NCBI RefSeq assembly: GCF_030295325.1 | Contig: NZ_AP027059.1 | Coordinates: forward strand, 1,918,637 to 1,982,636 | Length of the DNA stretch: 64,000 nt | DNA from: Haliovirga abyssi | GTDB lineage: Bacteria; Fusobacteriota; Fusobacteriia; Fusobacteriales; Haliovirgaceae | Direction of reading: 5' to 3' | Part shown: positions 1 to 64,000 of the stretch, in pieces | Layout: each line of letters opens with the position of its first letter | Position numbering within the stretch: position 1 is the first letter of the stretch | Notes under the pieces: model-generated | What the model was told of the DNA's origin: nothing | Databases searched by the model: none | Seen by the model: the letters and a program-made list of their open reading frames with translations, nothing else | Made by a program: the position numbers and the translations under genes

Positions 1-147
1 TTTTATTTCATAATTATATATTATTGAGGAATAATCATCAAAGTGAAAACTCCCCATAAAGCTTGTAGAGTATGCTATTAATCCTATTAAAAATATAACC
101 GCTAGTGCAATCCACTGCTTTTTATATATTACATCTAATTTTTTCAT
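1..147 (-). CDS. N-terminus of a TMTC-like polytopic membrane protein (runs off the window)
   Basis: The first 49 codons are visible; the rest lies beyond the window. After a short basic N-terminus there is one membrane segment (about residues 12-31) followed by the motif FHFDD at residues 34-38. The two larger membrane TPR proteins in this window (20757-23231 and 34025-35791) have the same arrangement, with FxxD right after the first membrane segment, so this is most likely a third GT-C/TMTC-like (DUF1736-type) protein. It alone keeps the full Asp-Asp pair (D37-D38). The ATG overlaps the TAA of the upstream TPR gene (TAATG), which suggests translational coupling. The family role, membrane glycosyl transfer from a lipid-linked donor, is inferred. 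Confidence 0.6.
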   Translation of the reverse strand, partial: MKKLDVIYKKQWIALAVIFLIGLIAYSTSFMGSFHFDDYSSIIYNYEIK

Positions 148-968
148 TATTTATTCTCTCCTTTTTTTATTCTATCTTTTATTATGTTTAAACTTCTTAA
201 TACAGTTTTAGATTTTGACATTTCGTAGCCTTTTGTTAATATTTTTATAGCTTTTTCTTTTTCTCCTATTCTATAATAAAGTATTCCTAGGTTATTATAT
301 GCTTTCCCATCATTTGGCTTTATATCTATTCCTCTTTTTAATAAAGGTTCAGCTTTTTCATATTCTTTATTTAATGAATATGCTACTCCTAAATTTGTAA
401 GTACATTATAATCATTTTGATTTAATTCATATGCTTTCAAATTATATTTCAAAGCTTTTTCAGGATTTTTTAATTCAATGTAATTTTTACCTAATCTTAA
501 TAATACTTTAAAATTATTTTTATCTTCATTTTTTCCTTTATCCATTATTTGCTCTAAAAAAAACGTTTCTTTTTCTCTATTTTTTAATTCTTTAAATAAA
601 TCTGCTAATGCCTCATATGCAGGTGAAAAAGAATCATCTTCTTTTACTGCTTTTTTATAATAGTCAAAAGCTATTTTATATTTTTTTTGTTTCACATAAA
701 TCCTTCCTATTGTTACATAAGTATGTGGATATCTCGGATCTATTTTTATAGCTTTTTCTAAATATTTTATTGCATTATCATAATCTTTTTCTTTATAATA
801 ATTTACTCCTAAATTTATCCATCCTCTTGCTTTTTTAGGCGTTTTTTTAGCTATATCCATATTTAGAGTTACTCCAGTTAGCCAAGTCATATTTCTAAAT
901 AATGTAACAATAGTTAGCATAATTAATATTGCTATTAATAACCTATTTAATAATTTCAATAAAAGCAC
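147..968 (-). CDS. Membrane-anchored tetratricopeptide-repeat protein
   Basis: The protein has 273 residues: one N-terminal membrane segment (about 8-25), then tandem TPR units from about residue 45 (for example GWINLGVNYYKEKDYDNAI and similar 34-residue helical pairs) to the end. The junction RNMTWLTG...KKTPKKARGWINLG matches the point in the 824-residue TMTC-like protein of this window where the last membrane helix passes into the TPRs (RNYTWLSM...). It therefore looks like a detached C-terminal half of that family. Its stop overlaps the start of the next TMTC-like gene by one base. TPRs mediate protein-protein contacts; no enzyme activity is visible. Divergent from the plus-strand gene at 1062. 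Confidence 0.75.
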   Translation of the reverse strand: MLLLKLLNRLLIAILIMLTIVTLFRNMTWLTGVTLNMDIAKKTPKKARGWINLGVNYYKEKDYDNAIKYLEKAIKIDPRYPHTYVTIGRIYVKQKKYKIAFDYYKKAVKEDDSFSPAYEALADLFKELKNREKETFFLEQIMDKGKNEDKNNFKVLLRLGKNYIELKNPEKALKYNLKAYELNQNDYNVLTNLGVAYSLNKEYEKAEPLLKRGIDIKPNDGKAYNNLGILYYRIGEKEKAIKILTKGYEMSKSKTVLRSLNIIKDRIKKGENK

Positions 969-979
969 CTCTCTTTGTT

Positions 980-1008
980 TTGTATTTTGTATTTTTTTAT
1001 GTTATAAT
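980..1008 (+). promoter_or_regulatory. Likely sigma-70 promoter of the plus-strand nucleotidyltransferase gene
   Basis: TTGTAT at 980-985 and a perfect TATAAT at 1003-1008 are separated by 17 bp. They lie about 50 bp upstream of the ATG at 1062, which is preceded by a good ribosome binding site (AAGGAG near 1050). The match is strong, but all intergenic DNA here is A+T-rich. Confidence 0.55.
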
Positions 1009-1061
1009 TTTAATACAATTGAATTGCTACCCTCAATATTAAATTTTAAAAGGAGCTAATT

Positions 1062-2060
1062 ATGTTTTTTTATAATCCACAACCAAAATTAGAAATAAAA
1101 TTACAAGATTTAATTAATAAATTTATTCTTGAAATAAAATCTAATAAAAATCTATCTAAATATATCAAAATATTTGGTATTACAGGTCCTGCTGCTAGAA
1201 GTCAGGCCGTATATCCATATAGTGATATTGATTTTTATGCCATTACAAATTTTATCTCTTCTAAATATGAAAAAATATTAAGAAATATTTTCAACAATAT
1301 CTTTATCAATTTAGACATTGAATGTTCTTTACTTTTAGTTGCGCCTTCAATATATTATCGACCAGATTTAATGTTTTTTGAGTTTAATAATTCTGGAATA
1401 GTTTATTTAGGAGAAAAACAAAATAAACTTTCATTAGATAAAATACCTAATTGGGAAATTTTTAGACTTCTAACTTTTAGAAGCAATCCTTTTTTTTCTA
1501 CTTTTTCTTTATCAAACAATAAATTGATAATTAAAGATATTGAAAAATTTTATTATTATTATTCAAAATTAATATTAGGTATTAGTGAAGCATTTCTTAT
1601 ACTAAAGAACAAATACAGTGCTGATAATTTTGAAAGGCAAAAAGATATTAAGAGTTTAGAGATAAGTTTACAATTAAAAAATGAGATAGAAAAAGCATTT
1701 TTATTTAGATATAAAAATTATAACTATACAGAAACTCCTGAAAAACTTTTTGAAAATGCTATAACTTTTTTAAAAATTGTTTGGGATAAATTAATAATCG
1801 AATATTTTAAAACAGATAAAAAAACTGCATTAAACAAACTAAAAAAAATTAATGCACCTTTCCCTGCTATTTTATATACAAGATTATTTTTTATGATAAA
1901 TTATTACAAATATAATAATAAAATTATATTTTCTATAAGAGAACCATTTATAGATGAGATATTTTCTACTTTAGAATTTTTAGAAAATCCAAGTGAAAAT
2001 ATTAGAAAAAAATTAGTTTTATATTGGAAAATAGCTCCTAGATTTTGGAAAAAAAATTAG
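1062..2060 (+). CDS. Nucleotidyltransferase-fold protein (minimal NTase domain plus helical C-terminus)
   Basis: This is the only plus-strand gene in the window. Around residues 39-58 there is a glycine-containing strand followed by YPYSDIDFYAI, the D-x-D motif of polymerase-beta-like nucleotidyltransferases, with a preceding GPAARS in the position of the usual GS motif. Further acidic residues (LDIECSLLL, about residues 88-96) could supply the third carboxylate. The C-terminal 170 residues look helical and have no recognised motif. The substrate is unknown; relatives modify tRNA, antibiotics or proteins. It has its own promoter and ribosome binding site, and a 41-bp palindrome follows the stop codon, so it is probably monocistronic. 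Confidence 0.65.
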   Translation: MFFYNPQPKLEIKLQDLINKFILEIKSNKNLSKYIKIFGITGPAARSQAVYPYSDIDFYAITNFISSKYEKILRNIFNNIFINLDIECSLLLVAPSIYYRPDLMFFEFNNSGIVYLGEKQNKLSLDKIPNWEIFRLLTFRSNPFFSTFSLSNNKLIIKDIEKFYYYYSKLILGISEAFLILKNKYSADNFERQKDIKSLEISLQLKNEIEKAFLFRYKNYNYTETPEKLFENAITFLKIVWDKLIIEYFKTDKKTALNKLKKINAPFPAILYTRLFFMINYYKYNNKIIFSIREPFIDEIFSTLEFLENPSENIRKKLVLYWKIAPRFWKKN

Positions 2061-2063
2061 TTA

Positions 2064-2104
2064 GGAACGGCTTAAAAATAAGTTCCTTATATTTTTAACG
2101 TTCC
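2064..2104. repeat. Miniature, internally deleted element A copy between convergent genes
   Basis: The two termini of element A are present (GGAACGGCTTAAAAATAAG on the left, ATTTTTAACGTTCC on the right) but the central ~58 bp are missing. The flanks are TTA and TAG, so the target duplication is not perfect. It lies between the convergent stops at 2060 and 2113 and could act as a bidirectional terminator hairpin. Confidence 0.6.
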
Positions 2105-2112
2105 TAGAGTTT

Positions 2113-3576
2113 TTATATCTTTACTAATTTTTTTATATCCTCTCTTGTTATTGTTTTCGTTATAAAAATATATATACTATATACAATTAATGCTACTGCA
2201 AAAGATATTGGTCCTTTTATCCAAATACTCCAATCTAACAACATTCTAAATCCAACCATTATTATAATAAAAATTAATCCTGCTATGAGAAAATTTAATA
2301 GTTTCCATCCGTTCACATTAAACTTTAACTCTTTCCTAGAAACGAAAAAAGTATAAATCCACATAAAAAAGTTTGAAATTGATGTAGCAAAAGCTGCTCC
2401 ATACAAACCTGTAAATGGAATTAATGTTAAATTTAATATTACATTAATTATTGTTCCTACAATTGTAATTTTTAAAATTTCTTTTGGTTTTCCTATTGCA
2501 TATAATATTCCATTATTAATATAGCTTAATATCAAAAATATTAATCCAAAACTTAATAAAGATAATCCTCCATACGCTCTATAATATTTTGTACCATATA
2601 TAATATTAATATATACCATTGGATATATTATAAGCGTTGAAAAAATAGGAACCATTCCTGCTAATAAAAATAGATATATTTTTTCAATTAATTCTTTTAA
2701 TATTTCAAAATCTCTTTTAGCATACAACTCTCCTATAAGAGGAGTAAAAAAAACAAATATTCCAGAAAAAAGAGTTACAAATATTTTAAAAATATTTACT
2801 GCTACTTTATAGTTTGCAACTGAAATGTTGTCTTTTATTACAGATAACATAAGTATATCTATATTATTTAAAATATAATTGTTAAATCCTATTCCTATAG
2901 TTAAAAAACCATATATAAAATATATTTTGATTCTCTTAGAAGATAATTTTAATTTTTCTCCTCTAATTTTAGGAAATAATATTTTTATAAAAAAAATTAT
3001 TTCTATAAAATAACTTACAAACAATATTTTAGATAATTTTGTCAAATTTGAATTATTATTAAGATAAAAAAATATACCTGAAAGATATATAATACCTCTT
3101 ATTATTTCTCCAAAATTTACATTTTTTATATCTTGAAAAGATTTTACAAAAGTTTTATATAAATTTTCTAAAACCATTACTATAATTCCAGCAAAAAAGA
3201 TAAAAAATAGATTACTGTTTTTTATCTTTAATAAATCACTAATTAATCCTGATAAAAAAAATAGAATAATTAGGGAAATTAATCCATTAAATAAGAGTGA
3301 TACTGAAGAAACTATTATAATTTCTTTAATATTTCCATTTTTTTTTCTAATATTAAATTTTGGAATATATCTTTGAGCTACAGAACTCCAACCTAAATCA
3401 AGAAAAATAGAAAATAAAATTAGAAATCCCCATATAGTAGAAAAATCTCCAAATTCTTTCAAAGAAATTTTCCTAGCAAGTAAAATATTTGCCAAATATC
3501 CTAAAAAACTACTAATTAATAATCCACCATAACTTAATATTAAATTCCAGTAAATTTTTCTTTTTAATGTTGGCAT
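2113..3576 (-). CDS. Oligosaccharide flippase, Wzx/MATE-like polysaccharide biosynthesis protein
   Basis: A 487-residue polytopic membrane protein with about 12-14 hydrophobic segments spread over its length and an early motif (NILLARKISLKEFGDFSTIW, about residues 31-50) typical of the polysaccharide_synt family. These inner-membrane proteins move lipid-linked oligosaccharide units from the cytoplasmic to the outer face during capsule, LPS or glycan assembly. It follows glycosyltransferase, deacetylase and FemAB-like genes on the same strand, consistent with a surface-polysaccharide cluster. The exact substrate cannot be read from sequence. Confidence 0.88.
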   Translation of the reverse strand: MPTLKRKIYWNLILSYGGLLISSFLGYLANILLARKISLKEFGDFSTIWGFLILFSIFLDLGWSSVAQRYIPKFNIRKKNGNIKEIIIVSSVSLLFNGLISLIILFFLSGLISDLLKIKNSNLFFIFFAGIIVMVLENLYKTFVKSFQDIKNVNFGEIIRGIIYLSGIFFYLNNNSNLTKLSKILFVSYFIEIIFFIKILFPKIRGEKLKLSSKRIKIYFIYGFLTIGIGFNNYILNNIDILMLSVIKDNISVANYKVAVNIFKIFVTLFSGIFVFFTPLIGELYAKRDFEILKELIEKIYLFLLAGMVPIFSTLIIYPMVYINIIYGTKYYRAYGGLSLLSFGLIFLILSYINNGILYAIGKPKEILKITIVGTIINVILNLTLIPFTGLYGAAFATSISNFFMWIYTFFVSRKELKFNVNGWKLLNFLIAGLIFIIIMVGFRMLLDWSIWIKGPISFAVALIVYSIYIFITKTITREDIKKLVKI

Positions 3577-3630
3577 TTTATTCTCCTTCTGTACTTATAA
3601 ATAATATTTTTTACAACATCTATTAATAAC

Positions 3631-4488
3631 TTAAATCTTCTTATCATCTCTTTCATTTTCTATCTCTTTTTCCATATATTTAACCATATTTTTAAACTCT
3701 TTAAATTTAACTTTATTTGCTAAAACTATCCCTAATGGAACTGGAAAAGAGCTGTGCGGTGGCTTATTATAATTATACTCTCTTTTTTTTATATATAAAT
3801 CAGTTCCTCTTTCTGTTTTATTTAATTTTACATCTCTCTTCATGAATATTTCAGATAATCTATGATAATTTAAAATAACTTCTGATTTCAATTCTAAATC
3901 TTTTTTGGAACTTTTAATATTTATTAATTTAGGCTTTTTATTATTATATGGTATAAATTCTTTAGGCAGTTGATATTTTGTATTATCTAATTTCAGATTT
4001 TTTAAAAATTCCCTCATAAAAAATAGATAAAATCTTTTTAAATTCATGTAATTATTATAAGTTGGATATTCAAAAATTTCACTTTTTAATTTTAATTTTT
4101 CTATTGCTTTCATCACAATAAAATTGGTAACATCATGGTCAATATGTCCACCTTCATATGTTGGGATAAATATTTTATTCGGTTTTATTTTTTTTAATAT
4201 CTCATTTATATCCTTAAATAATTTTTTAGCTTCTTCAATTTTATATAGTGTTGTATCTTCATATTTTAAAAAAATTAGATTTTTTAATGGGATTTTAAAA
4301 TATTTTTTTATTGTCTTCTTTATTGCGACTCTTCTTGCTTTTATATACCTTTTTTCACTATTTTTAGCTCCTTGAGTTGTATAAACTATTGTAATATTAT
4401 TCCCTTTTTTTAACTCATTTTTCATCATTAAACTATTATTTATAATATCATCATCAGGATGTGGTGCAAATATTATTATATTTTCCAT
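3631..4488 (-). CDS. PIG-L/LmbE family deacetylase
   Basis: The N-terminus carries the zinc-binding PHPDDD motif (residues 10-15), and GGHIDHD (about 113-119) supplies the second metal-binding histidine region of the LmbE/PIG-L fold. Family members remove acetyl groups from N-acetylglucosamine-containing glycolipids or related sugars. The 285-residue length is usual, with a C-terminal basic tail. It lies between the flippase and a GT4 glycosyltransferase, so a sugar deacetylation step in the same glycan pathway is the likely role. An element A copy separates it from the upstream gene at 4603. Confidence 0.85.
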   Translation of the reverse strand: MENIIIFAPHPDDDIINNSLMMKNELKKGNNITIVYTTQGAKNSEKRYIKARRVAIKKTIKKYFKIPLKNLIFLKYEDTTLYKIEEAKKLFKDINEILKKIKPNKIFIPTYEGGHIDHDVTNFIVMKAIEKLKLKSEIFEYPTYNNYMNLKRFYLFFMREFLKNLKLDNTKYQLPKEFIPYNNKKPKLINIKSSKKDLELKSEVILNYHRLSEIFMKRDVKLNKTERGTDLYIKKREYNYNKPPHSSFPVPLGIVLANKVKFKEFKNMVKYMEKEIENERDDKKI

Positions 4489-4514
4489 AATTTCTCTCCA
4501 ATTTTAATTATTTA

Positions 4515-4613
4515 GGAACAGCTTAAAAATAACCTTCCCATTTTGTTTTAAAATACGCAACGATTTAAGCGTTTTTATAACAAAATATAAGAAACTTATT
4601 TTTTAAACGTTCC
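4515..4613. mobile_element. Element A, 99-bp palindromic MITE-like insertion with TTA duplication
   Basis: Begins GGAACAGCTTAAAAATAAC and ends AAAAAATAAG-complement ACGTTCC, with TTA at 4512-4514 and again at 4614-4616. The two arms pair across the whole length around the centre GCAACGATTTAAGCG. It overlaps the last codons and the TAA stop of the GT4 gene at 4603. Confidence 0.9.
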
Positions 4614-5613
4614 TTAAAACACTCAAAAAAACTTTTTTAAATTTCTCCTTTTGCCTATCTTCTGAATACTTCTTTGTTACCTCTTTTGCTTTTTCTCCTA
4701 ACTCTTTAATATTATACTCTTTTTTTTCTATACTTTCCAATATTCCAACTATATTTTTTTTACTTAAATCAATTACAAAATTTTTTTCTACCTTTTCTAC
4801 AATCTCTTTTAATCCTACATTTTTACTAACTATTGGCAATATTCCACAATACATACTTTCTAATACAGCCATTCCTGCTGCATCACTTCTTGAAGGTTGT
4901 ATATATATACTTGATTTTTCAAAATATTTTCTTATATCTTTTTCATATCCTGTAAATATTATATTTTTATATTCAGAATATCTCTTTTTATAATTATTAT
5001 ATAAAATATCTTCTCCAATTATATATAATTTATAATCTTTATATTTTTTATTAAATCCTATAAAAGCTTCTATCAAAATATCAGTCCCTTTTATTTTAGA
5101 AGGTCCTCCTATTGTAAGAATTGCTTTTTTGTTGTAATCTATTTTTATATTTTCTAATCTTTTTGTATCTATAAAAGGATAAACAACCTCATTTTTTATA
5201 TTTATATATTTATCTGCTATTTTTTTTATTTCGTAAGTAGTAGAGATTATTCCATCAATATATTTACAAAGCCACAATTTGTAATCTAAAACTATTTTTT
5301 TATCAAATTCTAAATCTCTAAAAAAAGAGTTCGAATTTATTGCTACTATCTTTATATTTTTATTAAATATCTTTTTTATAATTACAGGTAAACTTTTATT
5401 TATTGCATCCACTATATAAATATCTGCTTTTGGTATAAAAAAAATAGAAAACATTGAAAAAATTTGATGTAAAATAGCATTTCTCCTGATAAATTCTCTA
5501 TCAAAAATAGGTAATAAAAAATACGAAAACTCCTCTACTCCTACACTTTTAGCAAACTCTTTATGTAATTTATGTGCTTTTTTTTCAATATATACTATTT
5601 TTAAATTATCCAT
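4603..5613 (-). CDS. GT4-family glycosyltransferase
   Basis: A 336-residue GT-B enzyme. The C-terminal half has the glycosyl_transf_1 pattern: ILTIGGPSKIKGTDILIEAF (about 165-185), LYIIGED (about 196-202) and the donor-binding PSRSDAAGMAVLESMYCG (about 240-257). It would transfer a sugar from a nucleotide donor to a growing cytoplasmic glycan. The last residues RNV and the TAA stop lie inside an element A insertion. Removing the element and one TTA copy would give the ending S-V-L-N-N-stop, so the present C-terminus was created by the insertion. Four bases separate it from the upstream FemAB-like gene. Confidence 0.88.
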   Translation of the reverse strand: MDNLKIVYIEKKAHKLHKEFAKSVGVEEFSYFLLPIFDREFIRRNAILHQIFSMFSIFFIPKADIYIVDAINKSLPVIIKKIFNKNIKIVAINSNSFFRDLEFDKKIVLDYKLWLCKYIDGIISTTYEIKKIADKYINIKNEVVYPFIDTKRLENIKIDYNKKAILTIGGPSKIKGTDILIEAFIGFNKKYKDYKLYIIGEDILYNNYKKRYSEYKNIIFTGYEKDIRKYFEKSSIYIQPSRSDAAGMAVLESMYCGILPIVSKNVGLKEIVEKVEKNFVIDLSKKNIVGILESIEKKEYNIKELGEKAKEVTKKYSEDRQKEKFKKVFLSVLRNV

Positions 5614-5617
5614 TAAT

Positions 5618-6589
5618 TCACTTCCTATTTAATAATCTATTTTTTATTTTTCCCAATTTAGGAATTATATTAAATATAATTGGGGAAGTAGAATATTTGT
5701 TATAGTGATACTCCTCTCCACCCCATCTTCTTTTAAATATAGTTATACCATCATCTTTTTCTAAACTTATCCCACCTAAATCAAAAAAACTATATCCATT
5801 TTCTTTCCCAAATAGTATACTTTCCCAATATAAAAGATTGTTTGGTTGAGATTTATAATATTCTGTTTTAGAGAAATTATAATTTAATTTTATACTATTT
5901 CCAAAACAAATTAATATACTTCCACCAATAATATCATTCTCTTTTTTTATAATCAATAATTTTTTAATCTCTTTTAGAGAAGAAAATTCATCAAAAGAAT
6001 GTATATTCAATTCTTTTCTTATACACATCTCTTTATAAATCTCATATGCCTTCATCCAATCTTCATTTTTTTCTACAATTTCACAATATAACCCATCTTT
6101 CTTAGCTTTATTAATTCCCCATTTTGTTCCTTTGTTTAATTTTTTTCTTAACTCATCTTCAGATTTAGTTATATCAATAATTATAGTCCCTATTTTTTTT
6201 GAATATTTAAAATATTTTTGTAATAACCCTTCAAATTTAAAATTTACTCCGCCTATAATTATATTAAATAAAGGGGCTTTAAATAATATAACTTTTTTTA
6301 ATTGTTTTATTAGTAACTCTACCACATCAACTCTATCATCTAAAGCAAATATACCTCCAACTAAAATTTTACAAAAAATAAAATTTAATTTTAAAGCATA
6401 ATATAATCCACCTATAAATTTGCCATTTTCATATGCCCCTATTCCATAAACTTTATAACCTGTTTGTAAATATTTTTCTTGATAATCATAAATAGAGTCT
6501 ATATCTTTTCCAAATTTATATGCAATATAATCCCATTCTTCTTTATTTATATTTTCATAATTTAGTATATTTACCGTTATATTTTTCAT
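5618..6589 (-). CDS. FemAB/FemX-like aminoacyl or GNAT-fold transferase
   Basis: The 323 residues match the double-GNAT layout of FemAB/lipid II:glycine glycyltransferase-like proteins: an N-terminal domain with YGIGAYENGKFIGGLYYA, the linker LRKKLNKGTKWGINKAKKDG (about 150-170), which is the family's basic hallmark, and a second GNAT half ending in FDLGGISLEKDDGITIFKRR. Such proteins add amino acids to peptidoglycan or modify other surface glycans, and in polysaccharide clusters some act on sugars. Because it sits with glycosyltransferases and a flippase, a glycan-modifying role is as likely as a peptidoglycan one. Confidence 0.75.
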   Translation of the reverse strand: MKNITVNILNYENINKEEWDYIAYKFGKDIDSIYDYQEKYLQTGYKVYGIGAYENGKFIGGLYYALKLNFIFCKILVGGIFALDDRVDVVELLIKQLKKVILFKAPLFNIIIGGVNFKFEGLLQKYFKYSKKIGTIIIDITKSEDELRKKLNKGTKWGINKAKKDGLYCEIVEKNEDWMKAYEIYKEMCIRKELNIHSFDEFSSLKEIKKLLIIKKENDIIGGSILICFGNSIKLNYNFSKTEYYKSQPNNLLYWESILFGKENGYSFFDLGGISLEKDDGITIFKRRWGGEEYHYNKYSTSPIIFNIIPKLGKIKNRLLNRK

Positions 6590-6612
6590 TTTAGCACCTC
6601 TTTTTTATATTA

Positions 6613-6662
6613 TGGCGTAACTTATTTTATGCAGAAATTTATACTTTCCTAACAAATAAAAA
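6613..6662 (-). repeat. Element B copy, conserved motif upstream of the FemAB-like gene
   Basis: On the minus strand this reads TTAGGAAAGTATAAATTT, then TAAAATAAGTTACGCC. It is one of four similarly oriented copies (also 23558-23631, 35840-35899, 53076-53145). Each copy lies after one gene and before the start of the next, so a promoter or regulatory role is possible. Unproven. Confidence 0.5.
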
Positions 6663-6687
6663 TGGATAACTCTATTCCACTTCCTAC

Positions 6688-8262
6688 TTATCCTTCCCTC
6701 TTCTCCATTTTCCATTCACTAATATTCTTCTTTTCAGTATCAAAATTTACTCCTACCAAATATATCTCTTTCCCCATATCCATATATCTCTTGGCATATC
6801 CTTTTTCTCTTATCTGTTTTATTGCAATATCCACATTTTGATTACATTTAAATTCTACTATATGTATCATATCCTTTGTCTCTATCACCATGTCTATTCT
6901 TCCTTTATTTGTTAATACTTCTGCATATACTCTATATCCATAATCTTTCATTAATATATTTATCATATAAAATATACTATGATAATATAATTCTCGTTTT
7001 TCTAAATCCTTTGATATTAAGATATATGGTATCTTCGCAAATAACCCTTTCATTAATTCGAAATATTCCTCATATTCTCCTCTCGCAAAATGTCTCATCA
7101 TTTTTATTGAAGTTACCCCTTCATTTTTCCCTACATAACTTGATATTAATTGCTCAGTAAATCCTTGTTCCACCTCTTTATTAGGATACCCTAATTTATA
7201 TATTCCATATTCATAATCTTTTATTGTTAAATATCCCGTTTGAAACATCAATGGCTCTAATTGTAATCGTTCTATATCATAAGCTATTATTGAATTCTCT
7301 TCTAATTCTAAGTTTTCCATTTCTGTTACATCATAATTCCTTGCTTTCATTAGATTTACTAAAAATGTTGGCGTCCCACTTTCAAACCAATAATTCTTTA
7401 ATTTTTTATATATACATAATCTCCCTATTGAAAATGGATTATATACACTATATTCTTCTTCGGTAAATCTAAATCCATTATATTTCTCTTTTATCTTTAG
7501 ATACATCTCTTCTTTACTTATACTATTAGATTTCGCAACCATTTCTATATATTCATCAAAATATTTATGTAACTCCTCTTTAGTATAACCTAAAAATGTT
7601 GCAAAGTCTTGATGTATATCTAATTCTATTAAATTATTTAATGTTGAAAATATTGATACTTTGCTAAATTTACTTACTCCTGTTATAAATACAAACCTTA
7701 TATAATCCTCTAATGGTTTTAAATTATCATAAAACACTTTTAGTATCTCTCTATTGGCTTTTCCTATATCTAACTTTTCCTTTTCTTCTCCTAAATGGCT
7801 TATTATTGGTTTGTCATATTCATCTACTAATATTACTACTCCCTTTTTATATTTTTCACTTAATTTTTCTATTAAATTTTTAAACATATTTTCCGGATCA
7901 TCTAACAGTAAATCTATTTCATATTTTTTAGAAATTAACATTAGTTCTTCTTTTAAATTCTTTTTTAATTTTTCGCTTGTATCATTTGCTATTCTATTAA
8001 AATCCAACTTAATTATTGGATACTCATCCCATTCTCTATATTTACCCTCTATATATAGCCCTTCAAATAACTCCTTCTCACCTTTAAATAATGCCTCCAA
8101 TGTGCTAACTGTCAAACTTTTCCCAAATCTTCTTGGTCTTGATAAAAAATAATATTTCCCCTTACTTACCATTTCGTATATATATTGCGTTTTATCTATG
8201 TATAAATAATCATCTCTTATTATTGTCCCAAAGCTTGACATATCTACTGCTAATTTTTTCAT
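6688..8262 (-). CDS. AAA-ATPase-like protein with C-terminal PD-(D/E)XK nuclease-like domain (DUF1703 type)
   Basis: A 524-residue protein. Its N-terminal AAA_ATPase-like domain has Walker A SRPRRFGKSLTVSTL (about 41-55) and Walker B VVILVDEYDKP (about 143-153). The C-terminus has RIDMVIETKDMIHIVEFK (about 458-475), the D...E-x-K pattern of PD-(D/E)XK nucleases assigned to the DUF1703 family. The family is expanded in Bacteroidota and Fusobacteriota and its function is unknown. Two more distant relatives lie at 17467-20725. It interrupts the polysaccharide region and has an element A copy 26 bp upstream of its start. Confidence 0.85.
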   Translation of the reverse strand: MKKLAVDMSSFGTIIRDDYLYIDKTQYIYEMVSKGKYYFLSRPRRFGKSLTVSTLEALFKGEKELFEGLYIEGKYREWDEYPIIKLDFNRIANDTSEKLKKNLKEELMLISKKYEIDLLLDDPENMFKNLIEKLSEKYKKGVVILVDEYDKPIISHLGEEKEKLDIGKANREILKVFYDNLKPLEDYIRFVFITGVSKFSKVSIFSTLNNLIELDIHQDFATFLGYTKEELHKYFDEYIEMVAKSNSISKEEMYLKIKEKYNGFRFTEEEYSVYNPFSIGRLCIYKKLKNYWFESGTPTFLVNLMKARNYDVTEMENLELEENSIIAYDIERLQLEPLMFQTGYLTIKDYEYGIYKLGYPNKEVEQGFTEQLISSYVGKNEGVTSIKMMRHFARGEYEEYFELMKGLFAKIPYILISKDLEKRELYYHSIFYMINILMKDYGYRVYAEVLTNKGRIDMVIETKDMIHIVEFKCNQNVDIAIKQIREKGYAKRYMDMGKEIYLVGVNFDTEKKNISEWKMEKREG

Positions 8263-8287
8263 CTTTTCAACTCCTTTTTAATCCTAA

Positions 8288-8386
8288 GAAACGTTTAAAA
8301 AATAAGTTTCTTATATTTTGTTATAAATATGCTTGAATCATTGCGTATTTTAAAACAAAATAGAAAGGTTATTTTTAAACCGTTCC
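8288..8386. mobile_element. Element A, 99 bp, TAA duplication
   Basis: Begins GAAACGTTTAAAAAATAAG and ends AACCGTTCC. TAA is present at 8285-8287 and 8387-8389. Orientation is opposite to the copy at 4515. It lies just upstream of the AAA/nuclease gene, in the 547-bp gap between 8262 and 8810. Confidence 0.9.
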
Positions 8387-8520
8387 TAAATTATTCTTTC
8401 AAACAGACACATAGCTTTTAACCTATATCTTACATAAATTTTGTGACTATTTTAAATTTTGACAGAATCATCAAAAAATTTCTTCCTATTTTCCCTATAA
8501 TATAAGATATAATATGGTTA

Positions 8521-8568
8521 AACAACAAAAAAATAGTTTATATCAATAATAACTATTTTTTTGTTGTT
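8521..8568. terminator. Perfect 18-bp hairpin, possible bidirectional terminator
   Basis: AACAACAAAAAAATAGTT at 8521-8538 and its exact complement at 8551-8568 enclose a 12-base loop. Both strands would show an A/T-run stem like a factor-independent terminator, but the stem lacks G+C. It sits about 240 bp beyond the stop of the lipoprotein gene at 8810. Confidence 0.45.
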
Positions 8569-8582
8569 CGAACATATTCTAA

Positions 8583-8640
8583 TTTGATCCCAAAAATAGT
8601 TTTCTAAAATTAATTTACCTATCAATTGAATAAACTTCAA
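8583..8640. repeat. Degenerate left-end remnant related to element C
   Basis: TTTGATCCCAAAAATAGTTT followed by CTAAAATTA resembles the left end of the element C copy 85 bp away. Next comes a hairpin, CCTATCAATTGA / TCAACTGATAGG. No matching right end is visible. Confidence 0.35.
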
Positions 8641-8665
8641 CTGATAGGCTTAATTTTACCATATC

Positions 8666-8790
8666 TTATGATTAGACCCCCAAAAGGTAGTTTTCTAAAA
8701 TCATTCCATTATATATAGTTTCGTAAAAACGCTCGAACACTCTATATAGTAGTATGAAGAAAAATAAATACCTTTTTGTGGGGCAAACAT
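8666..8790. repeat. Element C, ~125-bp imperfect palindrome with terminal inverted repeats
   Basis: The left end TATGATTAGACCCCCAAAAG and the right end CTTTTTGTGGGGCAAACATA are near-complementary. The inner stem TATATATAG/CTATATAG surrounds TTTCGTAAAAACGCTCGAACA. A second copy lies at 38301-38431. This looks like a small non-autonomous mobile element. No transposase of matching type is in the window. Confidence 0.7.
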
Positions 8791-8809
8791 ATCTATATTA
8801 TTCTAATTT

Positions 8810-11320
8810 CTATTTAAATTCAACCATATTAATTTTGTTTATAAGCTCAGTATTACTCTTTCTTCCTCCTGCAGCCCACAACTTATTATTAGTAAACGCA
8901 AATGCTGGTCTTCTAGAATAATAATTTTCAAATAAATCTCCGTCAAATACTTTATAATCTCCTGTAATTAAATTATATTGTCCATAATTTCCATTTGAGG
9001 TCTCTATATTAAAAATATATAAATAGTTTCCTTTTTTTAAAATATATGGAGAATAATATCCAATTTTATAATTATCTTTATTTACCACCAATTTAAAAGT
9101 TTTATCACCTGCTAAATCTATATACCATAGTTCTCCTTTAGAAACTAAATATACCTTGTTCGATTCATAAAATACAGCCGTTCTATCTAAGTCAGGAATA
9201 TTTAATATATTCGTTATATTATTCTCTACTCCAGTTAAAGCATCTATTCTCAATAATCTATTATTATCTTTTTCAAATTTACAAAAATATTTATTATCCA
9301 TTACAAAAGCTCCATCTCTATAATATTTAAATGAACTATTAACGTTTAAATAAGTAAATTCACTTGTAGTTAAATCTAACACTGTTATTTCATTTAATGA
9401 ACCTCCTCCTGGGATTACATAGGGCGAAATATATAGCTTCTTATTACTTAATAAAGCTATTCCAGCATAACCTCTTTTTTCTTCTGGAATAGTCGCAATT
9501 GTTTCCCAACTACCATCAGATAAATTAATTTTTTGTACTTTATCTGATGTCCCAGTTCCAGAATTTGTACTCCCTCCAAATACATATAGATAATTATCAT
9601 TATTTGTATAGGCAGGTGCCATTCCTGTTCCATCAAAAGAATATCTAGTTCTGTTTAAAATTTCCAATCCATTATTTGGAACAATGTTAAAACTCCATAT
9701 ACTGCTTTCAGACTTTCCATTTTTATCGTCTTTAGCTACTACTTTCCAATAATACGTACTATCTACTAATCCAGTTACATTATAACTACTTGTCACATAA
9801 TTACTTGCTACCATTGGTAAATATGTACTATCTACTCCCAAGTAAATATCATATTTCAAACTGTCTCCGTCTACATCATTACAATCCCAAGATAACGTTA
9901 AGTCTCCATTTGTCACTGTTGTTCCATTTTCTGGTATAGGATTACTTGGAGCTTCTGGTACATTATTTATTAACGTATTTAATATTATATTCTTATTCTC
10001 TATTCCTAATGCATTTAAAGTTATAGTAGCTTCTCCTTTATAAATATTTCCTTCTGCCATTAATGTATAATCCCCTTTTACAAGATATGATTTCAAATAT
10101 CCTGCTGTTCCAAAATCTCCACTTCCTGTTATACCTAATAATTTCCCGTCAGCATATACTTTGGCTCCACTTACTGGTAAATTTTCTGCATCAAATACAT
10201 TTACTCCAACCACTCCAAGAAGATTACCTGTTGCCACTGCTCTTCTTCTTAAATTCAAATCATAAGTTAAGCTTTGATTTTCTTTTCTTAATTCTACATT
10301 CTCTAGTATGCTACTTCCTATTATATCTTCAGGATTTTTTGAGGCATCATAAAATTCCATAGTCATTGTTACTTTATCATATCTATAATCGCTTAATGTT
10401 ATTTCTGCTCCATAGTTTCCATCATTATTTAAAGTTAAATTTAATTGTTGTTCTCTAAGTCCATTCACAGGTCCCACTATCTTAAAAATAGATTTCAAGT
10501 TTTCAATCCCATTTACTTCTTCTATTACTTCTTTTGGAATATTAAACTTAAATATCGCATCTCCTCCATCTAATGTTAAATTAAATACTGTTTCACCATG
10601 TAGTGGTATCAGATCCATATCTATATCTGTCAATCCCAACATCACATTTTCCTGTGTTTCAACAGATTTACCTATTTGAACTCCATCATCATATAGTTTC
10701 AGTTTTATATTATGTTCTCCCATATTTAAATTTATATACTGTTCTGTTATCCCTATTTCAGGGTTTATTGCAAATTGAACTTCATCTCCATTATCTACTA
10801 TCATCCCTATTACCGGATTTTTCAGAACAGACAATTCTTTTGTATCATATTTTAATTTCAAAGAAGTAAGCTGATTCATATTTATTGTAGTAGATGTTTC
10901 TCCTATTACTGGTTTAAGAATTAAATTTATATTATTTGTTCCATCTATTATTATCTGATTTAAAGCACTCCCTATATACTGATATCCTCCACTTGTGAAT
11001 ATTAACTCTATATTATATGTTCCAGGAGATAGAATTATAGTACTATTTGATTTTGCTACAAAATTTTCTTCATCCAATGTGCCATACCAATCAAAAGTTT
11101 CTATTTTACTATTTGTTATATTTGTTACTTTCATTGTTCCTTTAACTGCTCCAGGTGCTCTCATTGTTCTTTTTGTCACTACTTTGCTTGCTATTGTGGC
11201 TAATTTATAATTAAATGATAACTTCGCTTTACTTTTTTTTAGTTCTTTGTCTTGATTAAAACATCCTATGATTCCTAATACAAAAAGCACCACCATTAAT
11301 ATTTTAAATACTTTTTTCAT
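8810..11320 (-). CDS. Lipoprotein with FN3-like domain and kelch-type beta-propeller
   Basis: The 836 residues start with a lipoprotein signal (VVLFVLGIIGC, lipobox ending at about Cys20). Residues 30-360 are repeated beta-rich segments of unknown family. Residues ~365-440 resemble a carboxypeptidase-regulatory-like fold (GAKVYADGKLLGITGSGDFG), and ~447-545 an FN3-like domain (SWDCNDVDGDSLKYDIYLG...). The final ~280 residues contain kelch-like strands (YLYVFGGSTNSGTGTSDKVQ, then a late LWAAGGRKSNTE). It is probably anchored in the outer or inner membrane and exposed to the periplasm or surface. Ligand or partner unknown. The ribosome binding site GGGAGGATGATTTT precedes the ATG. Confidence 0.8.
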   Translation of the reverse strand: MKKVFKILMVVLFVLGIIGCFNQDKELKKSKAKLSFNYKLATIASKVVTKRTMRAPGAVKGTMKVTNITNSKIETFDWYGTLDEENFVAKSNSTIILSPGTYNIELIFTSGGYQYIGSALNQIIIDGTNNINLILKPVIGETSTTINMNQLTSLKLKYDTKELSVLKNPVIGMIVDNGDEVQFAINPEIGITEQYINLNMGEHNIKLKLYDDGVQIGKSVETQENVMLGLTDIDMDLIPLHGETVFNLTLDGGDAIFKFNIPKEVIEEVNGIENLKSIFKIVGPVNGLREQQLNLTLNNDGNYGAEITLSDYRYDKVTMTMEFYDASKNPEDIIGSSILENVELRKENQSLTYDLNLRRRAVATGNLLGVVGVNVFDAENLPVSGAKVYADGKLLGITGSGDFGTAGYLKSYLVKGDYTLMAEGNIYKGEATITLNALGIENKNIILNTLINNVPEAPSNPIPENGTTVTNGDLTLSWDCNDVDGDSLKYDIYLGVDSTYLPMVASNYVTSSYNVTGLVDSTYYWKVVAKDDKNGKSESSIWSFNIVPNNGLEILNRTRYSFDGTGMAPAYTNNDNYLYVFGGSTNSGTGTSDKVQKINLSDGSWETIATIPEEKRGYAGIALLSNKKLYISPYVIPGGGSLNEITVLDLTTSEFTYLNVNSSFKYYRDGAFVMDNKYFCKFEKDNNRLLRIDALTGVENNITNILNIPDLDRTAVFYESNKVYLVSKGELWYIDLAGDKTFKLVVNKDNYKIGYYSPYILKKGNYLYIFNIETSNGNYGQYNLITGDYKVFDGDLFENYYSRRPAFAFTNNKLWAAGGRKSNTELINKINMVEFK

Positions 11321-11579
11321 AAAATCATCCTCCCTTTTTTATTTTGAATTCTATCTAATACTATAATAACCCCAGTAAAACTATTCTAATATAATTTTAT
11401 CTTCATTAACTCTTCATCTCCTTTCATTTGAATTAAAAAATCATTATTTAACTATTCCACTATAATTAGTATACTATATTTCTCTATTAAAATCTATGAA
11501 ATTCCATTTTTATAATAAAAATTATCCTCTCAAATATCGATATAACAATAATTTTTAATTGTCAACTTTCCATTATAAA

Positions 11580-12236
11580 TTATCCTTTCCCACCTACCAT
11601 CCATAAATTATGTCCAAAATATTTCTCAAATCCTTTAAACAATTCATTCACAATTTTAGGAAAACTAACAATTTCGCCCTCTCCAAAAACTTTATCTACT
11701 TTTATTCCCTCTTTTTCACACATTTTTCTAAACTCATTAAATCCATATCTTTTTCCTGAACTAACCATAAATTCCTCAAAACTTCTTTTATGAATTATAT
11801 TCCCAACTAATCTTTCTAAATATTTAGGACAATTTTTATTTAATACAGTAATTAAAATAGTCCCCCCTGGCTTACATACTCTATAATGCTCCTCTATTGC
11901 TTTTTGTGTTTCAGGAAAATGTTCTATAACTCCTAAGGAATATACAAAATCAAAGCTATTATCTTCATAAGGTAAATCTCTTGCATCTCCTTGAATTACA
12001 TTAGTTAATCCCCTCTTATGACAAATTTCAACCTGTTTATCTGCATAATCAATCCCACTATAATCATAATCTTTCCAATAATAAAGCCATTTTCCACTAC
12101 CTGCTCCTATTTCTAATATTTTAGAATTTTTTGATAATTTATTTTTCTCTTTTTCGAAAAATTTATAAATTTCTCTATTTTTATCTATCCCATTATTAAA
12201 ATTATAATTGTTCCAATATTCTTTTAATTTATCCAT
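11580..12236 (-). CDS. Class I SAM-dependent methyltransferase
   Basis: A 218-residue Rossmann-fold methyltransferase. Motif I ILEIGAGSGKWLYYW is at about residues 39-53, the acidic strand YSGIDYADK at about 56-64, motif II GDARDLPYEDNSFDFVYSLG at about 83-102, and the post-motif KPGGTILITV at about 126-135. It is the last gene of a tight five-gene run starting at 17282 and is two bases from the acyltransferase upstream. It probably methylates a sugar or another component of the polysaccharide made by this cluster. The substrate is not deducible. Confidence 0.85.
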   Translation of the reverse strand: MDKLKEYWNNYNFNNGIDKNREIYKFFEKEKNKLSKNSKILEIGAGSGKWLYYWKDYDYSGIDYADKQVEICHKRGLTNVIQGDARDLPYEDNSFDFVYSLGVIEHFPETQKAIEEHYRVCKPGGTILITVLNKNCPKYLERLVGNIIHKRSFEEFMVSSGKRYGFNEFRKMCEKEGIKVDKVFGEGEIVSFPKIVNELFKGFEKYFGHNLWMVGGKG

Positions 12237-12238
12237 AA

Positions 12239-12811
12239 TTAATTTCCCTCTTTTCTTTTACTTATCAATTTAGCTGGTACTCCTCCAACTATAGAAAACG
12301 GTTCTATATTCCTTGTTACAACTGCTCCAGCTCCAACTATAGAATCTCTACCTATTTTTATCCCAGCCAATATAGTTGTTCCTCTTCCTACCCACACATT
12401 ATCTTCTATTATCACTTCTTTATATTTATATCCCTGAAACTTTATTGGAATATCTATTCTATCATGATTATGAATTTCATCTGTTATATACACATTTGGA
12501 GCAATCATACAATTTTTTCCAATTTTTACTTTTTTTTGAGAAACTATAAAACAGTTCGGATTTAAAGATGTATTTTCTCCTAAAAATATTTCCCCTTTTC
12601 CACCTAAAATTACATTATCTTCAATTTTAACATTATCTTCAATATATGTATTCCAGTTATCAAATCTAATATTTTTTCCTATTTCTATTTTACTTCCAAA
12701 AAAATTCCATTTATAAAAATATTTATAGAAATAATAATTAATTAAAATTTTTATCTTTCTTTTTAGAATTTTTTTTGCCCTAAAAAATCCTATTTTTTTT
12801 ATAATTCTCAT
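12239..12811 (-). CDS. Left-handed beta-helix (hexapeptide) acyltransferase
   Basis: 190 residues with hexapeptide repeats from about residue 40 (IEIGKNIRFDN, VKIEDNVILGGKGEIFLGEN) to VGAGAVVTRNIEPFSIVGGVPAKLI near the end, the usual signature of maltose/galactoside-type O-acetyltransferases. A likely catalytic histidine lies in ITDEIHNHDRID. The start overlaps the 3' end of the GT4 fusion gene by 32 bases. No later in-frame Met precedes the helix, so the overlap is probably real and implies coupling. Likely role: O- or N-acetylation of a glycan sugar. Confidence 0.85.
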   Translation of the reverse strand: MRIIKKIGFFRAKKILKRKIKILINYYFYKYFYKWNFFGSKIEIGKNIRFDNWNTYIEDNVKIEDNVILGGKGEIFLGENTSLNPNCFIVSQKKVKIGKNCMIAPNVYITDEIHNHDRIDIPIKFQGYKYKEVIIEDNVWVGRGTTILAGIKIGRDSIVGAGAVVTRNIEPFSIVGGVPAKLISKRKEGN

Positions 12812-14831
12812 CTTCCACCACCACTCTTTTAAATTCCTCTGTCTTAATTTTTTTTGTATATTTTTTTACTTCATTATAATTTTCTTTTATTATCTCTTGT
12901 TTCTCTTTTTCAGAACTCAAATATATTTTTTCTATATATTTTGAAATATTTACAATATCATATAAATCACTACTATGTATTAATTTTTTATTTACTATAT
13001 CTCTTTCTCCTACTTTATTAGATATTAATGGTATTACTTTCATATACATTGCTTCTAATATTGAAACTGGATGTGGATCATATTTTGCCATTTGTAATAT
13101 ATAGTATGACTTCTCTAATATACTACTAATATCTCTAAAATTAACTTTACCCAAAAATCTTATATTTTCATTATTTTTTATTAATTTTTTTACTTTCTTT
13201 TCAAGTTCACCAAACCCTACTATAACCAATTTTGTTTCTTTATATCTTTTATTAAATTTAATAAAAGATTTTATAATATTTATAATATTCTTCTCTTCTC
13301 TAAGTTGTCCTATATAACAAAATAAATTTTTATCTTTTTTATTTATATTTACATTATTTTTAAATTTCTCTATTTTAAAAAATGGATTAACAATATCTAC
13401 TTTTTTATCTTTAAATAATTCCTTAATATAACTTTTATTTAATCCTGATACTGTTATATATCTATCCACACTTTTTAACAACTTATATAAAATTTTACTT
13501 CTCATATTTTCTTTATCTTCACAAATTTTATAAAATGTAGTTGAGGCATCTAAATATATTATTTCTGTTCTTTTTATGCTAAAACATTTAATAATATTTG
13601 CAATATAAACTCCAGTAGCTCCATTTAATATTAATTTATCATATTTATTTAAAATATTTAATCCCACAAAAAAAGTATTTATTAAATTTATAAATATATT
13701 TCTATTACTATAAAATTTGTCATTAATAAAATCAGCATTTACCCCTTCTCCAAAAGCTTTATGAACAAAATGTGGCCTTATTCCATCTAACAATGTTACA
13801 AATCCTATTTTTTCTTTCTGATTATAATATTCTAAATAATCTTCTATAACTTTTTTATTATCTATTAATTTTATTCCATTTACTTTTTCTAAATATTCAT
13901 TATAATTTTCTAATATATATTCTATTTTTTTCTCTAATTCATTATTAGCATTTATTAAAAATTCATTCCCAAAATATTCACTAATTCCACCTATATCTTT
14001 GGAAATAAAAATAGTTTCACATTGCAAAGCTTCATACAAGCTTATTGGAACAGAAAAAGTATTGTGTGCTTTTTGAATTGGATATATATATATCCAAGCT
14101 CTTGAAAGCTCTTCTATATTATCAACTACCCCTTTTAATTCTATATTAGAAACTCCTTTGATTTCCTCTAAAACTTCTTTTCTATCCTCACCCAATCCAC
14201 TATCTGCCAAAACTAATTTTAAATCTGGGTACTTTTTCACTAAATTTTTATAAGCATTTATAACTTCAAAAACTCCCTTATATTTTGAAAAATGGCTCAT
14301 AAATAGTATTGTTGGGTTTTTATTTTTTTCTCCTACATAATCTATATCTTCTATTAATGGCTCTATTTTTTTTATTTTCCAAAATTTAAAATATTTCTCA
14401 GCTATCTTTCTTTGATAATCTGTCTGTATAAATATTCTGTCTATTTTCTTATTTATAATTTTAACCATAAAAGCAGATAATTTACTCTCCCAAAATTTTG
14501 ATAATTCTCCATCAGTTATTGTAATGAAACTTTTTTTATATTTAGCAAAATTTACTACAAAATATAAATCTGGAGTTGGTGCAGAAAATATATGCAATAT
14601 ATCTGTCTTAAAAAAGCTAATATTAAAAATATTCCCTCTTATTATCTCTATTCCATCTTTAATTTCAACTCTTTTTTTTCTCTTGAAATTATACTTATCT
14701 TTATAAGTACAATAAATTTTTATTTTATAGCCTCTTTTTTTTAGTTCCTTTGCTTGAAGCCAAACTTGTTTTCTCAATCCTTCTCTTATTGGAAACTCTA
14801 TATCTTGTGGAATAAATAAAGCTATCTCCAT
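12780..14831 (-). CDS. Tandem fusion of two GT4-like glycosyltransferases
   Basis: 683 residues, about twice a normal GT4 enzyme. The first module (1-~340) has the GT-B acceptor half starting MEIALFIPQD and a donor half with ILFMSHFSKYKGVFEVINAY and SVPISLYEALQCETIFIS. The second module (~345-683) starts KIGFVTLLDGIRPHFVHKAF and has NLFCYIGQLREEKNIINII, LVIVGFGELEKK and DPHPVSILEAMYMKVIPLIS. Both keep a glutamate-containing donor-binding segment, so both could be active and add two consecutive sugars. It lies between the NTase-kinase gene (4-base gap) and the acyltransferase (overlap). Confidence 0.85.
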   Translation of the reverse strand: MEIALFIPQDIEFPIREGLRKQVWLQAKELKKRGYKIKIYCTYKDKYNFKRKKRVEIKDGIEIIRGNIFNISFFKTDILHIFSAPTPDLYFVVNFAKYKKSFITITDGELSKFWESKLSAFMVKIINKKIDRIFIQTDYQRKIAEKYFKFWKIKKIEPLIEDIDYVGEKNKNPTILFMSHFSKYKGVFEVINAYKNLVKKYPDLKLVLADSGLGEDRKEVLEEIKGVSNIELKGVVDNIEELSRAWIYIYPIQKAHNTFSVPISLYEALQCETIFISKDIGGISEYFGNEFLINANNELEKKIEYILENYNEYLEKVNGIKLIDNKKVIEDYLEYYNQKEKIGFVTLLDGIRPHFVHKAFGEGVNADFINDKFYSNRNIFINLINTFFVGLNILNKYDKLILNGATGVYIANIIKCFSIKRTEIIYLDASTTFYKICEDKENMRSKILYKLLKSVDRYITVSGLNKSYIKELFKDKKVDIVNPFFKIEKFKNNVNINKKDKNLFCYIGQLREEKNIINIIKSFIKFNKRYKETKLVIVGFGELEKKVKKLIKNNENIRFLGKVNFRDISSILEKSYYILQMAKYDPHPVSILEAMYMKVIPLISNKVGERDIVNKKLIHSSDLYDIVNISKYIEKIYLSSEKEKQEIIKENYNEVKKYTKKIKTEEFKRVVVEDENYKKNRIF

Positions 14832-14835
14832 TTTA

Positions 14836-16164
14836 TCACCAACCTAATTCTATTAAAATTTTTCTCCATATCTTATTGATTATTTCATCTACTACAACAT
14901 CTATATCTTTGTCATTTTCAATTTTTATAAGATTAAAATCATTAGTTAAATCTAAATATACTCTAATTTGTCTATCTAATTCATCTTTTTCAAATTCTTT
15001 CTTCCGTTTTAATATCTCAGTAGATTCTAAATATAGATATATTATCGTCATCTTTGGATAAAACTTTTTAAATAATCTTTTTAAAATACCACTTTTTAAT
15101 GCCAATACATCTTGTGCAAATACATCTATTGGATGTCTATCTAAAACAACCAACTTACTTCTCCTCGTATATGAATACACTTGAAAAAAATATCTAAAAA
15201 AATATTCAAAAAAATAATTTAAAAATACAATGTTTTTCACAAATGATACTTTTTTATTTTTAAATTTTTCTACTTTTTTTACTAATTCTTCTCTTTTTTT
15301 CTCTTCTGATTTTTTATTTAATAAATTTAATATCTTTGTAGTAATCAAAAATGGTTTCCACCCAAAATATATGTAGTTACCCTCTACCATACCACCTAAT
15401 TTAAATTTTTTCATAAATAATTTTGATATAGAGCTTTTCCCACTTCCATCTGGTCCTACAAATGCTATTGCTGTTTTTCTATTTTTTATGGTGAAGACTC
15501 TTATTATCCATTTTAAAAATCCTATAGCATAATTTAAAATATTTTTAGGTTTCCTCAAAAAATTAAAAATATAACTTTTAATTATCTGATTTTTCAAATA
15601 ATTTATATCTTCTCTTTTTTCTATTTTTTCTTTATAAATTTTAAATGTAGATAACCAGCCATAATTCTCGATGTAATCCATAATCAGTTTTGTATCTATT
15701 TTACCTACCAAATAATTTAGTCTTTCTAACTCTTTTTCTTTTGATTTCCTGTTTTCAAAAATATTATGTGCTAAATATATTACAAACTCTCCATTTTCAT
15801 TTGGAATAAATATATCTTTTTCAACTTCAATTCTATTTTCTAATATTAATTTCTCATCTAATACTTCTACTCCGTCCCAACTTATCTTTTTGTGCAAATG
15901 AACACACATAAATCCTTTATTTTTTACATATTTATAAAATATAATTTTATTCTTTTCATAAAATTCACTCCTAAAAACTACAAATCCATCTTTTACTAAC
16001 AACTCTTTTATATTATAAAACTCTAATTCTTCAACCAAAACATCTATATCTACAGCCCTATATGGATTATAATATGGAAATTTTATCAATACATATTTAT
16101 ATTTTGAAATTAATTTTAACAGTTCTCTATACTCTTCATTTAATTCACCAAATATATCTCTCAT
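14836..16164 (-). CDS. Nucleotidyltransferase-like domain fused to a P-loop kinase
   Basis: 442 residues. The N-terminal part has AVDIDVLVEELEFYNIKELL (about 37-56), resembling the D-x-D region of nucleotidyltransferase-family proteins (NTP_transf_5-like). The C-terminal part starts at TAIAFVGPDGSGKSSISKLF (about 233-252), a Walker A, followed by VVLDRHPIDVFAQD (about 340-353), similar to thymidylate-kinase-like enzymes. The two-domain architecture turns up in polysaccharide clusters; the true substrate is unknown. The start overlaps the stop of the upstream GT9 gene by four bases (ATGA). Confidence 0.7.
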   Translation of the reverse strand: MRDIFGELNEEYRELLKLISKYKYVLIKFPYYNPYRAVDIDVLVEELEFYNIKELLVKDGFVVFRSEFYEKNKIIFYKYVKNKGFMCVHLHKKISWDGVEVLDEKLILENRIEVEKDIFIPNENGEFVIYLAHNIFENRKSKEKELERLNYLVGKIDTKLIMDYIENYGWLSTFKIYKEKIEKREDINYLKNQIIKSYIFNFLRKPKNILNYAIGFLKWIIRVFTIKNRKTAIAFVGPDGSGKSSISKLFMKKFKLGGMVEGNYIYFGWKPFLITTKILNLLNKKSEEKKREELVKKVEKFKNKKVSFVKNIVFLNYFFEYFFRYFFQVYSYTRRSKLVVLDRHPIDVFAQDVLALKSGILKRLFKKFYPKMTIIYLYLESTEILKRKKEFEKDELDRQIRVYLDLTNDFNLIKIENDKDIDVVVDEIINKIWRKILIELGW

Positions 16165-17282
16165 ATTAACTCCTCTACCTTTTTATATACTTCTTCTACA
16201 GTTATATTATCCATACATTTCCCACAACTGTTAGTTTCTTTATATTTACATTTTGATAATTCTAATCCATAACAATTATTATATTTACCTTGAATTATCA
16301 CACTATTTTTATGAAAAGGTCCCCATATATTTCCATTAGTCGGTCCATACAAAGCTATTAGCTTTTTATTAAGGGCATTTGCTATATGTACTGCCATTGT
16401 ATCTACAGATATTAATAAATCTAATTCATTAATAAAATCTATAATTTCATCAAGTTTAAAATTTCCTGCAACATTTATTACCCGCTCATTTATGACTAAA
16501 TTTTCTATTTTTTCTTTATCCAGTTTTGAACCTAACAAATAAATTTTTACATTTTTACTGCTTTTTAAAATTTTTAAAATTAATTTGTTCCACTTATCTA
16601 ATTCCCAATTCTTGTTTTCCCTTCCTGAAATAATTTGTAATCCTATCCATTTTTCATCTTGTTTATCTTTTATTATTTTACTTTTACTTATTTTTAGTTC
16701 TAAACTTCTATCAAATATTTTTCCTCCAATATTCTCTAATAAATTCAAATTTTTTTCAGTAATATGTATTTTTTTTTCATTATTCCAAAATCCCTTTGTA
16801 AGAAGAAATCCTAGCCCTCTATATTTATACCCTATACTATTTTTTGACAATATCCTTAATAGTATTATATTAAATGGCGATGTATGTAATTCAAATCCTA
16901 AATCATATTTTTTATAATTTTCTTTTAGAATTCTAAAAAGTTTTTTCCACTCTATTTTTTCTCCTCTATTTCCCCATAAAGTATTTATTGGAATCATTTC
17001 ATCTATATATTCACATCTTTTTAATATTGGTATTGTTAATTCTCTACAAATTACAGTTATTTTACTTTCTGGATAATTTTTCTTTAAATTTTTAAAAAAA
17101 GATGTAGTTAAAACCATATCTCCAATATGGTCTAATCTTATTACAACTATATTTTTAGGATGCTCCAAATATATTTTATTTTTTTTTCGTAAAATAAAAT
17201 TAGGTATAAAAAATAGTATATTCCCAATTATATCAATTAAAAGTAATATTAATTTGAATTTTTTTTGTACTAAATACTTCAT
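16161..17282 (-). CDS. GT9-family heptosyltransferase-like glycosyltransferase
   Basis: A 373-residue GT-B protein. Near the N-terminus NIVVIRLDHIGDMVLTTSFF (about 45-64) is the GT9 signature. Later LISVDTMAVHIANALNKKLI and ALYGPTNGNIWGPF form the ADP-heptose donor site region. A C-terminal Cys cluster (CYGLELSKCKYKE, CGKCM) is common in these proteins. An N-terminal hydrophobic stretch may hold it at the inner membrane. It is the first gene of a five-gene operon. Heptose specificity is inferred only from family. Confidence 0.88.
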   Translation of the reverse strand: MKYLVQKKFKLILLLIDIIGNILFFIPNFILRKKNKIYLEHPKNIVVIRLDHIGDMVLTTSFFKNLKKNYPESKITVICRELTIPILKRCEYIDEMIPINTLWGNRGEKIEWKKLFRILKENYKKYDLGFELHTSPFNIILLRILSKNSIGYKYRGLGFLLTKGFWNNEKKIHITEKNLNLLENIGGKIFDRSLELKISKSKIIKDKQDEKWIGLQIISGRENKNWELDKWNKLILKILKSSKNVKIYLLGSKLDKEKIENLVINERVINVAGNFKLDEIIDFINELDLLISVDTMAVHIANALNKKLIALYGPTNGNIWGPFHKNSVIIQGKYNNCYGLELSKCKYKETNSCGKCMDNITVEEVYKKVEELI

Positions 17283-17466
17283 TTTATCTCCTCACTTCAT
17301 TAATGTCTATGGTATTTCTCTTATTCTTCTAATTAATACTCTTCTCACTAATATTCTTTTCTCTTATATCATCTATTTTTTCTATAAATCTACATTTTTC
17401 TCTTCTATAACTAAAATACCTTTAAAACTTTATCATTCTTTTTTAATACATATAAATTCTATACTT

Positions 17467-19017
17467 CTAAACCACAACCTCAAACAGACTTTTCCCATCA
17501 ATCTCTACCTTTTTTTCCTCATACTTCTTCCCCTTATTAAAATTAAATATTACCAAATATCCCTTATCTTCTCCTTGCCCATCCAAATATCCAACTAACT
17601 GCTTTAACCCTTGTTTTTCCATCTCTTCTCCATGCCATATCTTTAACTCTATTATATATTTTATTTTATTATATACTACAACTATATCCATTCGATTATC
17701 TTGCCTTGTTTCAGGCTCTACAAAATAAAATCCTTCGCCATTTATTATTGGTTTCAGAAATGATAAAAACAGTAACCTTCCTTCTCGTTCTATAAATTTC
17801 TCATCTTTATCTCTATATTCGCTTTTCATAAATAATTGAAATTTTTCTAATATTTTTTCCATATCTAATATATTATTTTCTTTTATAAATTGATTCCTAT
17901 TAGGTGTTGTTTTTATATGTCTATTTACAATCATATCTCCTATCATATGATTGTATAATAACACTTCAAATATTTTATTACTTATTACAACTTTCCCTTG
18001 TTTTTCTATTAATATTCCATACATTACACCTATATCTATTACTTTATTTGTTGAAAAATATGGAACTTGTTCTCCTTTTAACATTAACACTCTTATTAAT
18101 TCATATAACTCCCTATTATTCTCTATATTCTTTATCACATCATCGAATAGTGTATTTTTCTCATTTAACAACTTATTTATTGCTTTTCTCAACCCTTCTT
18201 CTGTAAACTCTCTATTTAACTTCTCATCTATTATTTTACATAATTTACTCACTAAAAATGGATATCCTGATGTATAATCTCTTAATAAGTCTGACATCTT
18301 TTCTATATCCATTCCTGTTTTATTATCCTTCTCATAATCTATCAACATACTACTTATCTCTTCACTACTAAAACTCATATCTATATCAAAATCCGCTGCT
18401 ATATTCCACGGGCTATTATATATTCTCTCTTCATCTTTTCTATATCTTAATTTCAAATTTTTTATATCATGTACTCCTGCTAATATCACACTATGAAATG
18501 TATAATCTTCACCCCTATCTCTTCTTAAATATTTTTCTCGCAACATCCCTATAAAGTTCAAAAATAGTTTATTGTTACTACTTTTATCCACCTCATCTAT
18601 CATTAATGTCACTTTTTCGCCCACTTCTAATACTAAATCTGTTATAAACTCATCTAACTCTTTTATATTATTTATATTCCTATAATCTTCTATAAATTTT
18701 ACTAACTCCTTATATCCTTTTACCTTTAAAAATCTCTTTATCATTTGTACGAATGTATCTATAAATTTGTCTTCACTTTCAAAACTAGATTCTCCTACTC
18801 CTTCAAAACTTATTGATATTACCAAATATCCTTCTTTAATTATTTTCTTCTCTAATAAATACATTGTTGTTGTTTTCCCATATTGTCTGGGTCTATTTAT
18901 TATGAAATATTTTTCTTTTTCTATTAATTTTATTATTGTTTCATCTATTTTTTTACTTGTATCTACCATATAATGTTTAGCTGGTATACATATCCCTGTT
19001 ATATTAAATTCTTTCAT
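17467..19017 (-). CDS. AAA-like ATPase with C-terminal PD-(D/E)XK nuclease-like domain, paralogue 1
   Basis: 516 residues. Walker A is NRPRQYGKTTTMYLL (about 40-54) and Walker B VTLMIDEVDKSS (about 137-148). A helical middle contains SGYPFLVSKLCKIIDEK. The C-terminal NRMDIVVVYNKIKYIIELK has the D...E-x-K pattern. It is nearly identical to the next gene (19175-20725) from about residue 138 to the end but clearly different between Walker A and Walker B (about 80-135). The proteins are AAA-like/DUF-type of unknown function; a nucleic-acid cleaving or defence role is inference. Element A lies 60 bp upstream of the start. Confidence 0.82.
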   Translation of the reverse strand: MKEFNITGICIPAKHYMVDTSKKIDETIIKLIEKEKYFIINRPRQYGKTTTMYLLEKKIIKEGYLVISISFEGVGESSFESEDKFIDTFVQMIKRFLKVKGYKELVKFIEDYRNINNIKELDEFITDLVLEVGEKVTLMIDEVDKSSNNKLFLNFIGMLREKYLRRDRGEDYTFHSVILAGVHDIKNLKLRYRKDEERIYNSPWNIAADFDIDMSFSSEEISSMLIDYEKDNKTGMDIEKMSDLLRDYTSGYPFLVSKLCKIIDEKLNREFTEEGLRKAINKLLNEKNTLFDDVIKNIENNRELYELIRVLMLKGEQVPYFSTNKVIDIGVMYGILIEKQGKVVISNKIFEVLLYNHMIGDMIVNRHIKTTPNRNQFIKENNILDMEKILEKFQLFMKSEYRDKDEKFIEREGRLLFLSFLKPIINGEGFYFVEPETRQDNRMDIVVVYNKIKYIIELKIWHGEEMEKQGLKQLVGYLDGQGEDKGYLVIFNFNKGKKYEEKKVEIDGKSLFEVVV

Positions 19018-19076
19018 AAAATTAATACACCTCCATCTTTAATGTATAATGGAAAATTGTTAAGTATATCTCCTAA

Positions 19077-19175
19077 AGAACGTTTAAAAAATAATGTTCT
19101 CATATTTTGTTATAAAAACGCTTAAAACATTGCGTATTTTATAACAAAATGGGAATGTTATTTTTAAGCCATTCC
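19077..19175. mobile_element. Element A, 99 bp, TAA duplication, landing on a stop codon
   Basis: Begins AGAACGTTTAAAAAATAAT and ends AAGCCATTCC; TAA at 19074-19076 and 19176-19178. Its terminal base is the G of the TAG stop of the gene at 19175. The paralogue at 17467 ends with the same GTGGTTTAG without an insertion, giving a natural empty-site comparison. Confidence 0.92.
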
Positions 19176-20725
19176 TAAACCACAACCTCAAACAAAATCT
19201 TCCCATCAATCTCTACCATTTTTTTCTCATACTTCTTCCCTTTATTAAAATTAAATATTACCAAATACCCCTTATCTTCTCCTTGTCCTTCCAAATATCC
19301 ACATAACTGCTTTATCCCTTGTTTTTTCATCTCTTCTCCATGCCATATCTTTAACTCTATTATATATTTTATTTTATTATATACCACAACTATATCCATT
19401 CGATTATCTTGTCTTGTTTCTGGCTCTACAAAATAAAATCCTTCGCCATTTATTATTGGTTTCAAAAATGATAAAAACAGTAACCTTCCTTCTCGTTCTA
19501 TAAATTTCTCATCTTTATCTCTATATTCGCTTTTCATAAATAATTGGAATTTTTCTAATATTTTTTCCATATCTAATATATTATTTTCTTTTATAAATTG
19601 ATTTCTATTCGGTGTTGTTTTTATATGTCTATTTACAATCATATCTCCTATCATATGATTGTATAATAGTACTTCAAATATTTTATTACTTATTACAACT
19701 TTCCCTTGTTTTTCTATTAATATTCCATACATTAACCCTATATCTATTACTTTATTTGTTGAAAAATATGGAACTTGTTCTCCTTTTAACATTAATACTC
19801 TTATTAATTCATACAACTCTCTATTATTCTCTATATTCTTTATTACATCATCAAATAATGTATTCTTCTCATTTAACAACTTATTTATTGCTTTTCTCAA
19901 CCCTTCTTCTGTAAATTCTTTATTTAACTTCTCATCTATTATTTTACATAATTTACTTACTAAAAATGGATATCCTGATGTAAAATCTCTTAATAAGTCT
20001 GACATCTTTTCTATATCCATTCCTGTTTTATTATCCTTCTCATAATCTATCAACATACTACTTATCTCTTCACTACTAAAACTCATATCTATATCAAAAT
20101 CCGCTGCTATATTCCACGGACTATTATATATTCTCTCTTCATCTTTTCTATATCTCAATTTCAAATTCTTTATATCATGTACTCCTGCTAATATCACACT
20201 ATGAAATGTATAATCTTCACCTGCGTTTCTTCTTAAATATTTTTCTCGCAACATCCCTATAAAGTTCAAAAATAGTTTGTTATTACTGCTTTTATCTACC
20301 TCATCTATCATTAATACTACTTTTTTTTCTGCCTTTATTATAAATTTACTTATTAATTTTGATAAACTCTTTAAATTATCTACTTTTTTTAATTCTTTAT
20401 TTAAAAAATCACTCAATTCTTTCTCTTTATATTCTAATATATCTGCCATTAATTCTAATACTGTTTTTGATAACTCTTTCTCATTCTCAAAACTAGATTC
20501 TCCTATTCCTTCAAAACTTATTGATATTACTAAATATCCTTCTTTACTTATTTTCTTATTTAACAAATACATTGTTGTTGTTTTTCCATATTGTCTTGGC
20601 CTATTTATTGTGAAATATTCTCCTTCATCTATATATTTCAATATTACTTCATCTATTTTTTTACTTGTATCTACCATATAATTTCTTTCTGGTATACATA
20701 ATCCTGTTACATTAAATTTTTTCAT
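19175..20725 (-). CDS. AAA-like ATPase with C-terminal PD-(D/E)XK nuclease-like domain, paralogue 2
   Basis: 516 residues with the same length and layout as the gene at 17467. Walker A is NRPRQYGKTTTMYLL and Walker B VVLMIDEVDKSS. The same nuclease-like C-terminus (NRMDIVVVYNKIKYIIELK) ends in FEVVV. The segment between the two Walker motifs (ELSKTVLELMADILEYKEKE...) is not closely related to that of paralogue 1, although the flanks are almost identical, so the pair is a mosaic duplication. It is preceded by the TMTC-like gene with a 31-base gap. The stop codon abuts an element A copy. Confidence 0.82.
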   Translation of the reverse strand: MKKFNVTGLCIPERNYMVDTSKKIDEVILKYIDEGEYFTINRPRQYGKTTTMYLLNKKISKEGYLVISISFEGIGESSFENEKELSKTVLELMADILEYKEKELSDFLNKELKKVDNLKSLSKLISKFIIKAEKKVVLMIDEVDKSSNNKLFLNFIGMLREKYLRRNAGEDYTFHSVILAGVHDIKNLKLRYRKDEERIYNSPWNIAADFDIDMSFSSEEISSMLIDYEKDNKTGMDIEKMSDLLRDFTSGYPFLVSKLCKIIDEKLNKEFTEEGLRKAINKLLNEKNTLFDDVIKNIENNRELYELIRVLMLKGEQVPYFSTNKVIDIGLMYGILIEKQGKVVISNKIFEVLLYNHMIGDMIVNRHIKTTPNRNQFIKENNILDMEKILEKFQLFMKSEYRDKDEKFIEREGRLLFLSFLKPIINGEGFYFVEPETRQDNRMDIVVVYNKIKYIIELKIWHGEEMKKQGIKQLCGYLEGQGEDKGYLVIFNFNKGKKYEKKMVEIDGKILFEVVV

Positions 20726-20756
20726 AATTTATCTCCTCTTTTTTTATAGACAATTA

Positions 20757-23231
20757 TCAATTCCCAATTATTCTTTCATTCTTTTCTATCTTTTTCAATA
20801 TTTTCTCTATGCTATCACTTTTTTTTATATTATTTGCATTATTCAAATATTTATACGCCTTTTTATAATCTTTAACACTATAATAAATTACTCCCAAATT
20901 ATAATTAGCAATATAATTTTTATTATTCAATTCCACTGCTTTTTCTAAATTAGTCACACTATTTTTAATATCTTTTTTCAAAAAATATGTTTTTCCTAAT
21001 TGTAAATAAAAATAATCACTTTCTTTTAATTTTAAAGCTTTTTTATAATACTCTATAGAATTATCATACTCTTTTTTTCTATAATATATATCTGCAATTC
21101 TGCCTAAAATATAATAATTTATTATATTTTCCTTTTCAGACTCTAAAAATATATTTAATACTTCATTATCTTTTTTTAAAATACTATACCCTATTTCTCC
21201 AATCCAATAATAGCTCTGCATAAAATATGGATTATTTTCTATTGATTGTTTAAACATATTATATGCCATTTCCAATTTCTTTTCTGTTTTCAATCTCATT
21301 CCTTCTTTATAATAAAATTCTCCTAATCCTTTTCCTATCTCTTTTAATTTTTCAATATATTTATCTCTATTTTTATAATCAACATCTATTAACGCCAAAT
21401 ATAACTTCTCATTTTTACTATCCTTTTTTTTAATTTCTTGTAATAATTTTAATGCTTTTTTTCCCTCTCCTTTAGAATTATAAATAAGTGCTAAATTTAT
21501 CTTTGAATCCTCCATTTTTATACTTTTTTTATAATATTCTGTCCCCTTATCAATATCTCCTTTTTGTTGATAAATATATCCAAGTAAGCTATTTACTTCA
21601 TCAGAACTTTTCATACCTATTAATATATCAAAAGCTTTATCTGTATCATTAAATTTTAATAAAATCTTACTTTCCAATATCTTTTTTCTTAAAGAAATTT
21701 TATTTTTTACTAAATTTAAAACTTTTAAACTATCTCTAAATCTATTTTTATCATAATACATTTCAGCTAAAATTAATTTAACATCATCCCCACCAATATT
21801 TTTTTCTATACTTTTTTCTGATAATAAAATTGCTTTATCTACTCTATCTGTATTTTTATATAAATCAATATAATCTTTCAATATACTTTCATGCTTTGGA
21901 TATTTACTTGCAGCAATTTTTAAATATCTTTCAGCTATCTTATATTTTTTCTCTACAATAGCACTTGTACATAAATTTATCAAAGGTCTTTCTAAATTAG
22001 GTTCTTTTTTATGATTATCTTCCCACAAAGAAGTCATACTTAACCAAGTATAATTTCTTGCTACAGTTACTCCACCATAAACTACTCCTACTAATAACAT
22101 TCCATATAATATTTTTTTTCTCTCTTTTAATAATAATATAAAAAAATAACTTATAACTATTGAATACCCTGCTACAGATATATATGCTCTATGCTCATAT
22201 ATCAAATCATCTATTGGTATTATTGTAGATGTTACTATGAATCCTATAAAAAATAGTAATACCCCATATCCTATTATTTTTTCTTTTTTATAATAATATA
22301 TTCCAAATGATAATAACAGAACTAATATTATAAAAGGCAAAATAACCCACAAACTAAAAAAGCTATTTTCTATTTTTATATTATAATCCACTCTCTGTCC
22401 ATATGGAAATATCATTAATCTTAAATATCTCAATATTACTTTAAATTCAGTTATAAAATAGGTATATCTTGTTAAATCTGTTTTTCCTGGATTTAATGCA
22501 AATGTTGAAGTTACAGTTGAAACTTTATCACTATGTAGCATTAAAGAATATCTTACTCTTAATATTAATGGTATAAATCCTGTCATATAATAAATTATAC
22601 TCTGCCATTTTATCCCACCAAAAAAAAACATCTCATATAAAAATAAAGCTATTGGAAATGTTACCATTGTCTCTTTACTTCTTGTCCCTAATAATACAAA
22701 TATTAATCCTACTATATAATATAAATATTTCCTATTTTCACTTTTTCTATATTTTATATAAAAATATAGCCCAGCAAAATAACACAACCCTACAAATGAA
22801 GCTAATCTTTGTACTACATATGTTACAGCTTGTATTTGTATTGGTAATATTAAAAATAATAACCCTACTAATATACTATATATTTCTTTGTTTTTGTTAA
22901 TCAATCTATTTTTTATCTCTGTTTCTAATATTATTAAATATAAAAAATACGCACTAAATATATGAATTAACAGATTAGTTAATTTATATATAAATGGTGC
23001 TTTTCCTCCTACTAACCAATTTAATGCAAATGTAAAATATACAAATCTTCGGCTACTACTTGTATTTATATTAAATATACTTAAAAAAGCCCCTTTTATA
23101 TCTTTCACTTCAGGATTTAATAATATAGAAGCCACTGTATCATATTGAAATGCTGAAAATAAAGCTAATAAATATACTGCTAAACCTGTTATTAAAAATA
23201 TTAATAATACTCTCTTTTTATTTAATTTCAA
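20757..23231 (-). CDS. TMTC-like GT-C membrane protein with C-terminal TPR array
   Basis: 824 residues. The N-terminal ~400 are polytopic membrane segments with family motifs: FQYDTVAS (28-35) where relatives have an Asp-Asp pair, SSRRFVYFTFALNWLVGG, LLIHIFSAYFLYL and LIYEHRAYISVAGYS. The rest are TPR units from about residue 410 to 815 (for example YFLKKDIKNSVTNLEKAVEL). Related eukaryotic TMTC proteins are O-mannosyltransferases. Here a membrane glycosyl-transfer or glycan-assembly role is inferred. The second acidic residue of the DD motif is Thr32, which may affect activity. The end motif RIIGN-stop merges with an AATTGATAATTG tract. Confidence 0.8.
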   Translation of the reverse strand: MKLNKKRVLLIFLITGLAVYLLALFSAFQYDTVASILLNPEVKDIKGAFLSIFNINTSSSRRFVYFTFALNWLVGGKAPFIYKLTNLLIHIFSAYFLYLIILETEIKNRLINKNKEIYSILVGLLFLILPIQIQAVTYVVQRLASFVGLCYFAGLYFYIKYRKSENRKYLYYIVGLIFVLLGTRSKETMVTFPIALFLYEMFFFGGIKWQSIIYYMTGFIPLILRVRYSLMLHSDKVSTVTSTFALNPGKTDLTRYTYFITEFKVILRYLRLMIFPYGQRVDYNIKIENSFFSLWVILPFIILVLLLSFGIYYYKKEKIIGYGVLLFFIGFIVTSTIIPIDDLIYEHRAYISVAGYSIVISYFFILLLKERKKILYGMLLVGVVYGGVTVARNYTWLSMTSLWEDNHKKEPNLERPLINLCTSAIVEKKYKIAERYLKIAASKYPKHESILKDYIDLYKNTDRVDKAILLSEKSIEKNIGGDDVKLILAEMYYDKNRFRDSLKVLNLVKNKISLRKKILESKILLKFNDTDKAFDILIGMKSSDEVNSLLGYIYQQKGDIDKGTEYYKKSIKMEDSKINLALIYNSKGEGKKALKLLQEIKKKDSKNEKLYLALIDVDYKNRDKYIEKLKEIGKGLGEFYYKEGMRLKTEKKLEMAYNMFKQSIENNPYFMQSYYWIGEIGYSILKKDNEVLNIFLESEKENIINYYILGRIADIYYRKKEYDNSIEYYKKALKLKESDYFYLQLGKTYFLKKDIKNSVTNLEKAVELNNKNYIANYNLGVIYYSVKDYKKAYKYLNNANNIKKSDSIEKILKKIEKNERIIGN

Positions 23232-23257
23232 TTTTTTCCCCCTTAAAATAGTATTTA

Positions 23258-23355
23258 AGAACGTTTAAAAAATAAGTTCCTCATTTTTGTTATAAAAATG
23301 CTTAAACCATTGCGTATTTTAAAACAAAATCAGAAAGTTATTTTTAAACCGTTCC
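23258..23355. mobile_element. Element A, 98 bp, TTA duplication
   Basis: Begins AGAACGTTTAAAAAATAAG and ends AAACCGTTCC; TTA at 23255-23257 and 23356-23358. It lies 27 bp upstream of the TMTC-like start, between that gene and any promoter further upstream in the 468-bp gap 23232-23699. Confidence 0.92.
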
Positions 23356-23557
23356 TTAATGATTATTAATAAGTTTACTTTTTAACAATCATGTGATTAA
23401 ATCTCATCTTTTAATTTTTCTTTCTATTTTTCATTATCAATTGTCAATTATCCCTTCAATTATACCACATTTTTTATAATAAAAAAAGAAATTACGCTTT
23501 ATATAGTAAGATATAAATATTTTTCTAAATTTTTAGCTTCTGAAAATTTTTGTTTTG

Positions 23558-23631
23558 AAAAATCGCATATTTCAAAAAAACGGCGTAGCTTATTTTCTGA
23601 ATAAATTTATACTTTCCTAGTATATAAAAAA
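23558..23631 (-). repeat. Element B copy (~74 bp)
   Basis: Contains CGTAGCTTATTTTCTGAATA then AATTTATACTTTCC on the plus strand, preceded by AAAAATCGCATATTTC. It is closely similar to 53076-53145. As there, it directly abuts a G+C-containing terminator hairpin. The rest of the gap 23360-23557 is A+T-rich with no gene. Confidence 0.6.
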
Positions 23632-23650
23632 GCCCGCCTTAACGGCGAGC
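23632..23650 (-). terminator. Factor-independent terminator of the giant lipoprotein gene
   Basis: On the minus strand the stem GCTCGCC, loop GTTAA and GGCGGGC are followed by TTTTTT, a textbook terminator about 50 bp beyond the stop at 23700. Confidence 0.88.
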
Positions 23651-23699
23651 TCCTTTATTTTCTTTTAATTGCCAATTTTCCATTGTCAATTATTTATTC

Positions 23700-26600
23700 C
23701 TATTCCCAAGTAATTCCATCATCTCCTGTCATATTCTCTCCTGATGCATTTATAAAGTTAGTATTTCTATCCATTACTTGCTGAGTAGCTATAGAACTAT
23801 GATTTGCACGGTCTATTGCATTAAATTCTACTTCAAAATGCTTTCCTTTAGCAAAATGCCCTATATCTGCGCTAGTACTATCAATACTATCACCTGTTGC
23901 AGTTGTAGATAACAATACTATATAAACTTCTGTTTTTACTGCATCTGCTGTAGTCCATGTTTGATCTCCATTTGTATCAAGGTATCTTACAGCATAATTC
24001 TTGATTTTATCTAATTCTACTGTATCACCTGCCGTAGTTGCTGCTAAATTACTAACTCCATGATTTGATACTTCTGTTCTTGTAGAGCCTGATACATTAT
24101 AAACTTTTATAGATGTATCATTTACAGAAGATACTAAATTTCCATCTGTTTCTACTCCTACCCCACCATCTACTGGTGCTGCAAAATTAAATGTTGTAGT
24201 TGAAGATCCATTTCCTACTAATAATGGTTCATCAAATGTAAGTTTTAATATTTCTGCTGTACTTGTACTATTATCATCTAAATTACTAGATGATACTTCT
24301 AACCATCCAAATAGATATAAATCATCATCATTTCCATCCATTCTATCTGTTCCTGTCCTATCTATTTTATGATCTCCATCTGTATCTCCAACATTTGTGG
24401 TATCCATATCTAATACTGGTGCCCAACCTGCTTGTCCAGTTGTAGCAGTTGATGAATAACTATATAATTGTGCATTTGCTACTTTTGGTCTTCTCAAATC
24501 TATACCATCAATAGTTCCTCCAGCTAACGCATCTTTTTCTACATGAGTTCTATTTCCTGCATTATCTTCAAACCAAAAGTCAAGATTATACGTACCTGTA
24601 TCTCCAGTATATCCTTGTGATGTAGTAACAACTTGATCTGCTAAAATTCCTGTATAAGCTGCTGCGGCACTTGAATCTTGTTTACCAGCATTTACATTTC
24701 CGCTTGTGAAACTAAATGACCAAACTATATTACTGTTTGCTGTTCCACCTGTATCTGTTCTTCTAAATCCTGGAATATATCCAGAACCTGCTATTCCTAA
24801 TTGTGGTGCATATATTGAACCAACGTCACTTGTTTTATCATTGTCATGCACTTCATCTATATCTGCTATAAAAGTTAACTCATCATTTAGAGTTATCATA
24901 TCATTATCTTTTGTATATCCATAGAAAGTTCCATTGTTAGCTTCATTTAATGTAACCGCAATATCGGTGTTATCTATTTCTGCACTACTAACATCTCCTA
25001 TTACAGGTTGGCTATCTATAGCTGGACTTGCTGCTACAGTAGTTCCTGTTGAATCTAAATATGAACCATTTTTAATCAAATCATCATTTCCTACTCCTGC
25101 TGCTGTCTCATTACCATTCCAATCTTGAGCTGATACTAACGGTGGATTTACGTCATCGGCTCCACCAGTATCTATTGCTCCATCTGTATAATTTGTAGAT
25201 GGTGCACTTGCAGCTTTTATTTCAAGATCATAATATAAGTAGTCATCACTATAATCAGAAGCTGTTCCATTATTATTATAACTAAATTCTACATTTTGTG
25301 CAGTAGGTCCACCTGCTGTTCCATCTATTAATCCACCTATATTTACTGTTGCAGTCATTAAATCTCTTGAAGCTGTCGCAGCTGTTAAAGTTGTTCCACC
25401 ACTTACTGCAGTTACACTAGCTCCAATTGGTATTATTAATCTTATTTTATCTCCTAAACTAAATGTTCCTGTAGGTGCTTTATCTACTAAGGCTTGTACA
25501 TACATTTCATTATCAACTAAGCCTGGTGCATCATCATCAGCTGTTACAGTAAATGCAAAAGATTTGTCACTTATTCCTTTCGCTACGCCACTTTTATCAT
25601 CAGTTACTCTTGAATGTAAATAGTAAGTTCTTGTTACTCCTCTCAAACTTATATCTGGTGTCCATTTTAACATTTGAGCTGGTATACTATTTATAGTTTT
25701 ACTCTCTGTTTCTATTTTTCCAGGATTAGCCACAATTGGTCCATCTGACGAATCCAAAGTTATATACCAATCAAAATTCAAACTATTTTTATCATCAGCT
25801 GCATCTGTTAATGTACTGTCTGGATAAAAACTTAGAGTTACATTTTTATATTCATCGTTTGCTCCAAAATCGTATGTTTCTGAACTTGTTTTCTCAACTA
25901 TTGCTCCACTCCAATAGTCAGTTCCTCTTGCTCCACCCATTACACTTGCAATTGTTGGAGCTTCATTTACGCCTACATCTATAGCTGAACTATCTGTTCC
26001 ACCTTTTAATACCCCTTCTGAATCTTTATCCATTACTAATAGATTAATATTAAAATGTCCATTTGTATATGGTCCATCAACATCTCCTAATGCAGTAGCT
26101 CCATTATATGGACTCCAATCTACTGCTGAAGTATTATCATAAGTTAATGTTCCATATTTCCCATTTCCACCTATTGTCCAGAAGTATTTAAAAGTATCTC
26201 CTGAATCAGAATCACTAACACTTGATACTAGTGTAACTGGACTTGTTCCTGATAAAATCCAATTTCCATTAGTTACATCTACTGTATCACTACCAGTTAT
26301 TCCTGTTATTGTTGGTTCTTGATTTAGTTCTACCGAAACCTCTCTTGTATTTGTATATGTTCCATCAGTAATACTAACTATAAAAGTAGCTGTAGCACTT
26401 GATGGCATTGTTGTTGGTGCTGTATATGTCCAAACTTCTTGTGACACGCTATCTCCATCACTATCTGTTCCCGCTGTTAATGTCCCACCAGAACTAGTTT
26501 TTTCCACAACTGTTACTGTTGCAGAACTAGAACTTCCTTCATCTCCATATACATTAAGATTAACTGTTTTTCCTAAAGTTACATATGGCGGTACTGCTAC

Positions 26601-29228
26601 TGATGTAATTGTAGGTCCATTTACTACTTGGAATTTAAGTATTACAGTATTAGCATAAGTTTTGAAATATACTTTATCTCCTGCTTCCCAATTACTACTT
26701 TCATCTATATCTATTGCCAACCAATCAATCGAGGCATCGCTTCCATCTGCTGAAGCTCCCCAATCAGAATCAGTTAGATCAATTGGAGCATTTGTATTAT
26801 CTTGTAAATCTCCATCTCCATCTGTATTTGTTCCTGTTCCACTTACATATACTTTTATGTCACTACCTCCATAGCTCCAATAAGTACCTGCTGTTATATC
26901 TTTGATTTTAAAATATACTCCTGTTGTATCTGATGAAAATTCAAGCATTAAGTTTTTATCGTATGAAGTATATCCTGCTCTTGTTCCTATATCTACTTTT
27001 AAATTTCCTGCTCCTATATCAGCTCCATCTGCATCTACTACTTCAGTTCCTACTCTATAATAATCCCAAGGCCCTTTTATTGCTCCCTCGTCTACTAATT
27101 GCTCCGTACCATCATTTAAATGTAAAGCTAAATAATGATAACTCGGTGTAGTTCCTGTAGTATCAACTGTTGCACTTGGTTTTATCTCTACTGGTACATT
27201 TGATAATGTAGTTGTATAATCATTAGTAAATGTATAGTAACTTGGTGAACTTGTACTTGTTGGATCATATATATCAGTTGCATTACTACTTGCAATCGTC
27301 CAGCTACTATCAGCTGAAGCTCCATCAACTAATGTTCTTGATAAATCTATTCCTGCAGTTCCTCCACCTGCTCGTCCTGCATCATAAGCTTGATTTGCAA
27401 AATATCCAGATGTACTTGTTAATGGATAATTTGTTGTATCAGGACTAACTCTTGTATTATCAGGATCACTTACTGACATTGTTAAGTTAAATTTTTGTCC
27501 TGGTGATACTTGTACTGTACTAAGTGTTGTTCCATCAAATAAGCTTTGACTATTCCCTTGTGCATCTGTATAAGTTATTCCTGTTAATGAAGGTAACTCA
27601 TTAACATATACAGTATCGCTAGCATAAACAACTTGATTGTTAGGTGATGTTCCTGAATCTACTGTTGCTTTTAGAGTCTTAACTCCACCTCTCATCATAT
27701 ATTTATACCTTGTACCATTATCTACCCCTTCTGTTCCTGGATTAAAATCAAATGTTCTTGTTGTAACTCCAAAATCTTTTCCTGTTGTCCCTAATACTTT
27801 TGTACTGTCAATTTCATTATAAACTGACCAAGTTTGTATTATTGTTGTACTTGGAGCACCTGTATAATAGTAATATGCATTGTTTCCCATTAGAGTATTC
27901 ATATCAGATGAATTTGATATTGGGATTGATACTTGAGAACTATTAACAGTATCTGTTGTTATATCATAATTTGCAGCATTGCTTCCTGTAGCTTCAGTAT
28001 ATTTAGCTGCTTCTGTAGCTCCAGATACTCCACTATCTTCAGCCACTACTGTCATTGGTGTTGCTATTGCTATTGTAAACATCTCTTCTGCATTAGCTCC
28101 ACGACTATCTACTAATTGAATTAACACCTCAGTTGTCCCTGTACTGCTTGGTGCTGTAAAATCAACTGTACCTGTTGTATTAGTTGACTCTGCTAAAGTT
28201 CCACTACCTGTTAATATTGAATAATTATAAGTTATTGTATCTCCTGTGTCTGCATCACTTGCAGTCACTGTTATAGTTCCTGTTCCACTTGGTGCTATTG
28301 TATTTGTACTGCTTCCTCCACTAACTGATAAAGCAACATTTGAAATAGTTGGTGCTGTATCAATTATAAATGTTATTGTAGCAGAATCAGAATCACTGCT
28401 ATCATTAGGATCAAATACATTAAATACTACACTTGCACTATTTCCACTTGGTGCTGTACTTGGTGCTGTATAAGTATATGTATAAGTATATGTTGTTCCA
28501 TTATTACTTGCTCCAGTTTGTGTCAAACTACCATAACTAAAGTTAGTAGATACAGCATGACTATTATCTGTATCTGTAAATACTAATGTTATTGTAGCTG
28601 TTTGACTTGTTTCCATAATATACTTTGTTTGTGTTGTTGAAGCATCAGTTACCGCTAAACTTCTTTGTGGCCCAAAAGAATTATTTGGTACACTTTTTAC
28701 CACAGTTGGAATACTTCTTAATACTATTCCACCTGCTGCTGGATCTTTTTTTACTCTTATTGTCCAAGATGCTGGATCTGACTTCAACCCTTTATCATCT
28801 ACAGCTATTGCTGATACTTGATAGTATCCTGGTTTTGTAGGAGCTGTCCATGTCCCATCTGCTGCAAAACTTCCTCCAGTTGCTGTATACTCAACTGTTG
28901 TTTTCCCACCTTCTGGGTCCATTGTTGTTGTTTCAAATTTAACTTTTTGCCCTCCGTTAACTTCAGGACTAGTTAAATCTTTAGTGTTAAAATATGTTAC
29001 TACTGGTCTTTTATTTGAATTTGCATTATATGCTGGGTTTGTTGGTGTTGGTGTTGTATCTGGGTTTGTTGGTGTATCTGGTGTATCTGGGTTTGTTGCT
29101 TGCCCTCCATTACTTTCTACTACTGAAGTAACATTATTTTTTTCGCTAGACTTATTCAAACATCCAGCTGTGGTTAAAAATGCTGCTACTAAAAAAATTA
29201 CACCTAGTTTACGTATTATCTTTTCCAT
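23700..29228 (-). CDS. Giant surface lipoprotein with tandem Ig-like/PKD-like domains
   Basis: 1842 residues. A lipoprotein signal (VIFLVAAFLTTAGC, lipidated Cys about 23) is followed by a Pro/Thr/Asp-rich spacer with TPxNP repeats (about 43-70). Then come many beta-sandwich-like repeats with the recurring pattern GG..V.....T..DPEGG, for example residues 73-160, ~293-392, ~890-990 and ~995-1085. The rest is Ser/Thr/Asp/Gly-rich and low in Lys, unlike neighbouring genes, and its codons look less A+T-biased. The sequence suggests an extended, perhaps calcium-binding, surface adhesin or stalk. No enzyme motif seen. Function unknown. Confidence 0.75.
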   Translation of the reverse strand: MEKIIRKLGVIFLVAAFLTTAGCLNKSSEKNNVTSVVESNGGQATNPDTPDTPTNPDTTPTPTNPAYNANSNKRPVVTYFNTKDLTSPEVNGGQKVKFETTTMDPEGGKTTVEYTATGGSFAADGTWTAPTKPGYYQVSAIAVDDKGLKSDPASWTIRVKKDPAAGGIVLRSIPTVVKSVPNNSFGPQRSLAVTDASTTQTKYIMETSQTATITLVFTDTDNSHAVSTNFSYGSLTQTGASNNGTTYTYTYTYTAPSTAPSGNSASVVFNVFDPNDSSDSDSATITFIIDTAPTISNVALSVSGGSSTNTIAPSGTGTITVTASDADTGDTITYNYSILTGSGTLAESTNTTGTVDFTAPSSTGTTEVLIQLVDSRGANAEEMFTIAIATPMTVVAEDSGVSGATEAAKYTEATGSNAANYDITTDTVNSSQVSIPISNSSDMNTLMGNNAYYYYTGAPSTTIIQTWSVYNEIDSTKVLGTTGKDFGVTTRTFDFNPGTEGVDNGTRYKYMMRGGVKTLKATVDSGTSPNNQVVYASDTVYVNELPSLTGITYTDAQGNSQSLFDGTTLSTVQVSPGQKFNLTMSVSDPDNTRVSPDTTNYPLTSTSGYFANQAYDAGRAGGGTAGIDLSRTLVDGASADSSWTIASSNATDIYDPTSTSSPSYYTFTNDYTTTLSNVPVEIKPSATVDTTGTTPSYHYLALHLNDGTEQLVDEGAIKGPWDYYRVGTEVVDADGADIGAGNLKVDIGTRAGYTSYDKNLMLEFSSDTTGVYFKIKDITAGTYWSYGGSDIKVYVSGTGTNTDGDGDLQDNTNAPIDLTDSDWGASADGSDASIDWLAIDIDESSNWEAGDKVYFKTYANTVILKFQVVNGPTITSVAVPPYVTLGKTVNLNVYGDEGSSSSATVTVVEKTSSGGTLTAGTDSDGDSVSQEVWTYTAPTTMPSSATATFIVSITDGTYTNTREVSVELNQEPTITGITGSDTVDVTNGNWILSGTSPVTLVSSVSDSDSGDTFKYFWTIGGNGKYGTLTYDNTSAVDWSPYNGATALGDVDGPYTNGHFNINLLVMDKDSEGVLKGGTDSSAIDVGVNEAPTIASVMGGARGTDYWSGAIVEKTSSETYDFGANDEYKNVTLSFYPDSTLTDAADDKNSLNFDWYITLDSSDGPIVANPGKIETESKTINSIPAQMLKWTPDISLRGVTRTYYLHSRVTDDKSGVAKGISDKSFAFTVTADDDAPGLVDNEMYVQALVDKAPTGTFSLGDKIRLIIPIGASVTAVSGGTTLTAATASRDLMTATVNIGGLIDGTAGGPTAQNVEFSYNNNGTASDYSDDYLYYDLEIKAASAPSTNYTDGAIDTGGADDVNPPLVSAQDWNGNETAAGVGNDDLIKNGSYLDSTGTTVAASPAIDSQPVIGDVSSAEIDNTDIAVTLNEANNGTFYGYTKDNDMITLNDELTFIADIDEVHDNDKTSDVGSIYAPQLGIAGSGYIPGFRRTDTGGTANSNIVWSFSFTSGNVNAGKQDSSAAAAYTGILADQVVTTSQGYTGDTGTYNLDFWFEDNAGNRTHVEKDALAGGTIDGIDLRRPKVANAQLYSYSSTATTGQAGWAPVLDMDTTNVGDTDGDHKIDRTGTDRMDGNDDDLYLFGWLEVSSSNLDDNSTSTAEILKLTFDEPLLVGNGSSTTTFNFAAPVDGGVGVETDGNLVSSVNDTSIKVYNVSGSTRTEVSNHGVSNLAATTAGDTVELDKIKNYAVRYLDTNGDQTWTTADAVKTEVYIVLLSTTATGDSIDSTSADIGHFAKGKHFEVEFNAIDRANHSSIATQQVMDRNTNFINASGENMTGDDGITWE

Positions 29229-29500
29229 CTCATTGACCTCCTTTTCTTTTTTTTCTTTCTTCCATGAGATTTTCTTTACACTTTTACTTCCCTAAAAGCA
29301 TTAATCATCAGCTATCTTACGACGTTCCCCTCGTCACCTCCTATAAAATGTTAAACTTTGGCCGGCTTAACTGTAAAAAAACTTTTTACTATTAATATTT
29401 TTCGACAAAACAAAGCTAATCCTTTAGCTTTATTTTAAAAATATTTTTTTATTTCCGATACACTCCCACGTTATAAGTTTACTTCATTTTTGAGTAAAAA
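29229..29500 (-). promoter_or_regulatory. Long, possibly structured 5' leader of the giant lipoprotein gene
   Basis: A candidate -10 (TATAAC near 29471-29476, minus strand) precedes about 240 bases before the ATG. The leader contains a hairpin AAAGCTAA/TTAGCTTT at 29411-29432. It also has an unusually G+C-rich block (29310-29375) with AAGCCGGCCAAAG, AGGAGGTGACGAGGGGAACG and a GACG/CGTC stem. Its base composition and pairing are unlike the rest of the intergenic DNA, so an RNA regulator is possible. It does not match any riboswitch class I could recognise. The start has its own ribosome binding site, AAGGAGGTCAATGAG. Confidence 0.4.
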
Positions 29501-29593
29501 ACAACCTTTATTTATTGAAAATAGAATTATTTATAACCATATTTTAGATTGTTTCTGAAATTTAAACTATCTTTATCTGAAATTTTAACTTCT

Positions 29594-29640
29594 AAAAAAA
29601 TAAACTACGCCTCATATAGTAGAGCGTAGCTTATTTTTTT
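29594..29640. terminator. Terminator hairpin after the GT9 gene at 29757
   Basis: AAAAAATAAACTACGC and GCGTAGCTTATTTTTT are complementary around a 13-base loop, with T-runs on both strands. It serves the gene ending at 29757. Part of it (ATAAGCTACGC) resembles element B. The gap 29501-29756 otherwise holds no gene. Confidence 0.7.
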
Positions 29641-29756
29641 ATTACTTGAATAAAAATGGATTCTACCCTTACATGAATTCCTATTTATAACACTTTTTAC
29701 TCTTCTTTGTGCTGAAATTATTTATTGCTGAAAACTATTCTAAGTTTGATGACGTT

Positions 29757-30800
29757 TTACCTCTCCTTTATCATTTCCAACACTTCTTCAGATTCTATCT
29801 CTTGCATACACTTATAATTATTGTTACATTTTGGTATTCTACCCCACAAATCATAACATGGAGTACATTTTAAATTTTCCTTCCAAATATATGAGCTTCC
29901 TTTATTTAATGGGGCTTTTTCTATAGGATTTGTAGGTCCAAATATTGATATAATATTATTATTAACAGCACTTGCTATATGCATAGGTCCAGAATCATTA
30001 CATATTATATAGTTGCACCTCTTCATTATTGCTGCACTTTCTTTTATAGATGTTTTTCCAGCTAAATCAATTATATCTACATTTTTTATATTATCTATAA
30101 TTCTTTTATTTATTTCTACATCTTTTTTCCCACCAAATAAAATTATTTTGATCCCTTTATTTAGTAGCTTTTTTATAAGTCCTGTATATTTATCTATACT
30201 CCATCTTCTTAAACTATCATCTCCAACTGCAGGATTATTCGCTCCTCCAGGGACAATTCCGATTACTTTTTTATCCTCTAATTTCATACTCTTAAAAATA
30301 GTTTTTGCGAAATATATATCTTTATCACTTAAAAAAATATCCATTTTCACATCTTCTTTATTATATTCCAACCCAAATAAATTTAATATATCTAAATAAT
30401 AATATATTTCATGTTTTCCACCTACATACTTTATATTTTTATTATTATATTTTCCATCTCCATATCTATCAAAACCATATCTTTTACCACCTATCGCCAT
30501 AGCAAATAATGATGCTAATTTATGTTTATCAAGTACTACTATTGTATCATATCTATTTTTTCTCATTTTTAAAATAGTTTTTAATATATATATATAATCT
30601 TTTTTCATAAATAATTTTTCTTCTGAAAATGTGTATAAATCATCAATATATCTATTATCTTCCAATACAGATTTACTCCAATTTCCAACTAAATAATCAA
30701 GCTGAATATTTGGCATATTTTTTTTTAATTCTCTAATTAAAGGTGTCGTCATCAATACATCTCCTATTGCTCCTGAACGTATAATTAATATTTTTTTCAT
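29757..30800 (-). CDS. GT9-family heptosyltransferase-like glycosyltransferase
   Basis: 347 residues, beginning with the GT9 signature KKILIIRSGAIGDVLMTTPL (2-21). The donor site region is NYIICNDSGPMHIASAVNNN (about 268-287) and SIFGPTNPIEKAPL (about 290-303). A Cys-rich tail (CTPCYDLWGRIPKC) is typical of the family. It is the last gene of a run GT9 - TPR - GT9 (32677 to 29757) and starts three bases after the TPR gene. Likely an inner-core LPS or other surface glycan glycosyltransferase; the donor sugar is unproven. Confidence 0.9.
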   Translation of the reverse strand: MKKILIIRSGAIGDVLMTTPLIRELKKNMPNIQLDYLVGNWSKSVLEDNRYIDDLYTFSEEKLFMKKDYIYILKTILKMRKNRYDTIVVLDKHKLASLFAMAIGGKRYGFDRYGDGKYNNKNIKYVGGKHEIYYYLDILNLFGLEYNKEDVKMDIFLSDKDIYFAKTIFKSMKLEDKKVIGIVPGGANNPAVGDDSLRRWSIDKYTGLIKKLLNKGIKIILFGGKKDVEINKRIIDNIKNVDIIDLAGKTSIKESAAIMKRCNYIICNDSGPMHIASAVNNNIISIFGPTNPIEKAPLNKGSSYIWKENLKCTPCYDLWGRIPKCNNNYKCMQEIESEEVLEMIKER

Positions 30801-30803
30801 ATT

Positions 30804-31541
30804 TCACCTCTTTATTTTTTTCAATAAATCTCTACTTTGACTATCATTGATTTTTTCTAATATTTTTATAGCTTTCTCTTTTTCTCCTTCTGTATATATT
30901 ATAAGTGCATAATTAACCATTGCTGTTGGAATAGTTTTTACTTTTAAGTATATTTTTTTTGCTTTCTCTAATTCTCCTAATTTCTGATATGATAGTCCCT
31001 CATAAAATAAAGCTTCCTCACCTACTGCTCCTTTTAATGAATTTAATGCCAACTTTGCTTTCCCTTTTACTAAATAATATTTCGCTTTCAAAACTTTATA
31101 TCTTGTTTCCTCATAATGAAAATCTTTTAATTTTTCTATTACTCTTCCTAATTCCTCTATTCTATTTATTCTAAAAAAATATTCTCCAAGCATAATATAC
31201 CCATCATAATTAGATTTATATTCTAAAGATTTTTTAGCAAAATATGCTGCTTTTTCAAACTCTTTCTGTCTATATGTAATCATTGATAAAATTAAATATT
31301 TTCTATAATCATTATCTTTTAAGTTTTTTATAACTTCTTTCCCTTTTTTCATTTCATTATTTCTAACAAGATAATTTGCATAATTATAAACTATTCTTGG
31401 TTTTTCTCTATTTTTCAAAAAAATATCATGCCATAAACTTTCTCCAGTTCTATACACTTTATTTCTATTAATTGTGATAAATATTAATATTATTAAAATT
31501 GGAAATAATATATAAGCTGTCTTATTTTTTATATTTTTCAT
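30804..31541 (-). CDS. Membrane-anchored TPR protein resembling the C-terminal half of TMTC-like proteins
   Basis: 245 residues: one membrane helix (about 9-23), then INRNKVYRTGESLWHDIFLK, which aligns with the helix-to-TPR junction of the 824-residue TMTC-like protein (ARNYTWLSMTSLWEDNHKKE). Degenerate TPR units follow. The N-terminal glycosyltransferase half is absent and is not encoded next to it, since both neighbours are GT9 genes. The start overlaps the stop of the upstream GT9 gene by one base (TAATG). It may act as a scaffold for the flanking glycosyltransferases; this is inference from context. Confidence 0.7.
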   Translation of the reverse strand: MKNIKNKTAYILFPILIILIFITINRNKVYRTGESLWHDIFLKNREKPRIVYNYANYLVRNNEMKKGKEVIKNLKDNDYRKYLILSMITYRQKEFEKAAYFAKKSLEYKSNYDGYIMLGEYFFRINRIEELGRVIEKLKDFHYEETRYKVLKAKYYLVKGKAKLALNSLKGAVGEEALFYEGLSYQKLGELEKAKKIYLKVKTIPTAMVNYALIIYTEGEKEKAIKILEKINDSQSRDLLKKIKR

Positions 31542-32677
31542 TATTTCTCCTTTATTTTATGTTTTATCTCTCTAAATAGTTCATTCACTGTAATTAATTT
31601 CATACATTTATAATTATTTATACATTCTTTTACCTCTCCTAAATGAACATTTATACAAGGCGAACATTCTACTTTATGATACAATGATATATTATTATCT
31701 CCTAACGGCCTAAATCTATCTGGTAAATTTGCTCCAAATAATCCAATTGTATCTGTTCCCATTGCTGCTGATATATGCATAGGTCCTGTATCATTTGCAA
31801 TATAAATATTTATACGCTCTAACAAATAAAACAGCTGTTTTATAGTCAACTCATTTATTAAATTTATATAATTTCCTTTTAAATTTTTTTCTATTTTAGA
31901 AAACAGTTCAGCTTCATAATTGGTTCCTGTAAAAATAATTTCTACATTATTATATTCTGCTTTTATTCTATTAAATAATTCAGCAAAATTTTCTTCATTC
32001 CATCTTCTTCCTAATCCAGTTGGTGCACTTCCTATATGAAATCCTATTAAAATTTTATTATTTATATTATATTTTTCTAATTTTTTCTCAACTTCTAATT
32101 TATCTTTTAATTCATATTTTAGTTTTACTAATTTTGTGGGGTAATTTTTCTCTTTAATCAAATTAAAATATACTGCCGAACAATGAATTTTATCATTATA
32201 TAACAATTTTTTATCATATATAAATTTTCTTTTCCCAGTATTAAATCCTATAAATATTTTTTTTTTCAAAATTGCTCCTAATAATACTGATATATTCATA
32301 AAAGGCTCAAAATCATATATTATATTATATCTATTTTTTCTTAATTCAAAAATCACATTTAACAATTTGAATATATTTTTATAATTAAATATCTTAATTT
32401 TATTTATATATTCAATTCCTTCATATACGCTTTTATTATTAGAGGTACATAAAACATCTATTTTATATCCTTTTTCAAATAATCTTTTTATTGCCGGAAT
32501 TGTTAAAATTGATTCTCCTATTGCCCATAATTTTATTATTAAAATTTTTTTATTGTTTTTATCTCTGTTTTCTATATTCCCTCTATTTTCTCTGTTTTTA
32601 ATCTTTTTTAATGGATATAATAAATATAAAAACAGTATTATAATATATTTATCTATAAATTTAATAAATTTTATCAT
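31541..32677 (-). CDS. GT9-family heptosyltransferase-like glycosyltransferase
   Basis: 378 residues. A short hydrophobic N-terminus is followed by KKILIIKLWAIGESILTIPA (about 43-62), the GT9 signature. The donor motifs are NIYIANDTGPMHISAAMGTD (about 288-307) and GLFGANLPDRFRPLG, and there is a Cys pair (CSPC). It is the first gene of the GT9-TPR-GT9 operon and is separated from the upstream DUF2304/GT2 genes by an element A copy. Role as for the other GT9 enzymes: addition of a heptose-like sugar to a surface glycolipid, inferred from the family. Confidence 0.9.
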   Translation of the reverse strand: MIKFIKFIDKYIIILFLYLLYPLKKIKNRENRGNIENRDKNNKKILIIKLWAIGESILTIPAIKRLFEKGYKIDVLCTSNNKSVYEGIEYINKIKIFNYKNIFKLLNVIFELRKNRYNIIYDFEPFMNISVLLGAILKKKIFIGFNTGKRKFIYDKKLLYNDKIHCSAVYFNLIKEKNYPTKLVKLKYELKDKLEVEKKLEKYNINNKILIGFHIGSAPTGLGRRWNEENFAELFNRIKAEYNNVEIIFTGTNYEAELFSKIEKNLKGNYINLINELTIKQLFYLLERINIYIANDTGPMHISAAMGTDTIGLFGANLPDRFRPLGDNNISLYHKVECSPCINVHLGEVKECINNYKCMKLITVNELFREIKHKIKEK

Positions 32678-32726
32678 AATTTTCTCCTTATTTTTTTCAT
32701 CTTAATTTTTCAATTTTTACTATTTA

Positions 32727-32825
32727 GGAATGGCTTAAAAATAACATTCCCATTTTGTTATAAAATACGCAATGTTTTAAGCGTTTTTATAACAAAATAT
32801 GAGAACATTATTTTTTAAACGTTCT
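32727..32825. mobile_element. Element A, 99 bp, TTA duplication, rewriting the end of a DUF2304 gene
   Basis: Begins GGAATGGCTTAAAAATAAC and ends AAACGTTCT; TTA at 32724-32726 and 32826-32828. The last codons and TAA stop of the DUF2304 gene (ending at 32815) lie inside the element. Confidence 0.92.
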
Positions 32826-33180
32826 TTACTTCTAACTCCCTATCACTTCTAATCTCATTTTTCAAAATGGATAACTCTTGTGCTAAATTCTTTATTTTAT
32901 CTTCATATGTAGAAATTTTTATTGAAATATGTGCTGAATAAATCACAAGAAATATTATCGCTCCAAAAAACAGAGTATACACAGGATTAGAAATACCTAT
33001 TAAATTATTTAAAAAACTTATTAAATTTGGAAAAAGTGATATTATAAAAAATATAAATCCCAAAATTAACCATAATAAAGAATATTCCTCTTTTAATTTC
33101 CTATCTCTTACTAATTTTATTATAAATCCAAATATCAATATTCCAATAGCTCCAAAAAACAACCTTAAATCCCATCTCAT
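32815..33180 (-). CDS. DUF2304 family small membrane protein
   Basis: 121 residues with three hydrophobic segments (about 6-22, 35-52 and 66-85) and a C-terminal coiled-coil-like tail (YEDKIKNLAQELSILKNEIR). Proteins of this family commonly sit beside a GT2 glycosyltransferase, as here (16-base gap), and are thought to be partners of polyprenyl-phosphate sugar synthases. The last residues K-N-V and the stop come from an inserted element A. Without it the reading frame would continue E-V-N-S-K-N-stop, so the insertion shortened and changed the tail only slightly. Confidence 0.8.
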   Translation of the reverse strand: MRWDLRLFFGAIGILIFGFIIKLVRDRKLKEEYSLLWLILGFIFFIISLFPNLISFLNNLIGISNPVYTLFFGAIIFLVIYSAHISIKISTYEDKIKNLAQELSILKNEIRSDRELEVKNV

Positions 33181-33196
33181 CTAAATCACCTCTATT

Positions 33197-33913
33197 TTAT
33201 AGTTTTCTTATTAACATTACTAAAATTGAAAGAAACATCTTAAACACATAATAAAGTGGTCCAATTATTCCGCTATGCATTGATTCTTTATTGCTTAATT
33301 CATACATCAAAACTGGCACTTCATTTATTTTTAATCTTTTTTTATATAACATTATCAAAACATCTGCATCAGGATAGTCTGTTGGATAAATATCTTGGAT
33401 AAATACTTTTAAAACTTTTCTATTAAGTCCTTGATATCCTGTTGTAATATCAGTAATTTTTTTCCCTATTATTGTTGAAGTCACCCAAGAAAATAGCCCC
33501 ATTCCTATTTTTCTAAATAGAGTTGGATTATAATTTGATCTATTTTCTAAAAATCTAGATCCTAAAATAAGATCCCCTTCACCATTTTTTAAAGCTTCAT
33601 AAATATTTTTTATATTCTCTGGTTCATGTTGCCCATCAGAATCAAGTTGAATTACATATTTATACTCATTTTTAAAAGCATATTTATATCCTGTCTGCAA
33701 TGCTGCTCCATAACCCATATTGAATACATGATTTATAACTTCTGCTCCTGCAGATTTTGCTATTTCTTCTGTATTATCTTTTGATCCGTCATTTACAACA
33801 ACTATTTTACTTTTTATATCTATCTCTTTTAAAACTGTACTTATTTTTTTTATTACTTTTTCTATATGTTTTTCTTCATTATATGCCGGTATCAGTATAA
33901 GTAATTCTCCCAT
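33197..33913 (-). CDS. GT2-family glycosyltransferase (dolichyl/polyprenyl-phosphate sugar synthase-like)
   Basis: About 238 residues from the chosen ATG at 33913, which has GAGGTG a good distance upstream; an earlier in-frame ATG at 33928 would overlap that site. Motifs: LILIPAYNEEKHIEKVIKKI, the nucleotide-binding VVNDGSKDNT, the D-x-D-like QLDSDGQHEPE and GSRFL. A short hydrophobic C-terminus may touch the membrane. It likely transfers a sugar from a nucleotide donor to polyprenyl phosphate, feeding the GT-C/TMTC-like enzymes encoded nearby. It pairs with the DUF2304 gene downstream. Confidence 0.88.
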   Translation of the reverse strand: MGELLILIPAYNEEKHIEKVIKKISTVLKEIDIKSKIVVVNDGSKDNTEEIAKSAGAEVINHVFNMGYGAALQTGYKYAFKNEYKYVIQLDSDGQHEPENIKNIYEALKNGEGDLILGSRFLENRSNYNPTLFRKIGMGLFSWVTSTIIGKKITDITTGYQGLNRKVLKVFIQDIYPTDYPDADVLIMLYKKRLKINEVPVLMYELSNKESMHSGIIGPLYYVFKMFLSILVMLIRKL

Positions 33914-33980
33914 AAAAAAACACCTCATTTCTTAAATTTACTCTCCCTCTTTATTATCGGCTATATCACTATTATATTTA

Positions 33981-34017
33981 AAAAAAACAGAAAGAACTCT
34001 CTCTTTCTGTTTTTTTT
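33981..34017. terminator. Bidirectional terminator after the TMTC-like gene
   Basis: AAAAAAACAGAAAG and CTTTCTGTTTTTTT form a 14-bp stem with an 8-base loop directly after the stop at 34025, with T-runs on both strands. Confidence 0.85.
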
Positions 34018-34024
34018 ATTTAAT

Positions 34025-35791
34025 TCATTTTTTTAATGTACCTAATTTTAATTTATCCTTCTTCCCTGTAATTTGATATAACCATTTTAATCTCTTATAT
34101 AATTTAGAATCCATTCTACCAATTTTAACACATTGTTCAAAATAATTTATTGCTTTATCATATTTTGAAAATTTCATACTAATATTCCCTAAAAGATAAT
34201 TTCCTCTATAATTATTTTTTACCTCTAATCCTAAATTAGCAAATTTTATTGCTTTATTATAATTTTTTCTTATATAATTTGCTTCTGCTAAATAATTATA
34301 CATTTTAGCACTTTTTTCTATTTCCAAACTTTTTAACGCTGTTTCTTCTATTTTATCTAATTTTCTCAATTTTTCAAATATTTTTATTTTTATCTCATAA
34401 TTTTCTATATCTTTATTATATCTTGAAATTGCAATATTTATTGATTTTAAAGCTTTATTATAATCTCCTGTCTCCAAATAAATTTTAGCTCTATCTTTAT
34501 ACGCTTCATAATAATTATCTATTTTTAATATTTCATCTATTTCTTCTAATGCTAAATTATATTTTTTCTCTTTCAAATAAACTTCAACTAAATTATATCT
34601 TGGTCTTACTTTATTTGGTGTATATTTTATATTTGTTTTCCATAATTTTGATTCATTTTTCCATTCAAAATTTCTATTAATAGTTAATCCGCTATATATC
34701 AATAAAATTATTATGAATATACTATTTTTTATGATTTTACTTTTTATAATTTCATCTATAAATAAAGTTATAAACAGTATCACTCCAACAGATGATATAT
34801 ATACTCTGTGCTCAAAGCTCAAATCCTCTATTGGTATAATTGTTGAAGTTACAAATATTCCCATAAAAAATAAAAATATCGAAAAACTATATAAAAACTT
34901 TTTTTTATATAGATAAATAATTAAAAATATAAGTACTAATAAAATAAAAAATGGAAACAGAACATCTATGTTAAAAAATGAATTATCCACTTTAAAATCG
35001 TAATCTATTCTTAATTTTAACGGCAACAATATAAGTGCAATATAATATACTATAACTTTAAATTCAGAAATAAAATATTTCCCTCTTGTTAAATCAGCAT
35101 TAGCTTGTTTCATATTAAAAACTTTTCCAATTTGATTATTTCCATTTAAAGCAACCATTATCTTAAATAAAATTGGAAGAAAAGCTATAAAATAAAAAGG
35201 AATTATTTTTTTTATATTTTTATAGTCAATAAATGTTAATACTAATGGTAAAGTTATTACAATTTCTTTACACCTTATTCCTGCTAAAAAAGATATTATA
35301 GCCAAGATATAATATCTTTTTTTATCTGTTTCTCTATTTTTCAAATATAGGTATAATGTCAAAAAATAAAATAGTCCAGATAACAAAACCATTCTCTGAA
35401 CTATTAAATTTAACGCTTGTGTTTGAATTGGATTAACTAAAAAAATTAATGCTGCAAAAAAAGATGCTTTCTCTTTTTTAGTAAATATTTCTAAAAATTT
35501 ATAAACAGTAAATGCAGTTAAAATATGTATTATTATATTAAATATATGATAGCCTATTGGATTCTCTCTACCTATTAAATAATTTATTGCAAATGTAAAA
35601 TATGCAAGCCTTCTATTGCTACTATATTGCAAAAATACATCTTTTAATGCAGAAAAAATATCTCTTATTTGAGGGTCATATTTTAATGAAACAGAGTCAA
35701 ATACAAATCCTACTTTTAATGTATTCATATATAATATAAATCCTAAAACTGAAAAAAGCAAAAATATCAGTAAATTTTTATTTTTAGCCAT
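34025..35791 (-). CDS. TMTC-like GT-C membrane protein with short TPR tail
   Basis: 588 residues. Membrane segments cover about residues 7-380, with motifs parallel to the 824-residue paralogue: VGFVFDSVSLKYDPQIRD (27-44), SNRRLAYFTFAINYLIG, IIIHILTAFTVYKFLE and LSFEHRVYISSVGVILF. After the junction INRNFEWKNESKLWKTNIKY the rest is TPR (about 400-585). The expected Asp-Asp pair is Asp32-Ser33. Probable inner-membrane glycosyl-transfer protein; the donor and acceptor are unknown, and loss of the second Asp may make it a non-catalytic relative. Confidence 0.78.
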   Translation of the reverse strand: MAKNKNLLIFLLFSVLGFILYMNTLKVGFVFDSVSLKYDPQIRDIFSALKDVFLQYSSNRRLAYFTFAINYLIGRENPIGYHIFNIIIHILTAFTVYKFLEIFTKKEKASFFAALIFLVNPIQTQALNLIVQRMVLLSGLFYFLTLYLYLKNRETDKKRYYILAIISFLAGIRCKEIVITLPLVLTFIDYKNIKKIIPFYFIAFLPILFKIMVALNGNNQIGKVFNMKQANADLTRGKYFISEFKVIVYYIALILLPLKLRIDYDFKVDNSFFNIDVLFPFFILLVLIFLIIYLYKKKFLYSFSIFLFFMGIFVTSTIIPIEDLSFEHRVYISSVGVILFITLFIDEIIKSKIIKNSIFIIILLIYSGLTINRNFEWKNESKLWKTNIKYTPNKVRPRYNLVEVYLKEKKYNLALEEIDEILKIDNYYEAYKDRAKIYLETGDYNKALKSINIAISRYNKDIENYEIKIKIFEKLRKLDKIEETALKSLEIEKSAKMYNYLAEANYIRKNYNKAIKFANLGLEVKNNYRGNYLLGNISMKFSKYDKAINYFEQCVKIGRMDSKLYKRLKWLYQITGKKDKLKLGTLKK

Positions 35792-35839
35792 TTATAACTC
35801 CTCTTTATAGTTCATAATTGTTCCCAAATAACATTTAAA

Positions 35840-35899
35840 TACAAAAATAGCATAGCTTATTTTCTGAATAAATTTATACTTTACTATTAAAATATAAAT
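35840..35899 (-). repeat. Element B copy
   Basis: CATAGCTTATTTTCTGAATA then AATTTATACTTTACTA on the plus strand, about 50 bp upstream of the TMTC-like start at 35791. It has the same orientation as the other three B copies. Confidence 0.55.
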
Positions 35900-35918
35900 C
35901 CCATTTTCAAGCCATTCC
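35900..35918. repeat. Terminal remnant of element A at a stop codon
   Basis: CCCATTTTCAAGCCATTCC keeps the right terminus of element A; the rest is gone. Its last base completes the TAG stop of the hydrolase gene at 35918. Confidence 0.55.
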
Positions 35919-37123
35919 TAAACAATTGAATCTCCATCTACAAATTTTTCATCATATTTTAAATTACTTATTTTCATTATTGTCGGTAATATATCCACAA
36001 CCTTTATTTCTTTTTCAGATGTATTTATGCAATTACTAAAGAATATGCCGTAACTACCTTCATATTCAGGAAATGTACCATGTAACCCTTTTATTGTTGA
36101 CCTTACAGGTGAAAAATAATCAGGAAATTGTCGGATTCCACCTTCTACTACTCCTATTATCTCTCCAAATTTCTCTTTTTCTTTAAAATTAATTTTATAT
36201 TTATCCAAAAGGGTATCATTTAAATATCTAACACCTTCTGTATTATTTAAAACTTCTATTATTTTATCTTTAACTCCATTATCTTTAGTCCAAAATCTAG
36301 CAAATGTTGTATCAAAAAAAGCTATAAAATCTCTTGGTTGCTCTAATCCTGCTTTTTTTAGTGGAGTCTGTATATCTACAAATTTTTCAACATTATACAT
36401 ACCGTGATCTGAAAATATAAATAAATTTACATCTTTAAACTTTTCCAAAGCTTCCTTATAAAGAGATTTTACTTTTTTGTCTATTTTACTCATTAATTCC
36501 TTTATCTCTTTTGAATTAGCTCCATATTTATGTCCATATCCATCAGGCTCATAAATATAAAAGCTATCTACAGTTTTATCACTTATTTTTAGTTCTTCCA
36601 AACTTGTTACATTTTCAAAATAAGTATTTTTAGTTGTAGCATAACTTTCATATGAGACACTATTTTCATCTAAATAATCATATAATGTCTTTAATTTATT
36701 TCCTTTATTCCCCATATTAAAATATGGCAATATATCTAATGGAATTGAAGGTGGAACTTTTATAACTGTTTCTCTAAAAAATTTAGGTAAAAACTTTTTA
36801 TATTTTTTAGGCGTATAATAATATGGTACTTTCATAAATGCAATTGCATATTTTCTCAAGAAGTCAGTTGGAATTAATTTTAAAAATTTAGTCCATTTAA
36901 AAATAGAATTTTCTTCATCTTTATAAAATACAACAAATTTCCCTGTTTTATCTTGATAGCATCCTGTATAAATAGAAGGATGTATTCCAGAACTATATCC
37001 TAAAAGAGTATGTAATTTCAAAAAAGTATTTTTTTCTTTCAGCTCATATAAAAATGGAGTATACTCTTTTGAAATATAATCAGGTCTTACTGCATCAATC
37101 ATTATAATTAAAGTTTTTTTCAT
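35918..37123 (-). CDS. Alkaline phosphatase-superfamily hydrolase (type I phosphodiesterase/nucleotide pyrophosphatase-like)
   Basis: About 401 residues from the ATG at 37123, with GGGGGC upstream. A longer in-frame start at 37174 exists, but its extra 17 codons read through an element A and the adjoining spacer, so it is unlikely. The N-terminus KKTLIIMIDAVRPDYISKEY carries the metal-binding Asp. SSGIHPSIYTG has the nucleophile region of the fold, and NLFIFSDHGMYNV supplies the DHG metal ligands. These enzymes cleave phosphodiesters or transfer phospho-headgroups to glycans. The location among glycosyltransferases fits glycan modification; substrate unknown. Confidence 0.8.
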   Translation of the reverse strand: MKKTLIIMIDAVRPDYISKEYTPFLYELKEKNTFLKLHTLLGYSSGIHPSIYTGCYQDKTGKFVVFYKDEENSIFKWTKFLKLIPTDFLRKYAIAFMKVPYYYTPKKYKKFLPKFFRETVIKVPPSIPLDILPYFNMGNKGNKLKTLYDYLDENSVSYESYATTKNTYFENVTSLEELKISDKTVDSFYIYEPDGYGHKYGANSKEIKELMSKIDKKVKSLYKEALEKFKDVNLFIFSDHGMYNVEKFVDIQTPLKKAGLEQPRDFIAFFDTTFARFWTKDNGVKDKIIEVLNNTEGVRYLNDTLLDKYKINFKEKEKFGEIIGVVEGGIRQFPDYFSPVRSTIKGLHGTFPEYEGSYGIFFSNCINTSEKEIKVVDILPTIMKISNLKYDEKFVDGDSIV

Positions 37124-37147
37124 ATTTGCCCCCAATTCATCTTCTAA

Positions 37148-37246
37148 AGAACGTTTAAAAAATAAGTTTCTCATTTTTTGTTATAAAAACGCTTAAACCA
37201 TTGCGTATTTTAAAACAAAATCGGAAGGTTATTTTTAAGCCATTCC
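37148..37246. mobile_element. Element A, 99 bp, TAA duplication
   Basis: Begins AGAACGTTTAAAAAATAAG and ends AAGCCATTCC; TAA at 37145-37147 and 37247-37249. It lies 24 bp upstream of the hydrolase start, and its left arm carries an in-frame ATG that could extend the hydrolase ORF. Confidence 0.92.
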
Positions 37247-37340
37247 TAAATTATTACTTTTTTTCTATTTATTTTTTCCGTCTCTCTTTTCTTAATTTCA
37301 TAGTAGAGTTTAAAAAGTAATGTTCAAAAAAAATCTTTCT

Positions 37341-38264
37341 CTAATTTGCATTTTTCAATTCTAAAATATCCTCTTTAGTTAATCCTGTGATTTTAGATAT
37401 TATTTCTATATCCAGTCCATTTTTTAATGACTCTATTGCAATTTTTTCTATTCCTTCTTTTATTCCTTCTTTTATTCCTTCTTTTATTCCTTCTTTTATT
37501 CCTTCTTTTATTCCTTTTTCCCTTCCCTCTTTCCTTCCTTCTTCCAACCCTTTTTCTATTGCCGTTCTCATTTCCTCATTTCTGTCCATTCTTAATTTTC
37601 TCTCTGCTTCATAAACTTCTCTCTCTTGGTCATCTAAATACATTATCTCTAGTTTTTCTACTGCTTTTTTTATCTCTGCTTCTTTTATTGCTTCTGGCAT
37701 ATTATTTTTACTCATTTCATAGGCTTTATTTAGAAAAGTTATCCATCTATCTAATAAAGTTTTTAACTCTTCATAACCTTTTTTAAATTTCCTCATCTCT
37801 ATAAAATATAATTCTTCATAGTCTAAATCTTCATATACCTCTTCTGTTTCAAAATCTTTTAATACTATTCTTCTTAAATATCTATCATCATCAAAATAAT
37901 TAAAATCTAATAGATGTATCCCTATTGTCTTTTTTAATTCTCTATAATCTGATGCTTTTTCTATCTGTCCGCTATATACTTTACTCCAATAATATAATGC
38001 TCTTTTCCCATAAAATCCCTGCTCCGAAATTTGCATCTCTATATCATACCATATTCCATTTTCATCTACTGCTTTTATATCTAATATACTACTTTTTCCT
38101 GATAAATAGCTTGATAGGTTATATGGATTTTTTATTGTTAAATCTTTTATCTTTGTTTCATTTTCTAATACTGCATTTATAAACGATAACAATATATCTT
38201 CATTCTCTTCACTTCCAAATAATTTCCTAAAAACCAAATCAATTTTCGGATTATATCTACACAT
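37341..38264 (-). CDS. Rpn-family recombination-promoting nuclease/putative transposase (PD-(D/E)XK)
   Basis: 307 residues starting MCRYNPKIDLVFRKLFGSEE, the family start. The nuclease core runs through LDIKAVDENGIWYDIEMQIS (about 61-80), where D, E and Q-x fit the PD-(D/E)XK pattern, and RALYYWSKVYSGQI. Rpn proteins promote RecA-independent DNA transfer in E. coli, where they are nucleases; other relatives are called putative transposases. The C-terminus has an in-frame tandem KEGI repeat (about 250-272), probably a spacer of variable length. A truncated relative lies at 41060. Flanked by element A at 37246 and element C at 38301. Confidence 0.85.
   Translation of the reverse strand: MCRYNPKIDLVFRKLFGSEENEDILLSFINAVLENETKIKDLTIKNPYNLSSYLSGKSSILDIKAVDENGIWYDIEMQISEQGFYGKRALYYWSKVYSGQIEKASDYRELKKTIGIHLLDFNYFDDDRYLRRIVLKDFETEEVYEDLDYEELYFIEMRKFKKGYEELKTLLDRWITFLNKAYEMSKNNMPEAIKEAEIKKAVEKLEIMYLDDQEREVYEAERKLRMDRNEEMRTAIEKGLEEGRKEGREKGIKEGIKEGIKEGIKEGIKEGIEKIAIESLKNGLDIEIISKITGLTKEDILELKNAN
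37451..37517 (-). repeat. 12-bp tandem repeat inside the Rpn-like gene
   Basis: TTCCTTCTTTTA (plus strand) is repeated about five and a half times without interruption. It encodes EGIK units on the minus strand. Since 12 is a multiple of three, slippage would change protein length without a frameshift. Confidence 0.9.
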
Positions 38265-38300
38265 ATTACCACCCCTTTTAATTTTTTCACATTCACAATA

Positions 38301-38431
38301 ATATGATTAGACCCCCAAAAGGTAGTTTTCTAAAATCATACCACTACATATAGTTTCGTAAAAGCTTTCGAACACTATATGTAGTGGTATGAAGAAAACT
38401 AAATACCTTTTTGTGGGTCAATCATAATATT
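38301..38431. repeat. Element C, second copy (~131-bp palindrome)
   Basis: TATGATTAGACCCCCAAAAG at the left and CTTTTTGTGGGTCAATCATA at the right are near-complementary. Inside, CCACTACATATAG and CTATATGTAGTGG form a 13-bp stem around TTTCGTAAAAGCTTTCGAACA. It closely resembles 8666-8790, with compensatory changes in the inner stem. It lies upstream of the Rpn-like gene. Confidence 0.75.
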
Positions 38432-38476
38432 ATAACATATTTATTTTTTTTAGTGTAGTATATTTCGAATATAGGT

Positions 38477-38525
38477 GATATCTTGAAAGGGCAAGGAACT
38501 AAGTTCCTTACCCTCTTAAGATATC
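38477..38525. terminator. Palindrome after the 8-oxoG lyase gene, possible terminator
   Basis: GATATCTTGAAAGGGCAAGG pairs with the complementary CCTTACCCTCTTAAGATATC around AACTAAGTT, giving a nearly complete 49-bp palindrome 21 bp beyond the stop at 38547. There is no strong T-run, so terminator function is uncertain. Confidence 0.45.
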
Positions 38526-38546
38526 CTTGCACTAATTTTCATCTTT

Positions 38547-39185
38547 TCATTTAAAAACCTCTCCAGCCTCTTTATACCACAAAATCAAATCTAAATACTC
38601 CATAGGAACTCCTATCTCTTTAGAAAACTTAACCATCTTCTCTTCAATATCCAAATATATTTTTTTAGTCATACTTTTTGGAACTTCATCGATTACTCCA
38701 GATAAATTTAAATTTTTCAAAATATGCCTATCTAAAATTGCTAAATTCTCCACAAATCCAACATTTCTCAGAAAATGCCCAGCTTCTTTATATCCTATCC
38801 CTTTAATATTTTTTACAATCCATTCCCTTTTTTCATAATCATTACCTAAATTTAATAAAAACTGTTTTATTTTAAATTCCCCTTTTTTCAAAAATTGCTC
38901 TCTTGCTAATACCAAGTATTCTGATTTACGATTCCTAAATCTTACTACATTTAAATATTCATTAATCTCTTCAGCTGTCCCATTAAAAAGTATGTCATTG
39001 CCTACCATTTTTTCTATTGCACTCCAGGCACTTCTAGCTTTTGATTGAGGTGTCAATACACAAAATGCAAGCTCTATAAAAATATCTTTATCTGTTCCAA
39101 ATTTCCATTTATTTTTAAAATCCTCTATTCTATTAATAAATATATCATGTTCATCTTTATAAATCTTTAATATTGTATCCCTCAT
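38547..39185 (-). CDS. ogg: N-glycosylase/DNA lyase, Ogg2-like 8-oxoguanine repair enzyme
   Basis: 212 residues of the helix-hairpin-helix glycosylase superfamily. CVLTPQSKARSAW is the early substrate-pocket motif. The hairpin is IKGIGYKEAGHFLRNVG (about 132-148), where the lysine in GYKEA is the expected Schiff-base residue. LAILDRHILKNL (about 153-164) holds the catalytic aspartate. It removes 8-oxoguanine from DNA and nicks the abasic site. Its start overlaps the PerR-like gene by four bases (ATGA), so the two are co-transcribed and the repair gene probably shares peroxide control. Confidence 0.88.
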   Translation of the reverse strand: MRDTILKIYKDEHDIFINRIEDFKNKWKFGTDKDIFIELAFCVLTPQSKARSAWSAIEKMVGNDILFNGTAEEINEYLNVVRFRNRKSEYLVLAREQFLKKGEFKIKQFLLNLGNDYEKREWIVKNIKGIGYKEAGHFLRNVGFVENLAILDRHILKNLNLSGVIDEVPKSMTKKIYLDIEEKMVKFSKEIGVPMEYLDLILWYKEAGEVFK

Positions 39186-39625
39186 ATTTTACTCCCATTT
39201 CTTTTCTTTAAACATTCTTCACATATTCCTTTGAAATATATATGCTCTTCATCAATTTGAAATTTTTTTAACCCTTCTCCAAAACTTTCTGGAACTTCTA
39301 TATTTACATCATATACTTGCCCACACTCTGTACATTTAAAATGCCCATGCAAAGATATATCTGCATCATATCTAGTCTCATTTTCTTCTATTGTAATAAT
39401 AATCGCTATTTTTTTATCTACAAATAATTTTAATGTATTATAAACTGTAGTTTTAGAAAGCGTTGGTATCTCTTCAACCAATTCTTTATAAATTTGATCC
39501 ACTGTAGGATGATTCTTTTTTGTTATTAAATAATTAAATATTTTCATTCTCTGATAAGATGGCTTTATATCGTGACTTTTTAGATATTCGCTAACGTCTT
39601 TTATAATCATACCCATTTTTTTCAC
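39182..39625 (-). CDS. perR: Fur-family regulator, PerR-like
   Basis: 147 residues. The winged helix covers about 1-85 (YQRMKIFNYLITKKNHPTVD, then TLSKTTVYNTLKLFVDKK). The regulatory metal region TRYDADISLHGHFKCTECG and VYDV carries the histidines and aspartates expected of PerR-type sensors. Structural zinc is bound by CTEC and CEEC. PerR proteins repress peroxide-defence genes until metal-catalysed oxidation of a histidine. The neighbours (8-oxoG lyase, rubrerythrin) support the PerR assignment over Fur or Zur, but the metal was not established. Confidence 0.8.
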   Translation of the reverse strand: MKKMGMIIKDVSEYLKSHDIKPSYQRMKIFNYLITKKNHPTVDQIYKELVEEIPTLSKTTVYNTLKLFVDKKIAIIITIEENETRYDADISLHGHFKCTECGQVYDVNIEVPESFGEGLKKFQIDEEHIYFKGICEECLKKRNGSKI

Positions 39626-39665
39626 CTTCTTTCTTTTTATTTTATTTCTTTGTTATTTTAACATA

Positions 39666-39865
39666 GGAACGGCTTAAAAATAACCTTCCGATTTTGTTAT
39701 AAAATACGCAATGATTTAGGAACGCTTTAAAAACAACCTTATCTTTTTGTTTCAAAATACGCAACGATTCAAGCGTTTTTATAACAAAATATAAAAAAAT
39801 ACTTTTTAAATGTTCTTTAAGCGTTTTTATGACAAAATATAAGAAACTTATTTTTTAAACGTTCC
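39666..39865. mobile_element. Element A (outer copy) interrupted by a second element A; ATA duplication
   Basis: The outer copy begins GGAACGGCTTAAAAATAAC and ends AAACGTTCC, with ATA at 39663-39665 and 39866-39868. Removing the inner 98 bp and one TTA leaves exactly 99 bp, the standard length. The 388-bp gap 39626-40013 holds only this nest, a small hairpin at 39882 and A+T-rich DNA. Confidence 0.93.
39719..39816. mobile_element. Element A (inner copy) inserted in the centre of another element A; TTA duplication
   Basis: Begins GGAACGCTTTAAAAACAACC and ends TTTTAAATGTTCT; TTA at 39716-39718 and 39817-39819. Intact copies have a single TTTAAGCG at this central position, so the insertion point and duplication can be read directly. 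Same orientation as the outer copy. Confidence 0.93.
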
Positions 39866-39881
39866 ATACCCTAAATTATAT

Positions 39882-39906
39882 TAGGGCGTTATAAATAACG
39901 CCCCTA
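39882..39906. repeat. Small G+C hairpin (AGGGCG...CGCCCCT)
   Basis: TAGGGCGTTAT and ATAACGCCCCTA are complementary. A related hairpin (AGGGCGAA...TTCGCCCT followed by ACA) lies at 45620-45643. Intergenic; function unknown. Confidence 0.5.
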
Positions 39907-40013
39907 CAAAATTATTAATTCATTTTCTCATTTTGTCTTCTATATTTCATCTGTCTCCATTCACACTTATCCCATGGTTAAAACATTATTTTATCTTTTA
40001 TCTTTTTCCTATT

Positions 40014-40568
40014 CTATTTATTCCCAAAATATCTTTTTAATAATCCTGCAAAAGCTGATCCATGTCTAGCCTCATCTTTACACATTTCATGAACAGTATC
40101 GTGTATTGCATCATATCCTAATTCTTTTGCTCTTTTCGCCAATTTTAATTTACCTTCTGTTGCTCCATATTCAGCTTCTACTCTTTTTTGAAGATTTAAT
40201 TTAGTATCAGCATCTACTACTTCTCCTAATAATTCTGCAAATTTTGATGCATGTTCTGCTTCTTCAAATGCTATTCTTTTGTAAGCTTCTGCAACTTCAG
40301 GATACCCTTCTCTATCTGCTTGTCTACTCATTGCAAGATACATTCCTACTTCTGTACATTCTCCAGTAAAATTAGCTCTTAATTCTTTTACTACATCTTC
40401 ATCCAATCCTTTTGCTACTCCTATTCTGTGTTCATCAGCCCAATTTATATTGTCTGCTGAAAATTCTAATTTTTTAAACTTTGATTTTGGAGCATCACAT
40501 ACAGGACACTTTTCTGGTGCTTCCTCTCCTTCATATACAAACCCACATACTTGACATACCCATTTCAT
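40014..40568 (-). CDS. rbr: Rubrerythrin, NADH-peroxidase type (N-terminal rubredoxin domain)
   Basis: 184 residues. A rubredoxin-like iron site comes first ([10 protein letters not shown] and [11 protein letters not shown], residues 5-35). A ferritin-like di-iron four-helix domain follows, with [35 protein letters not shown] and [15 protein letters not shown] supplying the E and ExxH ligands. This order (rubredoxin first) is the reverse-rubrerythrin layout. It reduces hydrogen peroxide with electrons from NAD(P)H-linked partners in anaerobes. It is next to the PerR-like regulator, so peroxide induction is likely. The ribosome binding site GAGGAGG precedes the ATG. Confidence 0.93.
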
Positions 40569-40611
40569 AAAATAATACCTCCTCTTTTTTTTATAAATTC
40601 TGATTATATTT

Positions 40612-40788
40612 TTATTTTACTGAGTAAAAACACCTTTTAGGAGAAAAAATCTTTTCCTCTTTTTTTAATTTTTTTATAGCTTTATCTACCTCTTTTTTAT
40701 CTATTCCTGTTTTTTCTGCAATCTCTCCGCCTTTTAAAGGCTCTTCTGATTCATCTAACGTTTTTAAAACTAATTCCACAATATCCAT
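40612..40788 (-). CDS. Small winged-helix-like DNA-binding protein (58 residues)
   Basis: A short ORF just upstream of rubrerythrin. The protein starts [20 protein letters not shown] and contains [20 protein letters not shown], a helix-turn-helix, then [14 protein letters not shown], a wing-like strand. Such minimal HTH proteins occur beside redox genes in anaerobes; a regulatory role is inferred. AAGGGAG lies about 10 bases before the ATG. It ends 44 bp before the rubrerythrin start, so the two may be one transcript. The Cys near the C-terminus could be redox-active, but nothing shows this directly. Confidence 0.7.
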
Positions 40789-40907
40789 AAGATTAAAACT
40801 CCCTTCTAATGTTTTAAATACTTTTTATAAAAATGTAATCTTTACAAATTTATTATACTTCTTTTATTGGGGTTTGTCAATAGTTTATTTTTATAACTTT
40901 GAACCAA

Positions 40908-41006
40908 AGAACGTTTAAAAAATAAGTTTTTTATATTTTGTTATAAAAACGCTTAAATTATTGCATATTTTAAAACAAAATGGGAATGTTATTTTTAAGC
41001 CATTCC
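40908..41006. mobile_element. Element A, 99 bp, CAA duplication
   Basis: Begins AGAACGTTTAAAAAATAAG and ends AAGCCATTCC; CAA at 40905-40907 and 41007-41009. The unusual target (not TTA/TAA) makes the direct duplication especially convincing. It lies 54 bp from the truncated Rpn gene. Confidence 0.93.
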
Positions 41007-41059
41007 CAAATAAAAAAAGTTGTTTTCTTAATATTTTAAACTCATCTTAATTTTTATAT

Positions 41060-41506
41060 CTATTTCTCATTTTTTAATTTTAAAATTTTTTCTTCACTTA
41101 TTCCAATTTTTTCTGAAATTGTTTTTATATCTAAAACATCCAATAAACTCCTTGCTATTTCGAGTTTTCCTGCTTCTATTCCTGCTTCTATTCCTTTTTC
41201 TATTACGGACTTAAGTCCTTCCTCAACTCCTTTGACAAATCCTCTTTTCTCAGCAGCTTTTTTTGCAGCTTCTTCATCTCTTATCCATTTTAACCTTGCT
41301 TCATAACTCTCTCGCTCTTCATAAGTTAATAACGTATCATCCAATAATTCTACCGCTTTTTTTATTCTTTCTACTACTTCTACTTTTTTTACTTGCTCTT
41401 TTTTTGATACTACTAAATTTGTTAAGTCTATTAATAGTTTTTTATTTGATTCTGTCCAAAATGATTTTTTAAACGCAAAATCTATTCTTGAATTTATTCT
41501 ACACAT
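41060..41506 (-). pseudogene. Internally deleted Rpn-family nuclease remnant
   Basis: 148 residues instead of about 300. The N-terminus MCRINSRIDFAFKKSFWTES matches the family start, and the C-terminus (RLKWIRDEEAAKKAAEKRGF, then ISEKIGISEEKILKLKNEK) matches its end. The nuclease core present at about residues 45-200 of the intact copy at 37341 is missing, so no D/E-x-K site remains. The ORF is open, so a short product could still be made. Element A copies sit on both sides (54 and 26 bp away), and recombination between repeats may have caused the loss; that cause is inference. Confidence 0.75.
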
Positions 41507-41531
41507 TAATTTTCCTCCTGCTTTGTTTTTA

Positions 41532-41592
41532 AGAACGTTTAAATCATTGCGTATTTTAAAACAAAATGGAAATGTTATTTTTAAGCCGTTCC
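41532..41592. mobile_element. Element A with 38-bp internal deletion, TTA duplication
   Basis: Left terminus AGAACGTTTAAA is joined directly to the central ATCATTGCG; the right arm is intact and ends AAGCCGTTCC. TTA at 41529-41531 and 41593-41595. The deletion endpoints both read TTAAA, suggesting slippage between short repeats. Confidence 0.85.
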
Positions 41593-41644
41593 TTAATAAT
41601 AATTTATTCTTAAAATAGTTATAACTTATCCTACTCCCCTACAT

Positions 41645-42619
41645 CTATTTATTGATTTTCCAAGTTTCTAGTGCTAAATAGAGCATCACAGCATTTTCAA
41701 ACTTCATTGGATTTGAGCCAGTTATTTTTTCTATCTCTTTTAACATTTTACGAATTTTACTTCTATGAATATCTAGTTCTTTTTCAACTTTTGATAATAC
41801 CATATTATTTTTATAAACAGTTTCTAAAATTCGTATTATATCTACATGATTTTCTTCTCCGTATTCAATTATATTCTTTACATAGTTATTTATTTTAATT
41901 TTCCCTATCTTATCCACATTGTCTATTAACATATACATACCAACATTACTATATTCATATACCAATTCTGATTTTAAAAATTTTTTTCCAAGCTTCATAT
42001 ATCTTTCACTGTCATTATATGAGTATCCCATTGCTTCCAATCCAGGCATATCATAAGTATCCCCTATTGCAATTTTGTACTCAAAATTTAAATTTGAAAA
42101 TATTTCTATAAACGGATTTATTATTTTTTTCTTTATAATATTTTTATCTGCAATTGTAGTACATAATAAAAATTTATTATTACCCACATAAGAAAGTATA
42201 TCCTCTTTTTTTAATACATTTTTTACTGCCATATATAATCTTTTTTTGAATTTCTGAATTATCATATCTTTTTTATTTTTTAACATAGCATACATATCTT
42301 CTATTTCTATTAAAACTGCTACTCTTTTTACATAAAAATCCAATCCTAAAATCTCACTTCTATTCAATATTAAATCAATATTTTCAAATTTAAATTTTAT
42401 AACATCATTCACAAAATTTTCTATTGCATACTCTTTCAATTGCTCATCATAAATCTCTTTTAAATACTTAAACATTTTTTTCTTTAATTTATCATTTGAG
42501 TTCAACCTAAAATAGGTCCCCTCCATTTCTATCAAACTATTTTCTTCTTTTTCTTCTTTTTCTGATTCTTCTACTACTTCCAGCTCACTTCCAAATATCT
42601 TTTTGAGCTCTTCTATCAT
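41645..42619 (-). CDS. CdaR/PucR-family transcriptional regulator
   Basis: 324 residues. The C-terminus has the PucR-type helix-turn-helix: ILETVYKNNMVLSKVEKELD, then IHRSKIRKMLKEIEKITGSN (about 262-302). The middle has GYSYNDSERYMKLGKKFLKS and VYEYSNVGMYMLI, the usual end of the degenerate GGDEF-like CdaR domain. The N-terminal 40 residues are Glu-rich. Family members activate sugar-acid or purine catabolism genes, but the effector cannot be named here, and no such operon is nearby. It stands alone between element A copies. Confidence 0.75.
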   Translation of the reverse strand: MIEELKKIFGSELEVVEESEKEEKEENSLIEMEGTYFRLNSNDKLKKKMFKYLKEIYDEQLKEYAIENFVNDVIKFKFENIDLILNRSEILGLDFYVKRVAVLIEIEDMYAMLKNKKDMIIQKFKKRLYMAVKNVLKKEDILSYVGNNKFLLCTTIADKNIIKKKIINPFIEIFSNLNFEYKIAIGDTYDMPGLEAMGYSYNDSERYMKLGKKFLKSELVYEYSNVGMYMLIDNVDKIGKIKINNYVKNIIEYGEENHVDIIRILETVYKNNMVLSKVEKELDIHRSKIRKMLKEIEKITGSNPMKFENAVMLYLALETWKINK

Positions 42620-42665
42620 AATAAAGCACCTCCTAAAATATAATGTATTTTCAAATATTATCTAA

Positions 42666-42799
42666 AGAACATTTAAAAAATCAGTTTTTTATTTTTTGTT
42701 ATAAAAACGCTTAAACAGTTGCATACGTTGGGCGTGGCTTTCATAAAAGAACCTTGAGCCTTTTAAAACAAAATTGGAAAGTTATTTTTAAGTTATTCC
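42666..42799. mobile_element. Element A enlarged by a ~35-bp G+C-richer insert near the loop
   Basis: Begins AGAACATTTAAAAAATCAG and ends TAAGTTATTCC. Between GTTGCATA and TTTTAAAAC there are about 35 extra bases (42726-42760, including GTTGGGCGTGGC) not seen in other copies. The flanks TAA and TTA do not match, so the duplication has decayed or an end has changed. Confidence 0.8.
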
Positions 42800-42840
42800 T
42801 TAATTAAATTATACCTCAAAAAAACTATTATGCAAAATTT

Positions 42841-43668
42841 TTATTTGTAATCTGGCAAAAAATATTTTTTTCCTGTCTTAGGATGAGTTAAAATTTCAAA
42901 ATTAATCTTATACACTTTTTTTATCAATTCTTTTGTTATAACTTCATCTATATCTCCATATTTTTCAACTATTCCATTATTTAACATAACAATTTTATCA
43001 CTATATTCTATTGCCATATTCAAATCATGCAACACAGCCACAATTGTAATAGATTTATCTTTTTTCACTTTATTTAATATTTTTAATATTTCAATTTGAT
43101 AATGAATATCTAAATGAGAAATTGGTTCATCCAAAAATATAACTTTACTCTCTTGTGCCAAAACTCTTGCTATTATTACTCTTTGTAACTCTCCACCACT
43201 TAATTCTGTTATATATTTATCTCTAAATTCCCACACTCCTGTTAATTTCATAACATCTTCTACTATTTTTTTATCATCAATAGATTCTTCTTGAAATCTT
43301 TTTAAATAAGGGTTTCTCCCAAACATAACTACATCTTCTACTGAAAAAAAAATATTTTGTTCTCCAAATTGTGGTACATATGATGCCATTTTTGCAAATT
43401 CAATATTGCTATAGCTTAACAGGTCTTTATTTAGATATAATATTTCATTTTTTTTTACATTTAATATTTTTAAAAATTTCTTTAATAATGTAGTTTTTCC
43501 AGAACCATTAGGCCCTATTATAGATATAAAATTTCCTTCTTTTATATCTAGGTTTATATTTTTTAATATTTCTGTATCTCCATATTTAAAATTTATATTA
43601 TTCCCTTCTATAATACTCTCTTTTCTATTTTTTTCTTTTTTAATATTATTTTTTATATTATTTTTCAT
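42841..43668 (-). CDS. btuD: ABC transporter ATP-binding protein, cobalamin/Fe3+-siderophore type
   Basis: 275 residues. Walker A GPNGSGKTTLLKKF (about 53-66), Q-loop SYVPQF, signature LSGGELQRVIIARVL (about 162-176), Walker B VIFLDEPISHLDIHYQ and H-loop VLHDLNM. The protein energises import through the BtuC permease encoded just upstream, whose stop overlaps this ATG by one base. Assignment to vitamin B12 rather than iron siderophore rests on the cobalamin riboswitch at the head of the gene group. The basic N-terminal 20 residues before IIEGNNINFKYGD are an unusual extension. Confidence 0.88.
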   Translation of the reverse strand: MKNNIKNNIKKEKNRKESIIEGNNINFKYGDTEILKNINLDIKEGNFISIIGPNGSGKTTLLKKFLKILNVKKNEILYLNKDLLSYSNIEFAKMASYVPQFGEQNIFFSVEDVVMFGRNPYLKRFQEESIDDKKIVEDVMKLTGVWEFRDKYITELSGGELQRVIIARVLAQESKVIFLDEPISHLDIHYQIEILKILNKVKKDKSITIVAVLHDLNMAIEYSDKIVMLNNGIVEKYGDIDEVITKELIKKVYKINFEILTHPKTGKKYFLPDYK

Positions 43669-44657
43669 TAAAATACCTTCTTTTTATTTTTATATAACAA
43701 ATATAGAAAATAAGGAACGCCTAATATAGAAGTTATTACACCAACTGGTATTTCTGAAGGCATTGCTAATACTCGTGCTATAATATCACATCCAATTGCA
43801 AAAATTCCACCAAATAAAAATGAAAATATAAGGCTATTTTTATAATTTTGTCCAATTAAAATTCTAACTATGTGTGGTACAATAAGCCCAATAAATCCTA
43901 TTATTCCTGTAATTGAAACTATTGCTGAAACTACTATTGCCGATGAAAATAGAAATATCTTTTTTACAAATTCCACATTAACACCAATTGTTTTAGCTTC
44001 TTCTTCTCCTAATTGTAATATATTTAGATCTCTCGTAAAATATATTGCTAATAACAGAAACAGTAATAATATAATTCCTAAAAAAATAATTTGTTCCCAA
44101 TATACAGTAGCAAAACTTCCCATTGTCCAATATATAATATCTGCTATTTTACTTCTATTAAAAATCATTATTAATGATATTACAGATGAGAGGAAAAAAC
44201 TAACTGCAACCCCAGCCAATAAAATAGCAATAGGTGGCAAAAAACTACCAACTTTTGCTATTTTATAAACTATTACTATTGTTAATATTGCTCCTAAAAA
44301 TGAAATCATATTTATTATACCCATACTCTTAAAAAAAACTATTCCTAGCACTGCTCCCAATGCTGCTCCTGCAGATACTCCTAATGTATATGGCTCTGCC
44401 ATTGGATTTTTTAATATTCCTTGATAGATACTTCCAACTATTGCTAATCCGCCGCCAGCTAATAAAGCTAAAACTGTACGAGGCAATCTCAATTTAAATA
44501 TTATAATTTCATATGCTTTTTTAGCATTGTTATTTCCTAAAATAACATTAAAAACATCATTTAATGGTATTGTCACACTTCCAAATATTATAGATAAAAT
44601 AAAAAATAAAATCAATAATATTATTGTAACAAAAAACAAAACTTCTCTATTTTTCAT
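43668..44657 (-). CDS. btuC: ABC transporter permease, BtuC/FecCD family
   Basis: 329 residues with about ten membrane helices. FecCD-family motifs: LRLPRTVLALLAGGGLAIVG (about 54-73), YQGILKNPMAEPYTLGVSAG (about 75-94), LNILQLGEEEAKTIGVNVEF and GIIGFIGLIVPHIVRILIGQ (about 252-271). It forms the inner-membrane channel with BtuD. Its ATG overlaps the stop of btuF by four bases, and its stop overlaps the btuD start. Substrate by context: cobalamin. Confidence 0.9.
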   Translation of the reverse strand: MKNREVLFFVTIILLILFFILSIIFGSVTIPLNDVFNVILGNNNAKKAYEIIIFKLRLPRTVLALLAGGGLAIVGSIYQGILKNPMAEPYTLGVSAGAALGAVLGIVFFKSMGIINMISFLGAILTIVIVYKIAKVGSFLPPIAILLAGVAVSFFLSSVISLIMIFNRSKIADIIYWTMGSFATVYWEQIIFLGIILLLFLLLAIYFTRDLNILQLGEEEAKTIGVNVEFVKKIFLFSSAIVVSAIVSITGIIGFIGLIVPHIVRILIGQNYKNSLIFSFLFGGIFAIGCDIIARVLAMPSEIPVGVITSILGVPYFLYLLYKNKKKVF

Positions 44658-45526
44658 TTTATAACTCCTGTATGAAATATTTTTGCTAATTGATAAATTC
44701 CATCTGCTAATCTTGCAGATTGTCTATTTAATAAATTATCATCTATTTCAAATATTTTATTATTTTTTACTGCTGATAACTCTTTATAGCCCTCTAATTT
44801 TTTAAAATCTTCTTTTGCATTATAATATTTTGATACAACTATTATTTCTGGATCTTTTTCTATTAATTTTTCTAAACTATATTTCCAACCTTTTATTTTA
44901 ACAATATTTTCTCCTCCTGCAAGAGTTATCATTTTATCTATATATGTTCCTGCCCCTGCTGAATAATCTCCATATTTACCATATCCCACCACATAATAAA
45001 CTGTTGGTTTTTTTAAATTCTTTACTTTTTCAGAAATTTTTGAAATTTTACTTTTCATATTATTTATTATCTTTTCTGATAATTTATCTTTATTTAAAAC
45101 TTCTCCTAACTCTCTTATCATTTTATAAGCCCCATTTATAGATGAGTCATTATAAAAAGTCACAACTGTTATTCCCACTGACTCTAATTTATCTACAAAT
45201 TTTTTCTGAACATGAACTGATGCTAATACTACGTCTGGATTAATCTCAATTATTTTTTCTAAATTTGGATTTAATAAATCTCCAACTGCTTCTATTTTTT
45301 TTACCTCTTTTGGATAATCTCCATATATTGTTCTTCCTACTAATTTCTCACCGGATTTTAATGCAAATATTGTTTCTGTAATAGCTGGACTTAATGACAC
45401 TATTCTATTTGGCTCTTTATTTATAGTAATATCTCTTCCATAAGAATCATGTATTTTTATTGGATAATTGCTTCCAAATGTTAGCATTACTATGAATAAC
45501 ATAAATATTAATATAATTTTTTTCAT
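44654..45526 (-). CDS. btuF: Periplasmic substrate-binding protein, BtuF-like
   Basis: About 290 residues from the ATG at 45526. The in-frame ATG four codons earlier lies in the ribosome binding site GGAGG, so it is rejected. A signal peptide (KKIILIFMLFIVMLTFGSNY) is followed by the BtuF/FhuD fold: EPNRIVSLSPAITETIFALK, NPDVVLASVHVQKKFVDKLE and a late AGGENIVKIKG. It captures the ligand in the periplasm and delivers it to BtuCD. About 130 bp after btuB; same B12-controlled unit. Confidence 0.9.
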   Translation of the reverse strand: MKKIILIFMLFIVMLTFGSNYPIKIHDSYGRDITINKEPNRIVSLSPAITETIFALKSGEKLVGRTIYGDYPKEVKKIEAVGDLLNPNLEKIIEINPDVVLASVHVQKKFVDKLESVGITVVTFYNDSSINGAYKMIRELGEVLNKDKLSEKIINNMKSKISKISEKVKNLKKPTVYYVVGYGKYGDYSAGAGTYIDKMITLAGGENIVKIKGWKYSLEKLIEKDPEIIVVSKYYNAKEDFKKLEGYKELSAVKNNKIFEIDDNLLNRQSARLADGIYQLAKIFHTGVIK

Positions 45527-45619
45527 TACTTCCTCCATTAAAATTTCGAATTCTCATTTTATATAAATCAATCCCTCATCTAAAAAACTATATTTCGCTT
45601 TTGGCAAATTATGAGGACA

Positions 45620-45643
45620 AGGGCGAACACATAGATTCGCCCT
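45620..45643. repeat. G+C hairpin between btuB and btuF
   Basis: AGGGCGAA and TTCGCCCT are complementary around CACATAGA, followed by ACA. Related to the hairpin at 39882. It may stabilise the upstream mRNA end or reduce read-through into btuF; no T-run is present. Confidence 0.5.
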
Positions 45644-45656
45644 ACACAAATCACAA

Positions 45657-47588
45657 TTAAAACTTATATCTTACACCTAAATCAAAATTCCTTTCCGCTG
45701 ATGGATAGTATGCCATTTTATCAGTTGCTCCATAAAGATATGGGCTATATACTATTGTGCTTGAATATTTTTCATTTAAAATATTTTTTATTCCACCAAA
45801 TATTTCTATATTATTTATTTTATAACTAGAATTAATATCCAATGTTTTATAACTTTTTACTTTATCGCCTTTATTCTCCAAATCATTTATTGCATATCTT
45901 TTCCCAATATAATTTAAATTTCCTCTGATTTTTAAATTTTCAACTGGATTTATAGTTAATATTAAATTAAATTTATGCTGTGGAACTCCTGGCACTTCTT
46001 TACCTTTATATGCTCCATCTGTAATTTCACTTTTTATATATGAATAACCCTCTTTTAATGTAAATATAGAAAAATCTTCTTCTAATATTATATCTGCTCC
46101 AGTTCTCAAAGTTTTTCCAGACATATTTTCATTTTTATAGCTAGAACTATTATAATATATTTCATCCTTCATTTCTGTTTTATATGCATTTATATCTACA
46201 TATAATATATCCACAATAAAATCTGTTACTCCTAATTGTAAATTATTGCCAGATTGAGGTTTCAAATCTTTCATATATTTCCCAAAAGTAAGATATTCAT
46301 CTGTTAATGGTGTCCTGTAATTTGTGTTATACTCTAAATATAATTTTCCAGTAGGTCTATAATTAAAATTCATCCCTGCTGTATATAAAGTTTTATAATA
46401 CGCTTTTTCATCTGCTTTTTTACTATCGTTATAATATTTTAGACTGTTTTTTTCTCTTCTTAACCCACCTTCAATTTTTAATAAATCTGTTAATTTTAAA
46501 TCATTTAAAATATAAGCTCCTATTTTTTCTTTATTAACTTTGTTTAAATCTGCTCTGTTTTCTCCAAATTTATAATCCACACCATAAGAACTTTTAAGGT
46601 TACCTATAATATATCTAAATTTTAAATTATCTGCTATTTCTTTAGAATCTGTTGTTGATTTTGGAGTTCCCCAACTAATCATATCTGTTATCAATTTTTT
46701 TTCTACATATTTAGAATTATTTTCAAATTTAATATTGCCTATTTCAAATTTTTCCCATAATCCATATTCTTTTGTTTTAGTTGCTCCATTATCTTTATTT
46801 TCAGTTCTTCCAACTGGACTTCCTGAATAATCCGTATATAGAGCATCTGCTCTATCTTTTTCCATTTCATCCTTTGTAAGAGAACCTGGCATTCCATAAC
46901 TATCTTTATAATTTTTATAACTCATCCCTATTTTATCCATTATAGATAAATTTAATTTAAAATTCTCCATATTAAATTTAGAGTTTTTTCTATATCCATC
47001 CAAATCTTTTTTATTATATCCTAAATTAATCGACATAATCTCATTTTTATATCCAATTTTACCAGAATATTTTTTTGCATTATAACTTCCCACATTTAAT
47101 CCTATATCTCCACTTACACCATTTTTTTTACTTTTTTTTGTAATTATATTTATTACTCCTGATACAGCTTGGTCTCCATAAAGTACCCCACCACTTCCAG
47201 GTAACACTTCTATTCTTTCTACGTTATCTAATAAAACGCTATTTATATCTGCTCCAGACATATCTATAGAATTTATACTAATTCCATCAACTAATATTAA
47301 TAAATTCTTTTTTGCATTATCTCCTTGACCATGCAAATCAACTGTAACTGTTTTCCCACTACCTGTATAATCTGAAATAACAATTCCACTTATATCTTTT
47401 AAAACTTCTGATACTGTAGATGCTCCGCTTTCTTTTATTTCTGATTCTGTAATGATTTTAATATCTTTAGAACTATTTGATATAGTATTCTCAAATCTTT
47501 CACCAGTTACTGCAATATCACTTAATTTATACTCTTCAGCAAACACCATAATACTTAAAATAACAAAAACTAATAGTACTCTCTTCAA
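45657..47588 (-). CDS. btuB: TonB-dependent outer-membrane receptor, BtuB-like
   Basis: About 643 residues from a TTG start at 47588, which is preceded by AGGAGG at proper spacing; the earlier TTG at 47606 lies upstream of that site. The signal peptide ends ...LSIMVFA, then EEYKLSDIAVTGERF, a short TonB-box-like region. The plug domain (KIITESEIKESGASTVSEVL, then GDQAVSGVINIITKKSK) is followed by a beta-barrel ending in VRYKF with a terminal Phe. It takes up corrinoid across the outer membrane using TonB energy. Directly behind a cobalamin riboswitch, which decides the substrate call. Confidence 0.9.
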   Translation of the reverse strand: MKRVLLVFVILSIMVFAEEYKLSDIAVTGERFENTISNSSKDIKIITESEIKESGASTVSEVLKDISGIVISDYTGSGKTVTVDLHGQGDNAKKNLLILVDGISINSIDMSGADINSVLLDNVERIEVLPGSGGVLYGDQAVSGVINIITKKSKKNGVSGDIGLNVGSYNAKKYSGKIGYKNEIMSINLGYNKKDLDGYRKNSKFNMENFKLNLSIMDKIGMSYKNYKDSYGMPGSLTKDEMEKDRADALYTDYSGSPVGRTENKDNGATKTKEYGLWEKFEIGNIKFENNSKYVEKKLITDMISWGTPKSTTDSKEIADNLKFRYIIGNLKSSYGVDYKFGENRADLNKVNKEKIGAYILNDLKLTDLLKIEGGLRREKNSLKYYNDSKKADEKAYYKTLYTAGMNFNYRPTGKLYLEYNTNYRTPLTDEYLTFGKYMKDLKPQSGNNLQLGVTDFIVDILYVDINAYKTEMKDEIYYNSSSYKNENMSGKTLRTGADIILEEDFSIFTLKEGYSYIKSEITDGAYKGKEVPGVPQHKFNLILTINPVENLKIRGNLNYIGKRYAINDLENKGDKVKSYKTLDINSSYKINNIEIFGGIKNILNEKYSSTIVYSPYLYGATDKMAYYPSAERNFDLGVRYKF

Positions 47589-47817
47589 TTTAAAATTCCT
47601 CCTCAATTTTTATATAATCTTAGTTTCAGATGAACATTTTAAAAATAATATTATTATATTCTAAAATAGAATACATAAATTACTTTTAAACTACTCTTAA
47701 AAAAAATCATATAGTTATTAAGGAGGAATATTTCTTTTAGTCATATATATGACCTCCCCTCCGAAGGATTCCTGTGGAACAGCTTAAAAATTACATTTTC
47801 AAACTATCCCTATCTTT

Positions 47818-48073
47818 TTATCAGGTAAGTCTCCTGGCTTAGCTTCATTCTACTAACCTCCTTCCCGGATTTTATCCAGTGGTATTAGGCTTTCGTCTGC
47901 TTTACAGTAGCGGGGGCTGCTTTGGATTTACACCAAATTCCTCGTTATGCTTATTATTAGGAATGACTTAAAAACAACATTATCATTTTGTTTATAAAAC
48001 AAGCACTGTTTCTAGCTTTCTTATAAACAGATATTAAAACATTATTTTTTAAACATTCCTTAGCACCTGATAA
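47818..48073 (-). promoter_or_regulatory. Cobalamin (B12) riboswitch carrying a mobile element in its P2 loop
   Basis: P1 is perfect: TTATCAGGT (48073-48065) with ACCTGATAA (47826-47818). The conserved core CCCCCGCTACTG is at 47916-47905, the B12 box AGCCAGGAGACTTACCTG at 47839-47822, and GGTGTAAATCC lies between P2 and the core. Without the element the P2 hairpin would be GTGCT-AATAATA-AGCAT. A 100-bp element A occupies that loop. Downstream, AGGAAT/ATTCCT can form a long hairpin (about 47734-47776) before a T-run, a possible transcription terminator controlling btuB. Effect of the insertion on ligand response unknown. Confidence 0.92.
47960..48059. mobile_element. Element A, 100 bp, TTA duplication, inside the B12 riboswitch P2 loop
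   Basis: Begins GGAATGACTTAAAAACAACA and ends AAACATTCC; TTA at 47957-47959 and 48060-48062. The copy is somewhat diverged in the centre, so it may be older than others. Confidence 0.92.
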
Positions 48074-48130
48074 CTTATTATATCATAATATAAAAAAAGA
48101 ATCTATGGATTAGTATTGTAAAAAAAAAAT

Positions 48131-48152
48131 AAAGTCACATAAAAGTGACTTT
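48131..48152 (-). terminator. Terminator of sepF
   Basis: AAAGTCAC and GTGACTTT pair around a 6-base loop and are followed by a T-run on the minus strand. The stem overlaps the sepF stop codon. Confidence 0.85.
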
Positions 48153-48633
48153 ACTTTGCTTTTCTTAATATTTCTTCTTCTTCATTATATTTTATTTTAC
48201 CATCTGCTATTATTTCTCCACCATCATCTAAATTAATACTTCTGTTTTGTCTTATCTTTGCTGGAACTATAGAAAAGACTCCATTACCTAATTTTTCAAT
48301 TCTAGATCTTACTGCTAACGAAGCTCCACTTAAAAAATCTAAAGTTCTTTGCGCTTCCTCTTTTGAAAGAAAAGTTAAATTTAAATTTACTATTTTGTGG
48401 CCAACCACCTCTTCTGCAATATATCTTACCTCTTCAAATTTTTCAGGAGCAAAACTTGCATACTCTATTAAATCATAACTTTGAAAACGAGCTTGTGTCT
48501 TTGATTTTACATCTTTTATTGTTACTACTTTGTCTGAACGATTTTCTTTTTTTGCTACTACTTCTTCTTCAAACTCTTCCTCTTCAACAGGAAACCCTAT
48601 CATATCTATTACCTTATTAAATATACCTTTCAT
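48151..48633 (-). CDS. sepF: Cell-division protein SepF
   Basis: 160 residues. The N-terminus MKGIFNKVIDMIGF fits the short membrane-binding amphipathic helix of SepF, followed by an acidic linker (EEEEFEEEV). The SepF core is LIEYASFAPEKFEEVRYIAE to LDFLSGASLAVRSRIEKLGN and GVFSIVPAKI. SepF tethers FtsZ to the membrane in bacteria that lack FtsA or in parallel with it. It lies after yggS (15-base gap), the same order as in many Firmicutes. It is the last gene of the hemW operon and has a clear terminator. Confidence 0.93.
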   Translation of the reverse strand: MKGIFNKVIDMIGFPVEEEEFEEEVVAKKENRSDKVVTIKDVKSKTQARFQSYDLIEYASFAPEKFEEVRYIAEEVVGHKIVNLNLTFLSKEEAQRTLDFLSGASLAVRSRIEKLGNGVFSIVPAKIRQNRSINLDDGGEIIADGKIKYNEEEEILRKAK

Positions 48634-48648
48634 ATATTTCCCTCCTCT

Positions 48649-49314
48649 CTATAAAAATATTTTACTTCCAATTCTTATCATTGTAGCTCCCTCTTCAAGT
48701 GCTATTTTATAGTCATTTGTCATACCCATTGATAATTCTGTTAATCTTCCATTAAAATAGTTTTCGTTTAATTCTTCTTCCAATTCTCTCAACTCTCTAA
48801 AAACTTTTCTGACGATATTATTATCTTCGGCAAGTGGCGCCATTGTCATTAGCCCTTTTATATTTATATTTTTTAATTTTAAAAGTTCTGTCATATCATT
48901 TTCCAAATCTTCTCTATTATATCCAGATTTTGACTTTTCTCCTGAAATGTTTACTTCTAGCAATATATCAACAACTCTATCAATTTTTTCTGCTTTTTTA
49001 TTTATCTCTTTTGCTAATCCTAAAGAATCCACTGAATGAATTAAAAATATATAATCTATTATATATTTTATCTTATTTTTCTGTAAATGTCCAATAAAAT
49101 TCCAATTTATATCTTTTTCTTTTAAAATTTCTCTTTTTTCTCTTAATGCTTGAACCCTATTTTCTCCAGCATTTTTGATACCTGCCTCTAAAACTTCCTC
49201 TACTCCTTTATAATCTACATATTTAGTAGCTGCTATTATTTTTACTTTATCTGGATTTTTAGAATATTTCTTTATATCCTCTTTTATCAATTTTATATTT
49301 TCTGCCACACTCAT
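48649..49314 (-). CDS. yggS: YggS/PLPBP family pyridoxal-phosphate homeostasis protein
   Basis: About 221 residues from the ATG at 49314 (AAGGGTGG upstream); an in-frame ATG at 49335 would overlap the preceding gene and is less likely. The PLP lysine is in KIIAATKYVD. AGENRVQALREK, WNFIGHLQKNK, SVDSLGLA and MTNDYKIALEEGATMIRIGS are the family motifs of the alanine-racemase-like barrel. It controls the free PLP pool rather than catalysing a known reaction. Its position next to sepF is conserved in many bacteria. Confidence 0.93.
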   Translation of the reverse strand: MSVAENIKLIKEDIKKYSKNPDKVKIIAATKYVDYKGVEEVLEAGIKNAGENRVQALREKREILKEKDINWNFIGHLQKNKIKYIIDYIFLIHSVDSLGLAKEINKKAEKIDRVVDILLEVNISGEKSKSGYNREDLENDMTELLKLKNINIKGLMTMAPLAEDNNIVRKVFRELRELEEELNENYFNGRLTELSMGMTNDYKIALEEGATMIRIGSKIFL

Positions 49315-49315
49315 T

Positions 49316-49753
49316 TTATAATTCCACCCTTTCAATAATATCGGAATAAAATATTTTTTTCTTTAGTTCTAAATATTTATCTATCTTTTTCTCTTTCTCA
49401 CTAGAAAGAATATTACTTTGTTCTATTTTCATTATCTCATACTCTAAATGTTTTTCAAAAACTGATTCAAGAATTAATATGTTATATTTAGGTCTTATTT
49501 TATATTTTTTTATCATATTATTTATTATTATTTTTTCTTCTTCCGTAATACCATTAAATTCAAATAAAAAATTATACAATTTTTTATCCAATATTTTTCT
49601 TTTAAATTTAGAAATATTTACAATCATAAACCCCAACGAAAAAAATGCAACTATTATAAGTATAACTAATAAGGCATCTCTAAGTGCATTTGGGTTGGAT
49701 TTTATTTGTATTCCTCTTAAAAAATCAAAAACATTATATTTCATTACAATCAC
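49316..49753 (-). CDS. Unknown small membrane protein
   Basis: 145 residues: one clear membrane segment (LLVILIIVAFFSLGFMIVNI, about 28-47) and a cytoplasmic tail of predicted helices rich in Lys/Glu/Ile. I do not recognise a family. It starts at GTG overlapping the TGA of the HEAT-repeat gene (GTGA), with an in-frame ATG three codons later as an alternative. Its stop is two bases before the yggS start. Being locked in this operon with sepF suggests a link to cell envelope or division, but that is context only. Confidence 0.7.
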   Translation of the reverse strand: MIVMKYNVFDFLRGIQIKSNPNALRDALLVILIIVAFFSLGFMIVNISKFKRKILDKKLYNFLFEFNGITEEEKIIINNMIKKYKIRPKYNILILESVFEKHLEYEIMKIEQSNILSSEKEKKIDKYLELKKKIFYSDIIERVEL

Positions 49754-51942
49754 AGCCCTTTTTCATAATATTCTCTTGCTAGAGTTTGTATCTCGCTGTT
49801 TTTATCTGTCAAATAAAATATTACTCCATTTTTATATTTTATTTTATATGAAGCTTTTAATACATTCTTTCTAATCAGGTCATCTTTATCTTTCATTAAT
49901 GCATTCAACAAATATTGTTTCTCTGTTAATCCTAATTCTCCAATTACAAACACAGCACTTACTTTCATTAATTTATTTGGCATAGATGCCATTTTATCAA
50001 TTTCATCTATAACTTCTTTTTTCCCTAATCTATATAAAGCCATAATTGCATTTGCTCTTATTCTGTTGTCTTTATCATTTAAAAATGGTACTAAAAGTTT
50101 TGCTCCTGCTTTTTTATTTAAATTCCCAAAAACTTCTATTGTATTTGCTCTTACTCTTTTGTCTGGATCATTTAATAATTTTAATAATCCTTTTAACAAA
50201 TCTATATCCGATATATTCACTATTATATTTACAACAGATGCCCTTATTGTTTTATCTGGATCAACTAATGCTTTCTCTAAAATTTTTTTAAATTTATTTT
50301 TATTTGGCATATATCTCAATATTTCTATAACTCTTTTTCTAGCTTCTGGATCAATACTTTGTATTTCATTAGATAATATATCTTCTGTCTCTTCTTCTAC
50401 TTTTCCAAACATTTTAACAACTTTTTTCTTTGTATCTTCATCTAAAATTAAAAAATTATCTATATATTTTTTAAGGCTTTCATGAGCTATTATCTTACTA
50501 GCTTTCTCCATAACACGTTTATTTGGATGATCCATTGATTCTAAAATTATTTTTTTAGCAGATACTGTGTTTATTTTTGCAATTGCTTCTATAGCACATA
50601 ATTGTACACTATCTTTCGGATCAGATAACATCTCTTTAAAATCTTCTAAATATTTTTCATTTTTTTCTTCACCTAATATTTTTATTACGCTTTCCCTTAT
50701 TTCAGAATCAGTATCTTTTAATAATCCAATTATAATTTTATAAATACTCTCATCACCAATAATACCTATTATTTCAACCGCAACTTTTCGTTCATAGCTA
50801 TTTTCTGATTTTATTTTTTTAATTATTTTTTCTAATAGCTTATTTTTTCTTAAAAAATCTGATAAACTTCTCTTTTCTTCTTCAGATAAATATTGTATAT
50901 TTTTTATGACATATTCTCCTATCAATCTCAAAACTTCTTCTTCAACTTCTGATTTCACTTGATAATAAGATAATAATTTCAATCCATTACTTTTTACTTC
51001 CAATTTTTTTGATTCTAACATCTCAATTATTAAATAAATTTTTTCTGGAATTTTTATATCTTTAATCAAATTAAAATAATCATTTTTTACCATCCATCTA
51101 TTTTCTAAATCTTCTCTTATTATTTTACTCCCTGCTTCTTTAAATTTAAGAAGTATTTTTATAATATATACTGCATTTTTTATATCTGTTTTGCCTAACT
51201 CTTTTTTCAAAAGAATTAATATTTTGCTCTCATCTTCATTGCTATCTTCTATACTTATTTTTTCCATAAAAGCCATAATTCCTTGCTGTGCTTTTAATTT
51301 TACTTCTTCAGAATCATCCCCACTTAATATAACTAAATATTTCAGCACCTCAAAACTTCTCAATTTTTCTAATAGTTCTAATATATTTAATTTCATTCTA
51401 GGCATTGGAAGCTGCATATGTTTATCTAAATATTGCAACACAACGTCTCCTTTTTTTGCAAGTAAAAATATTACCTCTTTAACTACTCTTCTATCACTAT
51501 CGTCTAATAAAGTTACTAATAATTTTAAACTATTTTCATCATTATAAATGCTAATATTTTGTGCAACTGTTTTTCTCACTTCCCATTCTCTATCTTTTAA
51601 TATTTCCATATAAAACTCTATAAAAATTAATGTTTTAACAGAAGATAATTTTTTCAAAAAAGCAATCCTTACATTTTTATCTGGATGTTTCAAAAATAAA
51701 GTTATATTTTTATACCAATCTGTATTTTTAAAACTACTTTTTATTCTTTCTAAAAAACTATCAATTTTCAAACTGTTCTCTAAAAAAAAATAACTTAATT
51801 TTTCATTATTATGTAATATCTCTATAATTTCATTTTGAATTTTTTTATTATTATATACTTTATCCAAAACTTTATTTAATTTAACTATATCTTTTGTTTT
51901 GTAGATATTCATTATTATAGATTTTAAATTATTTCCACTCAT
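49750..51942 (-). CDS. Long HEAT-repeat protein
   Basis: 730 residues made of about 18 helical-pair repeats of the HEAT type. Examples are LKDREWEVRKTVAQNISIYN, LLDDSDRRVVKEVIFLLAKK, LLKDTDSEIRESVIKILGEE and LLNDPDKRVRANTIEVFGNL. No catalytic domain or signal sequence is seen, so it is probably a cytoplasmic scaffold. It sits between hemW and the unknown membrane protein, with a 12-base gap to hemW. The specific role is unknown; HEAT arrays usually bind proteins. Confidence 0.85.
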   Translation of the reverse strand: MSGNNLKSIIMNIYKTKDIVKLNKVLDKVYNNKKIQNEIIEILHNNEKLSYFFLENSLKIDSFLERIKSSFKNTDWYKNITLFLKHPDKNVRIAFLKKLSSVKTLIFIEFYMEILKDREWEVRKTVAQNISIYNDENSLKLLVTLLDDSDRRVVKEVIFLLAKKGDVVLQYLDKHMQLPMPRMKLNILELLEKLRSFEVLKYLVILSGDDSEEVKLKAQQGIMAFMEKISIEDSNEDESKILILLKKELGKTDIKNAVYIIKILLKFKEAGSKIIREDLENRWMVKNDYFNLIKDIKIPEKIYLIIEMLESKKLEVKSNGLKLLSYYQVKSEVEEEVLRLIGEYVIKNIQYLSEEEKRSLSDFLRKNKLLEKIIKKIKSENSYERKVAVEIIGIIGDESIYKIIIGLLKDTDSEIRESVIKILGEEKNEKYLEDFKEMLSDPKDSVQLCAIEAIAKINTVSAKKIILESMDHPNKRVMEKASKIIAHESLKKYIDNFLILDEDTKKKVVKMFGKVEEETEDILSNEIQSIDPEARKRVIEILRYMPNKNKFKKILEKALVDPDKTIRASVVNIIVNISDIDLLKGLLKLLNDPDKRVRANTIEVFGNLNKKAGAKLLVPFLNDKDNRIRANAIMALYRLGKKEVIDEIDKMASMPNKLMKVSAVFVIGELGLTEKQYLLNALMKDKDDLIRKNVLKASYKIKYKNGVIFYLTDKNSEIQTLAREYYEKGL

Positions 51943-51954
51943 TTATTTCATCCC

Positions 51955-53034
51955 CTATTTTATAAACTCTACAAAAACATCATTTGCTAAAAATAGACCT
52001 TTTTTTGTCAAAAAATATCTATTTTTTATCCTATTTAATAAATGCCTCTTTATTAATTTTTCGGCTATTTCAACATATTCTGAATTTAATATTTCTACTC
52101 CTTCTCTTACGAGTCTTAGCCCTAAAATATATTTATACTCTTCTATATGTCTATCATTTAGTTTTTCTACTTCTTTAATTGGAAATTTTTTATTATCTAT
52201 TTTCTCAAAATATTTTTCAAAAGTTATCTCATTTTTATATCTTTTATTTTGTATATATCCTGAAGCTCCTAATCCTGCTCCAACATAATGTTGATTTCTC
52301 CAATATTTAAGATTATGTTTCGATTCATAATTTGTTTTTGAAAAGTTAGATATCTCATATTGATTATACCCTATATTTTCTAAATATTCAATAATATATT
52401 TATACATCTCCGCTTCTAAATCTTCTCCAACTAAATTTAATTCTCCTGATTTCTTCATTTCCCAAAATTTTGTATTTTCTTCTAAAATCAAAGAATATAT
52501 AGAGATATGTTGGGGAGATAATTCCTCTAAAACATTTAAATCTTTTTTTAATGTTTTTAATGTTTGTCCTGGAACAGCAAACATTAAATCTAAATTAATA
52601 TTATCAAAGCCTGCTTTTCTAGCATCTTTATAAGTTTTTATAGCAATTTCGCTATTATGGATTCTTCCCAAAATTTTTAACGTCTCATTATTAAAGCTTT
52701 GGCATCCAATGCTAACTCTATTAATACCTAAATTTTTTAATTCTTTTAATTTCTCATAATCAACTGTTTTAGGGTTAATTTCAAAAGTTATTTCAGCATT
52801 TTTTGCAATATTTATGCTATTCAATATTTCTTTTACTTCCTCTATTTTTAATAATGATGGCGTTCCACCACCAATATAAACTGTATCATATACATAATTA
52901 GAATATAACTTTAATTCCTTTATTAAATATTTTATATATAGATCTCTATTTTTATTATTACTAAATGAAACAAAATCACAATAATTACATTTCTTTACGC
53001 AAAATGGTATATGAATATAAATTGCATCAATCAT
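51955..53034 (-). CDS. hemW: HemW-like radical SAM protein
   Basis: 359 residues. The start MIDAIYIHIPFCVKKCNYCD contains the C-x3-C-x2-C cluster motif with aromatic Y and F typical of HemW/HemN relatives. It continues with TVYIGGGTPSLLKIEEVKEI, EINPKTVD, INRVSIGCQSFNNETLKILG and the C-terminal HemN-type domain. HemW binds and may deliver heme; it is not the coproporphyrinogen oxidase itself. It is the first gene of an operon continuing to sepF, with an element B copy 42 bp upstream of the start. Confidence 0.9.
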   Translation of the reverse strand: MIDAIYIHIPFCVKKCNYCDFVSFSNNKNRDLYIKYLIKELKLYSNYVYDTVYIGGGTPSLLKIEEVKEILNSINIAKNAEITFEINPKTVDYEKLKELKNLGINRVSIGCQSFNNETLKILGRIHNSEIAIKTYKDARKAGFDNINLDLMFAVPGQTLKTLKKDLNVLEELSPQHISIYSLILEENTKFWEMKKSGELNLVGEDLEAEMYKYIIEYLENIGYNQYEISNFSKTNYESKHNLKYWRNQHYVGAGLGASGYIQNKRYKNEITFEKYFEKIDNKKFPIKEVEKLNDRHIEEYKYILGLRLVREGVEILNSEYVEIAEKLIKRHLLNRIKNRYFLTKKGLFLANDVFVEFIK

Positions 53035-53075
53035 AAAATTCTCCTTAAATTATGTTAAAAATTTTCACTTTAAAA

Positions 53076-53145
53076 AATCGTATTCTAAAAAAACAACATA
53101 GCTTATTTTCTAATAAACTTGTACTTCCCTGTTATATAAAAAAGT
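53076..53145 (-). repeat. Element B copy (~70 bp)
   Basis: AAAAATCGTATTCTAAAAAA then CATAGCTTATTTTCTAATAA and ACTTGTACTTCCCT on the plus strand, closely similar to 23558-23631. It abuts a terminator hairpin, as does that copy. Possible promoter or regulator of hemW. Confidence 0.55.
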
Positions 53146-53168
53146 AGAGAGAAACTCTCTCTACTTTT
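53141..53168. terminator. Terminator after the OmpL47-like gene
   Basis: AAAGTAGAGAG and CTCTCTACTTT pair around a short loop, with T-runs on both strands, about 80 bp beyond the stop at 53247. Confidence 0.85.
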
Positions 53169-53246
53169 TCTAATAATTTTGTTGCGGGGAAGATAGCTTG
53201 ATATAAAATTTATCGTCCTCTTTATAAAAAACCTTAACACATTTTT

Positions 53247-54560
53247 TTATTTTTCTTTAAAACTTTTTATTTTTATTTTATTTCCATATCTCTCTTTTTC
53301 CACTTCCATAACTCTTTCTCTATTTCCTGATTTTGATTTTATTTCAAACTCCTTTTTTTTAGCATAATAATTAACATAAAATGGCTTAGTCTCATTAAAA
53401 GCATTATCTTCTAACTGACACCAAATAGTATAAATTCCTTCTTTTGATGCTGTTTTATATTCAAAACTATCTTCATAACTAATCCAAGATTTATATTTTA
53501 ATGTATCTTTTTCATTTGATATTTTATATCTAAATATCCCTGATAAATTATCATTCGCTTCTATCTTTACTTTTATATTACTTCCAACAGTGTATTTCTC
53601 TCCGTCAGGTAAAATAAGCTGTCCAACTGGTGGAGTTCTATCTATTCCAAATTTTATAACTTTTTCTGAAAAATTATCATTTAAATCATATGCTTTAATT
53701 TTAAAAATAAATTTTCCTTCTGCATCTATAGTTACAAATAGTTTCTTCTTATTCTCTTTCCAGTTTGCCATTCCAGCTCTATAAAGCAATTTATTATTTT
53801 CTGCATTTTCTATTGAAATTTGATATTTTTTTATTTTATTCTCTTTTAATAATGGTAAATCCTCTATTTTTTTTATCATAAATCCATTCTTAATCTGCTT
53901 AGAATATACAATTTCATCTGAATTCTCAATATTGTAATAGTAGTCCCAATAAGCATTTGGCTTTTGAGGAGAAATATTATCTATGATTTTTATTTTTTCT
54001 TCTAATATCTTCTCACTTTTATTCATATTATTATCCCAAATTTCTAATTTAACCTCTAACTCCGTTCCCTCAAAATCATAAAAACTTTTTAAATTATCCA
54101 AGATAACTTTATTATCAAACCTGAATTTTAGTTGAATTTTAGTTGATTTACTATTTGGGTTTTGTTGCATATACCCAATCTCTTTACCATTATAAAGAAA
54201 CCATAATCTCACTCTATAAATCCCAGAAATATCTTCTATATTTAATAACAACTTTGGATATTTTCCTTCTTCCATATTTATTAAACTATCACTTAGTTTA
54301 TATTCCAATTTTGGAGGTAATTTATCATCTTTTTTTCCCTCATATTTTTTTTCTTCTGTAAATATTTTTTTTAATTTTTCATACTCTTTTTTCTTATCTA
54401 CTATTTTCTCTTTTGTTTTTTCTTTAATTTTTATATTTTGATTAATATTAGTTTTTACTCTCTTCTTATTTTTTAAATTTTTTATAAATCCAAAATATAA
54501 AAACAGACTGCCTATTCCTAATATTAATGTAATTATTAAAATATATTTTGTTCTTTTCAT
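53247..54560 (-). CDS. Membrane-anchored protein with Ig-like/OmpL47-type domain
   Basis: 437 residues. One N-terminal membrane helix (YILIITLILGIGSLFLYFGF, about 6-25) and a Lys/Glu-rich helical linker (30-85) lead to beta-rich domains. The last, IKFGIDRTPPVGQLILPDGE to IWCQLEDNAFNETKPFYVNY (about 300-405), is of the OmpL47 type, with a TPP turn. Short acidic loops could bind calcium. It probably sits in the periplasm anchored to the inner membrane. Partner unknown. Monocistronic by its terminator and spacing. The ribosome binding site is CAGGAG. Confidence 0.65.
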   Translation of the reverse strand: MKRTKYILIITLILGIGSLFLYFGFIKNLKNKKRVKTNINQNIKIKEKTKEKIVDKKKEYEKLKKIFTEEKKYEGKKDDKLPPKLEYKLSDSLINMEEGKYPKLLLNIEDISGIYRVRLWFLYNGKEIGYMQQNPNSKSTKIQLKFRFDNKVILDNLKSFYDFEGTELEVKLEIWDNNMNKSEKILEEKIKIIDNISPQKPNAYWDYYYNIENSDEIVYSKQIKNGFMIKKIEDLPLLKENKIKKYQISIENAENNKLLYRAGMANWKENKKKLFVTIDAEGKFIFKIKAYDLNDNFSEKVIKFGIDRTPPVGQLILPDGEKYTVGSNIKVKIEANDNLSGIFRYKISNEKDTLKYKSWISYEDSFEYKTASKEGIYTIWCQLEDNAFNETKPFYVNYYAKKKEFEIKSKSGNRERVMEVEKERYGNKIKIKSFKEK

Positions 54561-54599
54561 ATTTTTTCTCCTGTTTTTTATTGTTATGTTAAAATAATA

Positions 54600-54630
54600 A
54601 AGTCAGAAGAAACTTAACCTCCTGACTTTA
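54600..54630 (-). terminator. Terminator downstream of the chemoreceptor gene
   Basis: On the minus strand AAAGTCAGGAG and CTTCTGACTTT are complementary with a short loop, followed by an A/T tract. It lies about 140 bp beyond the stop at 54773. The intervening DNA shows no ORF. Confidence 0.65.
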
Positions 54631-54772
54631 AGAATATTAAAAAAATAATATTATACTATCCATTCATAGAAAAATCTAGATATATCGCTTAATTACTAAT
54701 TTAAAATAATTGTAGCGTTCAAACTAGGATAAACATGAATAATTAGCCACTAATGTACACAAATATATAATA

Positions 54773-56443
54773 CTAATAAACCCCTTTATCATTAAAAAAT
54801 TTACCATATCCCTTTTTATCAGTCCCAACAATATGCTCTACTAACCATTTATTTAAAAAATCCATTAAATCTTTAGATAACGTTAAATCTCCATTTTGAA
54901 ATTGTTTATATGCCTCTTCAACTTTTGCCACAAATTGTCTATGTATTTTTTTATGAGCTTCTCTGTTTGGATAATCATATTTTTCAAAATATTCCTCTTC
55001 ATGGCTAAAATGGGTAACTGTATAATCTGCTAACTCCTTCAAAATATCCCCCATAACGCTTTTACTTTTTCCTTCTAACATTGCATCATTCAAATCATTT
55101 ATTAATCTAATTAAAACTTTATGTTCTTCATCAAATATTCTCACACCTGTTGATATTGCAGGAGTCCATTCCATAAATTTTTTCTTTTTATCTTCTTCAG
55201 TTATTTCTATTTTTATTTTTCCTATACTATTTTTTAAAGCAGTTGAAACTTCTGTCAAATTAGATGATAACAGCAAAATATCTTTTAAAGTAACTGCAAT
55301 AATTTCTAGATCAGATGATTGATCTTGCGATAAATTACTTATGCTTTCACCATCATTTGCCACACTTTCTGTAGCTGCTGTAATCTCCTTTATAGAAGAT
55401 GATTGATCTTGTATTGCTGTAGATATTTTACCTATTTCTCCATTAGTCATATTTGTTTTTTCAATAATATCATCTATTTTTTCTATTGTATTTTCAGAAA
55501 GTTCCATACCTTTTTTTACTTCTTCATATCCTAATTTTACAGCTTTTATAACTTCTGTTACTTCATTTTGAATAACTTTTATTAATCCATCAATTTTATT
55601 TGTAGCTTCTTTTGAGTTCTCTGCCAAATTTTTAACTTCTTCTGCAACTACTGCAAAACCTTTTCCTGCTTCTCCTGCCCTTGCTGCTTCTATTGCTGCA
55701 TTTAATGCTAGTAGATTAGTTTGTTCTGAAATTTTCCCAATTAATCCTACTATATTTCCAATCTCTTCAGAAGATTCCCCAAGTTTTATAGATCTAGTTT
55801 CTATAGCCGATACTGTTTCTTCTATCTTTTTTATCTCATTTAGATTTTCTTTTACAGCTTCGCCGCCTATACTAGCTAACTTAGCTGTTTCATTTGAAAT
55901 ATCCAAAGTTTTTTCTGCATTACTTGCTACTAATTCAAAACTTTCTGATAATTCATTTACTGTAGCATAAATTTCTTCAGTAGAAGAATATTGATTTGTT
56001 ACATTTTTCATAACATCTGCTGTTTTAGAAATAAGTTCTTTTATATTTTCTTTATTCCCGTTTTTTCCCTCCATTAAATTCTCTATATTATATGTCAAAT
56101 CATAAGATGTGCTTTCTACTTTATCTCCAGTAACATTTATTCTCACTATTATTTGTTTAAATACTTTCATAAATTTATTAAATTCTAAAACTAATCCTCT
56201 TAACTTTCCTTTTATACTCTCATCTGCTAAATCTCCAAAGATATCTTTACCTAATAATAAATCTTCCAAATTTTCCTTCATGTGATTAATAGCTTTAGTT
56301 TCTTTTTTACTAATAAAAATCCACCCAACTATCAAAATTAAAATCTCCAATACTGTAATAACTAACCCTAAAATAATTCCTTTTCCAAATATAATTAAAA
56401 ATATATTTGACAATAATACTACTCCCAACAATAACAAATTCAT
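54773..56443 (-). CDS. Methyl-accepting chemotaxis protein fused to bacteriohemerythrin
   Basis: 556 residues. Two closely spaced N-terminal membrane helices (about 2-46) with no large periplasmic sensor are followed by a helical linker. The MCP signalling domain has the hairpin [20 protein letters not shown], then [20 protein letters not shown] (about 240-280). The C-terminal hemerythrin domain (about 428-548) keeps all iron ligands: [28 protein letters not shown] and HIVGTDKK. The likely function is cytoplasmic oxygen or redox sensing driving taxis or another output. The ribosome binding site is AGGGAGGG. Element A lies 48 bp upstream. Confidence 0.9.
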
Positions 56444-56490
56444 AACAATCCCTCCCTATTTTTTTATAATTATTCTAATTCTTATTCTAA

Positions 56491-56601
56491 TGAACGTTTA
56501 AAAAATAGCTCTCTAATATTTTGTTATAAAACCGCTTAAATAATACTTAAATCATTGTGTATTTCAGAACAAAATAGGTGAATTATTTTTTAAGCTATTC
56601 T
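56491..56601. mobile_element. Element A, 111 bp, TAA duplication
   Basis: Begins TGAACGTTTAAAAAATAGCT and ends TTAAGCTATTCT; TAA at 56488-56490 and 56602-56604. The centre is expanded by a short repeat (CTTAAATAATACTTAAAT). It lies between pseI and the chemoreceptor gene. Confidence 0.88.
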
Positions 56602-56666
56602 TAAATTAAGTATACCACATAAAATTCAATTTTCACAATTTTTTTTTTTACTTTTTTTAATTTTTT

Positions 56667-57686
56667 TTACTTATTTATCTCTATCATTTCCAAATTCAGT
56701 GGAGTTCCTCTTTTTATATCCACCACAACTTTTTTTCCTAATATATCTTTATAATATTTTGGAGCAATTCCATATCCAGGTCTTATACTCCTCACATTTT
56801 TTTCATTTAAAATCTCACCTTTTTTTATATCTTCCACAACAAATAAAGATCTCGCAAATACTCTACTATTTTTTTTCTTTTCTGTTAATTCATAATCAAC
56901 TTTTCCAAGTGTCTTTTCTACATCTCTTACTCTATCCACCATCTCTTTAAATTCATCTGGTGTCATAGAAAAACTCGCATCAGGTCCGCCTATATTTCTA
57001 TCTATTATAAAATGCTTTTCTATAACTTCTGCTCCAAGAGCTACTGCTGTTGTTGGAACTATACTCCCTATTGTATGGTCAGAAACCCCTATTTTCACAT
57101 TAAATTTTTCTTTCATATCAATCATTGTTTTCAAATTTGCATCTTCTAATTTTGCTGGATATTGAGATGTACATTTCAATAAAGTTATATCACTATTCCC
57201 AACTCTTTTACAAGCTTCTATAGCATCTTTCATCTCTTCTAATGTTGCAATTCCTGTAGATATTATCATTGGTTTTCCTTTTGAAGCAGCATATTCTATT
57301 AATGGAATATCCGTTATTTCAAAAGATGCTATTTTGTATATTGGAGTATTTAACTTTTCTAATAAATCAACTGCTGAAAAATCAAAAGGGGTAGAAAATA
57401 TTGTTATTCCTATCTCTTTTGCATAATCAAAAAGTTCTTTATGCCATTCCCAAGGAGTGTAAGCTTCTTGATATAATTTATACAAAGTAGTTCCATCCCA
57501 AATTGTTCCTTGTTTTATTTTAAAATATTCATTATCACAATCAATGGTAATAGTATCAGCTGTATACGTTTGTATTTTTATAGCATCCGCTCCAACTTCT
57601 TTTGCTTTTTTTATAGTTCTTTTTGCATTTTCTATTTTATGTCCATGATTTGCAGATAATTCTGCAATAATAAAACAACTTTTCAT
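56667..57686 (-). CDS. pseI: Pseudaminic acid synthase PseI
   Basis: 339 residues of the NeuB family. The TIM-barrel part starts CFIIAELSANHGHKIENAKR and has DAIKIQTYTADT, IFSTPFDFSAVDLLEKL, KIASFEI and EVIEKHFIIDRNIGGPDASF. The C-terminal SAF (antifreeze-like) domain has VRSIRPGYGIAPKYYKDILG (about 292-311). It condenses the 6-deoxy-diacetamido sugar with phosphoenolpyruvate to give pseudaminic acid. It is the last of the pse genes and follows the pseG-pseH fusion by 30 bases. The choice of PseI over NeuB or LegI rests on the accompanying pseB and pseG genes. Confidence 0.9.
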   Translation of the reverse strand: MKSCFIIAELSANHGHKIENAKRTIKKAKEVGADAIKIQTYTADTITIDCDNEYFKIKQGTIWDGTTLYKLYQEAYTPWEWHKELFDYAKEIGITIFSTPFDFSAVDLLEKLNTPIYKIASFEITDIPLIEYAASKGKPMIISTGIATLEEMKDAIEACKRVGNSDITLLKCTSQYPAKLEDANLKTMIDMKEKFNVKIGVSDHTIGSIVPTTAVALGAEVIEKHFIIDRNIGGPDASFSMTPDEFKEMVDRVRDVEKTLGKVDYELTEKKKNSRVFARSLFVVEDIKKGEILNEKNVRSIRPGYGIAPKYYKDILGKKVVVDIKRGTPLNLEMIEINK

Positions 57687-57716
57687 AATTAACCTCCTTT
57701 TTTGTATTCCTATTTT

Positions 57717-59135
57717 CTATATTTTCTTTATATATTTCGAAAATTCTTCTCCTTCTTTAAATAAATTAAATCCTAACCTCTTAAATAATTTTACCGAAGA
57801 AATATTATTTTTATTAATCACCGCTATAATATTTTTTATATCATCTCTTTCTTTTTTTACTTTTTTTATTACATCACCCAAAATATATTTTCCCATACCT
57901 TTACCTTTTATTTTTTCACTAAAACTAGCACTTATTACTGCTTCTTCTTTATCTATAATTTTATTTAATCTAACTTGTCCCAAAAAATCATTTTTACCAC
58001 TCTCTATAACAAAAAAAATAGTGTTTTTATCATTTAATTGTTTATCAAACCAAATCAAATGTTCACTCCAAAGAATTTTATTTTTATTTAAAGAATATCG
58101 TCTGACATAATCTTTATTTGATAAATCATATATGTTTTTTTTATCTTTTTCTTCCAGTTTTCTAATTTTATAATCAATAAAAAAATTATTAATTATTCTA
58201 TTAACACCTTTTCCATCTATAATTTTTGGAATTTTAAAATAGTATAATTTTAACTTTTCTATTGTAAATTCATCAAAACAATTTATTCCTAGTTTTGATA
58301 ATCCTTTAATATTATTTTCTTGATTATCTGCCACTTTTATTGCAACAAAAGGAATTCCTATTCTTAATAATTCATAAATAGTCTGACCTGCTGCCGAAAT
58401 TGCAAAATCACATTTTAACATTAAGTTTTTCATCTCTTCTGCATTTAAATTATAATAAAAATTTGTATTATTATCTGCTTCTTTTTTTATTTGAGCTATA
58501 TTTTTATAACCTTTTCCTATTACTATATGTTTTTTTAGTTTTAAATCATTTTTAGCTAATAATTTTAGAATTTTAGGAGTAATATTTTTAATATCTGAGC
58601 CACCAAATGTAATTAAAATATCTTCTATTTTTTCTTTATTATCTTTATTATCTTTATTATCTTTATGGTTTTTCATAATAGGAATATTCAAAAATTCTTT
58701 TCTAAGTATTACATAATTAGCCCCCAACAAATATCTTATTCTTTCTTTTTCAGGATAATTTAATTCTTTTCCATAAATAGAAGGATTAACAACTATTCCT
58801 TTAGGATATTCTATTCTTTGATTATCATCAATATATAAAATTTTCCCCACTTTATTTGATATAAATTTATAAATTTCTTTGTCTGCCAAATATGAATCTA
58901 TTATAACATAATCATTTTTATGTAACAAATTGGAAAGATAATTTTCATCTCTCCAATCTATTAATCTGATTTTTTTATTTTTAATTATATCTAAAACTTC
59001 TTCATCTCCATTTATAATAAATTCAACTTCATATCCTCTTTTTTCTATCTCTTCATAAAGAGCACTACATCTTGTTATATGCCCATACCCTATTTCAGTT
59101 CCACCTTCTGTAAATATATAAAATTTATTATCCAT
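57717..59135 (-). CDS. pseG: Fused PseG (UDP-sugar hydrolase) and PseH (N-acetyltransferase)
   Basis: 472 residues. Residues 1-~325 match PseG: FTEGGTEIGYGHITRCSALY at the start, DILITFGGSDIKNITPKILK in the middle and CDFAISAAGQTIYELLRIGI in the donor-binding half. Residues ~335-472 form a GNAT acetyltransferase: RKLEEKDKKNIYDLSN, then EKIKGKGMGKYILGDVIKK and NISSVKLFKRLGFNLF. In Campylobacter and Helicobacter these are separate proteins acting in successive steps. A 9-bp tandem repeat encodes (DNK)3 in the PseG part (58637-58665). The start overlaps the stop of the upstream gene by eight bases. Confidence 0.88.
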   Translation of the reverse strand: MDNKFYIFTEGGTEIGYGHITRCSALYEEIEKRGYEVEFIINGDEEVLDIIKNKKIRLIDWRDENYLSNLLHKNDYVIIDSYLADKEIYKFISNKVGKILYIDDNQRIEYPKGIVVNPSIYGKELNYPEKERIRYLLGANYVILRKEFLNIPIMKNHKDNKDNKDNKEKIEDILITFGGSDIKNITPKILKLLAKNDLKLKKHIVIGKGYKNIAQIKKEADNNTNFYYNLNAEEMKNLMLKCDFAISAAGQTIYELLRIGIPFVAIKVADNQENNIKGLSKLGINCFDEFTIEKLKLYYFKIPKIIDGKGVNRIINNFFIDYKIRKLEEKDKKNIYDLSNKDYVRRYSLNKNKILWSEHLIWFDKQLNDKNTIFFVIESGKNDFLGQVRLNKIIDKEEAVISASFSEKIKGKGMGKYILGDVIKKVKKERDDIKNIIAVINKNNISSVKLFKRLGFNLFKEGEEFSKYIKKI

Positions 59136-59979
59136 AATATTTCTCCTTTAGATAATTTTTAGCTCTATCTAAATCTTGATTATTAAGTAGTCTTATCGCT
59201 TCATCTATCTCTTCATTCAAATTTTTACAAACTTTTTTCTGCTCAATTTTATTATTTATATTATATAACCATTTTTTCTCATTAAATAATTTTATAATAT
59301 CTTCTGCTCTAAAATATCTATTTTTCATATATAAAAAATCATATACTGCACATAATAATATATAATCTTCTTTAGTATCCAATGTTATTCTTATATTAGG
59401 AGCTCTTAATTCATCTTGAGCTTCCAAAATCCCTATTTTAAATTTTTCAGAATGACTCTTATAAATATATGGAGTTACATGCTCTATTTCAAATTTTTCT
59501 TTTGCATTATTATAAGCCTCTTCCAAAACTTTAAAATTAATTATTTCTGCATCCAAGCCATGAGGAAAACTTCTTTTTAACGCATTAGTTGTATAATCAT
59601 TCTTCTCTTTTATATGTTTTTGTATTAATTCATCTATTATTTCCCAATCTATACAAGGACAATCGCTAGTTATTCGCACTATAATATCTAAATTACTTTT
59701 TTTTGCTGATAAATAGTATCTTGATAATACATTCTCTTCTAAGCCTCTATAAAAATCAACTTGCTCTCTGTTTGCAATTTTAATAATTTCATTATCATCT
59801 TCGTTTGTAGTTGTTGCTACTATTATTTTATCTATTTTTTTACTTTTTTTCACTCTTCTTATTACCTGCTCTAATACAGTTATTCCTGAATCAAAAGGCA
59901 GGAATTGTGCTACTTTCCCTGCCAATCTTGATGAGCTCATTCTAGCTTGAATTATGCATCCTATTTTCATAATTATCAC
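59128..59979 (-). CDS. pseF: Cytidylyltransferase-like protein, SpsF/PseF type
   Basis: 283 residues. The N-terminus KIGCIIQARMSSSRLAGKVA (5-24) is the SpsF/NTP-transferase signature. It continues with IIVATTTNEDDNEI, DIIVRITSDCPCIDWEIIDE and NIRITLDTKEDYIL. The gene lies between pseB and pseG, so it most likely activates pseudaminic acid with CTP (the PseF step), although the sequence resembles spore-coat protein SpsF more than Campylobacter PseF. The C-terminal ~50 residues (QKKVCKNLNEEIDEAIRLLN) form a helical extension. It follows pseB by three bases. Confidence 0.8.
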   Translation of the reverse strand: MIIMKIGCIIQARMSSSRLAGKVAQFLPFDSGITVLEQVIRRVKKSKKIDKIIVATTTNEDDNEIIKIANREQVDFYRGLEENVLSRYYLSAKKSNLDIIVRITSDCPCIDWEIIDELIQKHIKEKNDYTTNALKRSFPHGLDAEIINFKVLEEAYNNAKEKFEIEHVTPYIYKSHSEKFKIGILEAQDELRAPNIRITLDTKEDYILLCAVYDFLYMKNRYFRAEDIIKLFNEKKWLYNINNKIEQKKVCKNLNEEIDEAIRLLNNQDLDRAKNYLKEKYYG

Positions 59980-59982
59980 ACC

Positions 59983-61005
59983 TTAATATCCTATTTCAAT
60001 TTCATCTAATGCTTTTTTTAAATCTTTTGCATCCAACCATTCACTATTATCTCCAGAGTTATATTCCCATCCTTGTTCTATTAATTTCCCGCCAGGTAAA
60101 AAATACTCTTCAAAATTCCACCATTCAAAATCAGGATAAATAATATAATAATCTCCATATTCATATGTCATTCTCGAATCATCACTTGTAATCATACGTT
60201 CATGTAATTTTTCCCCTGTTCTTATTCCTACCTCTTTAATTTTTCCACTAGGCAACATAGCTTTTACTAATTCTGTTATTTTAAAAGATTCATTTTTAAA
60301 TACAAATGTTTCTCCGCCCTTAGATTCATCTAATGCTTTAAATACTAATTCAGAAGCCTTTTCAAGTGTCATCCAAAACCTTGTCATTCTAATATCAGTT
60401 ACAGGCAATTCCGTTGCTCCATTATCAATTAATTTTTGAAAAAAAGGTATTACAGAGCCTCTACTTCCAGCCACATTTCCATATCTAACTACCGAAAAAA
60501 CCGTTCCTTTTTCTCCTTTGTATGAATTTGCAGCTATAAACAGTTTATCAGATACTAATTTAGTTCCACCATACAAATTAATAGGATTTACAGCTTTATC
60601 TGTAGACAATGCAATAACTTTTTTCACACCACAATCAAGAGCAGCATCTATTATATTCATTGCTCCATTTATATTTGTTTTTATAGCTTCCTTCGGATTA
60701 TATTCACACGCTGGTACTTGTTTCATTGCAGCAGCATGAATTACATAATCTATCCCTTTAAATGCTCTATATAATCTTTCTCTATCTCTTACATTTCCAA
60801 TAAAAAATCTCAATTTTGAAAATTGTTTTTTAGTTAATTTTTTTTCAAACATTTGCCTTACCATAAATTGTTTATATTCATCTCTTGATAAAATAACAAC
60901 TTTATCAGGATTATATTTATTAAATATAGCTTCTATAAATTTTTTCCCAAATGAGCCTGTTCCACCAGTTATTAATATTTTAGCATTATTTAACATTTCC
61001 ATCAT
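59983..61005 (-). CDS. pseB: UDP-N-acetylglucosamine 4,6-dehydratase (inverting) PseB
   Basis: 340 residues, extended short-chain dehydrogenase/reductase fold. NAKILITGGTGSFGKKFIEA is the NAD(P)-binding glycine motif (about 7-26). FKGIDYVIHAAAMKQVPACE and VIALSTDKAVNPINLYGGTK hold the catalytic region; the Y-x3-K is modified to D-K-A and YGGTK as in the FlaA1/PseB subgroup. Then comes SVVRYGNVAGSRGSVIPFF. It makes UDP-2-acetamido-2,6-dideoxy-arabino-hexos-4-ulose, the first pathway step. There are three nearby ATG codons (61005, 61002, 60996); AAAGGAG fits the second or third best, so the start is uncertain by up to three codons. Confidence 0.92.
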   Translation of the reverse strand: MMEMLNNAKILITGGTGSFGKKFIEAIFNKYNPDKVVILSRDEYKQFMVRQMFEKKLTKKQFSKLRFFIGNVRDRERLYRAFKGIDYVIHAAAMKQVPACEYNPKEAIKTNINGAMNIIDAALDCGVKKVIALSTDKAVNPINLYGGTKLVSDKLFIAANSYKGEKGTVFSVVRYGNVAGSRGSVIPFFQKLIDNGATELPVTDIRMTRFWMTLEKASELVFKALDESKGGETFVFKNESFKITELVKAMLPSGKIKEVGIRTGEKLHERMITSDDSRMTYEYGDYYIIYPDFEWWNFEEYFLPGGKLIEQGWEYNSGDNSEWLDAKDLKKALDEIEIGY

Positions 61006-61150
61006 TCTCCTTTTTAATTTCTTAAATTTTAAATTTTAAATTTTCTTTATTTCTTTTATTATCGGCAAGTTATCAAAATTCCCTAAAATCTTTTATCTTT
61101 TATCTTTTATTTCTTGTTTTTATCTTTTAATTCCCCCGTGCATTTGCGTA

Positions 61151-61253
61151 AAGTTATAAATTTTCTTAATGGATTTGCCGTTAAGCAGCTGCCACTGTCT
61201 GAGCGCAGCGAGTTTGGCAGTTGTAGGCAAGTCCATTTAGAAAATTATAACTT
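61151..61253. repeat. Element D, G+C-richer ~103-bp palindrome
   Basis: AAGTTATAAATTTTCTTAAT and the following GGATTTGCC are complementary to GGCAAGTCCATTTAGAAAAT and TATAACTT. An inner hairpin reads CTGCCACTGTCTGAGCGCAG, then CGAGTTTGGCAG. The centre is clearly richer in G+C than anything nearby, suggesting an imported mobile element. Only one copy is in the window. The gap 61006-61477 also has a short TCTTTTA tandem tract (61090-61110), two hairpins and a decayed element A, but no gene. Confidence 0.7.
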
Positions 61254-61277
61254 GGAGCACTAGCACTTGATTTTTTG

Positions 61278-61303
61278 CTCCTTTTTTATCAAGAAAAAAG
61301 GAG
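61278..61303. terminator. Hairpin downstream of element D
   Basis: CTCCTTTTTT and AAAAAAGGAG pair around ATCAAG. It could stop transcription in either direction. It lies between the histidine kinase gene and pseB. Confidence 0.5.
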
Positions 61304-61334
61304 TTCGCCCAAAGGCGAATAAAACAAAAACCAC

Positions 61335-61373
61335 AAAAAAGATAAAACTAAAATAAAAGTTCTATCTTTTTTT
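61335..61373. terminator. Terminator of the hybrid histidine kinase gene
   Basis: AAAAAAGATAAAACT and AGTTCTATCTTTTTT pair with one mismatch; T-runs occur on both strands. It lies about 105 bp beyond the stop at 61478. Confidence 0.65.
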
Positions 61374-61381
61374 AATTAAAA

Positions 61382-61478
61382 TTAATTTTAAAAGTAAATT
61401 TTTAATATTTTGTTATAAAAATGCTTAAATCATTGCGTATTTTTCAACAAAATGAGAATATTATTTTTAAGCCGTTCC
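61382..61478. mobile_element. Element A with decayed left end, at a stop codon
   Basis: The centre and right arm are typical (AATATTTTGTTATAAAAATG, then CATTGCGTATTTT, ending AAGCCGTTCC at 61478). The left terminus has diverged. Its last base completes the TAG stop of the histidine kinase gene. No clear target duplication is left. Confidence 0.75.
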
Positions 61479-63469
61479 TATATTTTTATTCCTAATATTT
61501 TTTCAATAGCCTTATACAAATGTTCTTTCCCTACAGGCTTTGTTATACACAATTCCATACCAGCTTCTAATATTTTTTCTATTTCCTCTTCTCTTGCATA
61601 TGCTGTAACAGCTATAATTGGTATTTTATTTAATTTAGAATCATTTTTTATTATTTTAGTAGCTTCATATCCATTCATTACCGGCATTTGTATGTCCATT
61701 AATATTAAGTCTATTTTCTCCATTTTCTCTAAAATTTCAATAGCAATTTTTCCATTAGTTGCTGTTATTGTTTTAAAATTTATTTTTTTCATTAAATACT
61801 CCAACAAATGAGCATTTATAACATTATCTTCTACTATAAGAACTATTTTTTCTTCCTTAATCTCCTCTAATTTCATTTTATCATTTTTTGTTTTATTATT
61901 TTTCATCACTGCATTCTCTTCATCTATATTTTTATCTAACTCATCACTAATATCCTCTATTTCATTATTCTTATTTAAAATTTCTAAAGGTAATATAAAA
62001 GTTATTTCTGTCCCTTTCCCCTTTTCGCTGTTTATAAATATTCTTCCGCCCATTAATTCTACTAATTTTTTCGAAATAGATAGTCCTAGTCCTGTACCTT
62101 TATACCTCTTATTATATGAAGAATCTCCTTGTGTAAAAGGTTCAAAAATTTTATCAATTTTGCTTTTTTCTATTCCTATTCCACTATCTTTTACTTTAAT
62201 CTCTATTCCCATTTTATTATCTATAATATATTCTTTTTTTACTTTTATATTAATTACTCCATCATCTGTAAATTTTATAGAATTTCCTATTAAATTTGTT
62301 AATATTTGTCTTATTTTCCCTTCATCTGCCATTATCTGTTTTGGCAGTGCTTTATCAAAATCCAATAATAATTCCAACCCTTTTTTATTAGCATTTATCG
62401 ATAAAAATTCTATAAGATTTTCAAAAAAACTCTTTATTTCAATTTCAGTTTTATTTATTTCTACTTTCCCAGCTTCCATCCTAGATATATCTAATATATC
62501 ATTCACTATTTCCAATAAATTTTCAGCAGAATTTTTTCCCATTTTTACAAATTTCATCTGCTTCTCATCTAACTCTGTAATCTCTAAAATTTCTAACATA
62601 CCTATAACTCCGCCTAATGGAGTTCTTAATTCATGGCTCATATTAGCTAAAAACAAGCTTTTAGCTTTATCTGCTTTTTTAGCTTCCTCTATTGCTTTTT
62701 TTAATTCTTCCTCTTTTTCTTTTCTTTCTGTCACATCTATTGCTATTCCTAATGAATAAACCTTTCCACTTATTTCAAATGGTATTTTTCTAACTTCTAA
62801 CCACCTTTTATCTTGTTTTATAGTTGTAAAAGATTCTAAAGGAATATATTTTTCTATTTTAGTTTCTATAACTTCTATATCGCTTTTAAGATATTCTTCT
62901 GCTTCTTCCAAATTTAAATTATATTTTTCATATATATCTTCTATTTTAAAATTTTCTATTTTTTCTATTGGAATACCATAATAATCACTTAATGTTTTAT
63001 TGGCAATTAAAAATTTACCCTCTTTATCTTTTGCAAAAATAAAAGCAGGTGCATTATCTATTATTTTTCTTATTAATATATATTGTTCTTTTATCTCATT
63101 TTCCATTTTTCTAATTTTTGTAATATCTCTTGTAATTGATACCATTGAAATAATTTCTCTATTTTCATTAAATATAGGATTTATCTTGCTTTCTACCCAT
63201 ATATACTCACCTTTTTTATTTCTCATTCTATATTCATAAATCATCTCTGAATCTTTATTTGTAGTATGTAGTTTTTTTGCCATTTTTTCTATATCATCTG
63301 GATGTATAAAACTATATGGATCCTTACCTATAAGTTCTTCTGCTCTATATCCTAATACCTTAAAAACAGAGTTAGATACTTTTGTAAATTTTCTATCTTT
63401 ATCATGAAAACTTATTATATCTGTTGTTATATCCATTAAATATTCACATTCTTTTTTCGTATCATTCAA
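61478..63469 (-). CDS. Hybrid sensor histidine kinase (PAS-PAS-HisKA-HATPase-REC)
   Basis: About 663 residues from a TTG at 63469 with GGAGGTGAG at ideal spacing; an ATG nine codons earlier lies upstream of that site. Two PAS domains come first: DIISFHDKDRKFTKVSNSVF to VSITRDITK, and NAPAFIFAKDKEGKFLIANK to IDVTERK. HisKA follows with FLANMSHELRTPLGGVIGML, then the HATPase boxes ILTNLIGNSIKFTD, VKDSGIGI and GTGLGLSISKKLVELMGG. The receiver domain has LIVEDNVINAHLLEYL, LILMDIQMPVMNGYEA and KPV. There is no membrane segment, so it is cytoplasmic. No cognate regulator gene is adjacent. Confidence 0.92.
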   Translation of the reverse strand: MNDTKKECEYLMDITTDIISFHDKDRKFTKVSNSVFKVLGYRAEELIGKDPYSFIHPDDIEKMAKKLHTTNKDSEMIYEYRMRNKKGEYIWVESKINPIFNENREIISMVSITRDITKIRKMENEIKEQYILIRKIIDNAPAFIFAKDKEGKFLIANKTLSDYYGIPIEKIENFKIEDIYEKYNLNLEEAEEYLKSDIEVIETKIEKYIPLESFTTIKQDKRWLEVRKIPFEISGKVYSLGIAIDVTERKEKEEELKKAIEEAKKADKAKSLFLANMSHELRTPLGGVIGMLEILEITELDEKQMKFVKMGKNSAENLLEIVNDILDISRMEAGKVEINKTEIEIKSFFENLIEFLSINANKKGLELLLDFDKALPKQIMADEGKIRQILTNLIGNSIKFTDDGVINIKVKKEYIIDNKMGIEIKVKDSGIGIEKSKIDKIFEPFTQGDSSYNKRYKGTGLGLSISKKLVELMGGRIFINSEKGKGTEITFILPLEILNKNNEIEDISDELDKNIDEENAVMKNNKTKNDKMKLEEIKEEKIVLIVEDNVINAHLLEYLMKKINFKTITATNGKIAIEILEKMEKIDLILMDIQMPVMNGYEATKIIKNDSKLNKIPIIAVTAYAREEEIEKILEAGMELCITKPVGKEHLYKAIEKILGIKI

Positions 63470-63552
63470 TTTATACTCACCTCCATAATTTACCATAAAT
63501 TAATATCAAAACTGCTACATCCATTTCTTAATTATACCATATCAAATCCCTA

Positions 63553-63597
63553 AAATAAAGAAAATGCAGAAATAATTTCCGCATTTTCTTTATTTTT
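63553..63597. terminator. Terminator after the argD-like gene
   Basis: AAATAAAGAAAATGC and GCATTTTCTTTATTTTT pair around an 11-15 base loop just beyond the stop at 63602, with T-runs on both strands. Confidence 0.85.
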
Positions 63598-63601
63598 ATA
63601 A

Positions 63602-64000
63602 CTATTTTCTATCTTTCTTAATTTCTTCAAATATTTCATCTAAATTTTCAACTACAGCATCTATATCTTTTTCTTCTATTATTAATGGTGGCAAAAATCT
63701 TAAAACTACTCCACCAGCACTTCCAATTAATATTTTTCTCTTTAACATTTTTTCTACTGTATCTTTTATTAAATCGCTTTCTATCTCTAGACCTATCATA
63801 AGCCCTTTTCCTCTAACTGATTTTACAAAATTATATTTTTTTACTAATTCATTTAATTTAAATCTAAAATATTCTCCTTTTTTTCTCACACCATATAGGA
63901 ATTCTTTTTTAGAAATTTCCTCTACTACAGCTATACCTGATGCTGTCGCCATAAAATTTCCACCAAATGTAGAAGCATGATCTCCAGGCTCAAATATCGA
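63602..64000 (-). CDS. argD: C-terminal part of an acetylornithine/ornithine-type class III aminotransferase
   Basis: 133 codons are visible; the N-terminus lies beyond the window edge. The reading frame starts in FEPGDHASTFGGNFMATASG, the conserved region where the class III aminotransferase dimer binds the PLP phosphate (Thr of STFGGN). It continues to VRGKGLMIGLEIESD and VLRFLPPLIIEEKDIDAVV, typical of ArgD. It transfers an amino group in arginine biosynthesis. Other class III aminotransferases (for example 4-aminobutyrate) share these motifs, so the symbol is provisional. Confidence 0.82.
   Translation of the reverse strand, partial: SIFEPGDHASTFGGNFMATASGIAVVEEISKKEFLYGVRKKGEYFRFKLNELVKKYNFVKSVRGKGLMIGLEIESDLIKDTVEKMLKRKILIGSAGGVVLRFLPPLIIEEKDIDAVVENLDEIFEEIKKDRK

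Follow-up and report, generated by a model that had tools for sequence, protein, structure and literature searches.

A palindromic MITE in the P2 loop of a cobalamin riboswitch upstream of a btu operon in Haliovirga abyssi

Mobile elements are known from the helices of structured RNAs, in the form of rRNA intervening sequences and the repeats in helix P12 of cyanobacterial rnpB. The locus described here resembles those systems in that a peripheral helix accommodates a repeat that folds on itself, and departs from them in that the RNA concerned senses a ligand and regulates in cis. Among small bacterial repeats, RUP, BOX, and the Rickettsia palindromic elements are treated as MITEs or small palindromic repeats in passages of two reviews (PMC10969869, PMC2229807), and the properties given there, namely a length below 200 bp, a high A+T content, terminal inverted repeats, target duplications, a noncoding sequence, and multiple copies, are shared by the present element. 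It differs from RUP, BOX, and the Rickettsia elements in that, within its order, the family was found in this genome only and has GGAAYG ends with a TNA-type duplication. One of the reviews raises the possibility that MITEs form riboswitch-like structures, and the passages concerned do not mention insertion inside a known riboswitch (PMC10969869). A literature search, partial in coverage, found no earlier MITE inside a riboswitch aptamer. The riboswitch is like others of Rfam family RF00174 in its core, B12 box, L5 sequence CCCCCGC, P1, and downstream btu genes. It is unlike those of related genomes in that its P2 region, insert included, is 116 nt long, compared to about 8 to 24 nt in clean P1-anchored parses of the relatives, and in that Rfam misplaces P1 and P2. 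A further parallel is the B12 riboswitch of Mycobacterium tuberculosis ppe2, which has an essential upstream open reading frame (uORF) (PMC11260477). Here too the riboswitch is followed by a short open reading frame (ORF) that may be coupled to the downstream gene, although the coupling is read from an anti-Shine-Dalgarno/Shine-Dalgarno hairpin and the class and genes differ. Neither the riboswitch nor the MITE is unusual in itself; together they make a clean, uncommon case that fits known biology.

We propose, with a probability of roughly 0.8, that a cobalamin riboswitch of the translational type, controlling a btuBFCD-like operon, received a MITE in its P2 loop, and that the switch still operates with the insertion nearly neutral. 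A nonautonomous palindromic MITE of 99 to 100 bp would have transposed into the TTA-containing P2 loop, from which it would now protrude as an additional hairpin on the edge of the aptamer. The ligand would accordingly still be bound, and the L5-L13 kissing loop would still mask the ribosome-binding region downstream. Tolerance of the element would follow from its self-complementarity and from its landing in a short P2 loop. The features are collected in Table 1, in coordinates of the window, the whole 64-kb stretch of DNA that was analyzed.

Table 1. Coordinates, strand, and supporting evidence for features of the riboswitch, the inserted element, and the downstream operon
Feature	Position	Strand	Evidence
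Cobalamin riboswitch aptamer, P1 to P1, inserted element included	47818-48073	-	RF00174, 95.2 bits; conserved columns
P1 5' arm, UUAUCAGGU	48065-48073	-	Nine Watson-Crick pairs with 47818-47826
P1 3' arm, ACCUGAUAA	47818-47826	-	Nine Watson-Crick pairs with 48065-48073
P2 5' base, GCU	48062-48064	-	Matches GCU...AGC flanks of paralogous riboswitch L001
P2 3' base, AGC	47949-47951	-	Matches paralogous riboswitch L001
MITE copy, 100 bp, imperfect palindrome, in P2 loop	47960-48059	-	nhmmer, BLAST, hairpin z score
Target-site duplication TTA, one side	48060-48062	.	Flank comparison
Target-site duplication TTA, other side	47957-47959	.	Flank comparison
B12 box, GCCAGGAGAC	47829-47838	-	Sequence; conserved in alignment of relatives
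Probable extended -10 promoter element, TGATATAAT	48077-48085	-	Sequence comparison with second riboswitch; inference
Shine-Dalgarno GGAGGGGAGG (47762-47753) and eight-codon leader ORF MTKRNIPP (47744-47718); probable expression platform	47718-47762	-	Sequence; inference
135-nt hairpin; arms AUUCCUCC and btuB Shine-Dalgarno GGAGGAAU	47595-47729	-	Folding energy, pairing
btuB-like TonB-dependent receptor, probable TTG start at 47588	45657-47588	-	Plug, TonB_dep_Rec
btuF-, btuC-, btuD-like ABC importer genes	42841-45538	-	Peripla_BP_2, FecCD; ATPase read from sequence

The aptamer lies 5' of the btuB-btuF-btuC-btuD-like operon on the minus strand, and RF00174 matches it at 47986-47807 (-) with 95.2 bits and an E value of 1.9e-22, against a gathering threshold of 31.5. 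The Rfam alignment begins at 47986, which is within the inserted element, and P1 as drawn there has 8 of 12 pairs, is interrupted, and has four pairs flagged as nonstandard. The true P1 consists of nine contiguous Watson-Crick pairs with both arms outside the insert; its predicted pair probabilities are 0.72 to 0.91, and it covaries in an alignment of 25 related riboswitches. The Rfam placement of P1 and P2 is an artefact of the insert. Presumably the model picks the wrong P1 arm because a 100-nt insert is costly to skip and the P1 sequence is little conserved. Directly before P1, the string TGATATAAT is identical in both riboswitches of the genome and is a probable extended -10 promoter element.

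The inserted element belongs to a family with many copies in the genome. BLAST with the element gave dozens of genomic copies at 80 to 86% identity, and the pattern of the element ends gave 364 matches in the genome versus 9 for the reversed pattern, which implies roughly 180 copies; this number is based on the searches and on about 45 copies examined individually. The canonical length is 99 bp, the exact spacing of 32 of 47 candidate end pairs, and 3-bp duplications, mostly TTA or TAA, flank 35 of the 47, compared to 12.5 after shuffling. The family is characterized by the end sequence GGAAYG and the TNA-type 3-bp target duplication. The riboswitch copy ends in GGAATG/CATTCC and was found by nhmmer at an E value of 4.3e-16 with a profile built from 33 other copies, the riboswitch copy being excluded. 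No ORF of at least 80 amino acids overlaps it, and at about 99 bp it has no coding capacity. A search for an autonomous partner transposase with two Pfam families, PF01609 and PF13586, gave no match in the genome. Searches of the 95 other genomes of the order gave no match at an E value of 1e-6 or lower, leaving this genome as the sole carrier of the family among the 96.

Within the window there are at least 13 family copies, a higher density than the roughly one per 15 kb seen across the genome, and some of these are nested or tandem (39666-39865). A weak match to the left end of the element at 47776-47800 (E value of 0.003 within the leader and 0.73 window-wide) is perhaps a solo-end relic between the aptamer and the leader ORF. 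Elsewhere, locus L054 carries a tandem array of 95- to 99-bp family elements at 1690-2321 (2027-2121, 2125-2223, and 2227-2321) that starts at the 3' end of the RNase P RNA gene, with another copy before the gene at 1501-1599. An Rfam scan of 34 further element loci found none with the element inside another recognized RNA, and the other copies examined are at unrelated sites whose surroundings have no RF00174 match. The chance that about 180 copies with AT-rich 3-mer targets in a 2.7-Mb genome would enter the tolerant loop of some regulatory RNA is appreciable, by a rough estimate 0.1 to 0.5, and one riboswitch insertion is about the chance expectation for 180 AT-targeting insertions.

The second riboswitch of the genome (L001) lies before metE, and its P2 is empty of the element, reading GGTGCTGTAAAAAGCATAAC versus GGTGCTAATAATAAGCATAAC for the excised riboswitch sequence of the window. 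Excision of one element copy and one duplication restores a 13-nt P2; the flanks so joined, GGTGCTAATAATAAGCATAACGAGGAAT, align with GGTGCTGTAAAAAGCATAACAAGGAAT of the second riboswitch, and 121 of 159 aligned positions are identical between the excised sequence and this paralog. By a simpler pattern, P2 is short, at most 21 nt, in 108 of 110 related riboswitches. In these comparisons the nearest genomes are related at the level of the order, and the empty site is a paralogous one. The excised sequence was also aligned to the 25 relatives together with the paralog, and the 49 most conserved aptamer positions are all intact, 36 of them columns without variation among the relatives and 13 of them near-invariant.

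The original prediction, that a mobile element sits in the P2 loop of a cobalamin riboswitch which has kept its core, B12 box, and P1, agrees with these results: the element by its ends, TTA flanks, and profile match, and the aptamer by the 49 conserved columns and the nine-pair P1. Its coordinates were correct, and the span that it gave for excision, 47960-48062, takes in the element together with one of the two duplications. A conserved long P2 in relatives, which would have spoken against it, was looked for and is absent from them. A covariance-model alignment that sets P1 and P2 elsewhere was the other result that it held to be damaging; Rfam does place them differently, but with the fewer, interrupted pairs of an artefact. 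The accompanying statement that this riboswitch class tolerates variation at P2 survives in part, since the P2 of the relatives is short and this case alone shows tolerance of a very long one.

The copy in the riboswitch is old, to judge from its divergence. It differs at 17 or more positions from each of the full copies with which it was compared, where most other copies are 1 to 9 differences from their nearest neighbor, and it carries 9 private states, each found in fewer than two of the compared copies. With 8 to 14% neutral change, all 49 sites would stay unaltered with a probability of 0.017 to 0.0006. Because the 49 conserved positions are intact beside an old, diverged copy, it is likely that the aptamer has been under selection ever since the insertion. 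This argument from age assumes that the divergence arose after insertion, and it would not hold for a copy that had diverged before it arrived. The riboswitch probably still works.

Thermodynamic folding describes what the insert may do to the RNA, in terms of secondary structure without pseudoknots or ligand. The inserted RNA folds on itself at -25.2 kcal/mol, with a z score of -5.2 versus shuffles, and is predicted to pair with essentially none of the remaining RNA (about 1e-5 per base), which bears out the expectation that the element is self-folding. The further expectation that it simply lengthens P2 is correct insofar as the insert is a self-contained hairpin in P2, and less well supported as to geometry. 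Between the element stem and the old P2 the prediction puts an asymmetric bulge of 0-1 by 7 nt. Because these seven nucleotides on one side set the base of P2 apart from the element, the three pairs there are predicted to weaken from about 0.88 to 0.19 with the insert, for a transcript ending just after P1. The arm is therefore attached more loosely than a simple lengthening implies, and the geometry of P2 may be damaged. An altered folding speed or ligand response, which the original prediction also raised, would be a conceivable effect; the predicted probability of P1 is little changed by the insert at seven transcript lengths.

These observations bear on other readings of the locus. That the insertion crippled the riboswitch, so that the btu operon would now lack regulation or stay at a constantly low level while the core has yet to decay, is unlikely, even with the predicted weakening of the basal P2 pairs and an RF00174 score of 95.2 against 109.2 for the paralog; the conserved positions are intact beside an old, diverged copy, and the lower score plausibly comes from the mis-set P1 and P2 in the Rfam alignment. 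The reverse case, in which the insert was co-opted and the lengthened P2 arm adjusts how the riboswitch folds, how tightly it binds its ligand, or how stable the RNA is, appears highly improbable. It draws on the hairpin of the riboswitch copy, which is more stable than when the same substitutions are randomly placed (1.3 to 1.6% of simulations reach it). This signal falls to 9.6% with copy L033 as ancestor, several other family copies show equal or stronger hairpin preservation, and P1 is predicted to form almost equally well with or without the insert. Since several other copies show it, hairpin preservation is a property of the family and not of the site, and site-specific selection on the inserted hairpin was rejected by this control. 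We regard it as very doubtful that the transposon hairpin has become a working part, with folding order or ligand response changed relative to the unmodified metE riboswitch; if so, a mobile element would have retuned one of two sister riboswitches in the same cell.

That there was no insertion at all, the long P2 being ancestral and the resemblance to the repeat being due to convergence or to an origin of the family at this locus, is barely credible. In its favor, the Rfam model does not put P1 at the arms 48073-48065 and 47826-47818. Against it are the target duplication, the matching ends and length, the empty paralog and short P2 of the relatives, and the genome-wide copies, which carry their own duplications and lie at unrelated sites without RF00174. 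Nature has here carried out an insertion experiment on a structured RNA. The genome preserves the element, its target duplication, the intact core, and a sister copy that is still empty, and the tolerance of P2 can therefore be read directly. The case indicates that a riboswitch can survive the entry of a self-complementary mobile repeat, and that covariance models misplace helices after such insertions.

The arrangement of leader ORF, with its strong Shine-Dalgarno sequence, and hairpin downstream of the aptamer may hold more regulatory interest than the insertion. The 135-nt hairpin of the btuB leader has a predicted energy of -40.9 kcal/mol with a z score of -7.2, and its arms, the last codons of MTKRNIPP (AUUCCUCC) and the btuB Shine-Dalgarno sequence (GGAGGAAU), are predicted to be paired at 0.74 to 1.0. 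This suggests a riboswitch-uORF-btuB coupling, in which the riboswitch would control translation of the leader, which would then open btuB. The 135-nt palindrome was considered as a repeat family and rejected, being single copy. The btuB-like protein scores 143 bits with TIGR01779 (TonB-B12), below the cutoff of 599.7, and the BtuC models give 252 and 213 bits, both also below cutoff. Judged by gene content, with btu genes at this riboswitch and metE at the other, this is a classic regulon.

Inserts of another kind are seen in the cobalamin riboswitches of two related species, G002 and G024 (L139:301-539 [-] and L140:301-539 [+]), where an AT-rich hairpin of about 64 nt occupies a different peripheral loop, after CCACUG; a search rejected this insert as a repeat family. 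Another stretch of the window, 17467-20727, contains two long direct repeats, of 300 nt (94%) and 280 nt (84%), each with a spacing of 1708 nt, which suggest a local duplication.
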